This document shows positions 1-64,000 of a DNA stretch of 64,000 nucleotides, in pieces (positions within the stretch are counted from its first letter, which is position 1; every line of letters begins with the position of its first letter). A program made the position numbers and the translations under genes. The notes under the pieces are model-generated. The model was not told the origin of the DNA and ran no database searches. It saw nothing but the letters and a program-made list of their open reading frames with translations. Source of the DNA: Halichondria panicea (lineage: Eukaryota; Porifera; Demospongiae; Suberitida; Halichondriidae); the NCBI RefSeq assembly GCF_963675165.1, contig NC_087386.1, forward strand, positions 2,234,169 to 2,298,168, read 5' to 3'.

Positions 1-2
1 CA

Positions 3-842
3 TCAAGTGTTCTGTGTCAACAGTTCTTGCAAGAATCGCCGAGCGACTTCTTCGTCTTCCTTTAGGTACTTTTTTCTGTAACCCTGAGATATCAAATTGT
101 ACTCCGTGTGTGGTGGAAGATCTGGGCCTCTGACACCTGCTGCTCCTTGCTGTGCATTTTGAAACAACAATAAAAGCACGGTGTGTGTGTATGTAATAAT
201 GTGGCGCACCTGGTACAACTCCCAGACATAGTTGAGAGGAGGTAAATTCATCCTCCACAATTCCTAGTGGCTGAAGCCTGTAATTAAAAGTAGATGGAAG
301 TCAACCTTGCATGCATGTAGATTGCATAAACATAATCACTGGCTACCTGGCAGACTTTAGTTGGGCTCTGTTGCGAACCAGTCTCTGAGCTTGATGCTGG
401 GTTTGCTCATCCTCATCATCACTAGAGGATACTTGTTGCTGCAAGAGTTGTCTTGCTCGCAACAGACCAAGGCTTGTTCTCATCTCCAGTACTCGACCTG
501 GCTGTACTGCACACACCTATTACAACAATAAACAATGCAATGGCTATGTATGTATCTATAAGTAGTAAGGGTATTACAAGCCTAATCTCATACTCACTGA
601 TCACTTGTATATAACGACAAGCTAGCTACAGGACAAACTTACTGGTATAGGTTGCTGCCTGGCTACAGGTTTTACTGATGCCGTCCCTTGAGGTGGGTGC
701 ACTGCATGCTGAATTATAGCACTCTGTTGGCGAGCACTGGTTCTTCTGGAACCTGCAGAATATTATATCAGTAGCTCATTGCTAATTGTTGTACTGACCT
801 TCCATCCAACTGAAAGGGGGAGGGGCTGGTGTATTGCAGGTT
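3..842 (-). CDS. Unrecognised spliced gene, 3' part
   Basis: I do not recognise this gene. On the minus strand at least five exons can be joined: about 799-842, 643-752, a third ending near 355 (start near 516), one ending at the GTGCGC donor near 210, and a last exon from about 163 to a TGA at 3-5. The middle exon is rich in Gln and Arg and has an acidic SSSDDEDE run, suggesting a coiled-coil or disordered region. The last exon ends in a basic and acidic helix (YRKKYLKEDEEVARRF). No membrane segment or signal peptide is visible in these exons. The start codon is not resolved; an earlier exon may lie between 843 and 1020. It runs head to head with DOLPP1, so the two may share a promoter. Exon borders around 200-252 are the least certain. 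Confidence 0.5.
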
Positions 843-1083
843 CTGCAAGCTTTCTTCTACTGAATAAGTTGGCTATGACTCCAGTGATATCTATATAAAA
901 ACGTTTTTGCTTACTTCAGCAAGCTGTAAAGCAAGCAAAAGAAGCAGCAAATCAGGCCAGCTAACACAAAGTAGAACTTGTTTGCTGCTCCAGCCACGCC
1001 CCCCTTCTTGGAAGCAGTCGTGGTTGAGTAGCTGAAACTGAAATAGCTCTGCTAACGATCTTTACCTTCCTTTTACAACAAGT
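843..1083. promoter_or_regulatory. Divergent intergenic region, probable shared promoter
   Basis: This is the short gap between the minus-strand gene on the left and DOLPP1 on the right. It holds no clear gene. A GC-rich stretch (CCACGCCCCCC, near 995) resembles a GC-box. The short head-to-head spacing is the main reason to call it a promoter. It may also hold a 5' untranslated exon of the left gene, since an acceptor-like TTTACAG and a donor-like GTAAGC sit nine bases apart on the minus strand near 910-925. Confidence 0.3.
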
Positions 1084-1928
1084 ATGGCAGGAGAAGAGAG
1101 AGGGAGCTGCCTAGAGGAGTCCTGTGGAGGTCCCACGAGAGTGGCCATCACCCTAACACACGTACAATACCCACAAGGTGATCCTACACTGATAGCTGCT
1201 CTCACTGACACACTCCTGCCATGCACACAGGGGACCTCCTGGGGATGGTGCTGGCCTGGTTCAGTCTCCTGCCTATATTCATTCTAATTGGATTCACTAC
1301 ACTCATTCTGTTCCGGAGAGACCTGCATACAGTGAGTCCCCTGGCATTCTTCAGATGAAGCAGATACGAGATTGGGTTACAGGGTTCGTGTATCTATTGC
1401 ATGCATGCGATGTGACAGCTGATTCATAGCTACAGATAATTTGTCCTTTTCATGAGAGCTAACATAATAAGTACATGTCACTGCTTTTTAATTGCAGATA
1501 TTCTTCTGTCTGGGTGTTGTGTTGAATGAGGGTTGCAACTTTTTACTCAAACACATAATCAAAGAACCAAGACCCAACAGCAGTAAGTTAGACACTAAGA
1601 TTATAACTCATTACCCAATCTCTCCTGCAGCCTCGTATGATGGTGATCTGTTTGTTAAGTATGGCATGCCATCAAGTCACGCTCAGTTTATGGCTTTCTT
1701 TGCTACTTATTTCACCGTTTTCCTGTTTGCAAGGTGATCAATACTTGTGTGATTTAAAACCATTCCATTCACATAATTAAGTTTTCAATTGCTCTAAACA
1801 TCTCACTGTACACGCATACATAGAGTCAAGTTATCAGTTGGTTCCTATGACTACGCCTACAAGGGGGTGACAGCAGGTGTAGCAATCATGGGAATGCTTT
1901 GCTGCTGCATCAGCAGGTATGCTCCCCA

Positions 1929-1986
<58 letters not shown>

Positions 1987-2397
1987 TTTTGTTCTAACTC
2001 CCACCATTTCCCTGTAGACTATACCTTGGCTACCACTCCGTAGCTCAGGTGCTGGTGGGTGTGGGGGGAGGGTGTCTGGCAGCCGCTCTGTGGTTCCTTC
2101 TAGTGCACTTTGTACTGTCTCCGTACTTCCCACACATCTTTGCATGGTGAGCTAGCACAAGCAATGGTGTACTTATTTTTATACGTCAACCCTAATTTCA
2201 GGAAAGTGTCCGAGTGGCTTCTGATTAAAGACATGTCGTGTGTTCCTAACATTCTCTGGTTCGAGTACACCTCACTACGACAGGAAACAAGGTAAACATT
2301 GGTCGTTAGGTTGTAGTCCCCACTCTCTTCCCATATCAGTAATTGCGGCTATTGCTATTTGTACTGCAGGAAAAGAATGCGATTCAAGTCTCAATAA
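1084..2397 (+). CDS. DOLPP1: Dolichyldiphosphatase 1, complete
   Basis: This ER-membrane PAP2-family enzyme removes a phosphate from dolichyl diphosphate released after N-glycan transfer, recycling the lipid carrier. Eight exons join in frame: 1084-1177, 1231-1331, 1498-1582, 1631-1733, 1824-1916, 2018-2146, 2202-2291 and 2370-2397. The N-terminus carries the family motif LTHVQYPQGD. The three phosphatase motifs are visible: K-X6-RP (KHIIKEPRP), PSSHAQ, and SR-X5-H (SRLYLGYHS). Hydrophobic segments lie before RRDLHT and around the second and third motifs. The C-terminus ends in the conserved IPNVLWFEYT-like block (VPNILWFEYT) and a short basic tail. The length of about 240 residues is normal. 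Introns are mostly 50-170 bases. It is single copy here and lies just outside the duplicated array. SRD5A3, another dolichol-pathway gene, is nearby. Confidence 0.95.
1930..1984. repeat. (AC)n microsatellite in DOLPP1 intron 5
   Basis: An uninterrupted AC run of about 55 bases just upstream of the exon 6 acceptor, where it forms part of the purine-poor tract. Such runs also sit beside acceptors of DUSP12, EDEM3 and SEC22 here. Confidence 0.95.
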
Positions 2398-2591
2398 TGA
2401 ACTGTCAATGTGATTTTGGAATCTGTGTTTATTTTATAAATTACAAATGAATAGGTATGTATTTCTATTGTCCAGTGAACGATTCTTACCAATTAATGCT
2501 GCAAGACTGCATGTTGCACTGGTCTCCTCAAAACCACGGCCACGCTTAGTCTCCATCTGTACCATTCTATAAAGTCTAAAGAGCTAGCAAG

Positions 2592-4179
2592 ATGTTGGAG
2601 GTGTTTCCTGGATTGCTGTTAGGCAGTGAGGGAGATGCCATGGCTGTGCTGGCTAGGACACCCTCCATCACCAAGCAGCACACTGTCACTCACATACTCA
2701 CCATCTCAAATGAGTCGCTGGACTTGAGCGAATCGAATGCTGTTCTAGTGGAGAGTGAAGGGCGTGCTGGTGTGGAGAGTGGAGTGGGTGATGGTGTGGA
2801 GAGTGAAGGGCGTGCTGGTGTGGAGGGTGCAGTGGGTGATGGTGTGGAAAGTGGAATGGGTGAGAGTGGAGTGGGTGATGGTGTGGAGAGTGGAGGGCGT
2901 GATGGTGTGGATGCTGGGGGTCATGATGGTGTGGAGAATGGAAGAAAGGACGATGTGGAGGGTGGAGCTGTGAAGGTTGCTAGTCCACCCAAGAAGATGT
3001 TGGTCAAGTTTGTGTGTTTAGCAGACATGCCAGAGAGTGACTTGCTGCATCATTTCCTACCCTCCTGCCAGTTCATTCAAGAGGGTTTAAGAACCGGAGG
3101 AACGGTCCTGGTACATTGGTAAGTAATGTGTATTGACGTACGTTGTAATGGTCCATCAATGTCATGTGATTTCACCCCCCTCCCTCAGTGTGTATGGGAT
3201 ATCTCGTAGTGTTACCATGGTGATAGCGTATCAAATGTGGAGCGAGCGGAGGTCACTCCAAGTGGTGTACGATGAACTAAAAAAGAAAAAACCAGAAATA
3301 AGGTAAGAATGTGTGCTACATGTATATGTAACTGGTGTTGATATTTCCTTTGCAGACCCAATCCTGGTTTTTTTGAGCAGCTCAAGTTATGGGAGGCCAT
3401 GAGATGTTGCTATGACACTAGTAATAAGCATTACAAAGCCTATCGCCTCAAGACAGTTGCCAGAGACATGAGAGGTATGCACATGTAACTAACTAGTCCT
3501 CTCAAACAACTCTGTTTTAATTGTGCTCGCAATCACAGATTCTGCTTATACTGAGAAGATTGGACTGTCTCCTGACCCTTCCACCAACACCATAGACTCC
3601 AGTGCTTACTACAGATGCAGAAAGTGTCGGTACGTTTGCATATTGCTAGCTGCACAAATCCAACGTGTACACCTCCATCACTATCCCCCCTCACACACAC
3701 AGCCGTCTCCTGTTCACTGACGAGAGTGTCCTCCCTCACGAGGTGGGTAAAGGAGAGGCTGCTTTCAAATGGTATAAGAGGACAAAGCAAGGGCAAACTC
3801 CACCCACTCAATCAGAGGTGGATTATAACGAGCAGGGGCCCACTCATGATGTGTGTAGTTCATGGTTCATCGAGCCAGTACAGTGGATGGAAAGCTCTCT
3901 ACTGGGCAAAGTGGAGGGGAAGGTGAGGCTGCTACTTGTGCATTAGCTAAAAATAGATACGTATCTTGAAAGCCTGTAATTTGTGTTCTGATTGTCCAAT
4001 TTCAAACTAATTGATGCATTCAAGAGCTCTCAGAATTACCTTTCCAATGGTGTGCTTAGATACATGTACTAGTTTTGTGATTAGTCAAAATTTTAACAAA
4101 GGCTATTATTATAGGCTTGCGTTATTTTCTAGAATTCAACTGTAGAATTTACTATACATTTTTCATACACACACACATA

Positions 4180-4224
<45 letters not shown>

Positions 4225-4237
4225 CACGCACGCACAC

Positions 4238-4284
<47 letters not shown>

Positions 4285-4450
4285 CCGGCAGATTCTGTGT
4301 CTCAAGTGCTCAGCTCGTCTGGGGTCATTCAACTGGTCAGGTGATCAGTGCTCGTGTGGGCAGTGGGTCACGCCCTCCTTCCAGATACACAAGGCACGAA
4401 TAGACGAAACCAGAACACTCACGAGGAGAAAAGTGGACAAAACTGTATAG
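2592..4450 (+). CDS. DUSP12: Dual-specificity phosphatase 12, complete
   Basis: A DUSP12/YVH1-type phosphatase with an N-terminal dual-specificity domain and a C-terminal zinc-binding domain. Relatives act in 60S ribosome maturation and stress response. Six exons join in frame: 2592-3118, 3189-3302, 3356-3474, 3539-3629, 3703-3922 and 4292-4450. The catalytic HCVYGISRS (H-C-X5-R) is split by intron 1, whose donor falls inside the Cys codon. The zinc domain has CRKCRR, then CSSWFIEPVQWMESSLLG, then CLKCSARLGSFNW and QCSCG, matching the family order. Unusually, about 75 residues of acidic Val-Glu-Ser-Gly repeats are inserted in the phosphatase domain before the MLVKFVCLADMPESDLL strand. The last intron holds about 115 bases of AC repeats. 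This is the only copy with a catalytic domain; three 3' fragments occur downstream. It converges on SRD5A3. Confidence 0.93.
2745..2970 (+). repeat. In-frame minisatellite inside DUSP12 exon 1
   Basis: Imperfect repeats based on GTGGAGAGTG and GGCGTGCTGGTGTGGAG, with short units of 12-48 bases all keeping the reading frame. They encode Val-Glu-Ser-Gly-rich repeats (VESEGRAGVE, VESGVGDGVE and variants). They sit in a surface-loop position between the early beta strands of the phosphatase domain. The unit length being a multiple of three suggests selection to keep the frame. Confidence 0.85.
4166..4281. repeat. (AC)n microsatellite in DUSP12 last intron
   Basis: A compound AC run with GC interruptions, ending 10 bases before the last DUSP12 exon. 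The same position in the three downstream DUSP12 fragments also has AC runs of different length (19631-19697, 37354-37392, 54978-55054). Confidence 0.95.
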
Positions 4451-4648
4451 CTAGCAAATTACTGAATCATTGTCCAAATTCAAACATTAATTTTTTTCGA
4501 TCATTTGAAGGTTTATTGCTTGAACAATAAATGATGTCATACTAATTCAATGTACCATGTACTGCATGTACAAATAATAGCATAAGAAGCGTCAATTATT
4601 ATTCACTGCAAATTCAAAATTAATTTTTTCGATCATTAATTTGATAGA

Positions 4649-5750
4649 TTATTGATTGGAGAATATGAATGATACCATACAGTACTGCATGTACATAGCA
4701 TAAATTATATTAGCAACTAATAAACAAATGGAAATAAAAATTTGTTTGTTGTTTGGATAGTCCTCAAACTTGTTCTTGACTGCTCTGAGTTGTGCAAGGG
4801 TGACGTGACATCGGTACTGATGTGTGTAGGCCCAGAGGAACAACAGAGTGGCTACAATCAGGCCAGCAAGGGGTGAGTCTGCAATGAAACATTGATCAAG
4901 GTTGAAATTCAAATAGAGACTCTTAAACAAGAATTAACAAGTCAACAATTACACAGTAGTACTTGTACATACCTTGATCAAGTATTAATTGTAAGTGTAC
5001 TAGACTGAATATTACTGTACCTGAATTCAAATGCAGCAGTGCTGTTGGTCCCAAAGCGGTGTGGAAGTAGACTCCGAGTATGTAATGAGCTGGTGCCATC
5101 TTGCTATCAGAGAACACACTCACAAACAAACACTCAAACAATCTACGAGACACTTGCAGGCAAATGAGGAGTAGAACCAGCCACACTTCCAAATGAGCTT
5201 GAGAGAAATAGTTGCATTTGGATGACACAAAGTTCCCAATGACGGTCTCGATTGCAGGGCCCAATAGCGGTAGTCATGTGTGCAGTAGACAGTGGCTGGT
5301 ATAGTAGAGGAATACAGAGTAGTTCCACACCACCCCCCACACGTAGAAGTGGGTGAACCACCTGCAGAGGGGAATAAAGACCTCCTTAGACTGGGACAAT
5401 GCAATTACAACAACTACAAGTCAGGACAGTCTCAGCTAGGGAGCTCACTATTGTAAATCACAATCCAGTACTTAGCTAGGTGTTACAAGCTAGACTTGTA
5501 CGGGGTTCTCGTTACAAGAGGTAGACTGATACACTGTATATATTGACCCTGACTGACCTCCTTGAGTCTTGGGCACACTAGGGATCATCCAGCTCCAGCC
5601 ACTCTCACTCCTCAGCTTACCATACTTGTACACATCTCTGGTGAAACTTGGCAGATATTGTCTCCAATAGACAAGAGCATGAACTAGCAGTCCAGAACCA
5701 ATCCACAGTAGCCAGGAGATGCTCACATGCTGCATTAGCTGATCAGCCAT
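4649..5750 (-). pseudogene. SRD5A3: Polyprenol reductase (SRD5A3-like), copy 1, decayed
   Basis: SRD5A3 reduces polyprenol to dolichol in the ER membrane. Family motifs are clear: SRRLFECLFVSVFS, THQYRCHVTLAQLR, RWFTHFYVW and an N-terminal membrane helix (WLLWIGSGLLVHALVYW). Exons run right to left: 5750 to about 5560, about 5363 to 5032 and about 4920 to 4760. It looks dead or truncated. In the second exon CTG CAC ACA is followed by TGA (near 5273) where copies 2 and 4 have CGA or AGA. After KNK a 68-base deletion between ACAAG repeats changes the tail. I do not see the usual C-terminal FEYVSSP region in any copy. This copy alone keeps a 70-residue core segment that copies 2 and 4 have lost. 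The start ATG overlaps the stop of the SEC22 longin gene (TAATG). Confidence 0.8.
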
Positions 5751-6944
5751 TATCCTCTGGCACGAGAGTGGTCGACCAGCTTCCCTACTTTGTCACTGAC
5801 ATCTGCACGTGTGTGTGTGTGTGTGGGGGGCGGTGAGTGTGTGTGTGTGTGTGCGTGTGTGGGGGTGTGTGTGTGTGTGTGTGGGAGGCGGTGGGTGTGA
5901 GAGGAAGAACATTCTGTACTACATATAACAGTGGTAGCAACACTGAATTGAAAGTACACACACAAGAAACTGCAAGTGCTGGTGTTGCCCAGCTGTGCAT
6001 GTCCAATGCTGACACAGGAAAAAGCATGACCTTATAATTAAGTCTACAAAATATGGATGCCAGATATAAATACGTACCAAACTCAATGAAGTGGTACGGT
6101 CGACTGGCCTTGTGTACATCGTTGCCATGTTGCTCACTGAAGTCTTTGTGTAGATTCTCGAGGTAGTTAAAGGCCAGCTTGGCAGGATAGGTGGGGTCAC
6201 ACAGGGCGAGGTAGCATATCCCCTCCTCAAGGATGTAGCTGTGTGGGGGGTCCATGTTAGTGTGTGTGCTTCAAGCTCAAAGTCATCGCCCCTCATCCAC
6301 CATTAAACTGGAGTATAATATCACCAACCAAGTTCCAACTATTCTTAGACTACATGTACACTGGTAGTTCCTTGTTAGACAATCACTATAGAGGGACCTA
6401 TGTATAACACACACCACTTACAATGTGTATGGTACAGTTAAGCAAATGCTCACAAACAAAAGGCCATCCATTGCATCAGTTTATACCATGACAGAGCACC
6501 AATCATCATACACACCACGAGGCAATAATGACATTCACAGGAGAGTGCTTACTGGAACACCATACAACCCGGGTCACACTCGATTGAGCATCGAGGGGGG
6601 CTGACTGACGACAGCTTGCGGAATATCTGCCTGGCCTTGGGTTGGTATTCAGCATAATCCCGGCCAGACTGCAGAGGGAGAATGCAACAATTCAGTTAAT
6701 TCAAGCTGTTAAAGATAGCACACACTACACACGTATTATTCTAGCAAGCTTCTCTTTATATGTCTACAGAATCATGACTTGACAACTATTCATGTCACTG
6801 AGCTGCATACAGTACAGTGTCCTGATGGGACCAATGCAGACTGTACTGTATTATCTACTGTAGCTCCTCTACCTCTTCATTGACAATGGATGTGGACAGA
6901 GGTAGTCCATCACTGGCTCTGGCAATTAGTGTCAGGTGGGCCAT
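5750..6944 (-). CDS. SEC22: SEC22 longin-domain protein, copy 1, no SNARE motif
   Basis: SEC22 is an R-SNARE of ER-Golgi transport with an N-terminal longin domain, a SNARE motif and a membrane anchor. Here four exons (6873-6944, 6553-6668, 6078-6238, 5750-5802) join in frame into 133 residues that cover only the longin domain. It begins [17 protein letters not shown], continues with [12 protein letters not shown] and [14 protein letters not shown], and reaches [10 protein letters not shown] and the end of the domain at [12 protein letters not shown] then stops it exactly where family members continue into the linker and SNARE motif. The last base of TAA is the first base of the next ATG, that of SRD5A3. 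No SNARE exon is visible before SRD5A3. All four copies keep this frame open, so a shortened product may be made and used. I cannot exclude distant SNARE exons joined by alternative splicing. Confidence 0.85.
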
Positions 6945-7151
6945 TGTTCCTGAGCTCTTCTTTCTTCAGTGCTTCTTCTTCTGATATGTACTTGCTTTAT
7001 GTATGTTCTGTGCTCTATTTGGAACAATAATTATGTGTCCTTTGAACCCTTTCTTTATTGAACAATGTGTGGGTGTTGCTACAAGCCCCTCCCCCTCATA
7101 CCTCTAGCCACCCACAAAGAAATATAAGGGCGTTCCAGACCTTCTCTTGAA

Positions 7152-10100
7152 ATGGCTGAATCTACAACACTGAATGCTGCTAGGTTGATGGAGGATGGAC
7201 TCAAGGATTGGGAAAGGGTATGATATTCACATGATAGATAGATACTCAATGATCAGTGCATTCTCCTAGTGCCTAGATGTACTTGTTGACCACCCATAAA
7301 CACACTTGGCATCATTCATTCATCACAGTATAGTGCCTACACTCTACCCTGTCAGTGTGAGGTGTTTTATCTCATGTTGTTGTTCTCTCCACATGTACCA
7401 CTCTCTCTGGATGGACAACAGGGAGTGATTGAGGTACGTATTTAGTATGATCACATTCTACCAAGCTGACATGCTTGTGCTCTGAGCACTTGTTGTTAGG
7501 AGGTAGACAGTGTAAAGAAGAGCACATACGGATAACTGAATGTGATACTATTCCTTAATTGAGACAAGTAGATCTACTCGTAGTATAGCCTCCTTCACCG
7601 GCCTTCATAGAAAAGAAGGCCTGCTATCGACTGCTTGCGCATGCGCCAAATTATTGGATATTTTTTCCCGTAAAATTTCCTATAATACTGGATTCATCAG
7701 AGAAAATATCCTAAAAGTCATACACAGAGCTATATAGCTAGCTAGCTAGAGACAGAGCTGTGTATGTTTGTTGTACAGCTATTTTCCTTTGATAGAATCA
7801 GTAGCAGTAATAATTATAGTAGACTTTCACCAAAGTTAGTGTTAAATGGGCGTGGCCTGTCCATATAGGCTCTTGTCAGCTTTCACTCCGTTCAGATGAT
7901 CGTCATCCACACTGTTGCAGGCTGTGAGTCTTTTGTTAACATAGCAGGCTATATAAGGGTAGCTATCAGAGAATGCTATCAGATGGGCTAGAAACTCAAT
8001 CGAACTTTCTATCTACTTCCTTCAATCCACTTTCGTTCGTTGTGATGTCACAGTTTTACTGAGCCATATACGATGTTATCCAAAGCCCCCAGATACCGGG
8101 GGGATATTGGCGCATGCGCAAGCAGTCGATACCAGGCCCACTTCCCTAAGTGAAGTGGGAAGTGTGGCCTGGGATCGAGGCTACTCGTAGTAGTACCTGA
8201 AAGTATGCATGGTTAATCAAGTGTTTCAGTCTGCATGTTTGGCTGTCCACAATTGTTTCCCCTCCCCTGAGTCATGCAACAACACTGTACTGTATCACTG
8301 CACTAATGTTCTCTTCCTTCCATTTCATGCATCTCCACCTCACCTTTGACTGACCCTCTGAAACAACAGGCTGTAAGTTGGTGTGTGTTGTCAGAGTATT
8401 TAGTGTCTGTTGCATATTCTGTGATGTTTCTACTTCCCCATTATTACTCTTGTGTGTGTGCAGTGCCATAGTGTTATATAGGGAAGTATTTAGTATGATC
8501 ACATTCAACCTCGTAATCATTCATTTACTATCTTCCCACTGTTTGCCCTGTGGACTCTCCCTCTCTGGATCAACAGTATGTAAGTTGTGTTTGCACGTGC
8601 ACACTCATTTTAATGGTTACTAGGAACTCGTAAATTATCTTTGTCTCTTTCCGTATTGCCAACTTGGTATTAGCCGAGGCCCACACAACTTATTAGGTTG
8701 TAGTTTTAATATTCGTAGAATATACACCTAAGTTCATTAGTTGGTACGTACATTATCGTGTTTGTCTCTTCCCATGCACACACACTCATTCCTATGTTGG
8801 ACCACACACTGATTTGGACTACTGTAGGAGGTGAGCTTCTTACGAGTACTCAATGTCCACACACTAAAATGGTTCAGCTGCAATGTGTACGGATGTACTG
8901 GTTACCTAGCATCATTAGCGTGTGTCCCTTGTCCTCTAGAGCTGACCCTCTCCCTCGTATAGGGTAGACCACGGCTTTAAACTTGTTCAATTCGTAATCC
9001 CATTTTACGGGCACAAGTTCGAAATACCACCATTGTGTACATTGTGTACATGTAAATTTGTGTTTATGTAAATTCCCCAACCAATTAAGTGCCTACTGAA
9101 CCTAAAACTTGTTGCCTATTTCTCAATATTTCCCCAACTTTTTTATTTCTTAGATTTTCTATGCCAGGTCTAGCCACTTGTTGCTATGTGTAGTCAGTCC
9201 CATACACACCAGCGTTCAACTGATCTGATGTCTTGTATGTGTGTTAAGATTAAATCTCTCCCTCACATGTACCATTTGATGTGTCTCAGGATTGGATTAA
9301 GGTATGTTGTGATTGTGTGTGTGTCTCATGAAGTGCAGGTGTTGTATTGTACGACAAACAAAATCATACGTATCAAAGTTGTACATGTAAGATGCTTGTT
9401 GTACCGTTTACCGTCCCTTCCACTGACCCACCCACTAACCCTTCCATTATCTGCTATTGCTAGTACTGAGTACCTGTGTGTGTACTAGCCAGTGTGTGTA
9501 ATACCAGTGTTCATATCCCTCTCTCCTCACATGTACCCTCTGTGGACTGTTACTCAACAACAGCGCGTGAGTTTATTGCATGTACATATAATGGCGTACT
9601 AGGCTGACTTGTATACATGCACTACTGCATGAAGGCAGAAAGAATAACTTGCGTGACTTTATTTAGGATTAGTACGTACTGAAAGTTTCATGCTGTACAG
9701 ACGTGTACTTGCAATAATTGATGTATACATGTGTGAATGCATTCGTGTATTTGAACATGTTCATTTCTCTACATGTCCGTGTCCTACTGCTTGTTAATGT
9801 GACTACTGCTAATGATTACTGGAACAACAGTGGGTAAGTTACAGTATACAGACATGTATGAATGCACTCACTGCTCCTACCATCATCCCCCTCTCTCTGT
9901 TTCCATGTGTGTCTTACGCTGGTGTCTCATTGGACTAAACAGAAGGTGAGCGCGGGACACTGCACTGACTTGTGACTGTACTTGTGTCAGTAATGTTTGA
10001 GTTGCATGAGTACATGTGTATTGGCATTCATAGTGTACAGGTTTGTGATTATATTCTTTTCTCTCTCCCTACATTTCCATGCATGGTTACTGAATATCTG

Positions 10101-13100
10101 GAACGATAGGAAGTGAGTCAAACGATGTTAGCAAACATACCGTACACCTCATATGCATTCAGTTTGTAATAGTCTCATATCCTTACCTAACTCTAGTAGC
10201 TATACTGGTTGCACCTATAGACAACTCATAATGTGTGACCACAAACACACAGTCTAACCCACTCTTGTCTTGTTCACCTTGTCCAGGAGAAGGCTAAGTA
10301 TGAGAGTGAACTGAAGAGTTGTGAGACGGTGAGTGTTGATAGTTGCACTTACTACTCTCGTGGTAAGAGTGGTACACGTAGTCTAGCAGAACGACAATGT
10401 GTGTACATGTACTGTTCATTGTATGATGAATGGTTGCTTTTTGTCTACCTTTTTTTAGGTATGATTTGTAAGTCCACTTTTACTGTTTGTCTGTGTGAGG
10501 TTATACCGTATAGCGGGTAAATATATAATTATGCTCGCCAAGTTTATTTAGGTTGGTGGTTGCTGATTTTTATATTTTGATAATTTGTACATTTGTATCA
10601 GCTGCATGTTCTATTTGGTGGAATTTTTCTTCAGTCGTATATAAATTCTTTACTCCCCCAGAGAAGAGCTGCCCTCCAACAGAGACTGTCTGGTGACATC
10701 ACTGACCAGGACCGGAGACAACTGCAGGGAGAGCTGGTGGAGGTGGAGGGGAAGATCAAGAAGTGTGTCTCAGAGATACAAGAAGATGAGGAGAGTATAC
10801 ATGAAAATTATAAGAGGATTGCTAATATACGAGGACGAGGAGAGGAGAGACTGAGAAAGGAAGGTGAGGGGAGCAAGGAACTTTATAGTACAGTGAGTGT
10901 TGATGCTCATAGTTGCAATCACTCGTACCTATAGCAACTTACATGTAGTGTGTTATTAGTAGACTGTACCTACAGCTGTTGTGAGGTCCTCATACTTTAT
11001 ATAATCGTGTATTGCAAAAGCGTTTGCTCCACCCACAACATTTTCGTTCGCCTATCACATGTGTTGTGTTGCTAGGCAACTGCCCCTGATTGTGCACACT
11101 ACAGTGTACTAGAGCATTGTTCCTGTTACTACTCTACACACTGTGGTGGTATGGATATGGTTTATTGGAATACCAACTTTCAATGATTTGGGTTCGTGAC
11201 GTTGTACTGTGTTACTTAATTATGACAGCATCATGTTAATTCAAGCATAGCACACTCCTGTAGTGATCAGCCACATCATTATTACCCAGTACATGTATTC
11301 CCTGTCATTGGTGGGTCACCCACTTAGCAAGCTTTAAAGGTTTACGATTTAAAGGTGGTTTATGTCAGCTGCTTCATGTCCTTCATTTCCACTGGCACTT
11401 CATTGGCTTCTTACGTATACGCACAGCTGCTGTGTCCAGTTAGATCCATTTTAAAGCAGTTACTGTATATACCGCGAAATTTTCGAGGGGCTATATTTTC
11501 GCTGATTTCATGGGTTAGCAATCCACGAAAATTGTTCTAATTATCTGCTATAACATGCAAAGATTAAAGGCGTGGCTTCTGGTAAGCGGTCAACCCACAA
11601 ACAGTGCAACGAAATGCTTTAGAGGCCATTCCACGAAATATAAGTGCCTCGAAAATTTCGCACTATAAGGTATTATGTACATGTATATACCATACGTATG
11701 TAATCATGTTCTTATCAACTATTTGCTCCACCCACCACCTTTTTAAGCTTGCGTTGCTAGGCAACTGAATGTATTGTACAGTTTAGGCAGACTAGCAATC
11801 ATTTTATGAGCCCGAGGGCGAGTTGCATAAAACATGATGCTATTGTTATGTGTTTTATACCTCACCAAATTATGCTTTAAGGCGACGTGATCGGACTGTA
11901 TGACATTTATACGTACTTGTTGCCTTTATATTGTTTACATGTTTTCCAGACCTCAATGTAATGTTCATTCCATTGTTCATTCCCCCACCCACTCACAACC
12001 ACCATCCTTTTAGTTATGTATTTTGCTTCATATCCATTGGGTTGTGGGGCGTACCCTCTACTGTGCTTACTACATGTGTACTTAATAGTGACATCCATGA
12101 ATGCAAGCATAGCACATTCCTCATGTAATGATCGGTTTAATCACATGCATCATAATTATGGTGACATCATAATAATAGTCCATCTTGTCACCCAGCTCTG
12201 AAGTATTGCATAGTTAACATTCCTAACACCTCATACACACGTCTTGTTTAGAATCGAAGCGGTTGTTTAATGAGGCGATGAAGCACGGACACGTCTTGGT
12301 TAACATTGTCAACATGCTCATGTTTGGACCGGCGGGAACAGGGAAGACCAACCTCAAGTACCTGCTAACCGACAAGCCCCCTCTGCTACAGCGTGACAGC
12401 ACTCCTTGTATGGAAAAGCCAGTACGCATTCGACCCGTGTCCAACACAAAATTCAAGTCAACTGGAAGAGGCTGGGAAGAGATGTCTCAGCCAAAGCTGC
12501 GCAAGCTACTTGCTGAAATCATCACTAAGTTACCAAAAGAAAGCGCCGATCCATCCACCGTATCAAGGGTTGCCGAGAGCTTGAAGAAGATGACCACAAC
12601 CGAGCTAATTTCTGATTCCGATGAGCAAATTTCTGGTTCCAGTTCGAGCCCATTGAGGAGGATCGATTCCGATACACTTTCTGGCTCTGCAAGAAAGTTG
12701 AAGAAAGCCGTTGATGAAGTGATTGCGAGTGTAGTGAGTGGTGTGGCAGAAGAGCTGAAGCCAGCCACACAGGGAACTGACCAACTGTCGAGCAGTGACC
12801 AGCAAGAAGGAGAACTGTTTGATTCCAACTGGGTGTACGTTACCGACTGTGGCGGCCAGCCGCAATTCCACGACATCAGCCCTCTCTTCATCAAGCACAT
12901 TTCGGTGGCGTTGATAGTCCTGCGTTTGATTGACGAACTCTCCAGTTTCCCTTCTGACGAGTACTACAAGGATGGGCAGCTTGTTGGTAGTCCTCGTGCA
13001 TCTCACATGACCCTCGGGGAGACACTTCAGAGTCTCATTCGATCGATTGAGTCCCATACCTCACAAGACAAGAAGCCAAGTATGATCTTTGTGGGCACAT

Positions 13101-15913
13101 TCTTGGATCAACTGGATGAGAGCTCGGATACACTTATCAAGAGGAATCAAGAGATTCTCGACATGCTGCCACCCGATATCAAGAAGCTATTGGTGTACAA
13201 CGATTCTGGATTGAACAATCTTATTTTTGGTCTCAACACAATCAGCCGAGATGACGATTCACTGGCCACTGCCAATAGGATTAGAATTACTGTTGAGGAC
13301 TCTATTCCGCTACAAGTCAAAATGCCCATCTGGTGGTCCTTCTTGGATTCACTTCTCCAGAGTTTATCTGCCAGTCTCGAGCGAGGTGTATTAAGCATTG
13401 GAGAATGTCTCCAATTAGCCACTCGATTTGGTTATTTGCTCAAAGATCTTGAAGCTGCTCTGGTCTTCTTTGACAACGTGTGTATAGCACACTACTATCC
13501 CTCCATTCTCCCCAACACAGTGTTTGTGGATGCCCAGATTCCACTAGACAAGATCACCGAGCTCTCACAGCACGCCATCTTCCTGAGGAATGCTGAAGTC
13601 AAGTCACGCTCTACTCTAAGCACAGGAATGACCAAGGCCGAGTGGAAGAGATTTCGAGATGAGGGCATAGTCACTTTAGGGTTCCTTCGATTCTTTAAAA
13701 AGCATTACGTTGAAGGCATCTTTTCTCCAGAAGATATGCTGTTGATCATGAAAGATCTTCTCGTGATTGCTCCCATTCCACTAGTGGAGTCCACTACCCA
13801 CCAAGCCGAGTTCTTCATGCCATCTCTACTCACATCAATCCCACCTGCTGAGCTAGACAAGATTCGTTCCTCCTTCACAATATCACCCTTCGCTATCTAC
13901 TTTCGTAGTGGGTGTATTCGCTCTGGAGTATTTTGCTGTCTAGTTGTGGACGTGATCAAGAGGTTGGACTGGAAAGTTTTTCTCCCCTCAGGGAAACTAA
14001 TCTGTTTTGCTAAAAATTGTATCCAGCTAAGAATTCCCAAGCACCCGTTTACCGTGGCTCTGATCGACTCCTTCTCGTATATCGAAGTGTACATTGACGT
14101 CCCTTTTCCTTTACGCAATGAAATATGCCCTACGATTCGCAACGAAATTTTAAGCAGCATTAAATTGTCCTGTAAAGCGTTGCATTACAACAACGACACA
14201 CCCGAGACAGGCATCTTTTGCCCATGCAAGAAGAGCACTGGAAGCAAATTGCACCTTGCTGATCTGAGCGAACGGAAGGACTATTGGATATGCTCCCAGG
14301 AGGCACGTGTGTATGGTAAGCTCAGTGACGAACATAGAATCTGGCTGGACAATAGCGAAGGTTCAGGTGAGTATAATAATTATATAGTGTTCAGTAATAT
14401 TGACATTTATGTTTCTCTATGTTAGGTGAACCATCCTCTGTTACGAGAGATGTCACTGAAAGAACAAGTGATGAGCTGCAATACCCCGGTAATAACGTAA
14501 CAGTATATGTAAACATTTGCAGTTTTGGAACTTAACTAGCTAATACATAGTTACTTGATTAGCAGATTATCAAGTAAAATGTGTATCAAATAATTTAAAG
14601 AACGAGTGATCATCAGCCTTGTATGGTAATTGACAAACGTACTACATGAGTGTAACTGCTGTGTCTGCTTTTCCTCAGGTAATTCTGTAATGGAAGATGT
14701 GTGCTTGAAGACGGAAGTACATGTGCATGTTCATGATCAGCGAAATACTTCTAGTAAGCTTTGTTTTGCGTTTTTTGTTTTAATAAATTTTCCCTCCTCA
14801 GACCCTGCAATGGAACATGTGGTCAATAAAACGAGTGATCAACATACCAGTAAGAAAATGTCAATTGGTCAACAAGTTCTTTCGAGTTTGAAAGTTCAAT
14901 TTTTTTCCTGGGTCTAATAATAATGATTTACTTTTTTTTTCAGGTGAATTCTCCTCTGTTACAGTAATGGAAGACGTGTGTAAGAAGACTGGAGTGAGGG
15001 ACCAACAACTAGATCAAGAAATCCCTGAGAGTGACATCATTCTAATCGCGGAGAAATTTCCACACCTGCTGAGCGTGCACAAGGTGGGCAGTACTCTTAT
15101 TCATATACTGTACGTACTTACATAATACAATTATCATTTTTACATTTGGTAATTAGGGATTGAGCATATTGTTCACCTAATCCCTCAATTGTATATATTC
15201 CCTTTGAATTTCCTCTAGAAGGTATTTACAAGGGGAAACCCTCACCAAATGAAACCCTGGTTGATCGTTGGTTTTGTACAGGTTTTGACAATTGACGATC
15301 TGCAACATGTGTACGAGAAACTACACACTGCACATGAAAGTGCCAGCCCTCACTGGTTCAATCTGGGATTGGCTCTAGGTCTCCATCATTCTGTTCTTGC
15401 CATCATCAAGATCCAAAATCATGAAGAGTGTGTGTCTTGCTTGCGTGAAATGTTGGTTAAGCTCCTGAGTACACAACATGTAACATGGAGTCTCCTGTCA
15501 GACGCTCTCAAAAAGCCCACAGTGGATCTCATCAATTTGGCTGATAGCATCACAGGTAACTTTCAATGTTTGCGTATTTTTTTGATTAGCCTGGCTGCAT
15601 GTGGGTCATTTTTAGTGCTTGATATAGACTATCATTATCTTAGCTTTTTTCTTTGCATTCAGCCACAACTCCTAACCTGCTGAATCGACTCAACCTCACC
15701 CCAGCTGACCTTGGTGATGTAACTGATGTCACACGTTGTTATGGCAATCAAGCTGGAGTGGCTCATGCATTGGGAGCGTGGCAAAGTGTGAATCCTTCCA
15801 GAGCTACCTTCAGGGCCTTGGTAGAAATTGCCATAGGACTGAGAAGAGGAGACACTGCTACAGACATTTGTAGATTCATTGTAGAGAATACGAGTGGAAC
15901 TGACCGAAACTGA
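7152..15913 (+). CDS. ROC-COR-Death (Roco-type) protein, copy 1, complete
   Basis: Nineteen exons join without a stop into 1,106 codons. Exons 1-11 are 7152-7217, 7422-7433, 8370-8372, 8577-8579, 8828-8830, 9290-9301, 9564-9566, 9831-9833, 9943-9945, 10110-10112 and 10287-10328. Exon 12 (10662-10863) is a coiled coil. Exon 13 (12252-14366) holds the GTPase: P-loop GPAGTGKTN, then DCGGQPQFHD as switch II, and a degenerate GTFLDQL where N/TKxD is expected. A COR-like dimerisation region follows, then a Cys/His cluster (CPCKKSTG to HRIWL). Four linker exons (14426-15083) repeat a VMEDVCxKT theme. Exons 18 (15282-15555) and 19 (15663-15913) form Death-fold domains (TWSLLSDALKK; NPSRATFRALVEIAIGL). 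No membrane segment is seen, so it is probably cytoplasmic. Relatives signal through GTP-controlled dimerisation; the ligand is unknown. The tiny exons need transcript support. Confidence 0.85.
7422..10328 (+). other. Microexon array of ROC-COR-Death copy 1
   Basis: Ten candidate exons lie in 2.9 kb of intron: GGAGTGATTGAG, GCT, TAT, GAG, GATTGGATTAAG, CGC, TGG, AAG, GAA and a 42-base exon. Every one is a multiple of three, is preceded by AG (usually CAACAG) and is followed by GTAAGT, GTGAGT or a close variant. Read together they encode GVIE, A, Y, E, DWIK, R, W, K, E and EKAKYESELKSCET, all in phase 0. They bridge exon 1 (ending DWER) to the coiled-coil exon (starting RRAALQQ) as one charged helix without a helix breaker. 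Upstream of several exons a similar block recurs (CATGTACC, then CTCTCTGG, then CAACAG), as if the exon-intron modules arose by duplication. A weaker extra candidate is GAG at 7500-7502. Confidence 0.65.
7586..8183. mobile_element. 598 bp inverted-repeat element, 9 bp target duplication
   Basis: The ends are TAGCCTC and GAGGCTA, and there is internal fold-back (CTGCTTGCGCATGCGCC near the left, GGCGCATGCGCAAGCAG near the right). It is flanked by 9 bp direct repeats CTCGTAGTA at 7577-7585 and 8184-8192. The same site in copy 2 (near 23056) has a single CTCGTAGTA and no element. Copies 3 and 4 carry it at the same place. There is no coding frame. A 9 bp target duplication fits non-autonomous Mutator-like elements. 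Confidence 0.85.
11461..11672. mobile_element. Fold-back element in ROC-COR-Death intron 12
   Basis: The left arm reads CGCGAAATTTTCGAGG and the right arm CCTCGAAAATTTCGC, with the inner CACGAAA motif in both directions. It is about 210 bases and non-coding. A related copy lies at about 45144-45350 in copy 3 of the gene. The rest of this intron (10864-12251) shows no gene. Confidence 0.6.
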
Positions 15914-16003
15914 TTTATACATAACGTTTTTGTCTGTAATGCTTTGCTTTTCTGCACATTTTTGGTAGTCTCTGTGAGAAATTGAACTGAGCATGTGCAG
16001 TAT

Positions 16004-16090
16004 TAGCCTCGATCCCAGGCCGAGTTTTCGCTAACAACTAGTTGTTTGCCTAACCGTTATAAAAGCGAAAACTCGGCCTGGGATTGAGGC
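16004..16090. mobile_element. Short perfect hairpin element after ROC-COR-Death copy 1
   Basis: Two arms of about 28 bases (TAGCCTCGATCCCAGGCCGA and its reverse complement) face each other around a 30-base loop. The TAGCCTCG end matches the termini of the 598 bp element at 7586, so both may belong to one family. The hairpin sits 90 bases after the stop codon and could also act in the 3' end of the transcript. The same hairpin follows copy 3 (49717-49803). Confidence 0.65.
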
Positions 16091-16381
16091 GCCCACACAT
16101 TGAAAAAGCCGTCATCACATCGCTAAAAGTCAAAGTGCAGTTAGTAGAATTAAATGAATAATCATGTCTTGAAATATTGAAATCCAACCTTCAAGACAAA
16201 GAGACTCTGTGCTTTGTTTATCTTTCCTCCTACTATGAACAGGTTATAGCTGACAGGGTGAGTTGCAATATGCAAGGGGCCTTCCAGACCTTCTCTTGAA
16301 ATGGCTGAATGCATGAATTCACCTCATTGAATGACTAGATCTTTCATGGACTCACTTCTGGCGTTCTGGCCTGGTCTACAG

Positions 16382-16383
<2 letters not shown>

Positions 16384-16427
<44 letters not shown>

Positions 16428-16431
16428 ACAT
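16384..16431. repeat. (AC)n microsatellite in EDEM3 copy 1
   Basis: An AC run of about 48 bases directly after the donor of the PGLQ exon. The same run is present in EDEM3 copies 2 (31777-31835) and 3 (52070-52132). Confidence 0.95.
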
Positions 16432-16984
16432 GCACTGACTAAGAGAAACCACTAGCTCCCTTTTAGGGGCCGTAACTTGTGTCCAATTTATTTGTAGCTC
16501 TTTGATAAAGGTACCACAAAATGGTAGACTGAGATCAACAATTGTTTTTCGTGCCGTAGTTTTCTGTTTTGCCTTAATATCTCTGAACCTCTCTAGAACA
16601 GTTTGACATAGAAAAGTACTTCTTAGAGGCGTCCGTCTATTGTAGTCTGCAGTATACATTTTTGTATATACTGTACTTACCTAACCTTCATGTTTAAAAT
16701 GACGAGGTTTGTTGTATCTATCTCCAGGTTCTGTGGGGTGATGTAGACACAGCTATACATATTCATGACATGCTTTATCATGTGATGGAGAGACACAACT
16801 TCCTACCCGAGGCATTCACTCATGACTTCAGGGTCCACTGGGGAAACCATCCTCTCAGGCCTGAGTTCATTGAGAGCACTTACTTCCTCTACAAGGTACA
16901 CCGTCATGTGTGTGTGGGGTGTGTGGGTGTTTGTGTGTGGGGGGATGGGGGTGGGTGGGTGTGTGTGTGTGGGGTGGGTGGGGG

Positions 16985-17700
16985 TCCACGGAATTCAAGT
17001 TATGGCAGCTGAAAAGAATAATTAAATTGAGGGGGGGGAGAGTTGCAGTTAATTTCAACAGCTATTAACTTTAGTACCGTTGATCGAATCTCCAAAATTT
17101 TGTGATTTTCGGAAAGCTTAGAAAATTTCCTTTCAAATGATATATTTCAATCCAAAATTTTGTCGGAGCCATAATTTGTCATTTTTCGGCCTTGGACCTC
17201 ATGGTATCGCCTAATTGGCAAATACTTTTATCATTCAAATAAGAATTTTGATGATGCTATTTGAAAGGTGTGTTTATATTATCGTTGAAATTAGATCCAC
17301 GGAATTCAAGTTATGGCAGCTGAAAAGAATAATTAAATTGAGGGGGGGGGGGGGAGTTGCAGTTAAGTTCAACAGCTATTAACTTTAGTACCGTTGATCG
17401 AATCTCCAAAATTTTGTGATTTTCGGAAAGCTTAGAAAATTTCCTTTCAAATGATGTATTTCAATCCAAAATTTCGTTGGGGCCATAATTTGTCATTTTT
17501 CGGCCTTGGACCATGGGCATTCATGGTATCGCCAAATTGGCAAATACTTTTATCGTTCAAATAAGAATTTTGATGATGCTATTTGAAAGGTGTGTTTCTA
17601 AGCTTTCAGAAAATTATATTATCGTTGAAATTGGATCCACAGAATTCAAGTTATGGCAGCTGATAAATTGAGGGGGGGGGGAGAGTTGCAGTTAATTTTA
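16985..17700. repeat. Intronic tandem repeat, unit about 310-345 bp, two units plus a part
   Basis: Units begin with TCCACGGAATTCAAGTTATG at about 16985, 17295 and 17637. They share GATCGAATCTCCAAAATTTT, CGGAAAGCTTAGAAAATTTC and GATGATGCTATTTGAAAGG. Each opens with a poly-G run in TTGAGGGGGGGG. The same intron has about four units in EDEM3 copy 2 and one in copy 3, so copy number varies. Confidence 0.9.
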
Positions 17701-17880
17701 ATTTGGGGGTGGATGTGTGTGTGTGGGGTGGGGGTGGGTGTGTGTGTGTGGGATGGGTGGGGGTGGGGGTGTGTGTGTGTGGGGGGGTGGGAGTGGGTGT
17801 GTGGGGTGGGTGTGTGGGGGGTGGGGGTGGGTGTGGGGGGGTGGGGGTGGGTGTGTGTGTGTGTGAGGGTGGGGGAGTGT
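17701..17880 (+). repeat. G-rich (GTGGG)n low-complexity tract
   Basis: About 180 bases of GTGGG and TGTGTG on the plus strand with many runs of three or more G, which could form G-quadruplexes in the EDEM3 intron. Shorter versions follow the tandem repeat in copies 2 (about 35600-35665) and 3 (about 53075-53145). Confidence 0.85.
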
Positions 17881-19084
17881 GTTTACTCTATGCATTAGCT
17901 GTACATGTATATATCACTTTCTGTTGTTTCGAAGAAAGCATCTCAGTAATTGGAATATTTCTGTAAGTACTGTAATCAACCCCTAGCGTGTGATGCTACT
18001 GCTCTACTCTACTCTCTGTATTATTTTGATGGCTAAGTAGTTAATGAACGATTATGTTGTGTTGCTACTGCAGGCGACTGGAGATCCATACTACCTGGAC
18101 GTGGGTCGATCAGTGGTGAACAACTTGAACAAGTACGCCAGAGTGAGGTGTGGCTTCGCTGCCATCAAGGACCTCAGGACCAACGCTCACGAGGACAGGT
18201 AAGTCAGGGGAACCATGTGTCTGTGTATCTACTAATAGTTAGAATTTAGTTCCCCATGTAGATCTCGCAAAAACCTATATCAGTACTTGTATGACATCAC
18301 TATCCTTACCAGAATGTAAAGGTTAGATCGTAAAGTCTTAATAAACTCATTCACAAAGGGTTTAATATTCTAGTAGTACGATATCATTTCATTGGCAATC
18401 TTCGATACTGTATAGAATGGACTCCTTCGTACTGGGGCTGAGACGTTCAAGTATCTGTTCTTGTTGTTTGCTGACGAGGGGGACAGTCCCTTGAACATGG
18501 ATGACTTTGTGTTCACGACTGAGGCCCACCTTTTTCCCCTCTCCCTCGCCAGTGCTAACACCACCCTCAATAGAGTCGTCCAAGAGGCAGTGAGTGGGTA
18601 CAATACATACACAGTGTAGCGGCTATGCTACTTCAGTATGCATTTTTTAGGTGCAGCTGCACATTGTAGGGGGGGGGGGGGGGGTAAGGCAGCTCTTTTA
18701 TAGAGAGTACCTTCTTTTGAATGAGGTTATGGTAGCCTGGCTGTGTGTGAGTGTGTCATGTGATGTTCTCTCTCTGTGTAGTTGCTGGTGAAGAACACAG
18801 ACCTGGTGAATATGAGCACTGTCACTGTCACCACTAGCGGACCAGACTCTTCCGGGAAGGCAGCAAAGAACAAACCAGTCGCTGACAGCTTCACTAAAGG
18901 TTCACTGAAACACACACTAGACACCATGTACAGTAGTAGCCAATAATCCCGTCTAGTCAGCACAGTTGTAGTTGTTTATAATTATACACCCCCTCACATC
19001 CACACACCACCCCCTCACATCCACACACACCACACACCATGAATTAAGTAGCTACTGTATTTGTCTGGAGATGGTTTCCAAACT

Positions 19085-19628
19085 TGTACACCTCCATCAC
19101 TAACCCCCCCCCTCACACACGCACACACGCACACACACACACACACAGGCGTCTCCTGTTCACTGACGAGAGTGTCCTCCCTCACGAGGTGGGTAAAGGA
19201 GAGGCTGCTGTCAAATGGTATAAGAGACAAAGCAAGGGCAAACTCCACCCACTCAATCAGAGGTGGATTATAACGAGCAGGGGCCCACTCATGATGTGTG
19301 TAGTTCATGGTTCATCGAGCCAGTACAGTGGATGGAAAGCTCTCTACTGGGCAAAGTGGAGGGGAAGGTGAGGCTGCTACTTGTGCATTAGCTAAAATAG
19401 ATACATATCTTGAAAGCTCGTAATTTGTGTTCTGATTGTCCAATTTCAAACTAATTGATGCATTCAAGAGCTCTCAGAATTACCTTTCCAGTGTTGTGCT
19501 TAGATACATGTACTATTTTGTGATAAGTTAAAATCCAATTTTAACAAAGACTACATGTATATACCCTTGCGTTATTTTCTAGAATTCAACTGTTTAGCTC
19601 GTAGAATTTGCTATATATTCTTCATAAT

Positions 19629-19700
<72 letters not shown>

Positions 19701-19862
19701 GCAGATTCTGTGTCTTTAGTGCTCGGCTCGTCTGGGGTCATTCAACTGGTCAGGTGATCAGTGCTCGTGTGGGCAGTGGGTCACGCCCTCCTTCCAGATA
19801 CACAAGGCACGAATGGACGAAACCAGAACACTCACTAGGAGAAAAGTGGACAAAACTGTATA
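19085..19862 (+). pseudogene. DUSP12: DUSP12 3' fragment 1
   Basis: The last two DUSP12 exons (19149-19367 and from 19703) survive without the phosphatase domain. The fragment begins within DUSP12 intron 4, joined to EDEM3 sequence at about 19080. The frame is broken twice. One G is lost in AAGAGACAAAG (AAGAGGACAAAG in the parent), and the last exon reads CTT TAG where the parent has CTC AAG. The acceptors remain, so it could still be spliced as 3' untranslated sequence of the EDEM3 transcript. Confidence 0.85.
19631..19697. repeat. (AC)n microsatellite in DUSP12 fragment 1
   Basis: An AC run of about 67 bases before the last exon of the DUSP12 fragment, at the homologous position to the run in the parent gene. 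Confidence 0.95.
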
Positions 19863-20426
19863 GCTGGCAAATTACTGAATTATTGTCCAAATTCATATTA
19901 ATTTTTTCGATCATTTGAAGGTTTATTCAATAAATGATGTCATACTAATTCAATGTACCATGTACTGCATGTACAAATAATAGCATAAGAAGCGTCAATT
20001 ATTATTCACTGCAAATTCAATTTTTCGATCATTAATTTGATAGATTATTGATTGGAGAATATGAATGATACCATACAGTACTGCATGTACATAGCATAAA
20101 TTATATTAGCAACTAATAAACAAAATAATGGTCATAACAATTTGTCTGTTGTTTGGATAGTCCTCAAACTTGTGTCTATAGCAAACGTGAGTCTGCTTGG
20201 CAGTGACAGCCGCCGTACTGTGGCTTGTTCTTGGCTGCTCTGAGTTGTGCAAGGATGACGTGACATCGGTACTGATGTGTGTAGGCCCAGAGGAACAACA
20301 GAGTGGCTACAATCAGGCCAGCAAGGGGTGAGTCTGCAATGAAACATTCATCAAGGCTGACATTCAAATAGAGACTCCTAAACAAGAATTAACAACCCAC
20401 ACACAAGTCAACAATTACACAGTAGT

Positions 20427-20639
20427 ACCAAGGGCGTATAAAAGAAGAGAGGGCATGCAACTCCTATATGAGCAGAGTTCAAACGTGTGCATGACAGTGC
20501 ATGAAATGCTAAAAATAGAAATTTCTATTTTTAGCACTTCATGCAAATGCACACATTCCTCCGCCCACGTTTGAACTCTGCTAGCTACGTGTACTGATAG
20601 TGGAGTTGCATGCCCTCTCTTCTTTTATACGCCCTTGGT
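20427..20639. mobile_element. Fold-back element, 213 bp, in SRD5A3 copy 2
   Basis: It starts ACCAAGGGCGTATAAAAG and ends in the reverse complement. Long arms pair almost throughout, with the centre GAAATTTC. A possible 3 bp AGT duplication flanks it. Copy 1 has the empty site near 4960. Copies 3 and 4 carry the element at the same place. Next to it (20641-20676) lies a 36 bp block inverted relative to copy 1. Confidence 0.85.
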
Positions 20640-20691
20640 AGTACACTTACAATTAATACTTAATCAAGGTATGTACAATTACTAGACTGAA

Positions 20692-20880
20692 TACCGTACA
20701 GAGGTGGGTAATTTTCGTGGGGCAAAATATTTGTGGTGTTCGTGGTTGGACCTCTAACCACGAATGAAGCGACTTTGCCTACCGTTACCTGCTCCAACCA
20801 CGAAAATATTACCCACGAAATGTCTCAATATTGCTGAACAACAAATATTTTGTCCCCCGAAAAATACCCGCTATACGGTA
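20692..20880. mobile_element. Small element with TACCGTA ends
   Basis: The left end is TACCGTACAGAGGTGGGTAA and the right end TACCCGCTATACGGTA, with internal inverted CGTGG and CCACG motifs. It is non-coding and absent from SRD5A3 copy 1. Copy 4 has it at 56648-56838. Partial relatives (CCGTATAGCGGGTAAATAT) lie in the ROC-COR-Death introns near 10505, 43556 and 61185. Confidence 0.7.
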
Positions 20881-21286
20881 TATGACTATACCTGAATTCA
20901 AATGCAGCAGTGCTGTTGGTCCCAATAGCGGTAGTCGTGTGTGCAGTAGACAGTGGCTGGTATAGTAGAGGAATACAGAGTAGTTCCACACCATCCCCCA
21001 CACGTAGAAGTGGGTGAACCACCTGCAGAGGGGAATAAAGACCTCCTTAGACTGGGACAATGCAATTACAACAACTACAAGTCAGGACAGTCTCAGCTAG
21101 GGAGCTCACTATTGTAAATCACAATCCAGTACTTAGCTAGGTGTTACAAGCTAGACTTGTAGGGGGTTCTCGCTACTAGAGGTAGACTGATACACTGTAT
21201 ATATTGACCCTGACTGACCTCCTTGAGTCCAGAACCAATCCACAGTAGCCAGGAGATGCTCACATGCTGCATTAGCTGATCAGCCA

Positions 21287-22438
21287 TTAGCCTCTGGCAC
21301 GAGAGTGGTCGACCAGCTTCCCCGCTTTGTCACTGAGATCTGCACGTACGTGTGTGTGTGTGTGTGTGTGTGGGGTGAGTGGGTGTGAGAGGAAGGACAT
21401 TCTGTACTATATATAACAGTGGTAGCAACACTGAATTGAAACAGTACACACACAAGAAACTGCAAGTGCTGGTGTTGCCCAGCTGTGCATGTCCAATGCT
21501 GACACAGGAAAAAGCATGACCTTATAATTAAGTCTACAAAATATGGATGGCAGATATAAATACGTACCAAACTCAATGAAGTGGTACGGTCGACTGGCCT
21601 TGTGTACATCGTTGCCATGTTGCTCACTGAAGTCTTTGTGTAGATTCTCGAGGTAGTTAAAGGCCAGCTTGGCAGGATAGGTGGGGTCACACAGGGGGAG
21701 GTAGCATATCCCCTCCTCAAGGATGTAGCTGTGTGGGGGGTCCATGTTAGTGTGTGTGCTTCAAGCTCAAAGCCACCGCCCCTCATCCACCATTAAACTG
21801 GAGTATAATATCACCAACCAACCAAGTTCCAACTATTCTTAGACTACATGTACACTGGTAGTTCCTTGTTAGACAATCACTATAGAGGGACCTATGTATA
21901 ACACACACCACTTACAATGTGTATGGTACAGTTAAGCAAATGCTCACAAACAAAAGGCCATCCATTGCATCAGTTTATACCATGACAGAGCACCAATCAT
22001 CATACACACCACGAGGCAATAATGACATTCACAGGAGAGTGCTTACTGGAACACCATACGATCCGGGTCACACTCGATTGAGCATCGAGGGGGGCTGACT
22101 GACGACAGCTTGCGGAATATCTGCTTGGCCTTGGGTTGGTATTCAGCATAATCCCGGCCAGACTGCAGAGGGAGAATGCAACAATTCAGTTAATTCAAGC
22201 TGTTAAAGATAGCACACACTACACACGTATTATTCTAGCAAGGTTCTCTTTATATGTCTACAGAATCATGACTTGACAACTATTCATGTCACTGAGCTGC
22301 ATACAGTACAGTGTCCTGATGGGACCAATGCAGACTGTACTGTATTATCTACTGTAGCTCCTCTACCTCTTCATTGACAATGGATGAGGACAGAGGTAGT
22401 CCATCACTGGCTCTGGCAATTAGTGTCAGGTGGGCCAT
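21287..22438 (-). CDS. SEC22: SEC22 longin-domain protein, copy 2
   Basis: The four-exon structure matches copy 1, from [17 protein letters not shown] to VDHSRARG and TAA at 21287-21289, again overlapping the next ATG. Differences are small: GMRTED-type changes in exon 1 (S to R/E context at LSSSIVNEE), PDR for PGC before MVF, and YLPL for YLAL. The frame stays open although the neighbouring SRD5A3 copy is plainly dead. That supports selection on the longin part, or simply a recent duplication. No SNARE motif is seen. Confidence 0.8.
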
Positions 22439-22645
22439 TGTTCCTGAGCTCTTCTTTCTTCAGTGCTTCTTCTTCTGATACGTACTTGCTTTATGTATGT
22501 TCTGTGCTCTATTTGGAACAATAATTATGTGTCCTTTGAACCCTTTCTTTATTGAACAATGTGTGGGTGTTGCTACAAGCCCCACCCCCTCATGTCTCTA
22601 GCCACCCACAAAGAAATATAAGGGCTTTCCAGACCTTCTCTTGAA

Positions 22646-24250
22646 ATGGCTGAATCTACAACACTGAATGCTGCTAGTTCCCCACAATTGATGGAGGATG
22701 GGCTCACTGATTATGATAGGGTATGATATTCACATGATAGATAGATACTCAATGATCAGTGTGCCTAGATGTACTTGTTGACCACCCATAAACACACTTG
22801 GCATCATTCATTCATCACAGTATAGTGCCTACACTCTACCCTGTCAGTGTGAGGTGTTTTATCTCATGTTGTTGTTCTCTCCACATGTACCACTCTCTCT
22901 GGATGGACAACAGTGGCACATTAAGGTACGTTGTGTGCAATCACATTCTACCAAACTGACATGCTTGTGCTCTGAGCACTTGTTGTTAGGAGGTAGACAG
23001 TGTAAAGAAGAGCACATACAGATAACTAAATGTGATACTATTCCCAAGTAAATCTACTCGTAGTAGTACTTGAAAGTATGCATGGTTAATCAAGTGTTTC
23101 AGTCTGCATGTTTGGCTGTCCACAATTGTTTCCCCTCCCCTGTGTCATGCAATCACCAGTGTACTGTATCACTGCACTAATGTTCTCTTCCTTCCATTTC
23201 ATGCATCTCCACCTCACCTTTGACTGACCCTCTGAAACAACAGACTGTAAGTTGGTGTGTGTTGTCAGAGTATTTAGTGTCTGTTGCATATTCTGTGATG
23301 TTTCTACTTACCCATTATTACTCTTGTGTGTGTGCAGTGCCATAGTGTTATACAGTAGAACCTCGATTATCCGGCCCTCCATTATCCGGAACCTCGATTA
23401 TCCGGCTTGGCAGTTTTCTCGTTATCAGATCAGAAAATGGGCGTGTCCCTCAAACGCACATGCGCGTTGCAGCTGTTACCATGGAGACATACCTGCTTAT
23501 CTTCTGCGCATGCGCAGACAACCATGTGGCACTGCTGTTTATCAATAAAGTGGGTGGATCAAGGCGTGGTTTATCTATTCGTTTATCCGGCATATTCACT
23601 TATCTGGCCTGCTTCTGGAACCAAGGTGTCCGGATAATCGAGGTTCTACTGTATAGGGAAATATTTAATATGATCACATTCAACCTCGTAATCATTCATT
23701 TACTATCTTCCCACGTGTTTGCCCTGTGGACTCTCCCTCTCTGGATCAACAGTGTGTAAGTTGTGTTTGCACGTGCACACTCATTTTAATGGTTACTAGG
23801 AACTCGTAAATTGTCTTTGTCTCTTTCCATATTGCCAACTTGGTATTAGCCGAGGCCCACACAAAAGTTATTAGGTTGTAGTTTTAATATTCGTAGAATA
23901 TACACCTAAGTTCATTAGTTGGTACGTACATTATCGTGTTTGTCTCTTCCCATGCACACACTCATTCCTATGTTGGACCACACACTGATTTGGACTATTG
24001 TAGGAGGTGAGCTTCTTACGAGTACTCAATGTCCACACACTAAAATGGTTCAGCTGCAATGTGTACGGATGTACTGGTTACCTAGCATCATTAGCGTGTG
24101 ACCCTTGTCCTCTAGAGCTGACCCTCTCCCTCGTATAGGGTAGAGCACGGCTTTAAACTTGTTCAATTCGTAATCCTTTTTTCGGGCACAAGTTCGAAAT
24201 ACTACCATTGTGTACATGTAAATTTGTAAATTAAGTGCCCTACTGAACAT
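22646..24250 (+). pseudogene. ROC-COR-Death copy 2, 5' fragment only
   Basis: Exon 1 (22646-22720) encodes 25 residues ending LMEDGLTDYDR. The microexons TGGCACATTAAG (22914-22925), ACT (23244-23246), TGT (23753-23755) and GAG (24004-24006) follow with intact splice signals. The copy then stops at about 24250, where it meets STOML2 sequence. The coiled coil, ROC-COR and Death parts are missing, so it cannot make the receptor. It is valuable as a fourth sequence for the variable microexons. It lacks the 598 bp element found in the other copies but has its own 299 bp element. Confidence 0.85.
23353..23651. mobile_element. Mariner/pogo-like MITE, 299 bp, TA target
   Basis: The ends are CAGTAGAACCTCGATTATCC and its reverse complement, flanked by TA on both sides (23351-23352, 23652-23653). 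Sister copies have the empty site GTTATATAGGGAA. It is non-coding. The ends resemble Tc1/mariner-pogo MITEs. A truncated relative lies at about 54792-54933. Confidence 0.9.
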
Positions 24251-24269
24251 ACTACAATTTCCCAACTTT

Positions 24270-25044
24270 AAAAACCCAGTGACGTACAGCTACAATCTGG
24301 TGGGGAGCGAGCCGGTGAAAGAGTGTCCGGCCGTCGCCATTCTTGCCAAGGCTCAGGCCCGAGCTCAGGCTCTCAACACACTGGGGGCAGCCATTGGAAG
24401 ACAGGTAGCTGTCTACTTGTTTTAATATATTCGCTGCAATTTTAAATATAGCTTATCTGTACCAGCTGCTGTTTTTTCTTGTAGAATGGCGATAAGGCAG
24501 CCTCACTGGCAGTGGCAGAACAGTATGTGGCAGCTTTCTCCCAACTGGCCAGGACCACCAACACTCTCATCCTGCCAGAAAAGACTGGTGACATCAGCTC
24601 AATGGTCTCACAGGTGTGCTGTGTGTGATGTGTGCTGTGTGTAAAAACACCGCATATTAGTGGATGTTTTTTCTAAATCAGGCCTGTTTTCAGAGCTATC
24701 TTGCATTGTCCATAACTGTGTTAGGAACGTCCAATAATTTTGTTCATAGAGTGCATTTATGATAATGATTATTGCTTCTTGTTCTGTGATCGCAGGCTGT
24801 TGGAATATTTGGTCACATGACATCAAACAGTCCTTTGAAGTCCGCTGATGGTGAAGAGGGGACCCCCCACGACCCACCCTCCACAGAGCAGACACTGGAG
24901 CAACTCACTGCCTCTATTGACAAGACAATCGATGAGAGTGTATTTAGGTCCGTGCTCAGCGAAGAGAAGGCAGCAAAGAAGGACAGAGATACACACTTCA
25001 CTCTAGATACTTCACCAACGAGACCAACTGACGACGAAAAGTAA
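24270..25044 (+). pseudogene. STOML2: STOML2 3' fragment
   Basis: The last three exons of a stomatin-like protein 2 gene (a mitochondrial inner-membrane SPFH scaffold). The first ends with ILAKAQARAQALNTLG at 24404. The second (24485-24613) has NGDKAASLAVAEQYVAAFSQ and PEKTGDISSMVSQ. The third (24796-25044) is a Ser/Thr-rich tail with TAA. The SPFH domain and the start are absent; the fragment begins in or just before an exon at about 24285, next to the broken ROC-COR-Death copy 2. Splice sites look sound, so the fragment is recent. If transcribed from the upstream promoter it could be spliced after the microexons. Confidence 0.85.
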
Positions 25045-25632
25045 CACTCGTGCTAGTGAGGGTAACATTTTTTGTGGCCGTTATATATTATCTTTAGAAA
25101 AGATGCTTTTGTCAATTGTTTTATAATTATAAGGAATGTTGCGAACTGCACTGTGCTAGTGTATTTTACATTATAAAAAAAAAAACATAAAAAAAAACTA
25201 CCACTGTAGCCGGGGCTGTTGACTATCACAATGAAAGACTACAGGCCAGAGGGCTGTGATCTAATGAAAGACTACAGGAAGGGCTCTTGTTGACTATCAC
25301 AATGAAAGACTACAGGAGGGCTGTGATCTAATGAAAGACTACAGGAAAGGCTGTGATCTAATGAAAGACTACAGGAAAGGCTGTGATCTAATGAAAGACT
25401 ACAGGAGGGCTGTCACTATCACAATGAAAGACTACAGGAAAGTAGTTTCCCGGCCACATGGGTGAACTGCAACAAGTCAAAAACGTAGGAGGAAGGGAAT
25501 CTTTTAGCCTAGATCCAAGGCCGCACTGAAGATGAGGCCTCTTATGCACTGAAAAGGAGGAGGGGCTAAGGATGCATGGAGATCTCTTTACCCACTTCCC
25601 TAATATTAATTACATGAACCATCGCGAGCATC
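25045..25632. repeat. Spacer with about 30 bp minisatellite
   Basis: Between STOML2 and XDH, about 25225-25445 holds seven copies of AATGAAAGACTACAGG separated by GAAAGGCTGTGATCT or related spacers, giving a unit of about 30 bases (some 38). The repeat is not palindromic and spacers are not unique, so it is not a CRISPR. An A-rich run precedes it. No gene is seen in the rest. Confidence 0.85.
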
Positions 25633-28600
25633 ATGGCTGAGTTAGAGGGAGCCAAAGAAAGCATTTCCTTCTATGTGAATGGAGGAAAAGTGTGAAGTAT
25701 GCATGCTAGTATACTGCTAGCTAAACTGCATTGCATCCTGGATACACATTAAATTAATTTTTAATTATGATAATTATATATACACCGTGTGTGCAGGTTG
25801 TTGTGGAGAGCCCGGACTCGGAGACCACTCTATTGTACTTCCTAAGAACGCAGCGTATCCTCGTAAACCTCTTTCATGCAAAATGTTGTATTGTATATTT
25901 CGTATTGAGGAGCATCATACGAAAATTAAAACTACGAAATTATTCTACCGCATACAATAGATTCAACGTCACTATCCTGAGCTGTACGAATATTTATTAA
26001 AAATGGGTAAAATGTAGTTATACAAAAATGTGTACCAACAAAATTACCCGCGTATGCGTATATTGAGTATATTGCACGAGTACTTTCCTTAGCACCCCGT
26101 CCCTCTAGTCCGCCTAACAGGTACTAAGCTTGGGTGTGGAGAGGGTGGGTGTGGTGCCTGTACGGTGATGCTCTCCTGGTATCAAGAGGGCGTGGTTACA
26201 CATACTGCCGTCAACGCTTGTCTTGCCCCCCTCTGTTCTGTGGATGGTATGGCGGTCACCACATTGGAGGGGATTGGTAGCTCCCGCGATCTCCTTCATC
26301 CTGTTCAGGTGATCATATACGATACAAAGTCAGTTTGCATTCGCTTAATTCCTTCCTGCTAACAGTTTTGCAGTCTTTTGATTCTTTTCAAAGACTTCTC
26401 ACTTTTCCTCATAGATATCAGATGAAATTATTACTTCCAACTACGATATCTCACAACATGTTCCCCCTCTCCTCCCATGCAGGAGCGTATAGCTATAGCG
26501 CGTGCCCATGGGTCACAGTGTGGCTTCTGCACCCCCGGTTTTGTCATGTCCATGTACACTCTCCTCAGGAACAGCCACGCCCCCTCAGAGAAGCAGATTG
26601 AGGGAGCATTCGAAGGTACGTATGTGTACAAAGTCACCTCTGTATCTCTAGTGTGTGTGTGTGTGTCCCCTCAGGCAATCTGTGCAGGTGTACTGGGTAC
26701 AGGCCCATCCTAGAGGGATTCAAAACCTTCTCACAGGTGAGCTTCACCTGTGACCCCCCCTACACACCATACCCCCCCACATACTGACCCCACACACACA
26801 ATGCCCCCCACAGACTGGCTGCTGTGGCGGTGCTACCAAATGCTGTATGGACGTCAAAAGCTCTGATGGAATTAAGACTATCAAAGGTCCTTCTATCCTC
26901 TTTGATGCCTCCAAATTCCGACCCCTTGACCCCACCCAGGAACCCACCTTTCCCCCAGCACTCAGGACGGAGCCTCTCATCCCATTGGCTATCAAGGGGC
27001 CGAGGGTGTCATGGTATCGACCTTTGACCCTGGACCAGTTGCTGGTGTTGAGAGCAAGGTTCCCTCAGAGCAAGTTGGTCATTGGAAACACGGAGATAGG
27101 TGAGTGGTTGTCAAGGAGACTGTGAGGTACTGTATTAGCAAGCGTATTATAATAACGTTCTTACTATGCGATATTTGATTCCTACTGTATACTTTATATA
27201 CTTGCTACAGACTACAGTAATGACAATGATTTGATATGCAGTAGCTCATGTTGTGTTTGTGTGTATTCTCCTGTTTCTGCCGCATACCCACTGCCCTACA
27301 CATACACACAGGCGTGGAGGTAAAATTTAAGGGGGCCTTCTACGATACTCTCATCAGCTGCTCTCAAGTGCCTGAGCTCAACAAGATGGCGGTCACTGAC
27401 GAGGGACTGACAGTGGGAGCATCTGTGACACTCACCCGACTGGAGGAACAGCTCAAGCATCTAGTGGAGTCTCTACCAGGTTTGATTATATGAAGTGGCA
27501 TTTTTGTGACGTTCTACTAATTAATGCTAACGTCCGCACACATGCATTCTATCTGTGCTAACGTAATTTGTGTTCAGATTGTCCAATTTCAAAACTGATC
27601 AGAATTACCTTTCCAATGGTGTGTTTAGATTATATTATACAGAGAACAAAACGAGGACATTCTCTGCTCTCCTGGAGATGCTGCGGTGGTTTGCAGGACA
27701 ACAGATCAGGAATGTGTCGGTCAGTACCCCTCCCTAATATCGTATAGCGGGTAATATTCGTTGGTGAACATTTTCGTATGAACTACCCAATTACATATTT
27801 CGGATTCTAAATATTTGTACAGCTGAGAATAGTGACGTAGAACCTATTGCACATAATAATTTTGCAGTTTATAATTTTTGTATTAATGCTCGAAAAACGA
27901 ACATTTCCTACGTAAGAAAATAACCGGCTCTAAGGTACTCTGTATCCTGTAACTGTGTCCCCTCAGGGTATTGGGGGAAATATCTGCAACGCTAGTCCAA
28001 TCTCAGACCTCAATCCAACTCTGTTAGCGGCCGGAGTGAAGCTAACCATAGCAACCAAAGGTAGTGATGTTACCAAAATTTGGGAAATTTGAACCGAAGA
28101 CCGCCAAATTAAAGTTTTCCTGTGGACACAATGTCATTGCTGTATTGCCACGGATGTTAAATTAAAAAACCGCTAAGTCGGTTTAAATGGCTCATTCGCC
28201 AGATATCATACCTGCCAAATTTTCTTGTTATACGTACATCAGGTATATAGAAAACCCTTTCTAAACTAAAACTGTACCTATTGCACTAGCAAAGATCTCC
28301 TCTGATCTCTACAGACAGTAACCGGGGTGATAGTGATGGACCCCAGCTTCTTCACTGGCTACAAGAAGACATCCATTAAGCCGGAGGAAATACTACTATC
28401 AATCCTTATCCCCTTCACCAAAGAGGTAGGTCATGTGATCACCGTACATGGTAGTGAAGGGCAGGGGAGGTCTGACATGCATGCACGAATCACTACCATG
28501 TACTGAGTTTGTCACTATCCCCCATTTTTTCCTTGCAGTATGAGTTTGTGCTGAGTTACAAGCAGGCTAGGAGGAGAGAGGATGACATTGCCATCATCAA

Positions 28601-29585
28601 CGCTGGTCTTAGAGTCGTCTTACCACCAGCGGGTGATTCCGATTGGACGGTCCAAGACTGTTGCCTTAGTTACGGAGGGATGAGTTACATAACTACAGTG
28701 GCCAAGAAGACGCAGGCTTATCTCATTGGAAAGTGAGTACACACATACAACAGTAATGTGTTTTTAGTATAATATTGCGTTAAATTATTTCATTCATTAA
28801 TCACCAGGCCATGGTGTGAGTCTACACTGGAGGGGGTGTGTCCACTACTCCTGGAGGACCTGCCCCTCTCCCCTGATGTACCTGGGGGCATGCCGGACTA
28901 CAGGCGCTCTCTTGTCACATCCTTCTTCTACAAGTTCTATCTCACCGTCCTCTCTCGTTTGGAGTGAGCCCCTGCCACAGAATCTCATTAGTGCCACAAG
29001 GTCAGTGGTCCATGGTGTGTATTGTTGCTAGGTTACCGTTAGCCTCATCATTACCAGGAATATTTATTACGGTTTTAATAGACGTGATTGTTTCGGGGAA
29101 ACCAATACGAACACACTGTTTCCACGTCTGTGTAGATCACCTAAGTCAATTTAGAGCTCTGTTTCTACCCTATTTCTACTCTCTGTGTATAGGCTGGTCC
29201 TTTCAACTGTGATATTACTCGTCCACCTGGTTGTACTATACCCCCCAGGTTGTTTGAGAGACCCCCAGTGCAGAGTAGTCAAGGGTTTCAGAGTGTGTCA
29301 GACAAGCAGCTGCCAGAGGATAGTGTGGGGCGACCATTGATGCATCTCTCCGCTCTACAGCAGGCCTCCGGGGAGGCAAGGTGAGGGAGTGGGGCTGTGT
29401 AGTCCTATTGGTGTCATCAAAGATCGGGTAAAATCCATAAACTGTTTAAAGATGTATCCCCCCCTGCTTAGGTACATGGACGACATCCCCCCACAGAGGG
29501 GGAGCTGTACGCTGGCCTCGTCCTCAGCACGCATCCTCACGCTAATTTCATTCACAGTGCAGCACATAGAGCTAGTCTAAAGTAG
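25633..29585 (+). pseudogene. XDH: Xanthine dehydrogenase, 5' half only
   Basis: XDH oxidises hypoxanthine and xanthine to urate. The exons encode the two [2Fe-2S] domains ([43 protein letters not shown]) and the FAD domain (LVIGNTEIG; GGNICNASPISDLNP; QARRREDDIA). They reach the start of the molybdenum domain at GRPLMHLSALQQASGEAR and YMDDIPPQRG. The gene then ends at about 29585, where EDEM3-like sequence begins, so the molybdopterin and substrate half (about 700 residues) is missing. In the last exon one base is lost in the run CAGAGGGGGAGC (29494-29504). The family-like reading ELYAGLVLSTHPHANF lies in the other frame. Start ATG at 25633 gives MAELEGAKESISFYVNGGK. Without the molybdenum domain it cannot act as XDH. 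Confidence 0.9.
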
Positions 29586-31775
29586 AACCATTGTACAGAT
29601 AGTGACAATGGTATTGTACGTTTAGGGAGTGGTGATTGTGTGCTCCCTACTACTCACTCATCACAATGGCGCACTATCAATGGGCCCCACTGAAAAGAAA
29701 CACTACAAGTAAGTGTGTGTGTGTACACATTACCCTAGTCCTAGTAGTAGTCTAGAGGTTCCCATACTGGCCTTATTGTGTACCTACCTCAGCCTTTATT
29801 GTGTGGGAGGAATTTTGGTTTGTATGATTTGATTTGGTTTCCAGGGACAAGGTTCTGGAGATGTTCAATCATGCCTACCGTTCATACATGGTGAGCCTAT
29901 CACATGACGTGTCTATCTAATCACATGACTCTGATTTACGCTGCTGACAGGACTTTGCATATCCTGCTGATGAGTTGATGCCACTGACGTGTAAGGGGCG
30001 TGTCCGGGGGGTGGAGCAAGGACGAGGGGACATTGACTTTACCCTGGGCAGGTTCTCCCTCACCCTCATAGACACACTGGACACTCTGGTTGTGAGTCAA
30101 GTATATACATATAGTGTGTGGGTGGTCAGGGCAACCTCATCCCCTGAGGCCCTATTGGAGGAGAAGCTATGTAACTTATTTAGAAGCCATTACCATGAAT
30201 TAAGTAGCTACTGTATTTGTCTGGAGATGGTTTCCTGTATTGAATAGTTAATATAGATGCTTCCACCAGAGGCTCCTCTCTTACCTTGACTTCCTTCCCC
30301 TATATCTGAAGCAGTACAATACACTATAGGAGAGGAAGCTGTACTCTAACTGTACTGTACATGGTAGCCTGTTACTATTAAAGGGGCAGGAGCAATCTCC
30401 CCCTCCACCAATGTACATGTATTTGTCCCCTCAGGTAATTGGTTCGGTTGATGAGTTTTCCTCGGCTGTACAAAAAGTCATGACAGACATTAGCTTCGAC
30501 AGTGACTTGGTGGTATCAGTGTTTGAGACCAACATACGTGTGCTAGGTGGTTTACTGGGAGGTCACTTTGCTGCCCTGGCTCTCAAAGAGAAGGGCTACC
30601 ATCAGTTGGCTTGGTATGATGGGGGGCTGCTCAGAATGGCAGTGGAAGTGGGGAACAGATTACTTCCTGCTTTCAACACCACCACAGGTCTCCCCTATCC
30701 AAAGGTGACTGCTCTGTACTCTGAAAAATAGCCAACAGAAAATGCAGTCCAAAATGTTATACCAAATTTGAAACTGGTCTCAGTCCTAAGTGTACAGTAT
30801 GTCATGTGGATAATACAACCTGTACATATGTAGAAAGTGCTTTATTATAGGCAAATCTCTGTTGCAAGTGCACTGCAATCCACTGTACTGTGCAAAATTG
30901 CCAACAGAAAATACAGTCCATTCTGTACTAAAATTAAAACTGGTAGATAATACAACCGTTACATGTGCTGTATTATATTGTGCCTCTCCTCAGATCAACC
31001 TTCGCCACGGTATGGGCTACCCTAACATGGAGAAGACAACGTGCACGGCATGTGCTGGGTCCATGATCCTTGAGTTTGCTGCCCTCAGTAGACTAACAGG
31101 TGCAGTGATTGTGTGTGTGTGTGTGTGTGCGTGTGCGTGTGCGTGTGCATGCGTTGTGTGTGTGTACATTACCAAATGCATTTTGTAGCTCTAAGAGTTG
31201 TCTAGGCTTAGATTATTGGTTACATTTGATAGATACATTGTGTAATGGTCAAGCTCTTTCTCTCCCATCAGGTGATCCTCAGTTTGAGGTGAAAGCCCAC
31301 CTAGCAATGGAGGCAATCTGGCGTAGTAGACACCGAGGGCACAATCTGGTTAGCTCAGTCATCAACGTACACAGTGCTGAGTGGACGAGAGTGGATAGCG
31401 GTGTGGGGGCGGGGATTGACTCATACTACGAGTACTGTCTCAAGTCTTACATCCTGTTGGGGGACAGGAAGTATCTGCAGAGGTTTGGGAAGGTGAGCGA
31501 GGGGTTATTGAAACACTTTGTTCTTATACTGTTAGAGTTAAAATTGTGAGGTAAAGGAGTTAACAGAAACTGTGTATACAGTACAGAGCTTTAATATGTT
31601 CATGCAAGGTCAGCAACTTCATTTTCTTTCTTTACCCCCTCCCCTACAGCATTATGATGCCATCAAGAGGTACATCACGAATGGGCCCATGCTGGTGGAG
31701 GTGAGCATGAATTCACCTCATCGAATGACTAGATCTTTCATGGACTCACTTCTGGCGTTCTGACCTGGTCTACAG

Positions 31776-31835
<60 letters not shown>

Positions 31836-31837
<2 letters not shown>

Positions 31838-32920
31838 CTATCTATTTATTTTGACTAATGCCTTGTGCTAATTCTAAGAACCAAAATTAGATTGTTTTGT
31901 GCTTGCCACCTATAGAAGAACCACATAGACCCATCCCCATTATCAGATTCTACCACCACAAACCTGGCCCAGACAATACAGGCCTGTACCTTATAAATTA
32001 AGCCTCCCTCAAGGTCAGATTTAGTTGACACAAGCCATGCACAAGCTAAGTTAAAGTATTACAGCAGCCAATATCAAGTCTAAGATAAGTTCTATACTTT
32101 ATGTCAGCATTACCTCCAATGTGAATATAGCTTACAATCAGCATGGCCCCAAGTGAGTAACTAACAATAATTATTGAGTATACTAGTCGTTCTGAATGCA
32201 ACAGATGAATGGGGAGGGTTGGTGCACCGTTAAAGACTCTTTAACCCATCATTCTCGACTCTCAAGGTCGGGCATCTGATTGCTTTTTTTCTACCAGTAT
32301 GGTTTTGTGCTGTTTGTTCTTTTGTTTCCTTTTTTTTTTTTTCTATAGTCCCTTAACTATTACTGAAGAGCTTCCCAAAATAATGTAGACACACTGTGAT
32401 AGACTATATGCAAAATAACCTAGATACAGATCGGATTGCATTTATAACTTTGAGCTGTTTCTAAGTTTTAGGCTGAGTCAGTAATTATGTGTCGGAAAGC
32501 CCGATCCCACCCCCTATACTTCTGTATATACCATTCTCAAACACACAACGTGCTATGCACGGGACTGGTTCGCCAGTCGGGTTGACGGTTCCTCAGTTGT
32601 CTAACCCAGTGGCAACAAGCTCTTTTCGAAGAGTGGGGAAATCTTGCATATAAGAGCTGGCTCAAGAGCATTTTTAAATTTAATTAGGTACAAAGTTATG
32701 ATGTAATCCTTTCTGGTATTAATAAGTCACTCCAATCGTAGCAGCATTCACATTTACCTGCATGGTATTTAATCATCTCCAAGCTGTTTCACAACTTACA
32801 ATCCACACTGTACTAAGCCATTTTATAGGAACGTTTAAACACACAATACCCTCTAAGAAAGAGATGGGTCCCCCACTTGTACGGGGGACCCATCTCGTGG
32901 TCTCCCGCTCAAGTGGGGAG

Positions 32921-32978
<58 letters not shown>

Positions 32979-33680
32979 CTATCTATTTATTTTGACTAAT
33001 GCCTTGTGCTAATTCTAAGAACCAAAATTAGATTGTTTTGTGCTTGCCACCTATAGAAGAACCACATAGACCCATCCCCATTATCAGATTCTACCACCAC
33101 AAACCTGGCCCAGACAATACAGGCCTGTACCTTATAAATTAAGCCTCCCTCAAGGTCAGATTTAGTTGACACAAGCCATGCACAAGCTAAGTTAAAGTAT
33201 TACAGCAGCCAATATCAAGTCTAAGATAAGTTCTATACTTTATGTCAGCATTACCTCCAATGTGAATATAGCTTACAATCAGCATGGCCCCAAGTGAGTA
33301 ACTAACAATAATTATTGAGTATACTAGTCGTTCTGAATGCAACAGATGAATGGGGAGGGTTGGTGCACCGTTAAAGACTCTTTAACCCATCATTCTCGAC
33401 TCTCAAGGTCGGGCATCTGATTGCTTTTTTTCTACCAGTATGGTTTTGTGCTGTTTGTTCTTTTGTTTCCTTTTTTTTTTTCTATAGTCCCTTAACTATT
33501 ACTGAAGAGCTTCCCAAAATAATGTAGACACACTGTGATAGACTATATGCAAAATAACCTAGATACAGATCGGATTGCATTTATAACTTTGAGCTGTTTC
33601 TAAGTTTTAGGCTGAGTCAGTAATTATGTGTCGGAAAGCCCGATCCCACCCCCTATACTTCTGTATATACCATTCTCAAA
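31836..33680. repeat. 706 bp direct duplication with about 435 bp between
   Basis: Copy A (31836-32541) and copy B (32977-33680) run from TACTATCTATTTATTTTGAC to ATACCATTCTCAA and are nearly identical, differing mainly in a poly-T run. Each is preceded by an AC run of about 55 bases. EDEM3 copies 1 and 3 have only the AC run here. The spacer has an inverted repeat GAGATGGGTCCCCC / GGGGGACCCATCTC at about 32862-32897. It could be unequal exchange between AC runs, or two terminal repeats of a defective retroelement. No coding frame is present. Confidence 0.85.
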
Positions 33681-34253
33681 CACACACACACACATGCACT
33701 GACTAAGAGAAACCACTAGCTCCCTTTTAGGGGTCGTAACTTGTGTCCAATTTATTTGTAGCTCTTTGATAAAGGCACCACAAGATGGTAGACTGAGATC
33801 AACAATTGTTTTTCGTGCCGTCGTTTTCTGTTTTGCCTTAATATCTCTGAACCTCTCTAGAACGGTTTGACATAGAAAAATACTTCTTAGAGGCCGTCCG
33901 TCTATTGTAGTATGCAGTATACATTTTTGTATATACTGTACTTACCTAACCTTCATGTTTAAAATGACGGGTTATGTTGTATCTATCTCCAGGTTCTGTG
34001 GGGTGACGTAGACACAGCTATACACATTCACGACATGCTTTATCATGTGATGGAGAGACACAACTTCCTACCCGAGGCATTCACTCATGACTTCAGGGTT
34101 CACTGGGGAAACCACCCTCTCAGGCCTGAGTTCATTGAGAGCACTTACTTCCTCTACAAGGTACACCGTCATGTGTGTGTGGGGTGTGTGGGTGTTTGTG
34201 TGTGGGGGGATGGGGGTGGGTGGGTGTGTGTGTGTGTGTGGGGTGGGTGGGGG

Positions 34254-35665
34254 TCCACGGAATTCAAGTTATGGCAGCTGAAAAGAATAATTAAATTGAG
34301 GGGGGGGGAGAGAGTTGCAGTTAATTTCAACAGCTATTAACTTTAGTACCGTTGATCGAATCTCCAACATTTTGTGATTTTCGGAAAGCTTAGAAAATTT
34401 CCTTTCAAATGATGTATTTCAATCCAAAATTTCGTCGGGGCCATAATTTGTCATTTTTTGGCCTTGGACCATGGGCTATTATTCATGGTATCGCCAAATT
34501 GGCAAATACTTTTATCGCAAATAAGAATTTGATGATGCTATTTGAAAGGTGTGTTTCTAAGCTTTCAGAAAATAATATTATTGTTGAAATTGGATCCACG
34601 GAATTCAAGTTATGGCCTTTCAACAGCTATTAACTTTAGTACTGTTGATCGAATCTCCAAAATTTTGTGATTTTCGGAAAGCTTAGAAAATTTCCTTTCA
34701 AATGATGTATTTCAATCCAAAATTTCGTCGGCGCCATAATTTGTCATCTTTCGGCCTTGGACCATGGGCTATTATTCATGGTATCGCCTAATTGGAAATA
34801 TTTTTATCGTTCAAATAAGAATTTTGATGATGCTATTTGAAAAGTGTGTTTCTAAGCTTTCAGAAAATAATATTATCGTTGAAATTGGATCCACGGAATT
34901 CAAGTTATGGCCTTTCAACAGCTATTAACTTTAGTACCGTTGATCGAATCTCCAAAATTTTGTGATTTCGGAAAGCTTAGAAAATTTCCTTTCAAATGAT
35001 ATATTTCAATCCAAAATTTCGTCGGGGCCATAATTTGTCATTTTTCGGCCTTTGACCATGGGCTATTATTATTCATGGTATCGCCTAATTGGAAATATTT
35101 TTATCGTTCAAATAAGAATTTTGATGATGCTATTTAAAAGGTGTGTTTCTAAGCTTTCAGAAAATAATATTATCGTTGAAATTGGATCCACGGAATTCAA
35201 GTTATGGCAGCTGAAAAGAATAATTAAATTGAGGGGGGGGGGGGGGCGGGAGTTGCAGTTAATTTCAACAGCTATTAACTTTAGTACCGTTGATCGAATC
35301 TCCAAAATTTGGTGATTTTTCGGAAAGCTTAGAAAATTTCCTTTCAAATGATGTACTTCAATCCAAAATTTCGTCGGGGCCATAATTTGTCATTTTTCGG
35401 CCTTGGACCATGGGCTATTATTCATGGTATCGCCTAATTGGCAAATACTTTTATCGTTCAAATAAGAATTTTGATGATGCTATTTGAAAGGTGTGTTTCT
35501 AAGCTTTCAGAAATAATATTGTCGTTGAAATTGGATCCACGGAATTCGAGTTATGGCAGCTGATAAATTGAGGGGGGGGAGAGTTGCAGTTAATTTTAAT
35601 TTGGGGGTGGGTGTGTATGTGTGGGGTGGGGGGGTGGGTGTGTGTGTGTGGGGTGGGTGTGTGTG
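34254..35665. repeat. Intronic tandem repeat in EDEM3 copy 2, about four units
   Basis: Same repeat as at 16985, with units starting near 34254, 34594, 34888, 35186 and 35534 (the last partial). The two middle units lack the poly-G block, so the array has higher-order structure. A short GTGGG tract closes it. Confidence 0.9.
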
Positions 35666-36829
35666 TTTACTCTATGCATTAGCTGTACATGTATATATCA
35701 CTTTCTGTTGTTTTGAAGAAAGCATCTCAGTAATTGGAATATTTCTGTAAGTACTGTAATCGACCAAAGCTTGTGATGCTACTGCTCTAACTCTACTCTA
35801 TGTATTATTTTGATGGCTAAGTAGTTAATGTGCAGGCGACTGGAGATCCATACTACCTGGACGTGGGTCGATCAGTGGTGAACAACTTGAACAAGTACGC
35901 CAGAGTGAGGTGTGGCTTCGCTGCCATCAAGGACCTCAGGACCAACGCTCACGAGGACAGGTAAGTCAGGGGAACCATGTGTCTGTGTATGTACTAATAG
36001 TTAGAATTTAGTTCCCATGTAGATCTCGCAATAATCGGTACTTGTATGGCATCACAATCCTTGCCAGAATGCAAAGGTTAGATCGCAAAGTCTTAATAAA
36101 CTCATTCACAAAGGGTTTAATATTCTAGTAGTACGATATCATTTCATTGGCAATCTTCGATACTGTATAGAATGGACTCCTTCGTACTGGCTGAGACGTT
36201 CAAGTATCTGTTCCTGTTGTTTGCTGACGAGGGGGACAGTCCCCTGAACATGGATGACTTTGTGTTCACGACTGAGGCCCATCTCTTCCCCTTCTCCCTC
36301 GCCAGCGCTAACACCACCCTCAATAGAGTCGTCCAAGAGGCAGTGAGTGGGTACAATACATACACAGTGTAGCGGCTATGCTGCTTCAGTATGCATTTTT
36401 TAGGTGCAGCTGCACATTGTAGGGGGGGGGGGGTAAGGCAGCTCTTTTATAGAGATTACCTTCTTTTGAATGAGGTTATGGTAGCCTGGCTGTGTGTGAG
36501 TGTGTCAGGTGTTGTTCTCTCTCTGTGTAGTTACTGGTGAAGAACACAGACCTGGTGAATATGAGCACTGTCACTGTCACCACTAGCGGACCAGACTCTT
36601 CTGGGAAGGCAGCAAAGAACAAACCAGTCGCTGACAGCTTCACTAAAGGTTCACTGAAACACACAGTAGACACCATGTACAGTAGTAGCCAATAATCCCG
36701 TCTAGTCAGCACAGTTGTAGTTGTTTATAATTATACACCCCCTCACACCCACACACACACACACACCACACACCATGAATTACCATGAATTAAGTAGCTA
36801 CTGTATTTGTCTGGAGATGGTTTCCAAAC

Positions 36830-37350
36830 TTCTACACCTCCATCACTAACCCCCCCCCCTCACACACACACACACACAGGCGTCTCCTGTTCACTGACGA
36901 GAGTGTCCTCTCTAACGAGGTGGGTAAAGGAGAGGCTGCTGTCAAATGGTATAAGAGACAAAGCAAGGGCAAACTCCACCCACTCAATCAGAGGTGGATT
37001 ATAACGAGCAGGGGCCCACTCATGATGTGTGTAGTTCATGGTTCATCGAGCCAGTACAGTGGATGGAAAGCTCTCTACTGGGCAAAGTGGAGGGGAAGGT
37101 GAGGCTGCTACTTGTGCATTAGCTAAAAATAGATACGTATCTTGAAAGCCCGTAATTTGTGTTCTGATTGTCCAATTTCAAACTAATTGATGCATTCAAG
37201 AGCTCTCAGAATTACCTTTCCAGTGTTGTGCTTAGATACATGTACAAGTTTTATGATTAGTCAATATCCAATTTTAACAAGACTATAATTATAGCCTTGC
37301 GTTATTATCTAGAATTCAACTGTTTAGCTCGTAGACTTTACTGTACATTC

Positions 37351-37396
<46 letters not shown>

Positions 37397-37561
37397 CGGC
37401 AGATTGTGTCTCAAGTGCTCGGCTCGTCTGGGGTCATTCAACTGTGGTCAGGTGATCAGTACTCGTGTGGGCAGTGGGTCACGCCCTCCTTCCAGATACA
37501 CAAGGCACGAATAGACGAAACCAGATCACTCACTAGGAGAAAAGTGGACAAAACTGTATAG
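36830..37561 (+). pseudogene. DUSP12: DUSP12 3' fragment 2
   Basis: The two terminal DUSP12 exons (36880-37098 and from about 37401) again follow EDEM3 at the same breakpoint as fragment 1. It shares the one-base loss in AAGAGACAAAG. It also has its own two-base loss at the start of the last exon (ATTGTGTCTC for ATTCTGTGTCTC). It makes no phosphatase. Confidence 0.85.
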
Positions 37562-37880
37562 CTAGCAAATTACTGAATTATTGTCCAAATTCAAACATTA
37601 ATTTTTTCGATCATTTGAAGGTTTATTGATTGAACAATAAATGATGTCATACTAATTCAATGTACCATGTACTGCATGTACAAATAATAGCATAAGAAGC
37701 GTCAATTATTATTCACTGCAAATTCAACATTTTTCGATCATTAATTTGATAGATTATTGATTGGAGAATATGAATGATACCACACAGTACTGCATGTACA
37801 TAGCATAAATTATATTAGTAACTAATAAACAAATGGTCATAACAATTTGTCTGTTGTTTGGATAGTCCTCAAACTTGTGT

Positions 37881-38598
37881 CTATAGCAAACGTGAGTCTG
37901 CTTGGCAGTGACAGCCGCCGTACTGTGGCTTGTTCTTGACTGCTCTGAGTTGTGCAAGGATGACGTGACATCGGTACTGATGTGTGTAGGCCCAGAGGAA
38001 CAACAGAGTGGCTACAATCAGGCCAGCAAGGGGTGAGTCTGCAATGAAACATTCATCAAGGCTGACATTCAAATAGAGACTCCTAAACAAGAATTAACAA
38101 CCCACACACAAGTCAACAATTACACAGTAGTACCAAGGGCGTATAAAAGAAGAGAGGGCATGCAACTCCTATATGAGCAGAGTTCAAACGTGGGCGGATG
38201 AATATGCATGAAATGCTAAAAATAGAAATTTCTATTTTTAGCACTTCATGCAAATGCACACATTCCTCCGCCCACGTTTGAACTCTGCTAGCTACGTGTA
38301 CTGATAGTGGAGTTGCATGCCCTCTCTTCTTTTATACGCCCTTGGTAGTACACTTACAATTAATACTTAATCAAGGTATGTAACTGATACACTGTATATA
38401 TTGACCCTGACTGACCTCCTTGAGTCTTGGGCACACTAGGTTCATCCAGCTCCAGCCACTCTCACTCCTCAGCTTACCATACTTGTACACATCTCTGGTT
38501 AAACTTGGCAGATATTGTCTCCAATAGACAAGAGCATGAACTAGCAGTCCAGAACCAATCCACAGTAGCCAGGAGATGCTCACATGCTGATCAGCCAT
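37881..38598 (-). pseudogene. SRD5A3: SRD5A3-like, copy 3, middle exons lost
   Basis: Exon 1 is nearly intact (SISWLLWIGSGLLVHALVYW, with a small loss of LMQ near the start). The exons with RWFTHFYVW and the core are deleted. The DNA passes directly from intron 1 (about 38385) to the flank of the fold-back element. The last exon (HQYRCHVILAQLR) remains. It is non-functional. Confidence 0.8.
38132..38346. mobile_element. Fold-back element in SRD5A3 copy 3
   Basis: Same element and position as 20427-20639, with the ACCAAGGGCGTATAAAAG ends intact. The adjacent inverted block is partly present before the deletion breakpoint. Confidence 0.85.
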
Positions 38599-38652
38599 TA
38601 TCCTCTGGCACGAGAGTGGTCGACCAGCTTCCCCACTTTGTCACTGAGATCT

Positions 38653-38692
<40 letters not shown>

Positions 38693-39686
38693 GTGGAGGA
38701 AACTGCAAGTGCTGGTGTTGCCCAGCTGTGCATGTACAATGCTGACACAGGAAAAAGCATGACCTTATAATAAGTCTACAAAATATGAATGGCAGATATA
38801 AATACGTACCAAACTCAATGAAGTGGTACGGTCGACTGGCCTTGTGTAGATCGTTGCCATGTTGCTCACTGAAGTCTTTGTGTAGATTCTCGAGGTAGTT
38901 AAAGGCCAGCTTGGCAGGATAGGTGGGATCACACAGGGCGAGGTAGCATATCCCTTCCTCAAGGATGTAGCTGTGTGGGGGGTCATGTTAGTGTGTGTGC
39001 TTCAAGCTCAAAGTCATCTCCCCTCATCCACCATTAAACTGGAGTATAATATCACCAACCAAGTTCCAACTATTCTTAGACTAGTCTTAGACTACATGTA
39101 CACTGGTAGTTCCTTGTTAGACAATCACTATAGAGGGACCTATGTATAACACACACCACTTACAATGTGTATGGTACAGTTAAGCAAATGCTCACAAACA
39201 AAAGGCCATCCATTGCATCAGTTTATACCATGACAGAGCACCAATCATCATACACACCACGAGGCAATAATGACATTCACAGGAGAGTGCTTACTGGAAC
39301 ACCATACGACCCGGGTCACACTCGATTGAGCATCGAGGGGGGCTGACTGACGACAGCTTGCGGAATATCTGCTTGGCCTTGGGTTGGTATTCAGCATAAT
39401 CCCGGCCAGACTGCAGAGGGAGAATGCAACAATTCAGTTAATTCAAGCTGTTAAAGATAGCACACACTACACACGTATTATTCTAGCAAGGTTCTCTTTA
39501 TATGTCTACAGAATCATGACTTGACAACTATTCATGTCACTGAGCTGCATACAGTACAGTGTCCTGATGGGACCAATGTAGACTGTACTGTATTATCTAC
39601 TGTAGCTCCTCTACCTCTTCATTGACAATGGATGCTGACAGAGGTAGTCCATCACTGGCTCTGGCAATTAGTGTCAGGTGGGCCAT
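38598..39686 (-). CDS. SEC22: SEC22 longin-domain protein, copy 3
   Basis: The four longin exons are all present and in frame, from [17 protein letters not shown] to VDHSRARG, with TAA at 38598-38600 overlapping the SRD5A3 ATG. Changes against copy 1 are few (NDLHKAS for NDVHKAS, DLSDKVG for DVSDKVG). Splice sites are kept. SRD5A3 downstream is deleted here, so keeping the longin frame is not explained by a need for a joint product. Confidence 0.8.
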
Positions 39687-39894
39687 TGTTCCTGAGCTCT
39701 TCTTTCTTCATTGCTTCTTCTTCTGATATGTACTTGCTTTATGTATGTTCTGTGCTCTATTTGGAACAATAATTATGTGTCCTTTGAACCCTTTCTTTAT
39801 TGAACAATGTGTGGGTGTTGCTACAAGCCCCTCCCCCTCATGCCTCTAGCCACCCACAAAGAAATATAAGGGGCGTTCCAGACCTTCTTTTGAA

Positions 39895-42800
39895 ATGGCT
39901 GAATCTACAACACTGAATGCTGCTAGTTCCCCACAGTTGATGGAGGATTGGCTTGGCACTGATGGTCTCTATAATTGGGAGAGGGTATGATATTCACATG
40001 GTAGATAGATACTCAATGATCAGTGCATTCTCCTAGTGCCTAGATGTACTTGTTGACCACCCATAAACACACTTGGCATCATTCATTCATCACAGTATAG
40101 TGCCTACACTCTACCTTGTCAGTGTGAGGTGTTTTATCTCATGTTGTTGTTCTCTCCACATGTACCACTCTCTGGATGGACAACAGGGAAGGATTGAGGT
40201 ACGTATTTAGTATGATCACATTCTACCAAGCTGACATGCTTGTGCTCTGAGCACTTGTTGTTAGGAGGTAGACAGTGTAAAGAAGAGCACATACGGATAA
40301 CTGAATGTGATACTATTCCTTAATTGAGACAAGTAGATCTACTCGTAGTATAGCCTCCTTCACCGGCCTTCATAGAAAAGAAGGCCTGCTATCGACTGCT
40401 TGCGCATGCGCCAAATTATTGGATATTTTTTCCCGTAAAATTTCCTATAATACTGGATTCATCAGAGAAAATATCCTAAAAGTCATACACAGAGCTATAT
40501 AGCTAGCTAGCTAGAGACAGAGCTGTGTAGGTTTGTTGTACAGCTATTTTCTTTTGATAGAATCAGTAGCAGTAGTATAGTAGACTTTCACCAAAGTTAG
40601 TGTTAAATGGGCGTGGCCTGTCCATATAGGCTCTTGTCAGCTTTCACTCCGTTCAGACGATCGTCATCCACACTGTTGCAGGCTGTGAGTCTTTTGTTAA
40701 CATAGCAGGCTAAGGGTAGCTATCAGAGAATGCTATCAAATGGGCTCAATCGAACTTTCTATCTACTTCCTTCAATCCACTTTCGTTCGTTGTGATGTCA
40801 CAGTTTTACTGAGCATATACGATGTTATCCAAAACCCCCAGATACCGGGGGGATATTAGCGCATGCGCAAGCAGTCGATACCAGGCCCACTTCCCTAAGT
40901 GAAGTGGGAAGTGCGGCCTGGGATCGAGGCTACTCGTAGTAGTACCTGAAAGTATGCATGGTTAATCAAGTGTTTCAGTCTGCATGTTTGGCTGTCCACA
41001 ATTGTTTCCCCTCCCCTGTGTCATGCATCACCAGTGTACTGTATCACTGCACTAATGTTCTCTTCCTTCCATTTCATGTATCTCCACCTCACCTTTGACT
41101 GACCCTCTGAAACAACAGAATGTAAGTTGGTGGGTGTTGTCAGAGTATTTAGTGTCTGTTGCATATTCTGTGATGTTTCTACTTCCCCATTATTACTCTT
41201 GTGTGTGTGCAGTGCCATAGTGTTATATAGGGAAATATTTAGTATGATCACATTCAACCTCGTAATCATTCATTTACTATCTTCCCACGTGTTTGCCCTG
41301 TGGACTCTCCCTCTCTGGATCAATAGTTTGTAAGTTGTGTTTGCACATGCACACTCATTTTAATGGTTACTAGGAACTCGTAAATTGTCTTTGTCTCTTT
41401 CCATATTGCCAACTTGGTATTAGCCGAGGCCCACACAACTTATTAGGTTGTAGTTTTAATATTCGTAGAATATACACCTAAGTTCATTAGTTGGTACGTA
41501 CATTATCGTGTTTGTCTCTTCCCATGCACACACTCATTCCTATGTTGGACCACACACTGATTTGGACTACTGTAGGAGGTGAGCTTCTTACGAGTACTCA
41601 ATGTCCACACACTAAAATGGTTCAGCTGCAATGTGTGTGGATGTACTGGTTACCTAGCATCATTAGCGTGTGTCCCTTGTCCTCTAGAGCTGACCCTCTC
41701 CCTCGTATAGGGTAGACCACGGCTTTGAACTTGTTGAATTCGTAATCCCATTTACGGGCACAATTTCGAAATACCACCATTGTGTACATTGTGTACATGT
41801 AAATTTGTGTTTATGTAAATTCCCCAACCAATTAAGTGCCTACTGAACCTAAAACTTGTTGCCTATTTCTCAATGTTTCCCCAACTTTTTTATTTCTTAG
41901 CTTTTCTATGCCAGGTCTAGCCACTTGTTGCTATGTGTAGTCAGTCCCATACACACCAGCGTTCAACTGATCTGATGTCTTGTATGTGTATTAAGATTAA
42001 ATCTCTCCCTCACATGTACCATTTGACGTGTCTCAGTCTTGGATTAAGGTATGTTGTGATTGTGTGTGTCTTATGGAGTGCATGTGTTGTATTGTACGAC
42101 AAACAAAATCATACATATCAAAGTTGTACATGTAAGATGCTTTTGTTGTACCGTTTACCGTCCCTTCCACTGACCCACCCACTGACCCTTCCATTATCTG
42201 CTATTGCTAGTACTGAGTACCTGTGTGTGTACTAGCCAGTGTGTGTACTACCAGTGTTCATATCACTCTCTCCTCACATGTACCCTCTGTGGACTGTTAC
42301 TCAACAACAGCGCGTGAGTTTATTGCATGTACATATAATGGCGTACTAGGCTGACTTGTATACATGTACTACTGCATGAAGGCAGAAAGAATAACTTGCG
42401 TGACTTTATTTAGGATTAGTACGTACTGAAAGTTTCATGCTGTACAGACGTTAGACTGGCGGCGATAGAGCGACTGGCAAACTGCCTATCAGTCACTTGT
42501 CTCAGCTGAAGTGTAATAAATCGTATGACACTACTAAACATGAATATCGTTATAGATAATGTGGTTAAATTTTGCTACGAGATTCAGCTACTATGGAATG
42601 CACTGAATCCCCTGAAGTGTAAGTGCGGTTACAATTACAGGGCTAATATGATGTTGAGCAATCTGATAGGCTGCAATGCTCGTTGCAGCTGAGACGAGTG
42701 ACTGATAGGCAGTTTGCCAGTCCCTCGCGCTACGCACGCGAGGGGCTGTCGCCGCCAGTCTATACAGACGTGTACTTGCAATAATTGATGTATACATGTG

Positions 42801-45800
42801 TGAATGCATTCGTGTATTTGAACATGTTCATTTCTCTACATGTCCGTGTCCTACTGCTTGTTAATGTGACTACTGCTAATGATTACTGGAACAACAGAAT
42901 GTAAGTTACAGTATGCAGACATGTATGAATGCACTCACTGCTCCTACCATCATCCCCCTCTCTCTGTTTCCATGTGTGTCTCACGCTGGTGTCTCATTGG
43001 ACTAAACAGAAGGTGAGCGGGACACTGCACTGACTTGTGACTGTACTTGTGTCAGTAATGTTTGAGGTGCATGAGTACATGTGTATTGGCATTCATAGTG
43101 TACAGGTTTGTGATTATATTCTTTTCTCTCTCCCTACATTTCCATGGTTACTGAATATCTGGAACGATAGGAAGTGAGTTAAACAATGTTGGCAAACATA
43201 CCGTACACCTCATGTGTGTTCAGTTTGTAATAGTCTCATATCCTTACCTGACTCTAGTAGCTACACTGGTTGCTTCTATAGACAACTCATAATGTGTGAC
43301 CACAAACACACATTCTAACCCACTCTTGTTCACCTTGTCCAGGTTAAGGCTAGGTATGAGAGTAAACTGAAGAGTCATGAGACGGTGAGTGTTGACAGTT
43401 GCACTTACTACTCTCGTGGTAAGAGTGGTACACGTAGTCTAGCAGAACGACAATGTGTGTACATGTACTGTCCATTGTATGATGAATGTTTGCTTTTTGT
43501 CTACCTTTGTGTATGCTTTATATGTCCACTTTTACTGTTTGACTGTGTGAGGTTATACCGTATAGCGGGTAAATATAATAATTTTTATTATTATGATATT
43601 CTCGCCAAGGTTGGTGGTTGCTGATTTTGATAATTTGTACATTTGTATCAGCTGCATGTTCTATTTAGTGGAATGCTCATTCAGTCGTATATAAAGTTTA
43701 TAATAATATTTTTACTCCCCCAGAGAAGAGCTGCCCTCCAACAGAGACTGTCTGGTGACATCACTGACCAGGACCGGAGACAACTGCTGGGAGAGCTGGA
43801 GGAGGTGGAGGGGGAGATCAAGAAGTGGGTCTCAGAGATAGAAGCGTCTGAGAGGAATATACATCGCTATGAGAATGCTATTGCTGAGACACGAGGAGAA
43901 GGACAGGAGAGACAGAGAAGGAAAGGTGAGGGGAGCAAGGAACTTTATAGTACAGTGAGTGTTGATGCTCATAGTTGCAATCACTCGTACCTGTAGCAAC
44001 TTACATGTAGTGTGTTATTACAGGGGCGTAGCTACCATTGTTTCCTGGTTGCCCAGAAACCCCCCCAGGAGCTGCTGAGAAAATTGGGCAGGGCTCCCCA
44101 ATAATTGAAATCAAGCAGCCCTGCCCATCTTTTCATGCACGTGGCTGCAAATCATGTAGAGATAGCACCGTGAATCGTTTCACTTTGGCTAGCTTTGTCT
44201 CAGCTAGCTAGCTAGCTACCTCAAACAAAGAAGACCAAGACTTAAGTTCTAGTATCAATCCTGCATGCTCCAGTATTCTCAGACTCAGCTCTAAGCACAA
44301 CTTTATTCGATATTCAGGAAGGACAAGTTTAGAACAATCTCAGCCACATGAAACCTCTCAGGTAAATGTATTGGTGCTCAGCTAGACTAGCAATACACAA
44401 TTGACACCTGCCTTTTTGAATGTCTATAGCTAGCTAGACTAGCTAGTCTAGCTAGCTTCTCACAAACATGTAAAAAAAAGTCATTACAAACAATGAGCAG
44501 TAGGTGTAACCAGTAGGTGTGCCCCAATCAAGAGGGTGTGGCACCGGAAGTAGGCGTGGTTAAATTTCCCGGCGCTACCGCGCCGCTGGTTTTTCAAAAG
44601 GAAACCCCTATGTCAAAAGTCTGGCTACGCCCCTGTATTAGTAGACTGTACCTACAGCTGTTGTGAGGTCCTCATACTTTATATAATCGTGTATTGCAAA
44701 AGCGTTGGCTCCACCCAACATTTTCGTTCGCTTATCACATTTGTTGTGTTGCTAGGCAACTGCCCCTGATTGTGCACACTACAGTGTACTAGAGCATTGT
44801 TCCTGTTACTACTCTACACACTGTGGTGGTATGGATATGGTTTATTGGACTTTATTAATACTAACTTTCAATGATTTGGGTTCGTGACGTTGTACTGTGT
44901 TACTTAATCATGACATCATCATGTTAATTCAAGCATAGCACATTCCTGTAGTGATCAGCCACATCATTATTACCCAGTACATGTATTCCCTGTCATTGGT
45001 GGGTCACCCACTTAGCAAGCTTTAAAGGTTTACGATTTAAAGGTGGTTTATGTTCAGCTGCTTCATGTCCTTCATTTCCACTGACACTTCATTGGCTTCT
45101 TACGTATACGCACAGCTGCTGTGTCCAGTTAAAGCAGTTACCATGTATAGTGCGATATTTTCGAGGGGCTTAATTTTCGCTGATTTCATGGGTTAGCAAT
45201 CCACGAAAATTGTTCTAATTATCTGCTATAACATGCAAAGATTAAAGGCATGGCTTCCGGTAAGCGGTCAACCCACAAACATTGAGTGCAACGAAATGCT
45301 TTAGAGGTCATTAGAAATATAAGTTCCTTGAAAATGTCGCACTATAAGGTATTATGTACATGTACATGCAGTACCTATGTAGTCATGTTCTTATCAACTA
45401 TTTGCTCCACCCACCACCTTTTTAAGCTTGCGTAGGCAACTGACTGTATTGTACAGTTTAGGCAGACCAGCAATCATTTTATGACATGTACAAGCCCGAG
45501 AGCGAGTTGCATAAAACATGATGCTATTGTTATGTGTTTTATACCTCACCAAATTATGCTTTAAGGTGACGTGATCGGACTGTATGACTTTATACATACT
45601 TGTTGCCTTTATATTGTTTACATGTTTTCCAGACCTCAATGTAATTTTCATTCCCATTGTTCATTCCCCCACCCACTCACAACCACCATGCTTTTTATTT
45701 ACATTGATAATTATGTGTTTTGCTTCATATCCATTGGGTTGTGGGGCGTACCCTCTACTGTGCTTACTACATGTGTACTTAATAGTGACATCCATGAATG

Positions 45801-48800
45801 CAAGCATAGCACATTCCTGCATGTAATGATTGGTTTAATCACATGCATCATAATTATGGTGACATCATAATAATAGTCCATCTTGTCACCCAGCTCTGAA
45901 GTATTGCATAGTTAACATTCCTAACACCACATACACACGTCTTGTTTAGAATCGAAGCGGTTGTTTAATGAGGCGATGAAGCACGGACACGTCTTGGTTA
46001 ACATTGTCAACATGCTCATGTTTGGACCGGCGGGAACAGGGAAGACCAACCTCAAGTACCTGCTAACCGACAAGCCCCCTCTGCTACAGCGTGACAGCAC
46101 TCCTTGTATGGAAAAGCCAGTACGCATTCGACCCGTGTCCAACACAAAATTCAAGTCAACTGGAAGAGGCTGGGAAGAGATGTCTCAGCCAAAGCTGCGC
46201 AAGCTACTTGCTGAAATCATCACTAAGTTACCAAAAGAAAGCGCCGATCCATCCACCGTATCAAGGATTGCCGAGAGCTTGAAGAAGATGACCACAACCG
46301 AGCTAATTTCTGATTCCGATGAGCAAATTTCTGGTTCCAGTTCGAGCCCATTGAGGAGGATCGATTCCGATACACTTTCTGGCTCTGCAAGAAAGTTGAA
46401 GAAAGCCGTTGATGAAGTGATTGCGAGTGTAGTGAGTGGTGTGGCAGAAGAGCTGAAGCCAGCCACACAGGGAACTGACCAACTGTCGAGCAGTGACCAG
46501 CAAGAAGGAGAACTGTTTGATTCCAACTGGGTGTACGTTACCGACTGTGGCGGCCAGCCGCAATTCCACGACATCAGCCCTCTCTTCATCAAGCACATTT
46601 CGGTGGCGTTGATAGTCCTGCGTTTGATTGACGAACTCTCCAGTTTCCCTTCTGACGAGTACTACAAGGATGGGCAGCTTGTTGGTAGTCCTCGTGCATC
46701 TCACATGACCCTCGGGGAGACACTTCAGAGTCTCATTCGATCGATTGAGTCCCATACCTCACAAGACAAGAAGCCAAGTATGATCTTTGTGGGCACATTC
46801 TTGGATCAACTGGAGGAGAGCTCGGATACACTTATCAAGAGGAATCAAGAGATTCTCGACATGCTGCCACCCGATATCAAGAAGCTATTGGTGTACAACG
46901 ATCCTGGATTGAACAATCTTATTTTTGGTCTCAACACAATCAGCCGAGATGACAATTCACTGGCCACTGGCAATAGGATTAGAATTGCTGTTGAGGACTC
47001 TATTCCGCTACAAGTCAAAATGCCCATCTGGTGGTCCTTCTTGGATTCACTTCTCCAGAGTTTATCTGCCAGTCTCGAGCGAGGTGTATTAAGCATTGGA
47101 GAATGTCTCCAATTAGCCACTCGATTTGGTTATTTGCTCAAAGATCTTGAAGCTGCTCTGGTCTTCTTTGATAACGTGTGTATAGCGCACTACTATCCCT
47201 CCATTCTCCCCAACACAGTGTTTGTGGATGCCCAGATTCCACTAGACAAGATCACCGAGCTCTCACAGCACGCCATCTTCCTGAGGAATGCTGAAGTCAA
47301 GTCACGCTCTACTCTAAGCACAGGAATGACCAAGGCCGAGTGGAAGAGATTTCGAGATGAGGGCATAGTCACTTTAGGGTTCCTTCGATTCTTTAAAAAG
47401 CATTACGTTGAAGGCATCTTTTCTCCAGAAGATATGCTGTTGATCATGAAAGATCTTCTCGTGATTGCTCCCATTCCACTAGTGGAGTCCACTACCCACC
47501 AAGCCGAGTTCTTCATGCCATCTCTACTCACATCAATCCCACCTGCTGAGCTAGACAAGATTCGTTCCTCCTTCACAATATCTCCCTTCGCTATCTACTT
47601 TCGTAGTGGGTGTATTCGCTCTGGAGTATTTTGCTGTCTAGTTGTGGACGTGATCAAGAGGTTGGACTGGAAAGTTTTTCTCCCCTCAGGGAAACTAATC
47701 TGTTTTGCTAAAAATTGTATCCAGCTAAGAATTCCCAAGCACCCGTATACCGTGGCTCTGATCGACTCCTTCTCGTATATCGAAGTGTACATTGACGTCC
47801 CTTTTCCTTTACGCAATGAAATATGCCCTACGATTCGCAACGAAATTTTAAGCAGCATTAAATTGTCCTGTAACGCGTTGCATTACAACAACGACACACC
47901 CGAGACAGGCATCTTTTGCCCATGCAAGAAGAGCACTGGAAGCAAATTGCACCTTGCTGATCTGAGCGAACGGATGGACTATTGGATATGCTCCCAGGAG
48001 GCACGTGTGTATGGGAAGCTCAGTGACGAACATAGAATCTGGCTGGACAATAGCGAAGGTTCAGGTGAGTATAATAATTATATAGTGTTCAGTAATATTG
48101 ACATTTATGTTTCCCTATGTTAGGTGAACCATCCTCTGTTACGAGAGATGTCACTGAAAGAACGAGTGATCAGCTGCAATACCCCGGTAAATACGTAACA
48201 GTATATGTAAACATTTGCAGTTCTATTAGTTTTAGAACTTAACTAGCTAGTACATAGTTACTTGATTAGCAGAGTATTTGTTAAAGTTAAGTAAAATGTG
48301 TATCAAATAATTTAAAGAACGAGTGATCAACAGCCTTGTATGGTAATTGACAAACGTACTACATTAGCGTAACTGCTGTGTCTGCTTTTCCTCAGGTAAT
48401 TCTGTAATGGAAGATGTGTGCTTGAAGACGGAAGTACATGATCATGATCAGCGAAATACTTCTAGTAAGCTTTGTTTTGCGTTTTTTTGTTTTATAAATT
48501 TCCCCTCCTCAGACCCTGCAATGGAACATGTGGTCAATAAAACAAGTGATCAACATACCAGTGAGAAAATGTCAATTGGTCAACAATTTATTTCGAGTTT
48601 GAAAGTTAAATTTTTTTCCTGGGCCTAATAATAATTTATTTTTTTACATATATCTTTTCTTCAGATGAATTGTCCTCTGTTACAGTAATGGAAGATGTGT
48701 GCAAGGAGACTGGAGTGAGGGACCAACAACTAGATCAAGAAATCCCTGAGAGTGACATCATTCTAATCGCGGAGAAATTTCCACACCTGCTGAGCGTGCA

Positions 48801-49625
48801 CAAGGTAGGCAGTACTCTTATTCATATACTGTACGTACTTACATAATTATCATTTTTACATTTGGTAAGGGATTGAGCATATTGTTCACCCGAACCCCTC
48901 AATTGTATTCCCTTTTGAGTTTCCTCTAGAAGGTATTTCCGAGGGGGCAATCCTCACCAAATTAAACCCTGGTTGATTGTTGCTTTTGTACAGGCTTTGA
49001 CAATTAACGATCTGCAACACGTTTACGAGAAACTACACACTGCACATGAAAGTGCCAGCCCTCACTGGTTCAATCTGGGATTGGCTCTAGGTATAACTTA
49101 TTTTGTTCTCACCAATATCAATAGCAAGCATCGTGGCGATAATGTGTCGTGCTTGCGTGAAATGCTGGCTGAGCTTCTGAGTACGCAAGATGTAACATGG
49201 AGTCTCCTGTCAGACGCTCTCAAAAAGCCCACAGTGAAGCTCATCAATTTGGCTGATAGCATCACAGGTAACTATTTTCAGTATTTGCGTATTTTTTTAT
49301 TAGCCTGGCTGCATGTGTCATTTTTGGTGTTTGTTATAGACTATCATTATCTTAGCTTTTTTCTTTGCATTCAGCCACAACTCCTAACCTGCTGAATCGA
49401 CTCAATCTCACCCCAGCCGACCTCGGTGATGTAACTGATGTCACACGTCGTTATGGCAATCAAGCTGGAGTGGCTCATGCATTGGGAGCGTGGCGAAGAG
49501 TGAATCCTTCCAGAGCTACCTTCAGGGCCTTGGTAGAAATCGCCATAGGACTGAGAAGAGGAGACACTGCTACAGACATTTGTAGATTCATTGTAGAGAA
49601 TACGAGTGGAACTGACCGAAACTGA
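39895..49625 (+). CDS. ROC-COR-Death protein, copy 3, complete
   Basis: All nineteen exons can be placed, with total length 3,339 bases (1,112 codons). Exon 1 is 39895-39984, the coiled-coil exon 43724-43925, the ROC-COR exon 45950-48064, linkers 48124-48186, 48396-48464, 48513-48560 and 48665-48804, and Death exons 48994-49267 and 49375-49625. The ROC-COR exon has exactly the same length as in copy 1 and differs at about nine residues. P-loop, DCGGQ and the Cys/His cluster are unchanged. The coiled-coil exon differs at about 21 of 67 residues. In the first Death exon the patch after LALG is replaced (ITYFVLTNINSK for LHHSVLAIIKIQ). Exon 1 gains eight residues against copy 1 (SSPQ, and GTDGLY). 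The intron before exon 8 has a 312 bp element and intron 12 a 615 bp element. Transcript support is needed for the small exons. Confidence 0.85.
40351..40932. mobile_element. Inverted-repeat element with CTCGTAGTA duplication, copy 3
   Basis: Orthologous insertion to 7586-8183, with the same ends and the same 9 bp duplication (40342-40350, 40933-40941). It is 16 bases shorter through small internal losses. Confidence 0.85.
42451..42762. mobile_element. hAT-like MITE, 312 bp, 8 bp target duplication
   Basis: The ends are TTAGACTGGCGGCGA and TCGCCGCCAGTCTA, with further inverted GACTGGCAAACTGCC. The 8 bp duplication TACAGACG lies at 42443-42450 and 42763-42770. Copy 1 has the empty site with one TACAGACG (near 9696). 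It is non-coding. It is private to copy 3, so it inserted after the duplication. Confidence 0.9.
44021..44635. mobile_element. 615 bp element with CAGGGGCGTAGC ends
   Basis: The ends are CAGGGGCGTAGCTACC and GGCTACGCCCCTG, flanked by TATTA (44016-44020, 44636-44640). The empty site is seen in copies 1 and 4 (GTGTTATTAGTAGAC). The ends resemble hAT-like families but the duplication is five bases. It is non-coding and contains a GCTAGCTAGCTAGC run. Confidence 0.88.
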
Positions 49626-49716
49626 TTTATACATAACGTTTTTGTCTGCAATGCTTTTGCTTTTCTGCACATTTTTGGTAGTTTCTGTGAGAAGTTGAAC
49701 TGAGCATGTGCAGTAT

Positions 49717-50081
49717 TAGCCTCGATCCCAGGCCGAGTTTTTACTAACAACTAGTTGTTCGCCTAACCGTTATAAAAACGAAAACTCGGCCTGGGATCGA
49801 GGCGCCCACACATTGAAAAAGCCGTCATCACACCGCTAAAGTAGCCTCGTTCCCAGGCCTTACTTTTTCTTGCTGTTGTCACTGTTCATCCGTGAAAGAC
49901 ATAGTGGAGGCAGCAAAGAAAGAAATGGGCGTACAGTTAAGAAAAAGTAAGTCTCCTTTTTCCAAACTCTATGTCTATTTCTTTCTTTATTCCTCCAATT
50001 AATACCGTATTTTATCTCATTGAACGATTAATACAGTATTTTATCTTATTGAACGATTGTGATAAAGAACAGAAAGCTAAA
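49717..50081. mobile_element. Hairpin element and a second TAGCCTCG insertion
   Basis: The hairpin of 16004-16090 recurs at 49717-49803. Then about 239 bases absent from copy 1 are inserted at 49843-50081, starting TAGCCTCGTTCCCAGGCC and flanked by GCTAAAG on both sides. The right end is not an inverted repeat of the left, so the insert is probably truncated. Confidence 0.65.
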
Positions 50082-50360
50082 GTCAAAGTGCAGTTAGTAG
50101 AATTAAACAAATAATCATGTCTTGAAATATTGAAATCCAACCTTCAAGACAAAGAGACTCTGTGTTTTGTTTATCTTTCCTCCTACTATGAACAGGTTAT
50201 AGCTGACAGGGTGAGTTGCAATATAATACTTATCAAATGAGTGTACAGTGCAGCACATAGAGCTAGTCTAAAGTAGAACCATTGTACAGATAGTGACAAT
50301 GGTATTGTACGTACGTGTGGGGAGTGATGATTGTGTGCTCCCTACTACTCACTCATCACA

Positions 50361-52068
50361 ATGGCGCACTATCAATGGGCCCCACTGAAAAGAAACACTA
50401 CAAGTAAGTGTGTGTGTGTGTGTACACATTACCCTAGTCCTAGTAGTAGTCTAGAGGTTCCCATACTGGCCTTATTGTGTACCTACCTCAGCCTTTATTG
50501 GAGGAGAAGCTATTTAGAAGCCATTACCATGAATTAAGTAGCTACTGTATTTGTCTGGATATGGGTTCCAGATGCTTCCACCAGAGGCTCCTCTCTTACC
50601 TTGACTTCCTTCCCCTATATCTGAATCAGTACAATACACTATAGGAGAGGAAGCTGTACTCTAACTGTACTGTACATGGTAGTCTGTTATTATTAAAGGG
50701 GCAGGAGCAATCTCCCCCTCCACCAATGTACATGTGTCTGTCCCCTCAGGTAATTGGTTCGGTTGATGAGTTTTCCTCGGCTGTACAAAAAGTCATGACA
50801 GACATTAGCTTCGACAGTGACTTGGTGGTATCAGTGTTTGAGACCAACATACGTGTGCTAGGTGGTTTACTGGGAGGTCACTTTGCTGCCCTGGCTCTCA
50901 AAGAGAAGGGCTACCATCAGTTGGCTTGGTATGATGGGGGGCTGCTCAGAATGGCAGTGGAAGTGGGGAACAGATTACTGCCTGCTTTCAACACCACTAC
51001 AGGTCTCCCCTATCCAAAGGTGACTGCTCTGTACTCTGAAAAATAGCCAACAGAAAATACAGTTCAAAATTTTATACCAAATTCGAAACTGGTCTTAGTC
51101 CTAAGTGTACAGTATGTCATGTGGATAATACAACCTGTACATATGTAGAAAGTGCTTTATTATAGGCAAATCTCTGTTGCAAGTGCACTGCAATCCACTG
51201 TACTGTGCAAAATTGCCAACAGAAAATACAGTCCATTCTGTACTAAAATTAAAACTGGTAGATAATACAACCGTTACATGTGCTGTATTATATTGTGCCT
51301 CTCCTCAGATCAACCTTCGCCACGGTATGGGCTACCCTAACATGGAGAAGACAACGTGCACGGCATGTGCTGGGTCCATGATCCTTGAGTTTGCTGCCCT
51401 CAGTAGACTAACAGGTGCAGTGATTGTGTGTGTGTGTGCGTGTGCGTGCGTGCGTGCGTTGTGTGTGTGTGTACATTACCAAATGCATTTTGTAGCTCTA
51501 AGAGTTGGTTACATTTGAGCCTAAATGATATGGTCAAGCTCTCTCTCTCTCTCTCCCATCAGGTGATCCTCAGTTTGAGGTGAAAGCCCACCAAGCAATG
51601 GAGGCAATCTGGCGTAGTAGACACCGAGGGCACAATCTGGTTGGCTCAGTCATCAACATACACAGTGCTGAGTGGACGAGAGTGGATAGCGGTGTGGGGG
51701 CGGGGATTGACTCATACTACGAGTACTGTCTCAAGTCTTACATCCTGTTTGGGGACAGGAAGTATCTGCAGAGGTTTGGGAAGGTGAGCGAGTGAGGGGT
51801 TATTGAAACACTTGGTGCTTACTGTTAGAGTTAAAATTGTGAGGTAAAGGAGTTAACGGAAACTGTGTATACAGTACAGAGCTTTAATATGTTCATGCAA
51901 GGTCAGCAACTTCATTTTCTTTCTTTACCCCCTCCCCTACAGCATTATGATGCCATCAAGAGATACATCACGAATGGGCCCATGCTAGTGGAGGTGAGCA
52001 TGAATTCACCTCATCGAATGACTAGATCTTTCATGGACTCACTTCTGGCGTTCTGGCCTGGTCTACAG

Positions 52069-52136
<68 letters not shown>

Positions 52137-54192
52137 ACATGCAGCACTGACTAAGAGAAACCACTAGCTCCCTTTTAGGGGTCGTAACTTGTGTCCAATT
52201 TATTTGTAGCTCTTTGATAAAGGTACCACAAGATGGTAGACTGAGATCAACAATTGTTTTTCGTGCTGTCGTTTTCTGTTTTGCCTTAATATCTCTGAAC
52301 CTCTCTAGAACAGTTTGACATAGAAAAGTACTTCTTAGAGGCCGTCCGTCTATTGTAGTATGCAGTATACATTTTTGTATATACTGTACTTACCTAACCT
52401 TCATGTTTAAAATGACGGGGTTTGTTGTATCTATCTCCAGGTTCTGTGGGGTGACGTAGACACAGCTATACACATTCACGACATGCTTTATCATGTGATG
52501 GAGAGACACAACTTCCTACCCGAGGCATTCACTCATGACTTCAGGGTTCACTGGGGAAACCACCCTCTCAGGCCTGAGTTCATTGAGAGCACTTACTTTC
52601 TCTACAAGGTACACCGTCATGTGTGTGTGGGGTGTGTGGGTGTTTGTGTGTGGGGGGATGGGGGTGGGTGGGGGTCCACGGAATTCAAGTTATGGCAGCT
52701 GAAAAGAATAATTAAATTGAGGGGGGGAGAGAGTTGCGGTTAATTTCAACAGCTAGTACCGTTGATCGAATCTCCAAAATTTTGTGATTTTCGGAAAGCT
52801 TAGAAAATTTCCTTTCAAATGATGTATTTCAATCCAAAATTTCGTCGGGGCCATAATTTGTCATTTTTCAGCCTTGGACCATGGGCTATTATTCATGGTA
52901 TCGCCTAATTGGCAAATACTTTTATCGTTCAAATAAGAATTTTGATGATGCTATTTGAAAAGTGTGTTTCTATAAGCTTTCAGAAATAATATTATCGTTG
53001 AAATTGGATCCACGGAATTCGAGTTATGGCAGCTGATAAATTGAGGGGGGGGGGGAGAGTTGCAGTTAATTTTAATTTGGGGGTGGGTGTGTGTGTGTGG
53101 GGGGGGGGTGTGTGTGTGTGTGTGGGGGGGGTGGGGGTGTGTGTTTACTCTATGCATTAGCTGTACATGTATGTATCACTTTCTGTTGTTTCGAAGAAAG
53201 CATCTCAGTAATTGGAATATTTCTGTAAGTACTGTAATCAACCCCTAGCGTGTGATGCTACTGCTCTACTCTACTCTCTGTATTATTTTGATGGCTAAGT
53301 AGTTAATGAACGATTATGTTGTGTTATTACTGCAGGCGACTGGAGATCCATACTACCTGGACGTGGGTCGATCAGTGGTGAACAACTTGAACAAGTACGC
53401 CAGAGTGAGGTGTGGCTTCGCTGCCATCAAGGACCTCAGGACCAACGCTCACGAGGACAGGTAAGTCAGGGGAACCATTATATACTAATAGTTAGAATTT
53501 AGTTCCCATGTAGATCTCTCAAAAACGTATAATAATCGGTACTTGTATGGCATCACAATCCTTACCAGAATGCAAAGGTTAGATCGCAAAGTCTTAATAA
53601 ACTCATACACAAAGGGTTTAATATTCTAGTAGTACGATATCATTTTATTGGCAATCTTCGATACTGTATAGAATGGACTCCTTTGTACTGGCTGAGACGT
53701 TCAAGTATCTGTTCTTGTTGTTTGCTGACGAGGGGGACAGTCCCCTGAACATGGATGACTTTGTGTTCACGACTGAGGCCCACCTCTTCCCCCTCTCCCT
53801 CGCCAGCGCTAACACCACCCTCAATAGAGTCGTCCAAGAGGCAGTGAGTGGGTACAATACATACACAGTGTAGCGGCTATGCTGCTTCAGTATGCATTTT
53901 TTAGGTGCAGCTGCACATTGTAGGGGGGGGGGGTAAGGCAGCTCTTTTATAAAGGGTACCTTTTTTGAATGAGGTTATGGTAGCCTGGCTGTGTGAGTGT
54001 GTCAGGTGTTGTTCTCTCTGTGTGTAGTTACTGGTGAAGAACACAGACCTGGTGAATATGAGCACTGTCACTGTTACCACTAGCGGACCAGACTCTTCTG
54101 GGAAGGCAACAAAGAACAAACCAGTCACTGACAGCTTCACTAAAGGTTCACTGAAACACACACTAGACACCATGTACAGTAGTAGCCAATAA
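50361..54192 (+). pseudogene. EDEM3: EDEM3-like mannosidase, copy 3, exons 2-3 deleted
   Basis: Exon 1 (50361-50403) is present. About 350 bases that hold the exons for DKVLEMFNHAYRSYM and [17 protein letters not shown] in copy 2 are missing; the break is near 50500. From 50750 onward the exons are open: 50750-51019, 51309-51414, 51563-51783, 51943-52068 (with TGG where copy 2 has TGA), 52441-52608, 53336-53460, 53672-53843 and 54028-54192. Removing the N-terminal part of the GH47 barrel should prevent folding or activity. Left of the gene is the same 40-base XDH tail found before copy 2, so this copy descends from the XDH-EDEM3 fusion. Confidence 0.85.
52672..53145. repeat. Intronic tandem repeat in EDEM3 copy 3, one unit plus a part
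   Basis: One unit from about 52672 and the start of a second at about 53008, followed by a short GTGGG tract. It is the shortest of the three arrays. Confidence 0.9.
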
Positions 54193-54309
54193 TCCTGTCT
54201 AGTCAGCACAGTTGTAGTTGTTTATAATTATACACCCCCTCACACCCACACACACCACACACCACACACCATGAATTAAGTAGCTACTGTATTTGTCTGG
54301 AGATGGTTT

Positions 54310-54973
54310 ACAAACTTGTATACCTCCATCACTAACCCCCCCCCCACACACACACACACAGGCGTCTCCTGTTCACTGACGAGAGTGTCCTCCCTCACGA
54401 GGTGGGTAAAGGAGAGGCTGCTGTCAATAATGGTATAAGAGGACAAAGCAAGGGCAAACTCCACCCACTCAATCAGAGGTGGATTATAACGAGCAGGGGC
54501 CCACTCATGATGTGTGTAGTTCATGGTTCATCGAGCCAGTACAGTGGATGGAAAGCTCTCTACTGGGCAAAGTGGAGGGGAAGGTGAGGCTGCTACTTGT
54601 GCATAGCTAAAAATAGATACGTATCTTGAAAGCTCGTAATTTGTGTTCTGATTGTCCAATTTCAAACGAATTGATGCATTCAAGAGCTCTCAGAATTACC
54701 TTTCCAATGGTGTGCTTAGATACATGTACTAGTCTTGTGATTAGTCAAAATCCAATTTTAACAAAGACTATATAGCCTTATATATTATATACAGTAGAAC
54801 CTCGATTATCCAGGCACCTTGGTTCCAGAAGCAGGCCGGATAAGTGAATATGCCGGATAATCGAATAGATAAACCACGCCTTGATCCACCCACTTTATTG
54901 AAAAACATCAGTGCCACATGCGCAGAAGATAAGCCTTGCGTTATTTTCAACTGTATAATTTACTATACATTAT

Positions 54974-55056
<83 letters not shown>

Positions 55057-55223
55057 CGGCAGATTCTGTGTCTCAAGTGCTCGGCTCGTCTGGGATCATT
55101 CAACTGGTCAGGTGATCAGTGCTCGTGTGGGCAGTGGGTCACGCCCTCCTTCCAGATACAAGGCACGAATAGACGAAACCAGAACACTCACTAGGAGAAA
55201 AGTGGACAAAACTGCATGTATAG
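54310..55223 (+). pseudogene. DUSP12: DUSP12 3' fragment 3
   Basis: The terminal DUSP12 exons follow EDEM3 at the shared breakpoint. The frame is broken by two extra bases (GTCAATAATGG for the parent-like TCAAATGG). The last exon reads into CTGCATGTATAG at its end. The intron between the exons holds a truncated mariner-like MITE and an AC run. Confidence 0.85.
54792..54933. mobile_element. Truncated mariner/pogo-like MITE
   Basis: It begins CAGTAGAACCTCGATTATCC and shares GGCCTGCTTCTGG and CACCCACTTTATTGA (in reverse) with the 299 bp element at 23353. The second terminal repeat is missing. Confidence 0.75.
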
Positions 55224-55548
55224 CTAGCAAATTACTGAATCATTGTCCAAATTCAAACATTAATTTTTTTCGATCATTTGAAGGTTTATTGCTTAAACAA
55301 TAAATGATGTCATACTAATTCAATGTACCATGTACTGCATGTACAAATAATAGCATAAGAAGCGTCAATTATTATTCACTGCAAATTCAAAATTAATTTT
55401 TTCAATCATTAATTTGATAGATTATTGATTGGAGAATATGAATGATACCATACAGTACTGCATGTACATAGCATAAATTATATTAGCAACTAATAAACAA
55501 ATGGTCATAACAATTTGTCTGTTGTTTGGATAGTCCTCAAACTTGTGT

Positions 55549-58514
55549 CTATAGCAAACGTGAGTCTGCTTGGCAGTGACAGCCGCCGTACTGTGGCTTG
55601 TTCTTGGCTGCTCTGAGTTGTGCAAGGATGACGTGACATCGGTACTGATGCGTGTAGGCCCAGAGGAACAAAAGAGTGGCTACAATCAGGCCAGCAAGGG
55701 GTGAGTCTGCAATGAAACATTCATCAAGGCTGACATTCAAATAGAGACTCCTAAACAAGAATTAACAAGTCAACAATTACACAGTATTACCAAGGGCGTA
55801 TAAAAGAAGAGAGGGCATGCAACTCCTGACTTCAAATGTGGGCGGATGAATGTGCATGACAGTTAGGGATGCGGCGATTATGCGAGCATAATTTTGAGAA
55901 TGATGTAGCTTGGAGCATTAGGAATTATGCGGGAATAAACGGTAGAGTGGGTGGGAATAATTATGCCACGTGGCTAGCATTCTAAATAAAGCACAATTAC
56001 ATTGTTATTGTATTCTAGCTCTGATCTGATCTCTGGGCTAGACTGCAGCTAGCTAGCTAGCTAGCCTTACCAGTAAAGACACACCATAGACAGTATAGTA
56101 GACTACTAGTACTTTATATGGAATCTGAAGAAAATCAAGAGATTAGATTACTGAACCTACTGAAGCCAATTCCAGTTCCAACAAGTAGAGACATATCGAT
56201 GTTGGATCAACTCAAGGCACTTCGTTTGGTGATCAGCAAGACAATGCTCTTCAGGACTATGTACATTATTATATCATTATGTAGAGACTTCTTGTGTTGC
56301 AATTTATCAAAAGATGATTTTTATTGTGATTTTAATGAAGAATAATGATTTTTTTATGAGAATAATGGGCTAAATCACTGAGAATAATAGGCTATAGCTT
56401 GGGAATTGGAGAATGGTAAAATTTGAGCATAATAGCCTCAAGCCTAATGACAGTGCATGAAATGCTAAAAATAGAAATTTCTATTTTTAGCACTTCATGC
56501 AAATGCACACATTCCTCCGCCCACGTTTGAACTCTGCTAGCTACGTGTACTGATAGTGGAGTTGCATGCCCTCTCTTCTTTTATACGCCCTTGGTAGTAC
56601 ACTTACAATTAATACTTAATCAAGGTATGTACAATTACTAGACTGAATACCGTACAGAGGTGGGTCATTTTCGTGGGGCAAAATATTTGTGGTGTTCGTG
56701 GTTGGACCTCTAACCATGAATGAAGCGACTTTGCCTACCGTTACCTGCTCCAACCACGAAAATATTACCCACGAAATGTCTCAATATTGCTGAACAACAA
56801 ATATTTTGTCCCCCGAAAAATACCCGCTATACGGTATGACTATACCTGAATTCAAATGCAGCAGTGCTGTTGGTCCCAATAGCGGTAGTCTTGTGTGCAG
56901 TAGACAGTGGCTGGTATAGTAGAGGAATACAGAGTAGTTCCACACCATCCCCCACACGTAGAAGTGGGTGAACCACCTGCAGAGGGGAATAAAGACCTCC
57001 TTAGACTGGGACAATGCAATTACAACAACTACAAGTCAGGACAGTCTCAGCTAGGGAGCTCACTATTGTAAATCACAATCCAGTACTTAGCTAGGTGTTA
57101 CAAGCTAGACTTGTAGGGGGTTCTCGTTACAAGAGGTAGACTGATACACTGTATATATTGACCCTGACTGACCTCCTTGAGTCTTGGGCACACTATGGAT
57201 CATCCAGCTCCAGTCACTCTCACTCCTCAGCTTACCATACTTGTACACATCTCTGGTGAAACTTGGCAGATATTGTCTCCAATAGACAAGAGTATGAACT
57301 AGCAGTCCAGAACCAATCCACAGTAGCAAGGAGATGCTCACATGCTGCATTAGCTGATCAGCCATACGAGAGTAGTCGACAAGCTTCCCCGCTTTGTCAC
57401 TGAGACCTGCACATGTGTGTGTGTGTGTGTGCGTGGGGAGGGGGTGAGTGTGTGTGTGGGGGGGGGGAGTGGGTGTGAGAGGAAGGACATTCTGTACTAT
57501 ATATAGCAGTGGTAGCAACACTGAATTGAAACAGTACACACACAAGAAACTGCAAGTGCTGGTGTTGCCCAGCTGTGCAAAAAGCAGGAAAAAAGCATAA
57601 GCTTATAATAAGTCTACAAAATATGGATGGCAGATATAAATACGTACCAAACTCAATGAAGTGGTACGGTCGACTGGCCTTGTGTACATCGTTGCCATGT
57701 TGCTCACTGAAGTCTTTGTGTAGATTCTCGAGGTAGTTAAAGGCCAGCTTGGCAGGATAGGTGGGGTCACACAGGGCGAGGTAGCATATCCCCTCCTCAA
57801 GGATGTAGCTGTGTGGGGGGTCCATGTTAGTGTGTGTGCTTCAAGCTCAAAGTCATCGCCCCTCATCCACCATTAAACTGGAGTATAATATCACCAACCA
57901 AGTTCCAACTATTCTTAGACTACATGTACACTGGTAGTTCCTTGTTAGACAATCACTATAGAGGGACCTATGTATAACACACACCACTTACAATGTGTAT
58001 GGTACAGTTAAGCAAATGCTCACAAACAAAAGGCCATCCATTGCATCAGTTTATACCATGACAGAGCACCAATCATCATACACACCACGAAGCAATAATG
58101 ACATTCACAGGAGAGTGCTTACTGGAACACCATACGACCCGGGTCACACTCGATTGAGCATCGAGGGGGGCTGACTGACGACAGCTTGCGGAATATCTGC
58201 TTGGCCTTGGGTTGGTATTCAGCATAATCCCGGCCAGACTGCAGAGGGAGAATGCAACAATTCAGTTAATTCAAGTTGTTAAAGATAGCACACACTACAC
58301 ACGTATTATTCTAGCAAGGTTCTCTTTATATGTCTACAGAATCATGACTTGACAACTATTCATGTCACTGAGCTGCATACAGTACAGTGTCCTGATGGGA
58401 CCAATGCAGACTGTACTGTATTATCTACTGTAGCTCCTCTACCTCTTCATTGACAATGGATGAGGACAGAGGTAGTCCATCACTGGCTCTGGCAATTAGT
58501 GTCAGGTGGGCCAT
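55549..58514 (-). CDS. SEC22 longin fused in frame to SRD5A3 remnant, copy 4
   Basis: The longin exons are as in the other copies, starting at 58514. At the junction the bases that hold ARG and the TAA stop are deleted, so VDYSR runs straight into [12 protein letters not shown], the start of SRD5A3. One open frame covers both. The longin-side residue FIEFD becomes FIEFG because the last longin exon starts GT instead of AT. The SRD5A3 part keeps exon 1 and RWFTHFYVWGMVWN but lacks the 70-residue core with SRRLFECL, as in copy 2. It also carries two elements in the intron and ends QADSRLL. A membrane-anchored longin protein could result, because the first SRD5A3 helix (LLLWIGSGLLVHTLVYW) is present. 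Reductase activity is not expected. Confidence 0.65.
55789..56595. mobile_element. Fold-back element of SRD5A3 copy 4, split by a second insertion
   Basis: Same ACCAAGGGCG element as in copies 2 and 3, interrupted at 55863 by a 585 bp element. The left arm is also slightly shortened (CAACTCCTGACTTCAAATG). Confidence 0.85.
55863..56447. mobile_element. Nested 585 bp element, 6 bp target duplication
   Basis: It starts TTAGGGATGCGGCGATTATG and ends with CATAATAGCCTCAAGCCTAA, imperfect inverted repeats of each other. TGACAG is duplicated at 55857-55862 and 56448-56453, while copy 2 has one TGACAG at the site. It contains a 75-codon frame on the plus strand (56118-56345) that resembles no protein I know and is probably chance. 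Confidence 0.85.
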
Positions 58515-58714
58515 TGTTCCTGAGCTCTTCTTTCTTCAGTGCTTCTTCTTCTGATACGTACTTGCTTTATGTATGTTCTGTGCTCTATTTGGAACAATAA
58601 ATGTGTCCTTTGAACCCTTTCTTTATTGAACAATGTGTGGGTGTTGCTACAAGCCCCACCCCCTCATGCCTCTAGCCACCCACAAAGAAATATAAGGGCG
58701 TTCCTTTTCTTGAA

Positions 58715-61700
58715 ATGGCTGAATCTACAACCCTGAATGCTGCTAGTTCCCCACAGTTGATGGAGGATGGACTTCAAGATTGGGAAAGGGTATGATATTC
58801 ACATGATAGATAGATACTCAATGATCAGTGCATTCTCCTAGTGCCTAGATGTACTTGTTGACCACCCATAAACACACTTGGCATCATTCATTCATCACAG
58901 TATAGTGCCTACACTCTACCCTGTCAGTGTGAGGTGTTTTAATCTCATGTTGTTGTTCTCTCCACATGTACCACTCTCTCTGGATGGACAACAGATGTTG
59001 ATTGAGGTACGTTGTGTGCAATCACATTCTACCAAGCTGACATGCTTGTGCTCTGAGCACTTGTTGTTAGGAGGTAGACAGTGTAAAGGAGAGCACATAC
59101 GGATAACTGAATGTGATACTATTCCTTAATTGAGACAAGTAGATCTACTCGTAGTATAGCCTCCTTCACCGGCCTTCATAGAAAAGAAGGCCTGCTATCG
59201 ACTGCTTGCGCATGCGCCAAATTATTGGATATTTTTTCCCGTAAAATTTCCTATAATACTGGATTCATCAGAGAAAATATCCTAAAAGTCATACACAGAG
59301 CTATATAGCTAGCTAGCTAGAGACAGAGCTGTGTATGTTTGTTGTACAGCTATTTTCTTTTGATAGAATCAGTAGCAGTAATATAGTAGACTTTCACCAA
59401 AGATAGTGTTAAATGGGCGTGGCCTGTCCATATAGGCTCTTGTCAGCTTTCACTCCGTTCAGACGATCGTCATCCACACTGTTGCAGGCTGTGAGTCTTT
59501 TGTTAACATAGCAGGCTAAGGGTAGCTATCAGAGAATGCTATCAGATGGGCTAGAAACTCAATCGAACTTTCTATCTACTTCCTTCAATCCACTTTCGTT
59601 CGTTGTGATGTCACAGTTTTACTGAGCATATACGATGTTATCCAAAGCCCCCAGATACCGGGGGATATTAGCGCATGCGCAAGCAGTCGATACCAGGCCC
59701 ACTTTCCTAAGTGAAGTGGGAAGTGCGGCCTGGGATCGAGGCTACTCGTAGTAGTACCTGAAAGTATGCATGGTTAATCAAGTGTTTCAGTCTGCATGTT
59801 TGGCTGTCCACAATTGTTTCCCCTCCCCTGTGTCATGCAATCACCAGTGTACTGTATCACTGCACTAATGTTCTCTTCCTTCCATTTCATGTATCTCCAC
59901 CTCACCTTTGACTGACCCTCTGAAACAACAGCCTGTAAGTTGGTGTGTGTTGTCAGAGTATTTAGTGTCTGTTGGATATTCTGTGATGTTTCTACTTCCC
60001 CATTATTACTCTTGTGTGTGTGCAGTGCCATAGTGTTATATAGGGAAATATTTAGTATGATCACATTCAACCTCGTAATCATTCATTTACTATCTTCCCA
60101 CGTGTTTGCCCTGTGGACTCTCCCTCTCTGGATCAACAGTGTGTAAGTTGTGTTTGCACGTGCACACTCATTTTAATGGTTACTAGGAACTCGTAAATTG
60201 TCTTTGTCTCTTTCCATATTGCCAACTTGGTATTAGCCAGGCCCACACAACTTATTAGGTTGTAGTTTTAATATTCGTAGAATATACACCTAAGTTCATT
60301 AGTTGGTACGTACATTATCGTGTTTGTCTCTTCCCATGCACACACTCATTCCTATGTTGGACCACACACTGATTTGGACTATTGTAGTACTTGCAATAAT
60401 TGATGTATACATGTGTGAATGCATTCGTGTATTTGAACATGTTCATTTCTCTACATGTCCGTGTCCTACTGCTTGTTAATGTGACTACTGCTAATGATTA
60501 CTGGAACAACAGTGGGTAAGTTACAGTATACAGACATGTATGAATGCACTCACTGCTCCTACCATCATCCCCCTCTCTCTGTTTCCATGTGTGTCTTACG
60601 CTGGTGTCTCATTGGACTAAACAGAAGGTGAGCGGGACACTGCACTGACTTGTGACTGTACTTGTGTCAGTAATGTTTGAGTTGCATGAGTACATGTGTA
60701 TTGGCATTCATAGTGTACAGGTTTGTGATTATATTCTTTTCTCTCTCCCTACATTTCCATGGTTACTGAATATCTGGAACGATAGGAAGTGAGTCAAACA
60801 ATGTTGGCAAACATACCGTACACCTCATATGCATTCAGTTTGTAATAGTCTCATATCCTTACCTGACTCTAGTAGCTATACTGGTTGCTCCTATAGACAA
60901 CTCATAATGTGTGACCACAAACACATAGTCTAACCCACTCTTGTCTTGTTCACCTTGTCCAGTTGAAGGCTGAGGAGGAGAGTAAACTGAAGCGTCATGA
61001 GACGGTGAGTGTTGACAGTTGCACTTACTACTCTCGTGGTAAGAGTGGTACACGTAGTCTAGCAGAACGACATTGTGTGTACATGTACTGTCCATTGTAT
61101 GATGAATAGTTGCTTTTTGTCTACCTTTGTGTATGTTTTATATGTCCACTTTTACTGTTTGACTGTGTGAGGTTATACCGTATAGCGGGTAAATATAATA
61201 ATTTTATGATATACTCGCCAAATATATTTAGGTTGGTGGTTGCTGATTTTTATATTTTGATAATTTGTACATTTGTATCAGCTAGCTGCATGTTCTATTT
61301 GGTGGAATTTTTCTTCAGTCGTATATAAATTCTTTACTCCCCCAGAGAAGAGCTGCCCTCCAACAGAGACTGTCTGGTGACATCACTGACCAGGACCGGA
61401 GTCAACTGCAGGGAGAGCTGGAGGAGGTGGAGGGGGAGATCAAGAAGTGTGTCTCAGAGATACAAAAGTGTGAGAGTGATATAGATTACTATGAGAATCA
61501 CATTGCTGAGAGACGAGGAAGAGCAGAGAGACAGAGAAAGGAAGGTGAGGGGAGCAAGGAACTTTATAGTACAGTGAGTGTTGATGCTCATAGTTGCAAT
61601 CACTCGTACCTGTAGCAACTTACATGTAGTGTGTTATTAGTAGACTGTACCTACAGCTGTTGTGAGGTCCTCATACTTTATATAATCGTGTATTGCAAAA

Positions 61701-64000
61701 TCGTTGGCTCCACCCACAACCTTTTCGTTCGCCTATCACATTTGTTGTGTTGCTAGGCAACTGCCCCTGATTGTGCACACTACAGTGTACTAGAGCATTG
61801 TTCCTGTTACTACTCTACACACTGTGGTGGTATGGATATGGTTTATTGGACTTTATTAATACCAACTTACAATGATTTGGGTTCGTGACGTTGTACTGTG
61901 TTACTTAATTATGACATCATCATGTTAATTCAAGCATAGCACATTCCTGTAGTGATCAGCCACATCATTATTACCCAGTACATGTATTCCCTGTCATTGG
62001 TGGGTCACCCACTTAGCAAGCTTTAAAGGTTTACGATATAAAAGTGGTTTATGTTCAGCTGCTTCATGTCCTTAATATCTTCATGTAGTCCAGTAGCCGA
62101 TCCGTCTCCAATTGAACGCTATATAGGTCGACTCCTAGGCCTGGTATTGATTGTATCTGGGCATGGTTGGAATTCGCTCAAACGAGCGAATTCCTAAGCG
62201 ATTAAATACTAAATGTGTTTTTATTAGCAAGCTAGCTAGCTAGCTACCTGTGACTCGACTATGGATACTTCAGTTCTGGATTTTGATGGACAAGGGGACC
62301 GCTGGTCCTACCAAGCTTGTAGTCCATCAAAAATGATAACAACTGGTAGCAAAGAGATATGCCATACCCTGTTGGGAACCACACAAACACATCCGTTCCC
62401 TCAGACAGGAGCTTGAGGGCCTATTCCTTCAAGAGAGTAAGGCTTCTTGCTTCGTACAGGGCATTTATAAGCTATTGCTCCATCGAAATCCTTAATCGCT
62501 TAGGAATTCGCTCGTTTGAGCGAATTCCAACCACGCCCAAATACAATCAATACCAGGCCTAGGCCTATATAGCGTTCAATTTGAGACGGATCGGCCTAGG
62601 AGTCTACCTAGCGTTCAATTAAATTGGAGACAGATCGGCCTGGGAACGAGGCTAGTAGTCCAGTTGCCTTTCCACTGACACTTCATTGGCTAGGCAACTG
62701 ACTTTTTTAACATGTACGTAGTACAGTTTAGGCATACTAAACTGAGCATCGTTCCTTTTGCTACTCTACATGGTATATGGACACTGTTTATTGGACATTG
62801 TAGTAATATACTGTAGGACTGAACATATATAGCTGATGCCCATCGTGTTCTAATCGCGTTATCGGTATTATCCTTGCAAACATGCATTTTATGACATACA
62901 GGCAGAAGCCCGAGTGACGATCGAGTGCGATGATTATATATTATTATGTGTTTTATATCACGATGACCCTTTACCAATTTATGCCTTGAGGCTACGCAAT
63001 GGTGTAATTAAATAACACAGAAGAGCTTTCTTGTTGCTTTGGCAATTCTATATATTCACATGTTTTCCCCACCCCAATGTGATTGTTCGTATATCCCTCT
63101 ACTGTACATGTGGTTGTTGTTAGCATTACATACACCACATATACACATTAGAATCGAAGCTATCAGCAAAACGGTTGTTTGATGAGGCGATGAAGCACGG
63201 ACACGTCTCGGTCAACATTGTCAACATGCTTGTGTTTGGACCTGCGGGAACAGGGAAGACCAACCTCAAGCACCTGCTAACTGACAAACCCCCTCCACTA
63301 CAGCGAGACAGCACTCCTTGTATGGAAAAGCCAGTACGCATTCGACCCGTGTCCAACACGAAATTCAAGACAACTGGAAGAGGCTGGGAAGAGATATCTC
63401 AGCCAAAGATGCTCAATCTACTAGCTGAAATCATTGCCAAGTTACCAAAAGAAAGCACCGATCACCTAGTTCGAAAAATCACTGATCGCTCCATGGCATC
63501 ACGGATTGCCAATGGCTTGAAGAAAATGATGATGGCATTACGGATTCCCAAGAGAATGACCACTACCAAGCCAACTTCTGGTTCCAAATTGAGCCCATCG
63601 ACGAACGATTCCGATGAACTTTCTGGCTCTGCAAGAATGTTGGACAAAGCCATCAATGAAGTGATAGCGAGTGTAGTGAGTGGTGTGGCAGAAGAGCTGC
63701 CAGCCACACAGGGAACTGACCAACTGTCAAGCAGTGACCAGCAAGAAGGAGAACTGTTTGATTCCAACTGGGTGTATGTTACCGACTGCGGCGGCCAGCC
63801 GCAATTCCACGACGTCAGCCCTCTCTTCATCAAGCACATTTCGGTGGCGTTGATAGTCCTGCGTTTGATTGACGAACTCTCCAGTTTCCCTTCTGACGAG
63901 TACTACAAGGATGGGCAGCTTGTTGGTAGTCCTCACGCATCTCACATGACCCTCGGGGAGACACTTCAGAGTCTGATTCGATCCATTGAGTCCCATACCT
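58715..64000 (+). CDS. ROC-COR-Death protein, copy 4, cut by window end
   Basis: Exon 1 is 58715-58789 (25 residues, ending LMEDGLQDWER). Microexons are ATGTTGATTGAG (58995-59006), CCT (59932-59934), TGT (60140-60142), TGG (60513-60515), AAG (60625-60627), GAA (60786-60788) and the 42-base exon (60963-61004). The three microexons found between 8828 and 9566 in copy 1 are removed by a deletion at about 60386. The coiled-coil exon is 61346-61544. The ROC exon starts at 63152, has four extra residues (LSAK) before RLFDEAMK, and stays open to the window end with GPAGTGKTN and DCGGQPQFHD. This is the most divergent ROC copy. The variable linker after the P-loop differs strongly from copies 1 and 3, while the DCGGQ region is almost identical. 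Confidence 0.82.
59157..59744. mobile_element. Inverted-repeat element with CTCGTAGTA duplication, copy 4
   Basis: Orthologous to the insertions at 7586 and 40351, with the 9 bp duplication at 59148-59156 and 59745-59753. Confidence 0.85.
62094..62654. mobile_element. 561 bp fold-back element, 9 bp target duplication
   Basis: The ends are TAGCCGATCCGTCTCC and the reverse of GGAGACAGATCGGCC, closing with GGGAACGAGGCTA. Large inner arms (GGAATTCGCTC and GAGCGAATTCC) fold back. GTAGTCCAG is duplicated at 62085-62093 and 62655-62663. It is unique to copy 4 and lies in intron 12. It probably belongs to the same 9 bp-duplication group as the 598 bp element. Confidence 0.85.

What the first reader, a model, noticed from the sequence alone, without database searches (positions are those of the whole stretch)
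7422..10328. Array of single-codon and four-codon microexons, variable exactly between the splice sites
Seen: in the ROC-COR-Death genes a chain of 3- and 12-base segments sits between AG acceptors and GTAAGT/GTGAGT donors, all multiples of three. Aligning the copies, intron bases on both sides are nearly identical but the enclosed bases change. The third exon reads GCT, ACT, AAT, CCT in copies 1-4; the fourth TAT, TGT, TTT, TGT; the second GGAGTG, TGGCAC, GGAAGG, ATGTTG followed by ATTGAG or ATTAAG; another TGG or AAT; another GAT or TCT before TGGATTAAG. Joined, they complete one helix between exon 1 and the coiled coil. Known: animal microexons of 3-27 bases exist, but usually as isolated cases. 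Inference: a modular, diversifying helical segment built one residue at a time. Skipping one codon would turn the helix by about 100 degrees and shift the coiled-coil register, so alternative splicing could change partner choice.
Basis: partly seen in the sequence, partly recalled or inferred. Interest (0 to 1): 0.93.

Follow-up and report, generated by a model that had tools for sequence, protein, structure and literature searches.

The report
Hypervariable helix built from one-codon exons
A large family of animal receptor-like genes appears to encode part of one protein helix as a string of nine tiny exons, seven of them a single codon, and the codons facing one side of that helix differ almost completely between gene copies whose surrounding DNA is nearly identical, which suggests an inherited recognition surface.

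Summary
Window 7219-10286 has 8 'YAG-NNN-GTRAGY' sites against 0.13 expected; one, at 7921, lies in a dispersed repeat and is dropped. Nine microexons remain: 12, 3, 3, 3, 12, 3, 3, 3, 3 nt. In 36 family copies 279 of 324 sites could be measured at free length; 276 are multiples of three. One site searched genome-wide gave 36 matches, all 3 nt. Eight codons are near saturation (diversity 0.58-0.77 at bases 1-2); intron interiors have 0.008-0.078. Among 282 variable codons there are no stops (7.7 expected) and one proline (8 expected). Joined, variability has a seven-residue period in phase with the 42-nt exon (0 of 20,000 shuffles): c, d, f, g vary, a, b, e hardly. The same pattern occurs in one uninterrupted exon, so microexons do not cause it. 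Two C6 paralogues have their own arrays of 6-12 nt exons. Best reading: normally included microexons encoding a hypervariable recognition helix under extreme diversifying selection. Alternative splicing is untested; no transcripts were available. Silent third bases are conserved at some variable codons, not all.

The parts
7152..7217 (+). Copy 1 exon 1 (22 codons, ends in phase 0 before GTATGA)
   Evidence: sequence; exon 1 aligned in 25 copies
7422..7433 (+). Copy 1 microexon e2, 12 nt, GGAGTGATTGAG (heptad f g a b)
8370..8372 (+). Copy 1 microexon m2, 3 nt, GCT (c)
8577..8579 (+). Copy 1 microexon m3, 3 nt, TAT (d)
8828..8830 (+). Copy 1 microexon m4, 3 nt, GAG, near-invariant (e)
9290..9301 (+). 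Copy 1 microexon m5, 12 nt, GATTGGATTAAG (f g a b)
9564..9566 (+). Copy 1 microexon m6, 3 nt, CGC (c)
9831..9833 (+). Copy 1 microexon m7, 3 nt, TGG (d)
9943..9945 (+). Copy 1 microexon m8, 3 nt, AAG, invariant (e)
10110..10112 (+). Copy 1 microexon m9, 3 nt, GAA (f)
10287..10328 (+). Copy 1 42-nt exon, two heptads in the same register
10662..10892 (+). Copy 1 coiled-coil exon (ends inferred from the sequence); second hypervariable helix at about 10773-10832 with no introns inside (internal control)
12227..14425 (+). Copy 1 ORF of the ROC-like GTPase/COR-like exon (exact splice ends not resolved)
40187..43173 (+). Copy 2 microexon array, all nine sites: 40187-40198, 41119, 41327, 41576, 42037-42048, 42311, 42898, 43010, 43171
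58995..60788 (+). Copy 3 array lacking m4-m6: 58995-59006, 59932, 60140, 60513, 60625, 60786
22914..24006 (+). Copy 4 partial array: 22914-22925, 23244, 23753, 24004; the later sites were not found

Best explanation
Supported by computation: the segments are coding exons of a multigene family on contigs C10 and C13. In order they are 12+3+3+3, 12+3+3+3 and 3 nt, so each group of four exons encodes exactly seven residues. The residues fall on a helix with a nearly constant stripe (a = Ile, b and e = Glu/Lys) and a hypervariable face (f, g, c, d). Inferred: all nine are normally included in the mRNA, perhaps by stepwise 5'-to-3' splicing in which each step adds one codon and leaves a donor ready for the next. 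Inferred: this helix and the second hypervariable helix downstream pair into a hairpin whose exposed face recognises variable partners (pathogen, symbiont or self/non-self), signalling through the ROC-like GTPase and the C-terminal part. Inferred: the diversity comes from very strong selection for amino-acid change in each copy; at m2, m3 and m5 codon 1 the silent third base has stayed T (30 of 31, 30 of 32, 32 of 32).
For: Site excess over chance 8 vs 0.134. Lengths: of 324 site-copy slots 279 could be measured, 276 multiples of three (275 at the expected 3 or 12, one at 36); the 3 exceptions are one 12-nt site scored past an ambiguous donor. 36 of 36 exactly 3 nt genome-wide with 1-24 allowed, 0 control hits. 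Pattern CAACAG-NNN-GTAAGTTG: 83 genome hits vs 3 reversed controls, 81 on C10/C13. 0 stops of 282 codons (7.69 expected) and 1 Pro (8.05 expected), the Pro being in copy 3, which has lost three microexons. Pairs of copies with different codons: 3756 nonsynonymous, 27 synonymous. Seven-residue period of variability in phase across microexons and 42-nt exon: 0 of 20,000 shuffles of the 15 residues reached the joint amplitude, 7 of 20,000 the amplitude of the microexons alone (on rounded entropies). Position d of module 1 is hydrophobic, aromatic, Cys or His in 24 of 26. 26 of 26 complete copies have distinct 8-residue signatures. Closest pair: introns differ at 19 of 1777 sites, codons at 8 of 8. 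In the uninterrupted control exon the third bases of 40 constant codons have diversity 0.030, against 0.60 at bases 1-2 of 7 hypervariable codons.
Against: No RNA evidence. Third bases are not conserved everywhere: diversity is 0.45-0.70 at five of the eight main microexon codons and averages 0.36 at the 7 hypervariable codons of the control exon; part of this is forced by Trp and Met codons, part (e.g. C/T at m6) is silent. Flanks were used to find the sites, so flank diversity is somewhat underestimated; intron interiors, not used for finding, show 0.008-0.078, but the first 20 bases of two introns reach 0.115. The selection required is extreme: the raw per-site ratio of codon bases 1-2 to introns is about 19 for a median pair and 82 for the closest pair. 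Position d of module 2 is hydrophobic/aromatic in only 13 of 26, so a classical coiled coil is not shown. Some family members look broken: at least seven ROC-like exons carry in-frame stops and one of the 26 complete copies has an out-of-frame exon 1 in my extraction (C10_2311k). Recognition and hairpin are inferred; no structure of the spliced protein was made and the ROC-exon model was poor (mean pLDDT 33.2). ROC identity is weak by Pfam (5 of 5 members match, best E 0.13, below cut-off) and neither C-terminal stretch tried gave a Pfam death domain. The phase of the junction between the 231-nt exon and the ROC-like exon is not resolved.
Confidence: 0.66

Rival explanations
1. Microexons are regulated cassettes: cell-type or individual-specific skipping of single codons or of a seven-residue module changes the helix and so partner choice.
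For: All nine are phase 0 and a multiple of three, so any subset is in frame; leaving out a whole module would keep the heptad register (arithmetic). Schistosome micro-exon genes are said to do this in PMC4350168 (passages).
Against: Variability register is stronger with each one-codon exon kept (mild). Multiples of three are also what coding alone requires. Splice-site strength and transcripts were not tested.
Confidence: 0.16
2. A targeted diversification mechanism rewrites these codons (mutator or very short-tract templated conversion between copies), and selection only filters the product.
For: Codon difference is near saturation even in the closest copies (0.67 per site at 1-2% intron distance, 0.70 at 6-10%; 6.9 vs 7.4 of 8 codons; correlation 0.21). 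Copies identical over 80 bp on both sides share the codon in 15 of 165 pairs (9.1%) against 377 of 3813 (9.9%) overall; at 100 bp 5 of 36 (13.9%); a weak test because near flanks carry few markers. No shoulder of raised diversity next to the codons. Third bases also vary at five of eight main codons.
Against: A codon-blind mutator should change silent third bases everywhere, yet they stay T in 30 of 31 (m2), 30 of 32 (m3) and 32 of 32 (m5 codon 1). The same diversity arises inside an uninterrupted exon with adjacent codons untouched.
Confidence: 0.13
3. Codon alleles are old and kept by balancing selection while gene conversion homogenises the introns.
For: The same codons recur on C10 and C13. 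Five C13 arrays lie just upstream of ROC domains only 43-44% identical to the window's, so segments do move between genes.
Against: Linked silent sites a few bases away should then be old too, but third bases of the constant Ile, Glu, Ala and Arg codons between the hypervariable ones of the control exon have diversity 0.00 (His 0.15).
Confidence: 0.1
4. The 3-nt segments are chance or non-coding motifs.
For: None beyond the absence of RNA data; one strong site (7921) is indeed a repeat-borne false positive.
Confidence: 0.03

Closest known systems
Schistosome micro-exon genes (MEGs)
   Same: Central coding part made of consecutive very small exons, mostly multiples of three, in fast-evolving families (PMC4671649: microexons under 36 bp, 26 of 33 in MEGs 26-32 symmetrical; PMC4350168: dN/dS 1.10-1.14 in the mature region of three MEGs; passages).
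   Different: Here seven of nine are single codons, flanks are near-identical between copies while codons are near saturation, the gene also carries a large ROC-like exon, and no homology is claimed.
Known 3-nt and 1-nt microexons (Ncam, troponin T, plant APC11 and VPS55)
   Same: Exons of 1-3 nt can be spliced accurately; adjacent pairs of microexons exist, e.g. 5 and 12 nt in rice (PMC8042270, PMC8831610, PMC4674806; passages).
   Different: In the passages seen these are one or two exons per gene; here they form an array of mostly hypervariable codons.
Recursive splicing at ratchet points (Drosophila)
   Same: Acceptor next to donor, stepwise intron removal, proposed also for a 1-nt exon (PMC8605326, PMC4674806; passages).
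   Different: Here a codon would be retained at each step; stepwise order is only inferred.
ROCO proteins and expanded animal death-domain receptor families
   Same: P-loop and DCGGQ motif seen by eye, Roc as weak Pfam hit in 5 of 5 members; large clustered family.
   Different: Pfam scores below cut-off and no Pfam death domain in the two C-terminal stretches tried. I saw no such N-terminal helix in the passages read on sponge NLRs and death/TRADD-N domains (PMC12909245, PMC8195603), which was a narrow look.

Membership tests
Schistosome-type micro-exon genes | Central coding region of consecutive microexons (<36 bp) | tested here: met
   9 consecutive predicted exons of 3 or 12 nt
Schistosome-type micro-exon genes | Microexons mostly divisible by three | tested here: met
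   276 of 279 measured sites
Schistosome-type micro-exon genes | Long 5' exon carrying a signal peptide; small secreted product | tested here: not met
   Exon 1 is 66 nt in copy 1; its translation shows no hydrophobic stretch by eye (no signal-peptide program run); gene includes a ROC-like exon
Schistosome-type micro-exon genes | Isoforms by alternative inclusion | not testable with these tools
   no transcripts available
ROCO (ROC-COR) proteins | Roc GTPase domain | tested here: inconclusive
   Roc hit in 5 of 5 members, best E 0.13, below gathering score; PDB profile search only weak Rab hits, best E 0.16; structure model too poor
ROCO (ROC-COR) proteins | COR domain after Roc | tested here: inconclusive
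   no COR hit in the window protein at E up to 10; 60 COR-A places, 25 over the cut-off, none of them in the window
Neuronal microexon programme (SRRM3/4 eMIC) | eMIC splicing factor present (that PF15230 stands for it is recalled) | tested here: inconclusive
   no PF15230 match, but the control rang in no genome, so absence is not shown
Recursive splicing ratchet points | Acceptor and donor directly abutting, no exon retained | tested here: not met
   3 or 12 nt lie between AG and GT

The most novel reading that the evidence does not exclude
A dedicated mechanism in this animal rewrites individual codons of a receptor family, leaving neighbouring bases untouched, and the one-codon exon layout lets each residue of the recognition helix be exchanged or skipped on its own: an inherited, codon-by-codon repertoire generator.
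Probability: 0.1. Interest if true: 0.97.

Novelty: new variant of a known kind. Interest (0 to 1): 0.87.

Why it matters
I found no description of consecutive single-codon exons, let alone of an array in which most codons are hypervariable (full-text searches; open-licence library only, narrow terms, mostly listings seen). If transcripts confirm it, the spliceosome of this animal assembles two heptads of a helix largely residue by residue, and gene predictors would probably miss that surface. The family (43 coiled-coil exon places) looks like a germline immune or allorecognition repertoire (inference), and the intron-rich and intron-free hypervariable helices of the same gene allow a direct test of whether gene layout affects diversification.

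Tried and rejected
Rejected: the sites at 7921 and 7750 as exons (inside a dispersed repeat) and 9489 (poor donor, same in the copies listed). Not shown: descent of module 2 from module 1 by tandem duplication; pairing of splice flanks in order ranks only 2 of 24, although the exon lengths 12-3-3-3 repeat. Codon identity against intron similarity (12 codon sites by 8 introns, 96 tests): 16 of 96 have p under 0.05, more than the ~5 expected, but introns correlate with each other and only 2 of 20 tests with a directly adjacent intron are under 0.05; so a weak overall link cannot be excluded, a local one was not seen. No relatives outside this genome were found: P0001 in GTDB genome contigs (5 stretches matched a peptide pattern, none confirmed) and in viral contigs (nothing). 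No contiguous (intron-free) copy of the joined helix appears among the 54 matches; one weak match (C10:562218-562319, residues 1-32, E 0.5, one stop) was not pursued beyond aligning that exon 1. C6B (C6:5410600-5420100) has the coiled-coil exon but no array passed my filters in the stretch held. In about 5.4 kb upstream of one C8 and one C14 ROC relative no coiled-coil exon was seen. The organism was not identified; 'animal, perhaps sponge' is my guess. Structure prediction of the ROC exon was too poor to search with, so no fold search was run.
Full report
What is there. In copy 1 the coding sequence between exon 1 (7152-7217) and the 42-nt exon (10287-10328) is split into nine segments of 12, 3, 3, 3, 12, 3, 3, 3 and 3 nt, each between AG and a good donor. 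Strong 3-nt sites number 8 against 0.134 expected in 1000 shuffles.

The family. The coiled-coil exon of copy 1 finds 43 places in the genome, all on C10 and C13 (a lower bound; two further short fragments left out). I assembled 36 gene regions, 34 of those 43 places and two others; 9 places were not fetched. 26 of 36 have all nine microexons at the expected length. The other 10 lack some sites: some look broken (copy 4 after m4; C13_4965k, where one site is 2 nt), while in C13_5006k and C13_5768k sites seen genome-wide lie outside the stretch I fetched. At free length 279 of 324 slots could be measured (44 without a recognisable acceptor, 1 without a donor): 276 are multiples of three, the 3 others being one 12-nt site where the donor GTACGT was scored four bases late; one copy (C10_578k) shows 36 nt because of a small tandem duplication. 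One acceptor-donor pair searched genome-wide with 1-24 bases between gave 36 hits, all exactly 3 nt, and no control hit.

They behave as translated. Among 282 codons at nine variable positions there is no stop (7.69 expected when bases are shuffled within each position; none of 2000 shuffles had zero) and one proline (8.05 expected); the proline is in copy 3, which has lost three microexons. The entropy of the joined residues (26 copies; 25 for the 42-nt exon) has a seven-residue period that stays in phase from the microexons to the 42-nt exon: c, d, f, g vary and a, b, e hardly; no shuffle of the 15 microexon residues in 20,000 reached the joint amplitude. Removing any one-codon exon lowers it (0.54-0.63 vs 0.71); removing a 12-nt exon hardly does (0.69). 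Exon 1 (19 copies) is only weakly periodic. On a helical wheel a-e-b form one stripe and f-c-g-d the opposite face. Position d of module 1 is hydrophobic, aromatic, Cys or His in 24 of 26; d of module 2 in only 13 of 26, no more than its neighbours in module 1.

How variable. Diversity at codon bases 1 and 2 is 0.58-0.77 at the eight main codons, while the 30 bases upstream of those sites have 0.006-0.055 and intron interiors 0.008-0.078; the first 20 bases of two introns reach 0.115. At m2, 30 of 31 codons are NNT with 13 of 16 NNT codons in use; m3 is NNT in 30 of 32; m5 codon 1 in 32 of 32. At the other five main codons the third base varies too (0.45-0.70). The closest pair of copies (C13_6030k, C13_6402k) differs at 19 of 1777 intron sites and at 8 of 8 codons, though the ROC-like exons next to these arrays are 43% (with one in-frame stop) and 82% identical to copy 1. 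Codon difference hardly grows with intron distance (6.9 to 7.4 of 8; correlation 0.21). I first took the lack of codon sharing between copies with identical 80-bp flanks (15 of 165 vs 377 of 3813) as strong evidence; it is weak, since near flanks hold few markers.

Microexons are not the cause. The 231-nt exon (10662-10892) contains a second helix with the same spacing (I-Q-x-x-E-x-x-I-H-x-x-E-x-x-I-A) and mostly the same variable positions, with no introns. There, third bases of 40 constant codons have diversity 0.030, and the 7 hypervariable codons 0.60 at bases 1-2 and 0.36 at base 3. This argues against old balanced alleles, because neighbouring bases would share their age, and shows that selection or mutation acts by residue.

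Not a one-off. Two ROC-like genes on C6, about 44% identical to the window gene in that exon, have their own arrays upstream of a recognisable coiled-coil exon: 9, 12, 9, 12, 12, 6 nt (C6:5256800-5266400, minus strand; scanned for multiples of three only) and 9, 12, 12, 12, 9, 6 nt (C6:5231900-5241000, minus strand; scanned at 1-39 nt, 6 of 6 multiples of three). Flanks are nearly identical and contents differ; both arrays total 60 nt. A genome pattern search allowing 3-15 bases found 9 hits, all 9 or 12 nt, all on C6, with no control hit. A third C6 gene showed no array in the stretch I held.

Mechanism. I commit to normal inclusion of all nine and extreme diversifying selection on a recognition face. 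Supported by computation: coding, register, near saturation, third-base conservation at three of eight main codons. Inferred: stepwise splicing, hairpin, recognition, signalling. A codon-targeted diversifier is not excluded: the third-base variation at the other codons leaves room for it, the NNT codons speak against it. On re-checking these third-base numbers I moved the odds slightly (best 0.68 to 0.66, mutator 0.12 to 0.13, alternative splicing 0.15 to 0.16).

Limits. No RNA, no second species, organism unnamed, ROC identity weak, no Pfam death domain found in the two stretches tried, at least seven family members with stops in the ROC-like exon, exon junction before the ROC-like ORF unresolved, structure model unusable. 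Statements that I found no precedent rest on eight searches of an open-licence library (mostly listings) and on passages of the papers named; the original MEG paper was not held.

Noticed in passing
window 7586-8183 (also in copies 2 and 3): A ~600-bp repeat with inverted stretches of about 47 bp near its ends, found on 15 contigs besides C10 at 91-95% identity (capped list), sits in the e2-m2 intron of some C10 copies; the median e2-m2 intron (332 bp) is too short to hold it. Looks like a MITE.
   Followed up: partly
C10_578k (L021/L053 region), e2: A 24-bp tandem duplication of acceptor plus 12-nt exon gives an in-frame 36-nt alternative, perhaps a glimpse of how such exons multiply.
   Followed up: no
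C13 copies near 5836k, 5768k, 5592k, 6030k, 4965k: The same N-terminal array lies upstream of ROC-like exons only 43-44% identical to the window's: N-terminal cassettes seem to have moved between gene lineages.
   Followed up: partly
microexon acceptors, family consensus: By eye on the consensus, 5 of 9 acceptors end in CAACAG and 6 of 9 have TGGA within the last 16 bases, unlike the pyrimidine-rich acceptor of the 42-nt exon; possible dedicated microexon signal.
   Followed up: no
C6:5231900-5241000 and 5256800-5266400: Both arrays have different exon lengths but the same total of 60 nt; in the second, three tandem units of roughly 1.85 kb each hold two microexons.
   Followed up: partly
genome G000: 25 places score above the cut-off for COR-A and 67 matches to the window's ROC-like exon are listed: a large ROCO-like repertoire. 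One COR-A place just under the cut-off (C10:390856-391128, 34.6 bits) lies downstream of the coiled-coil exon at C10:395559.
   Followed up: no
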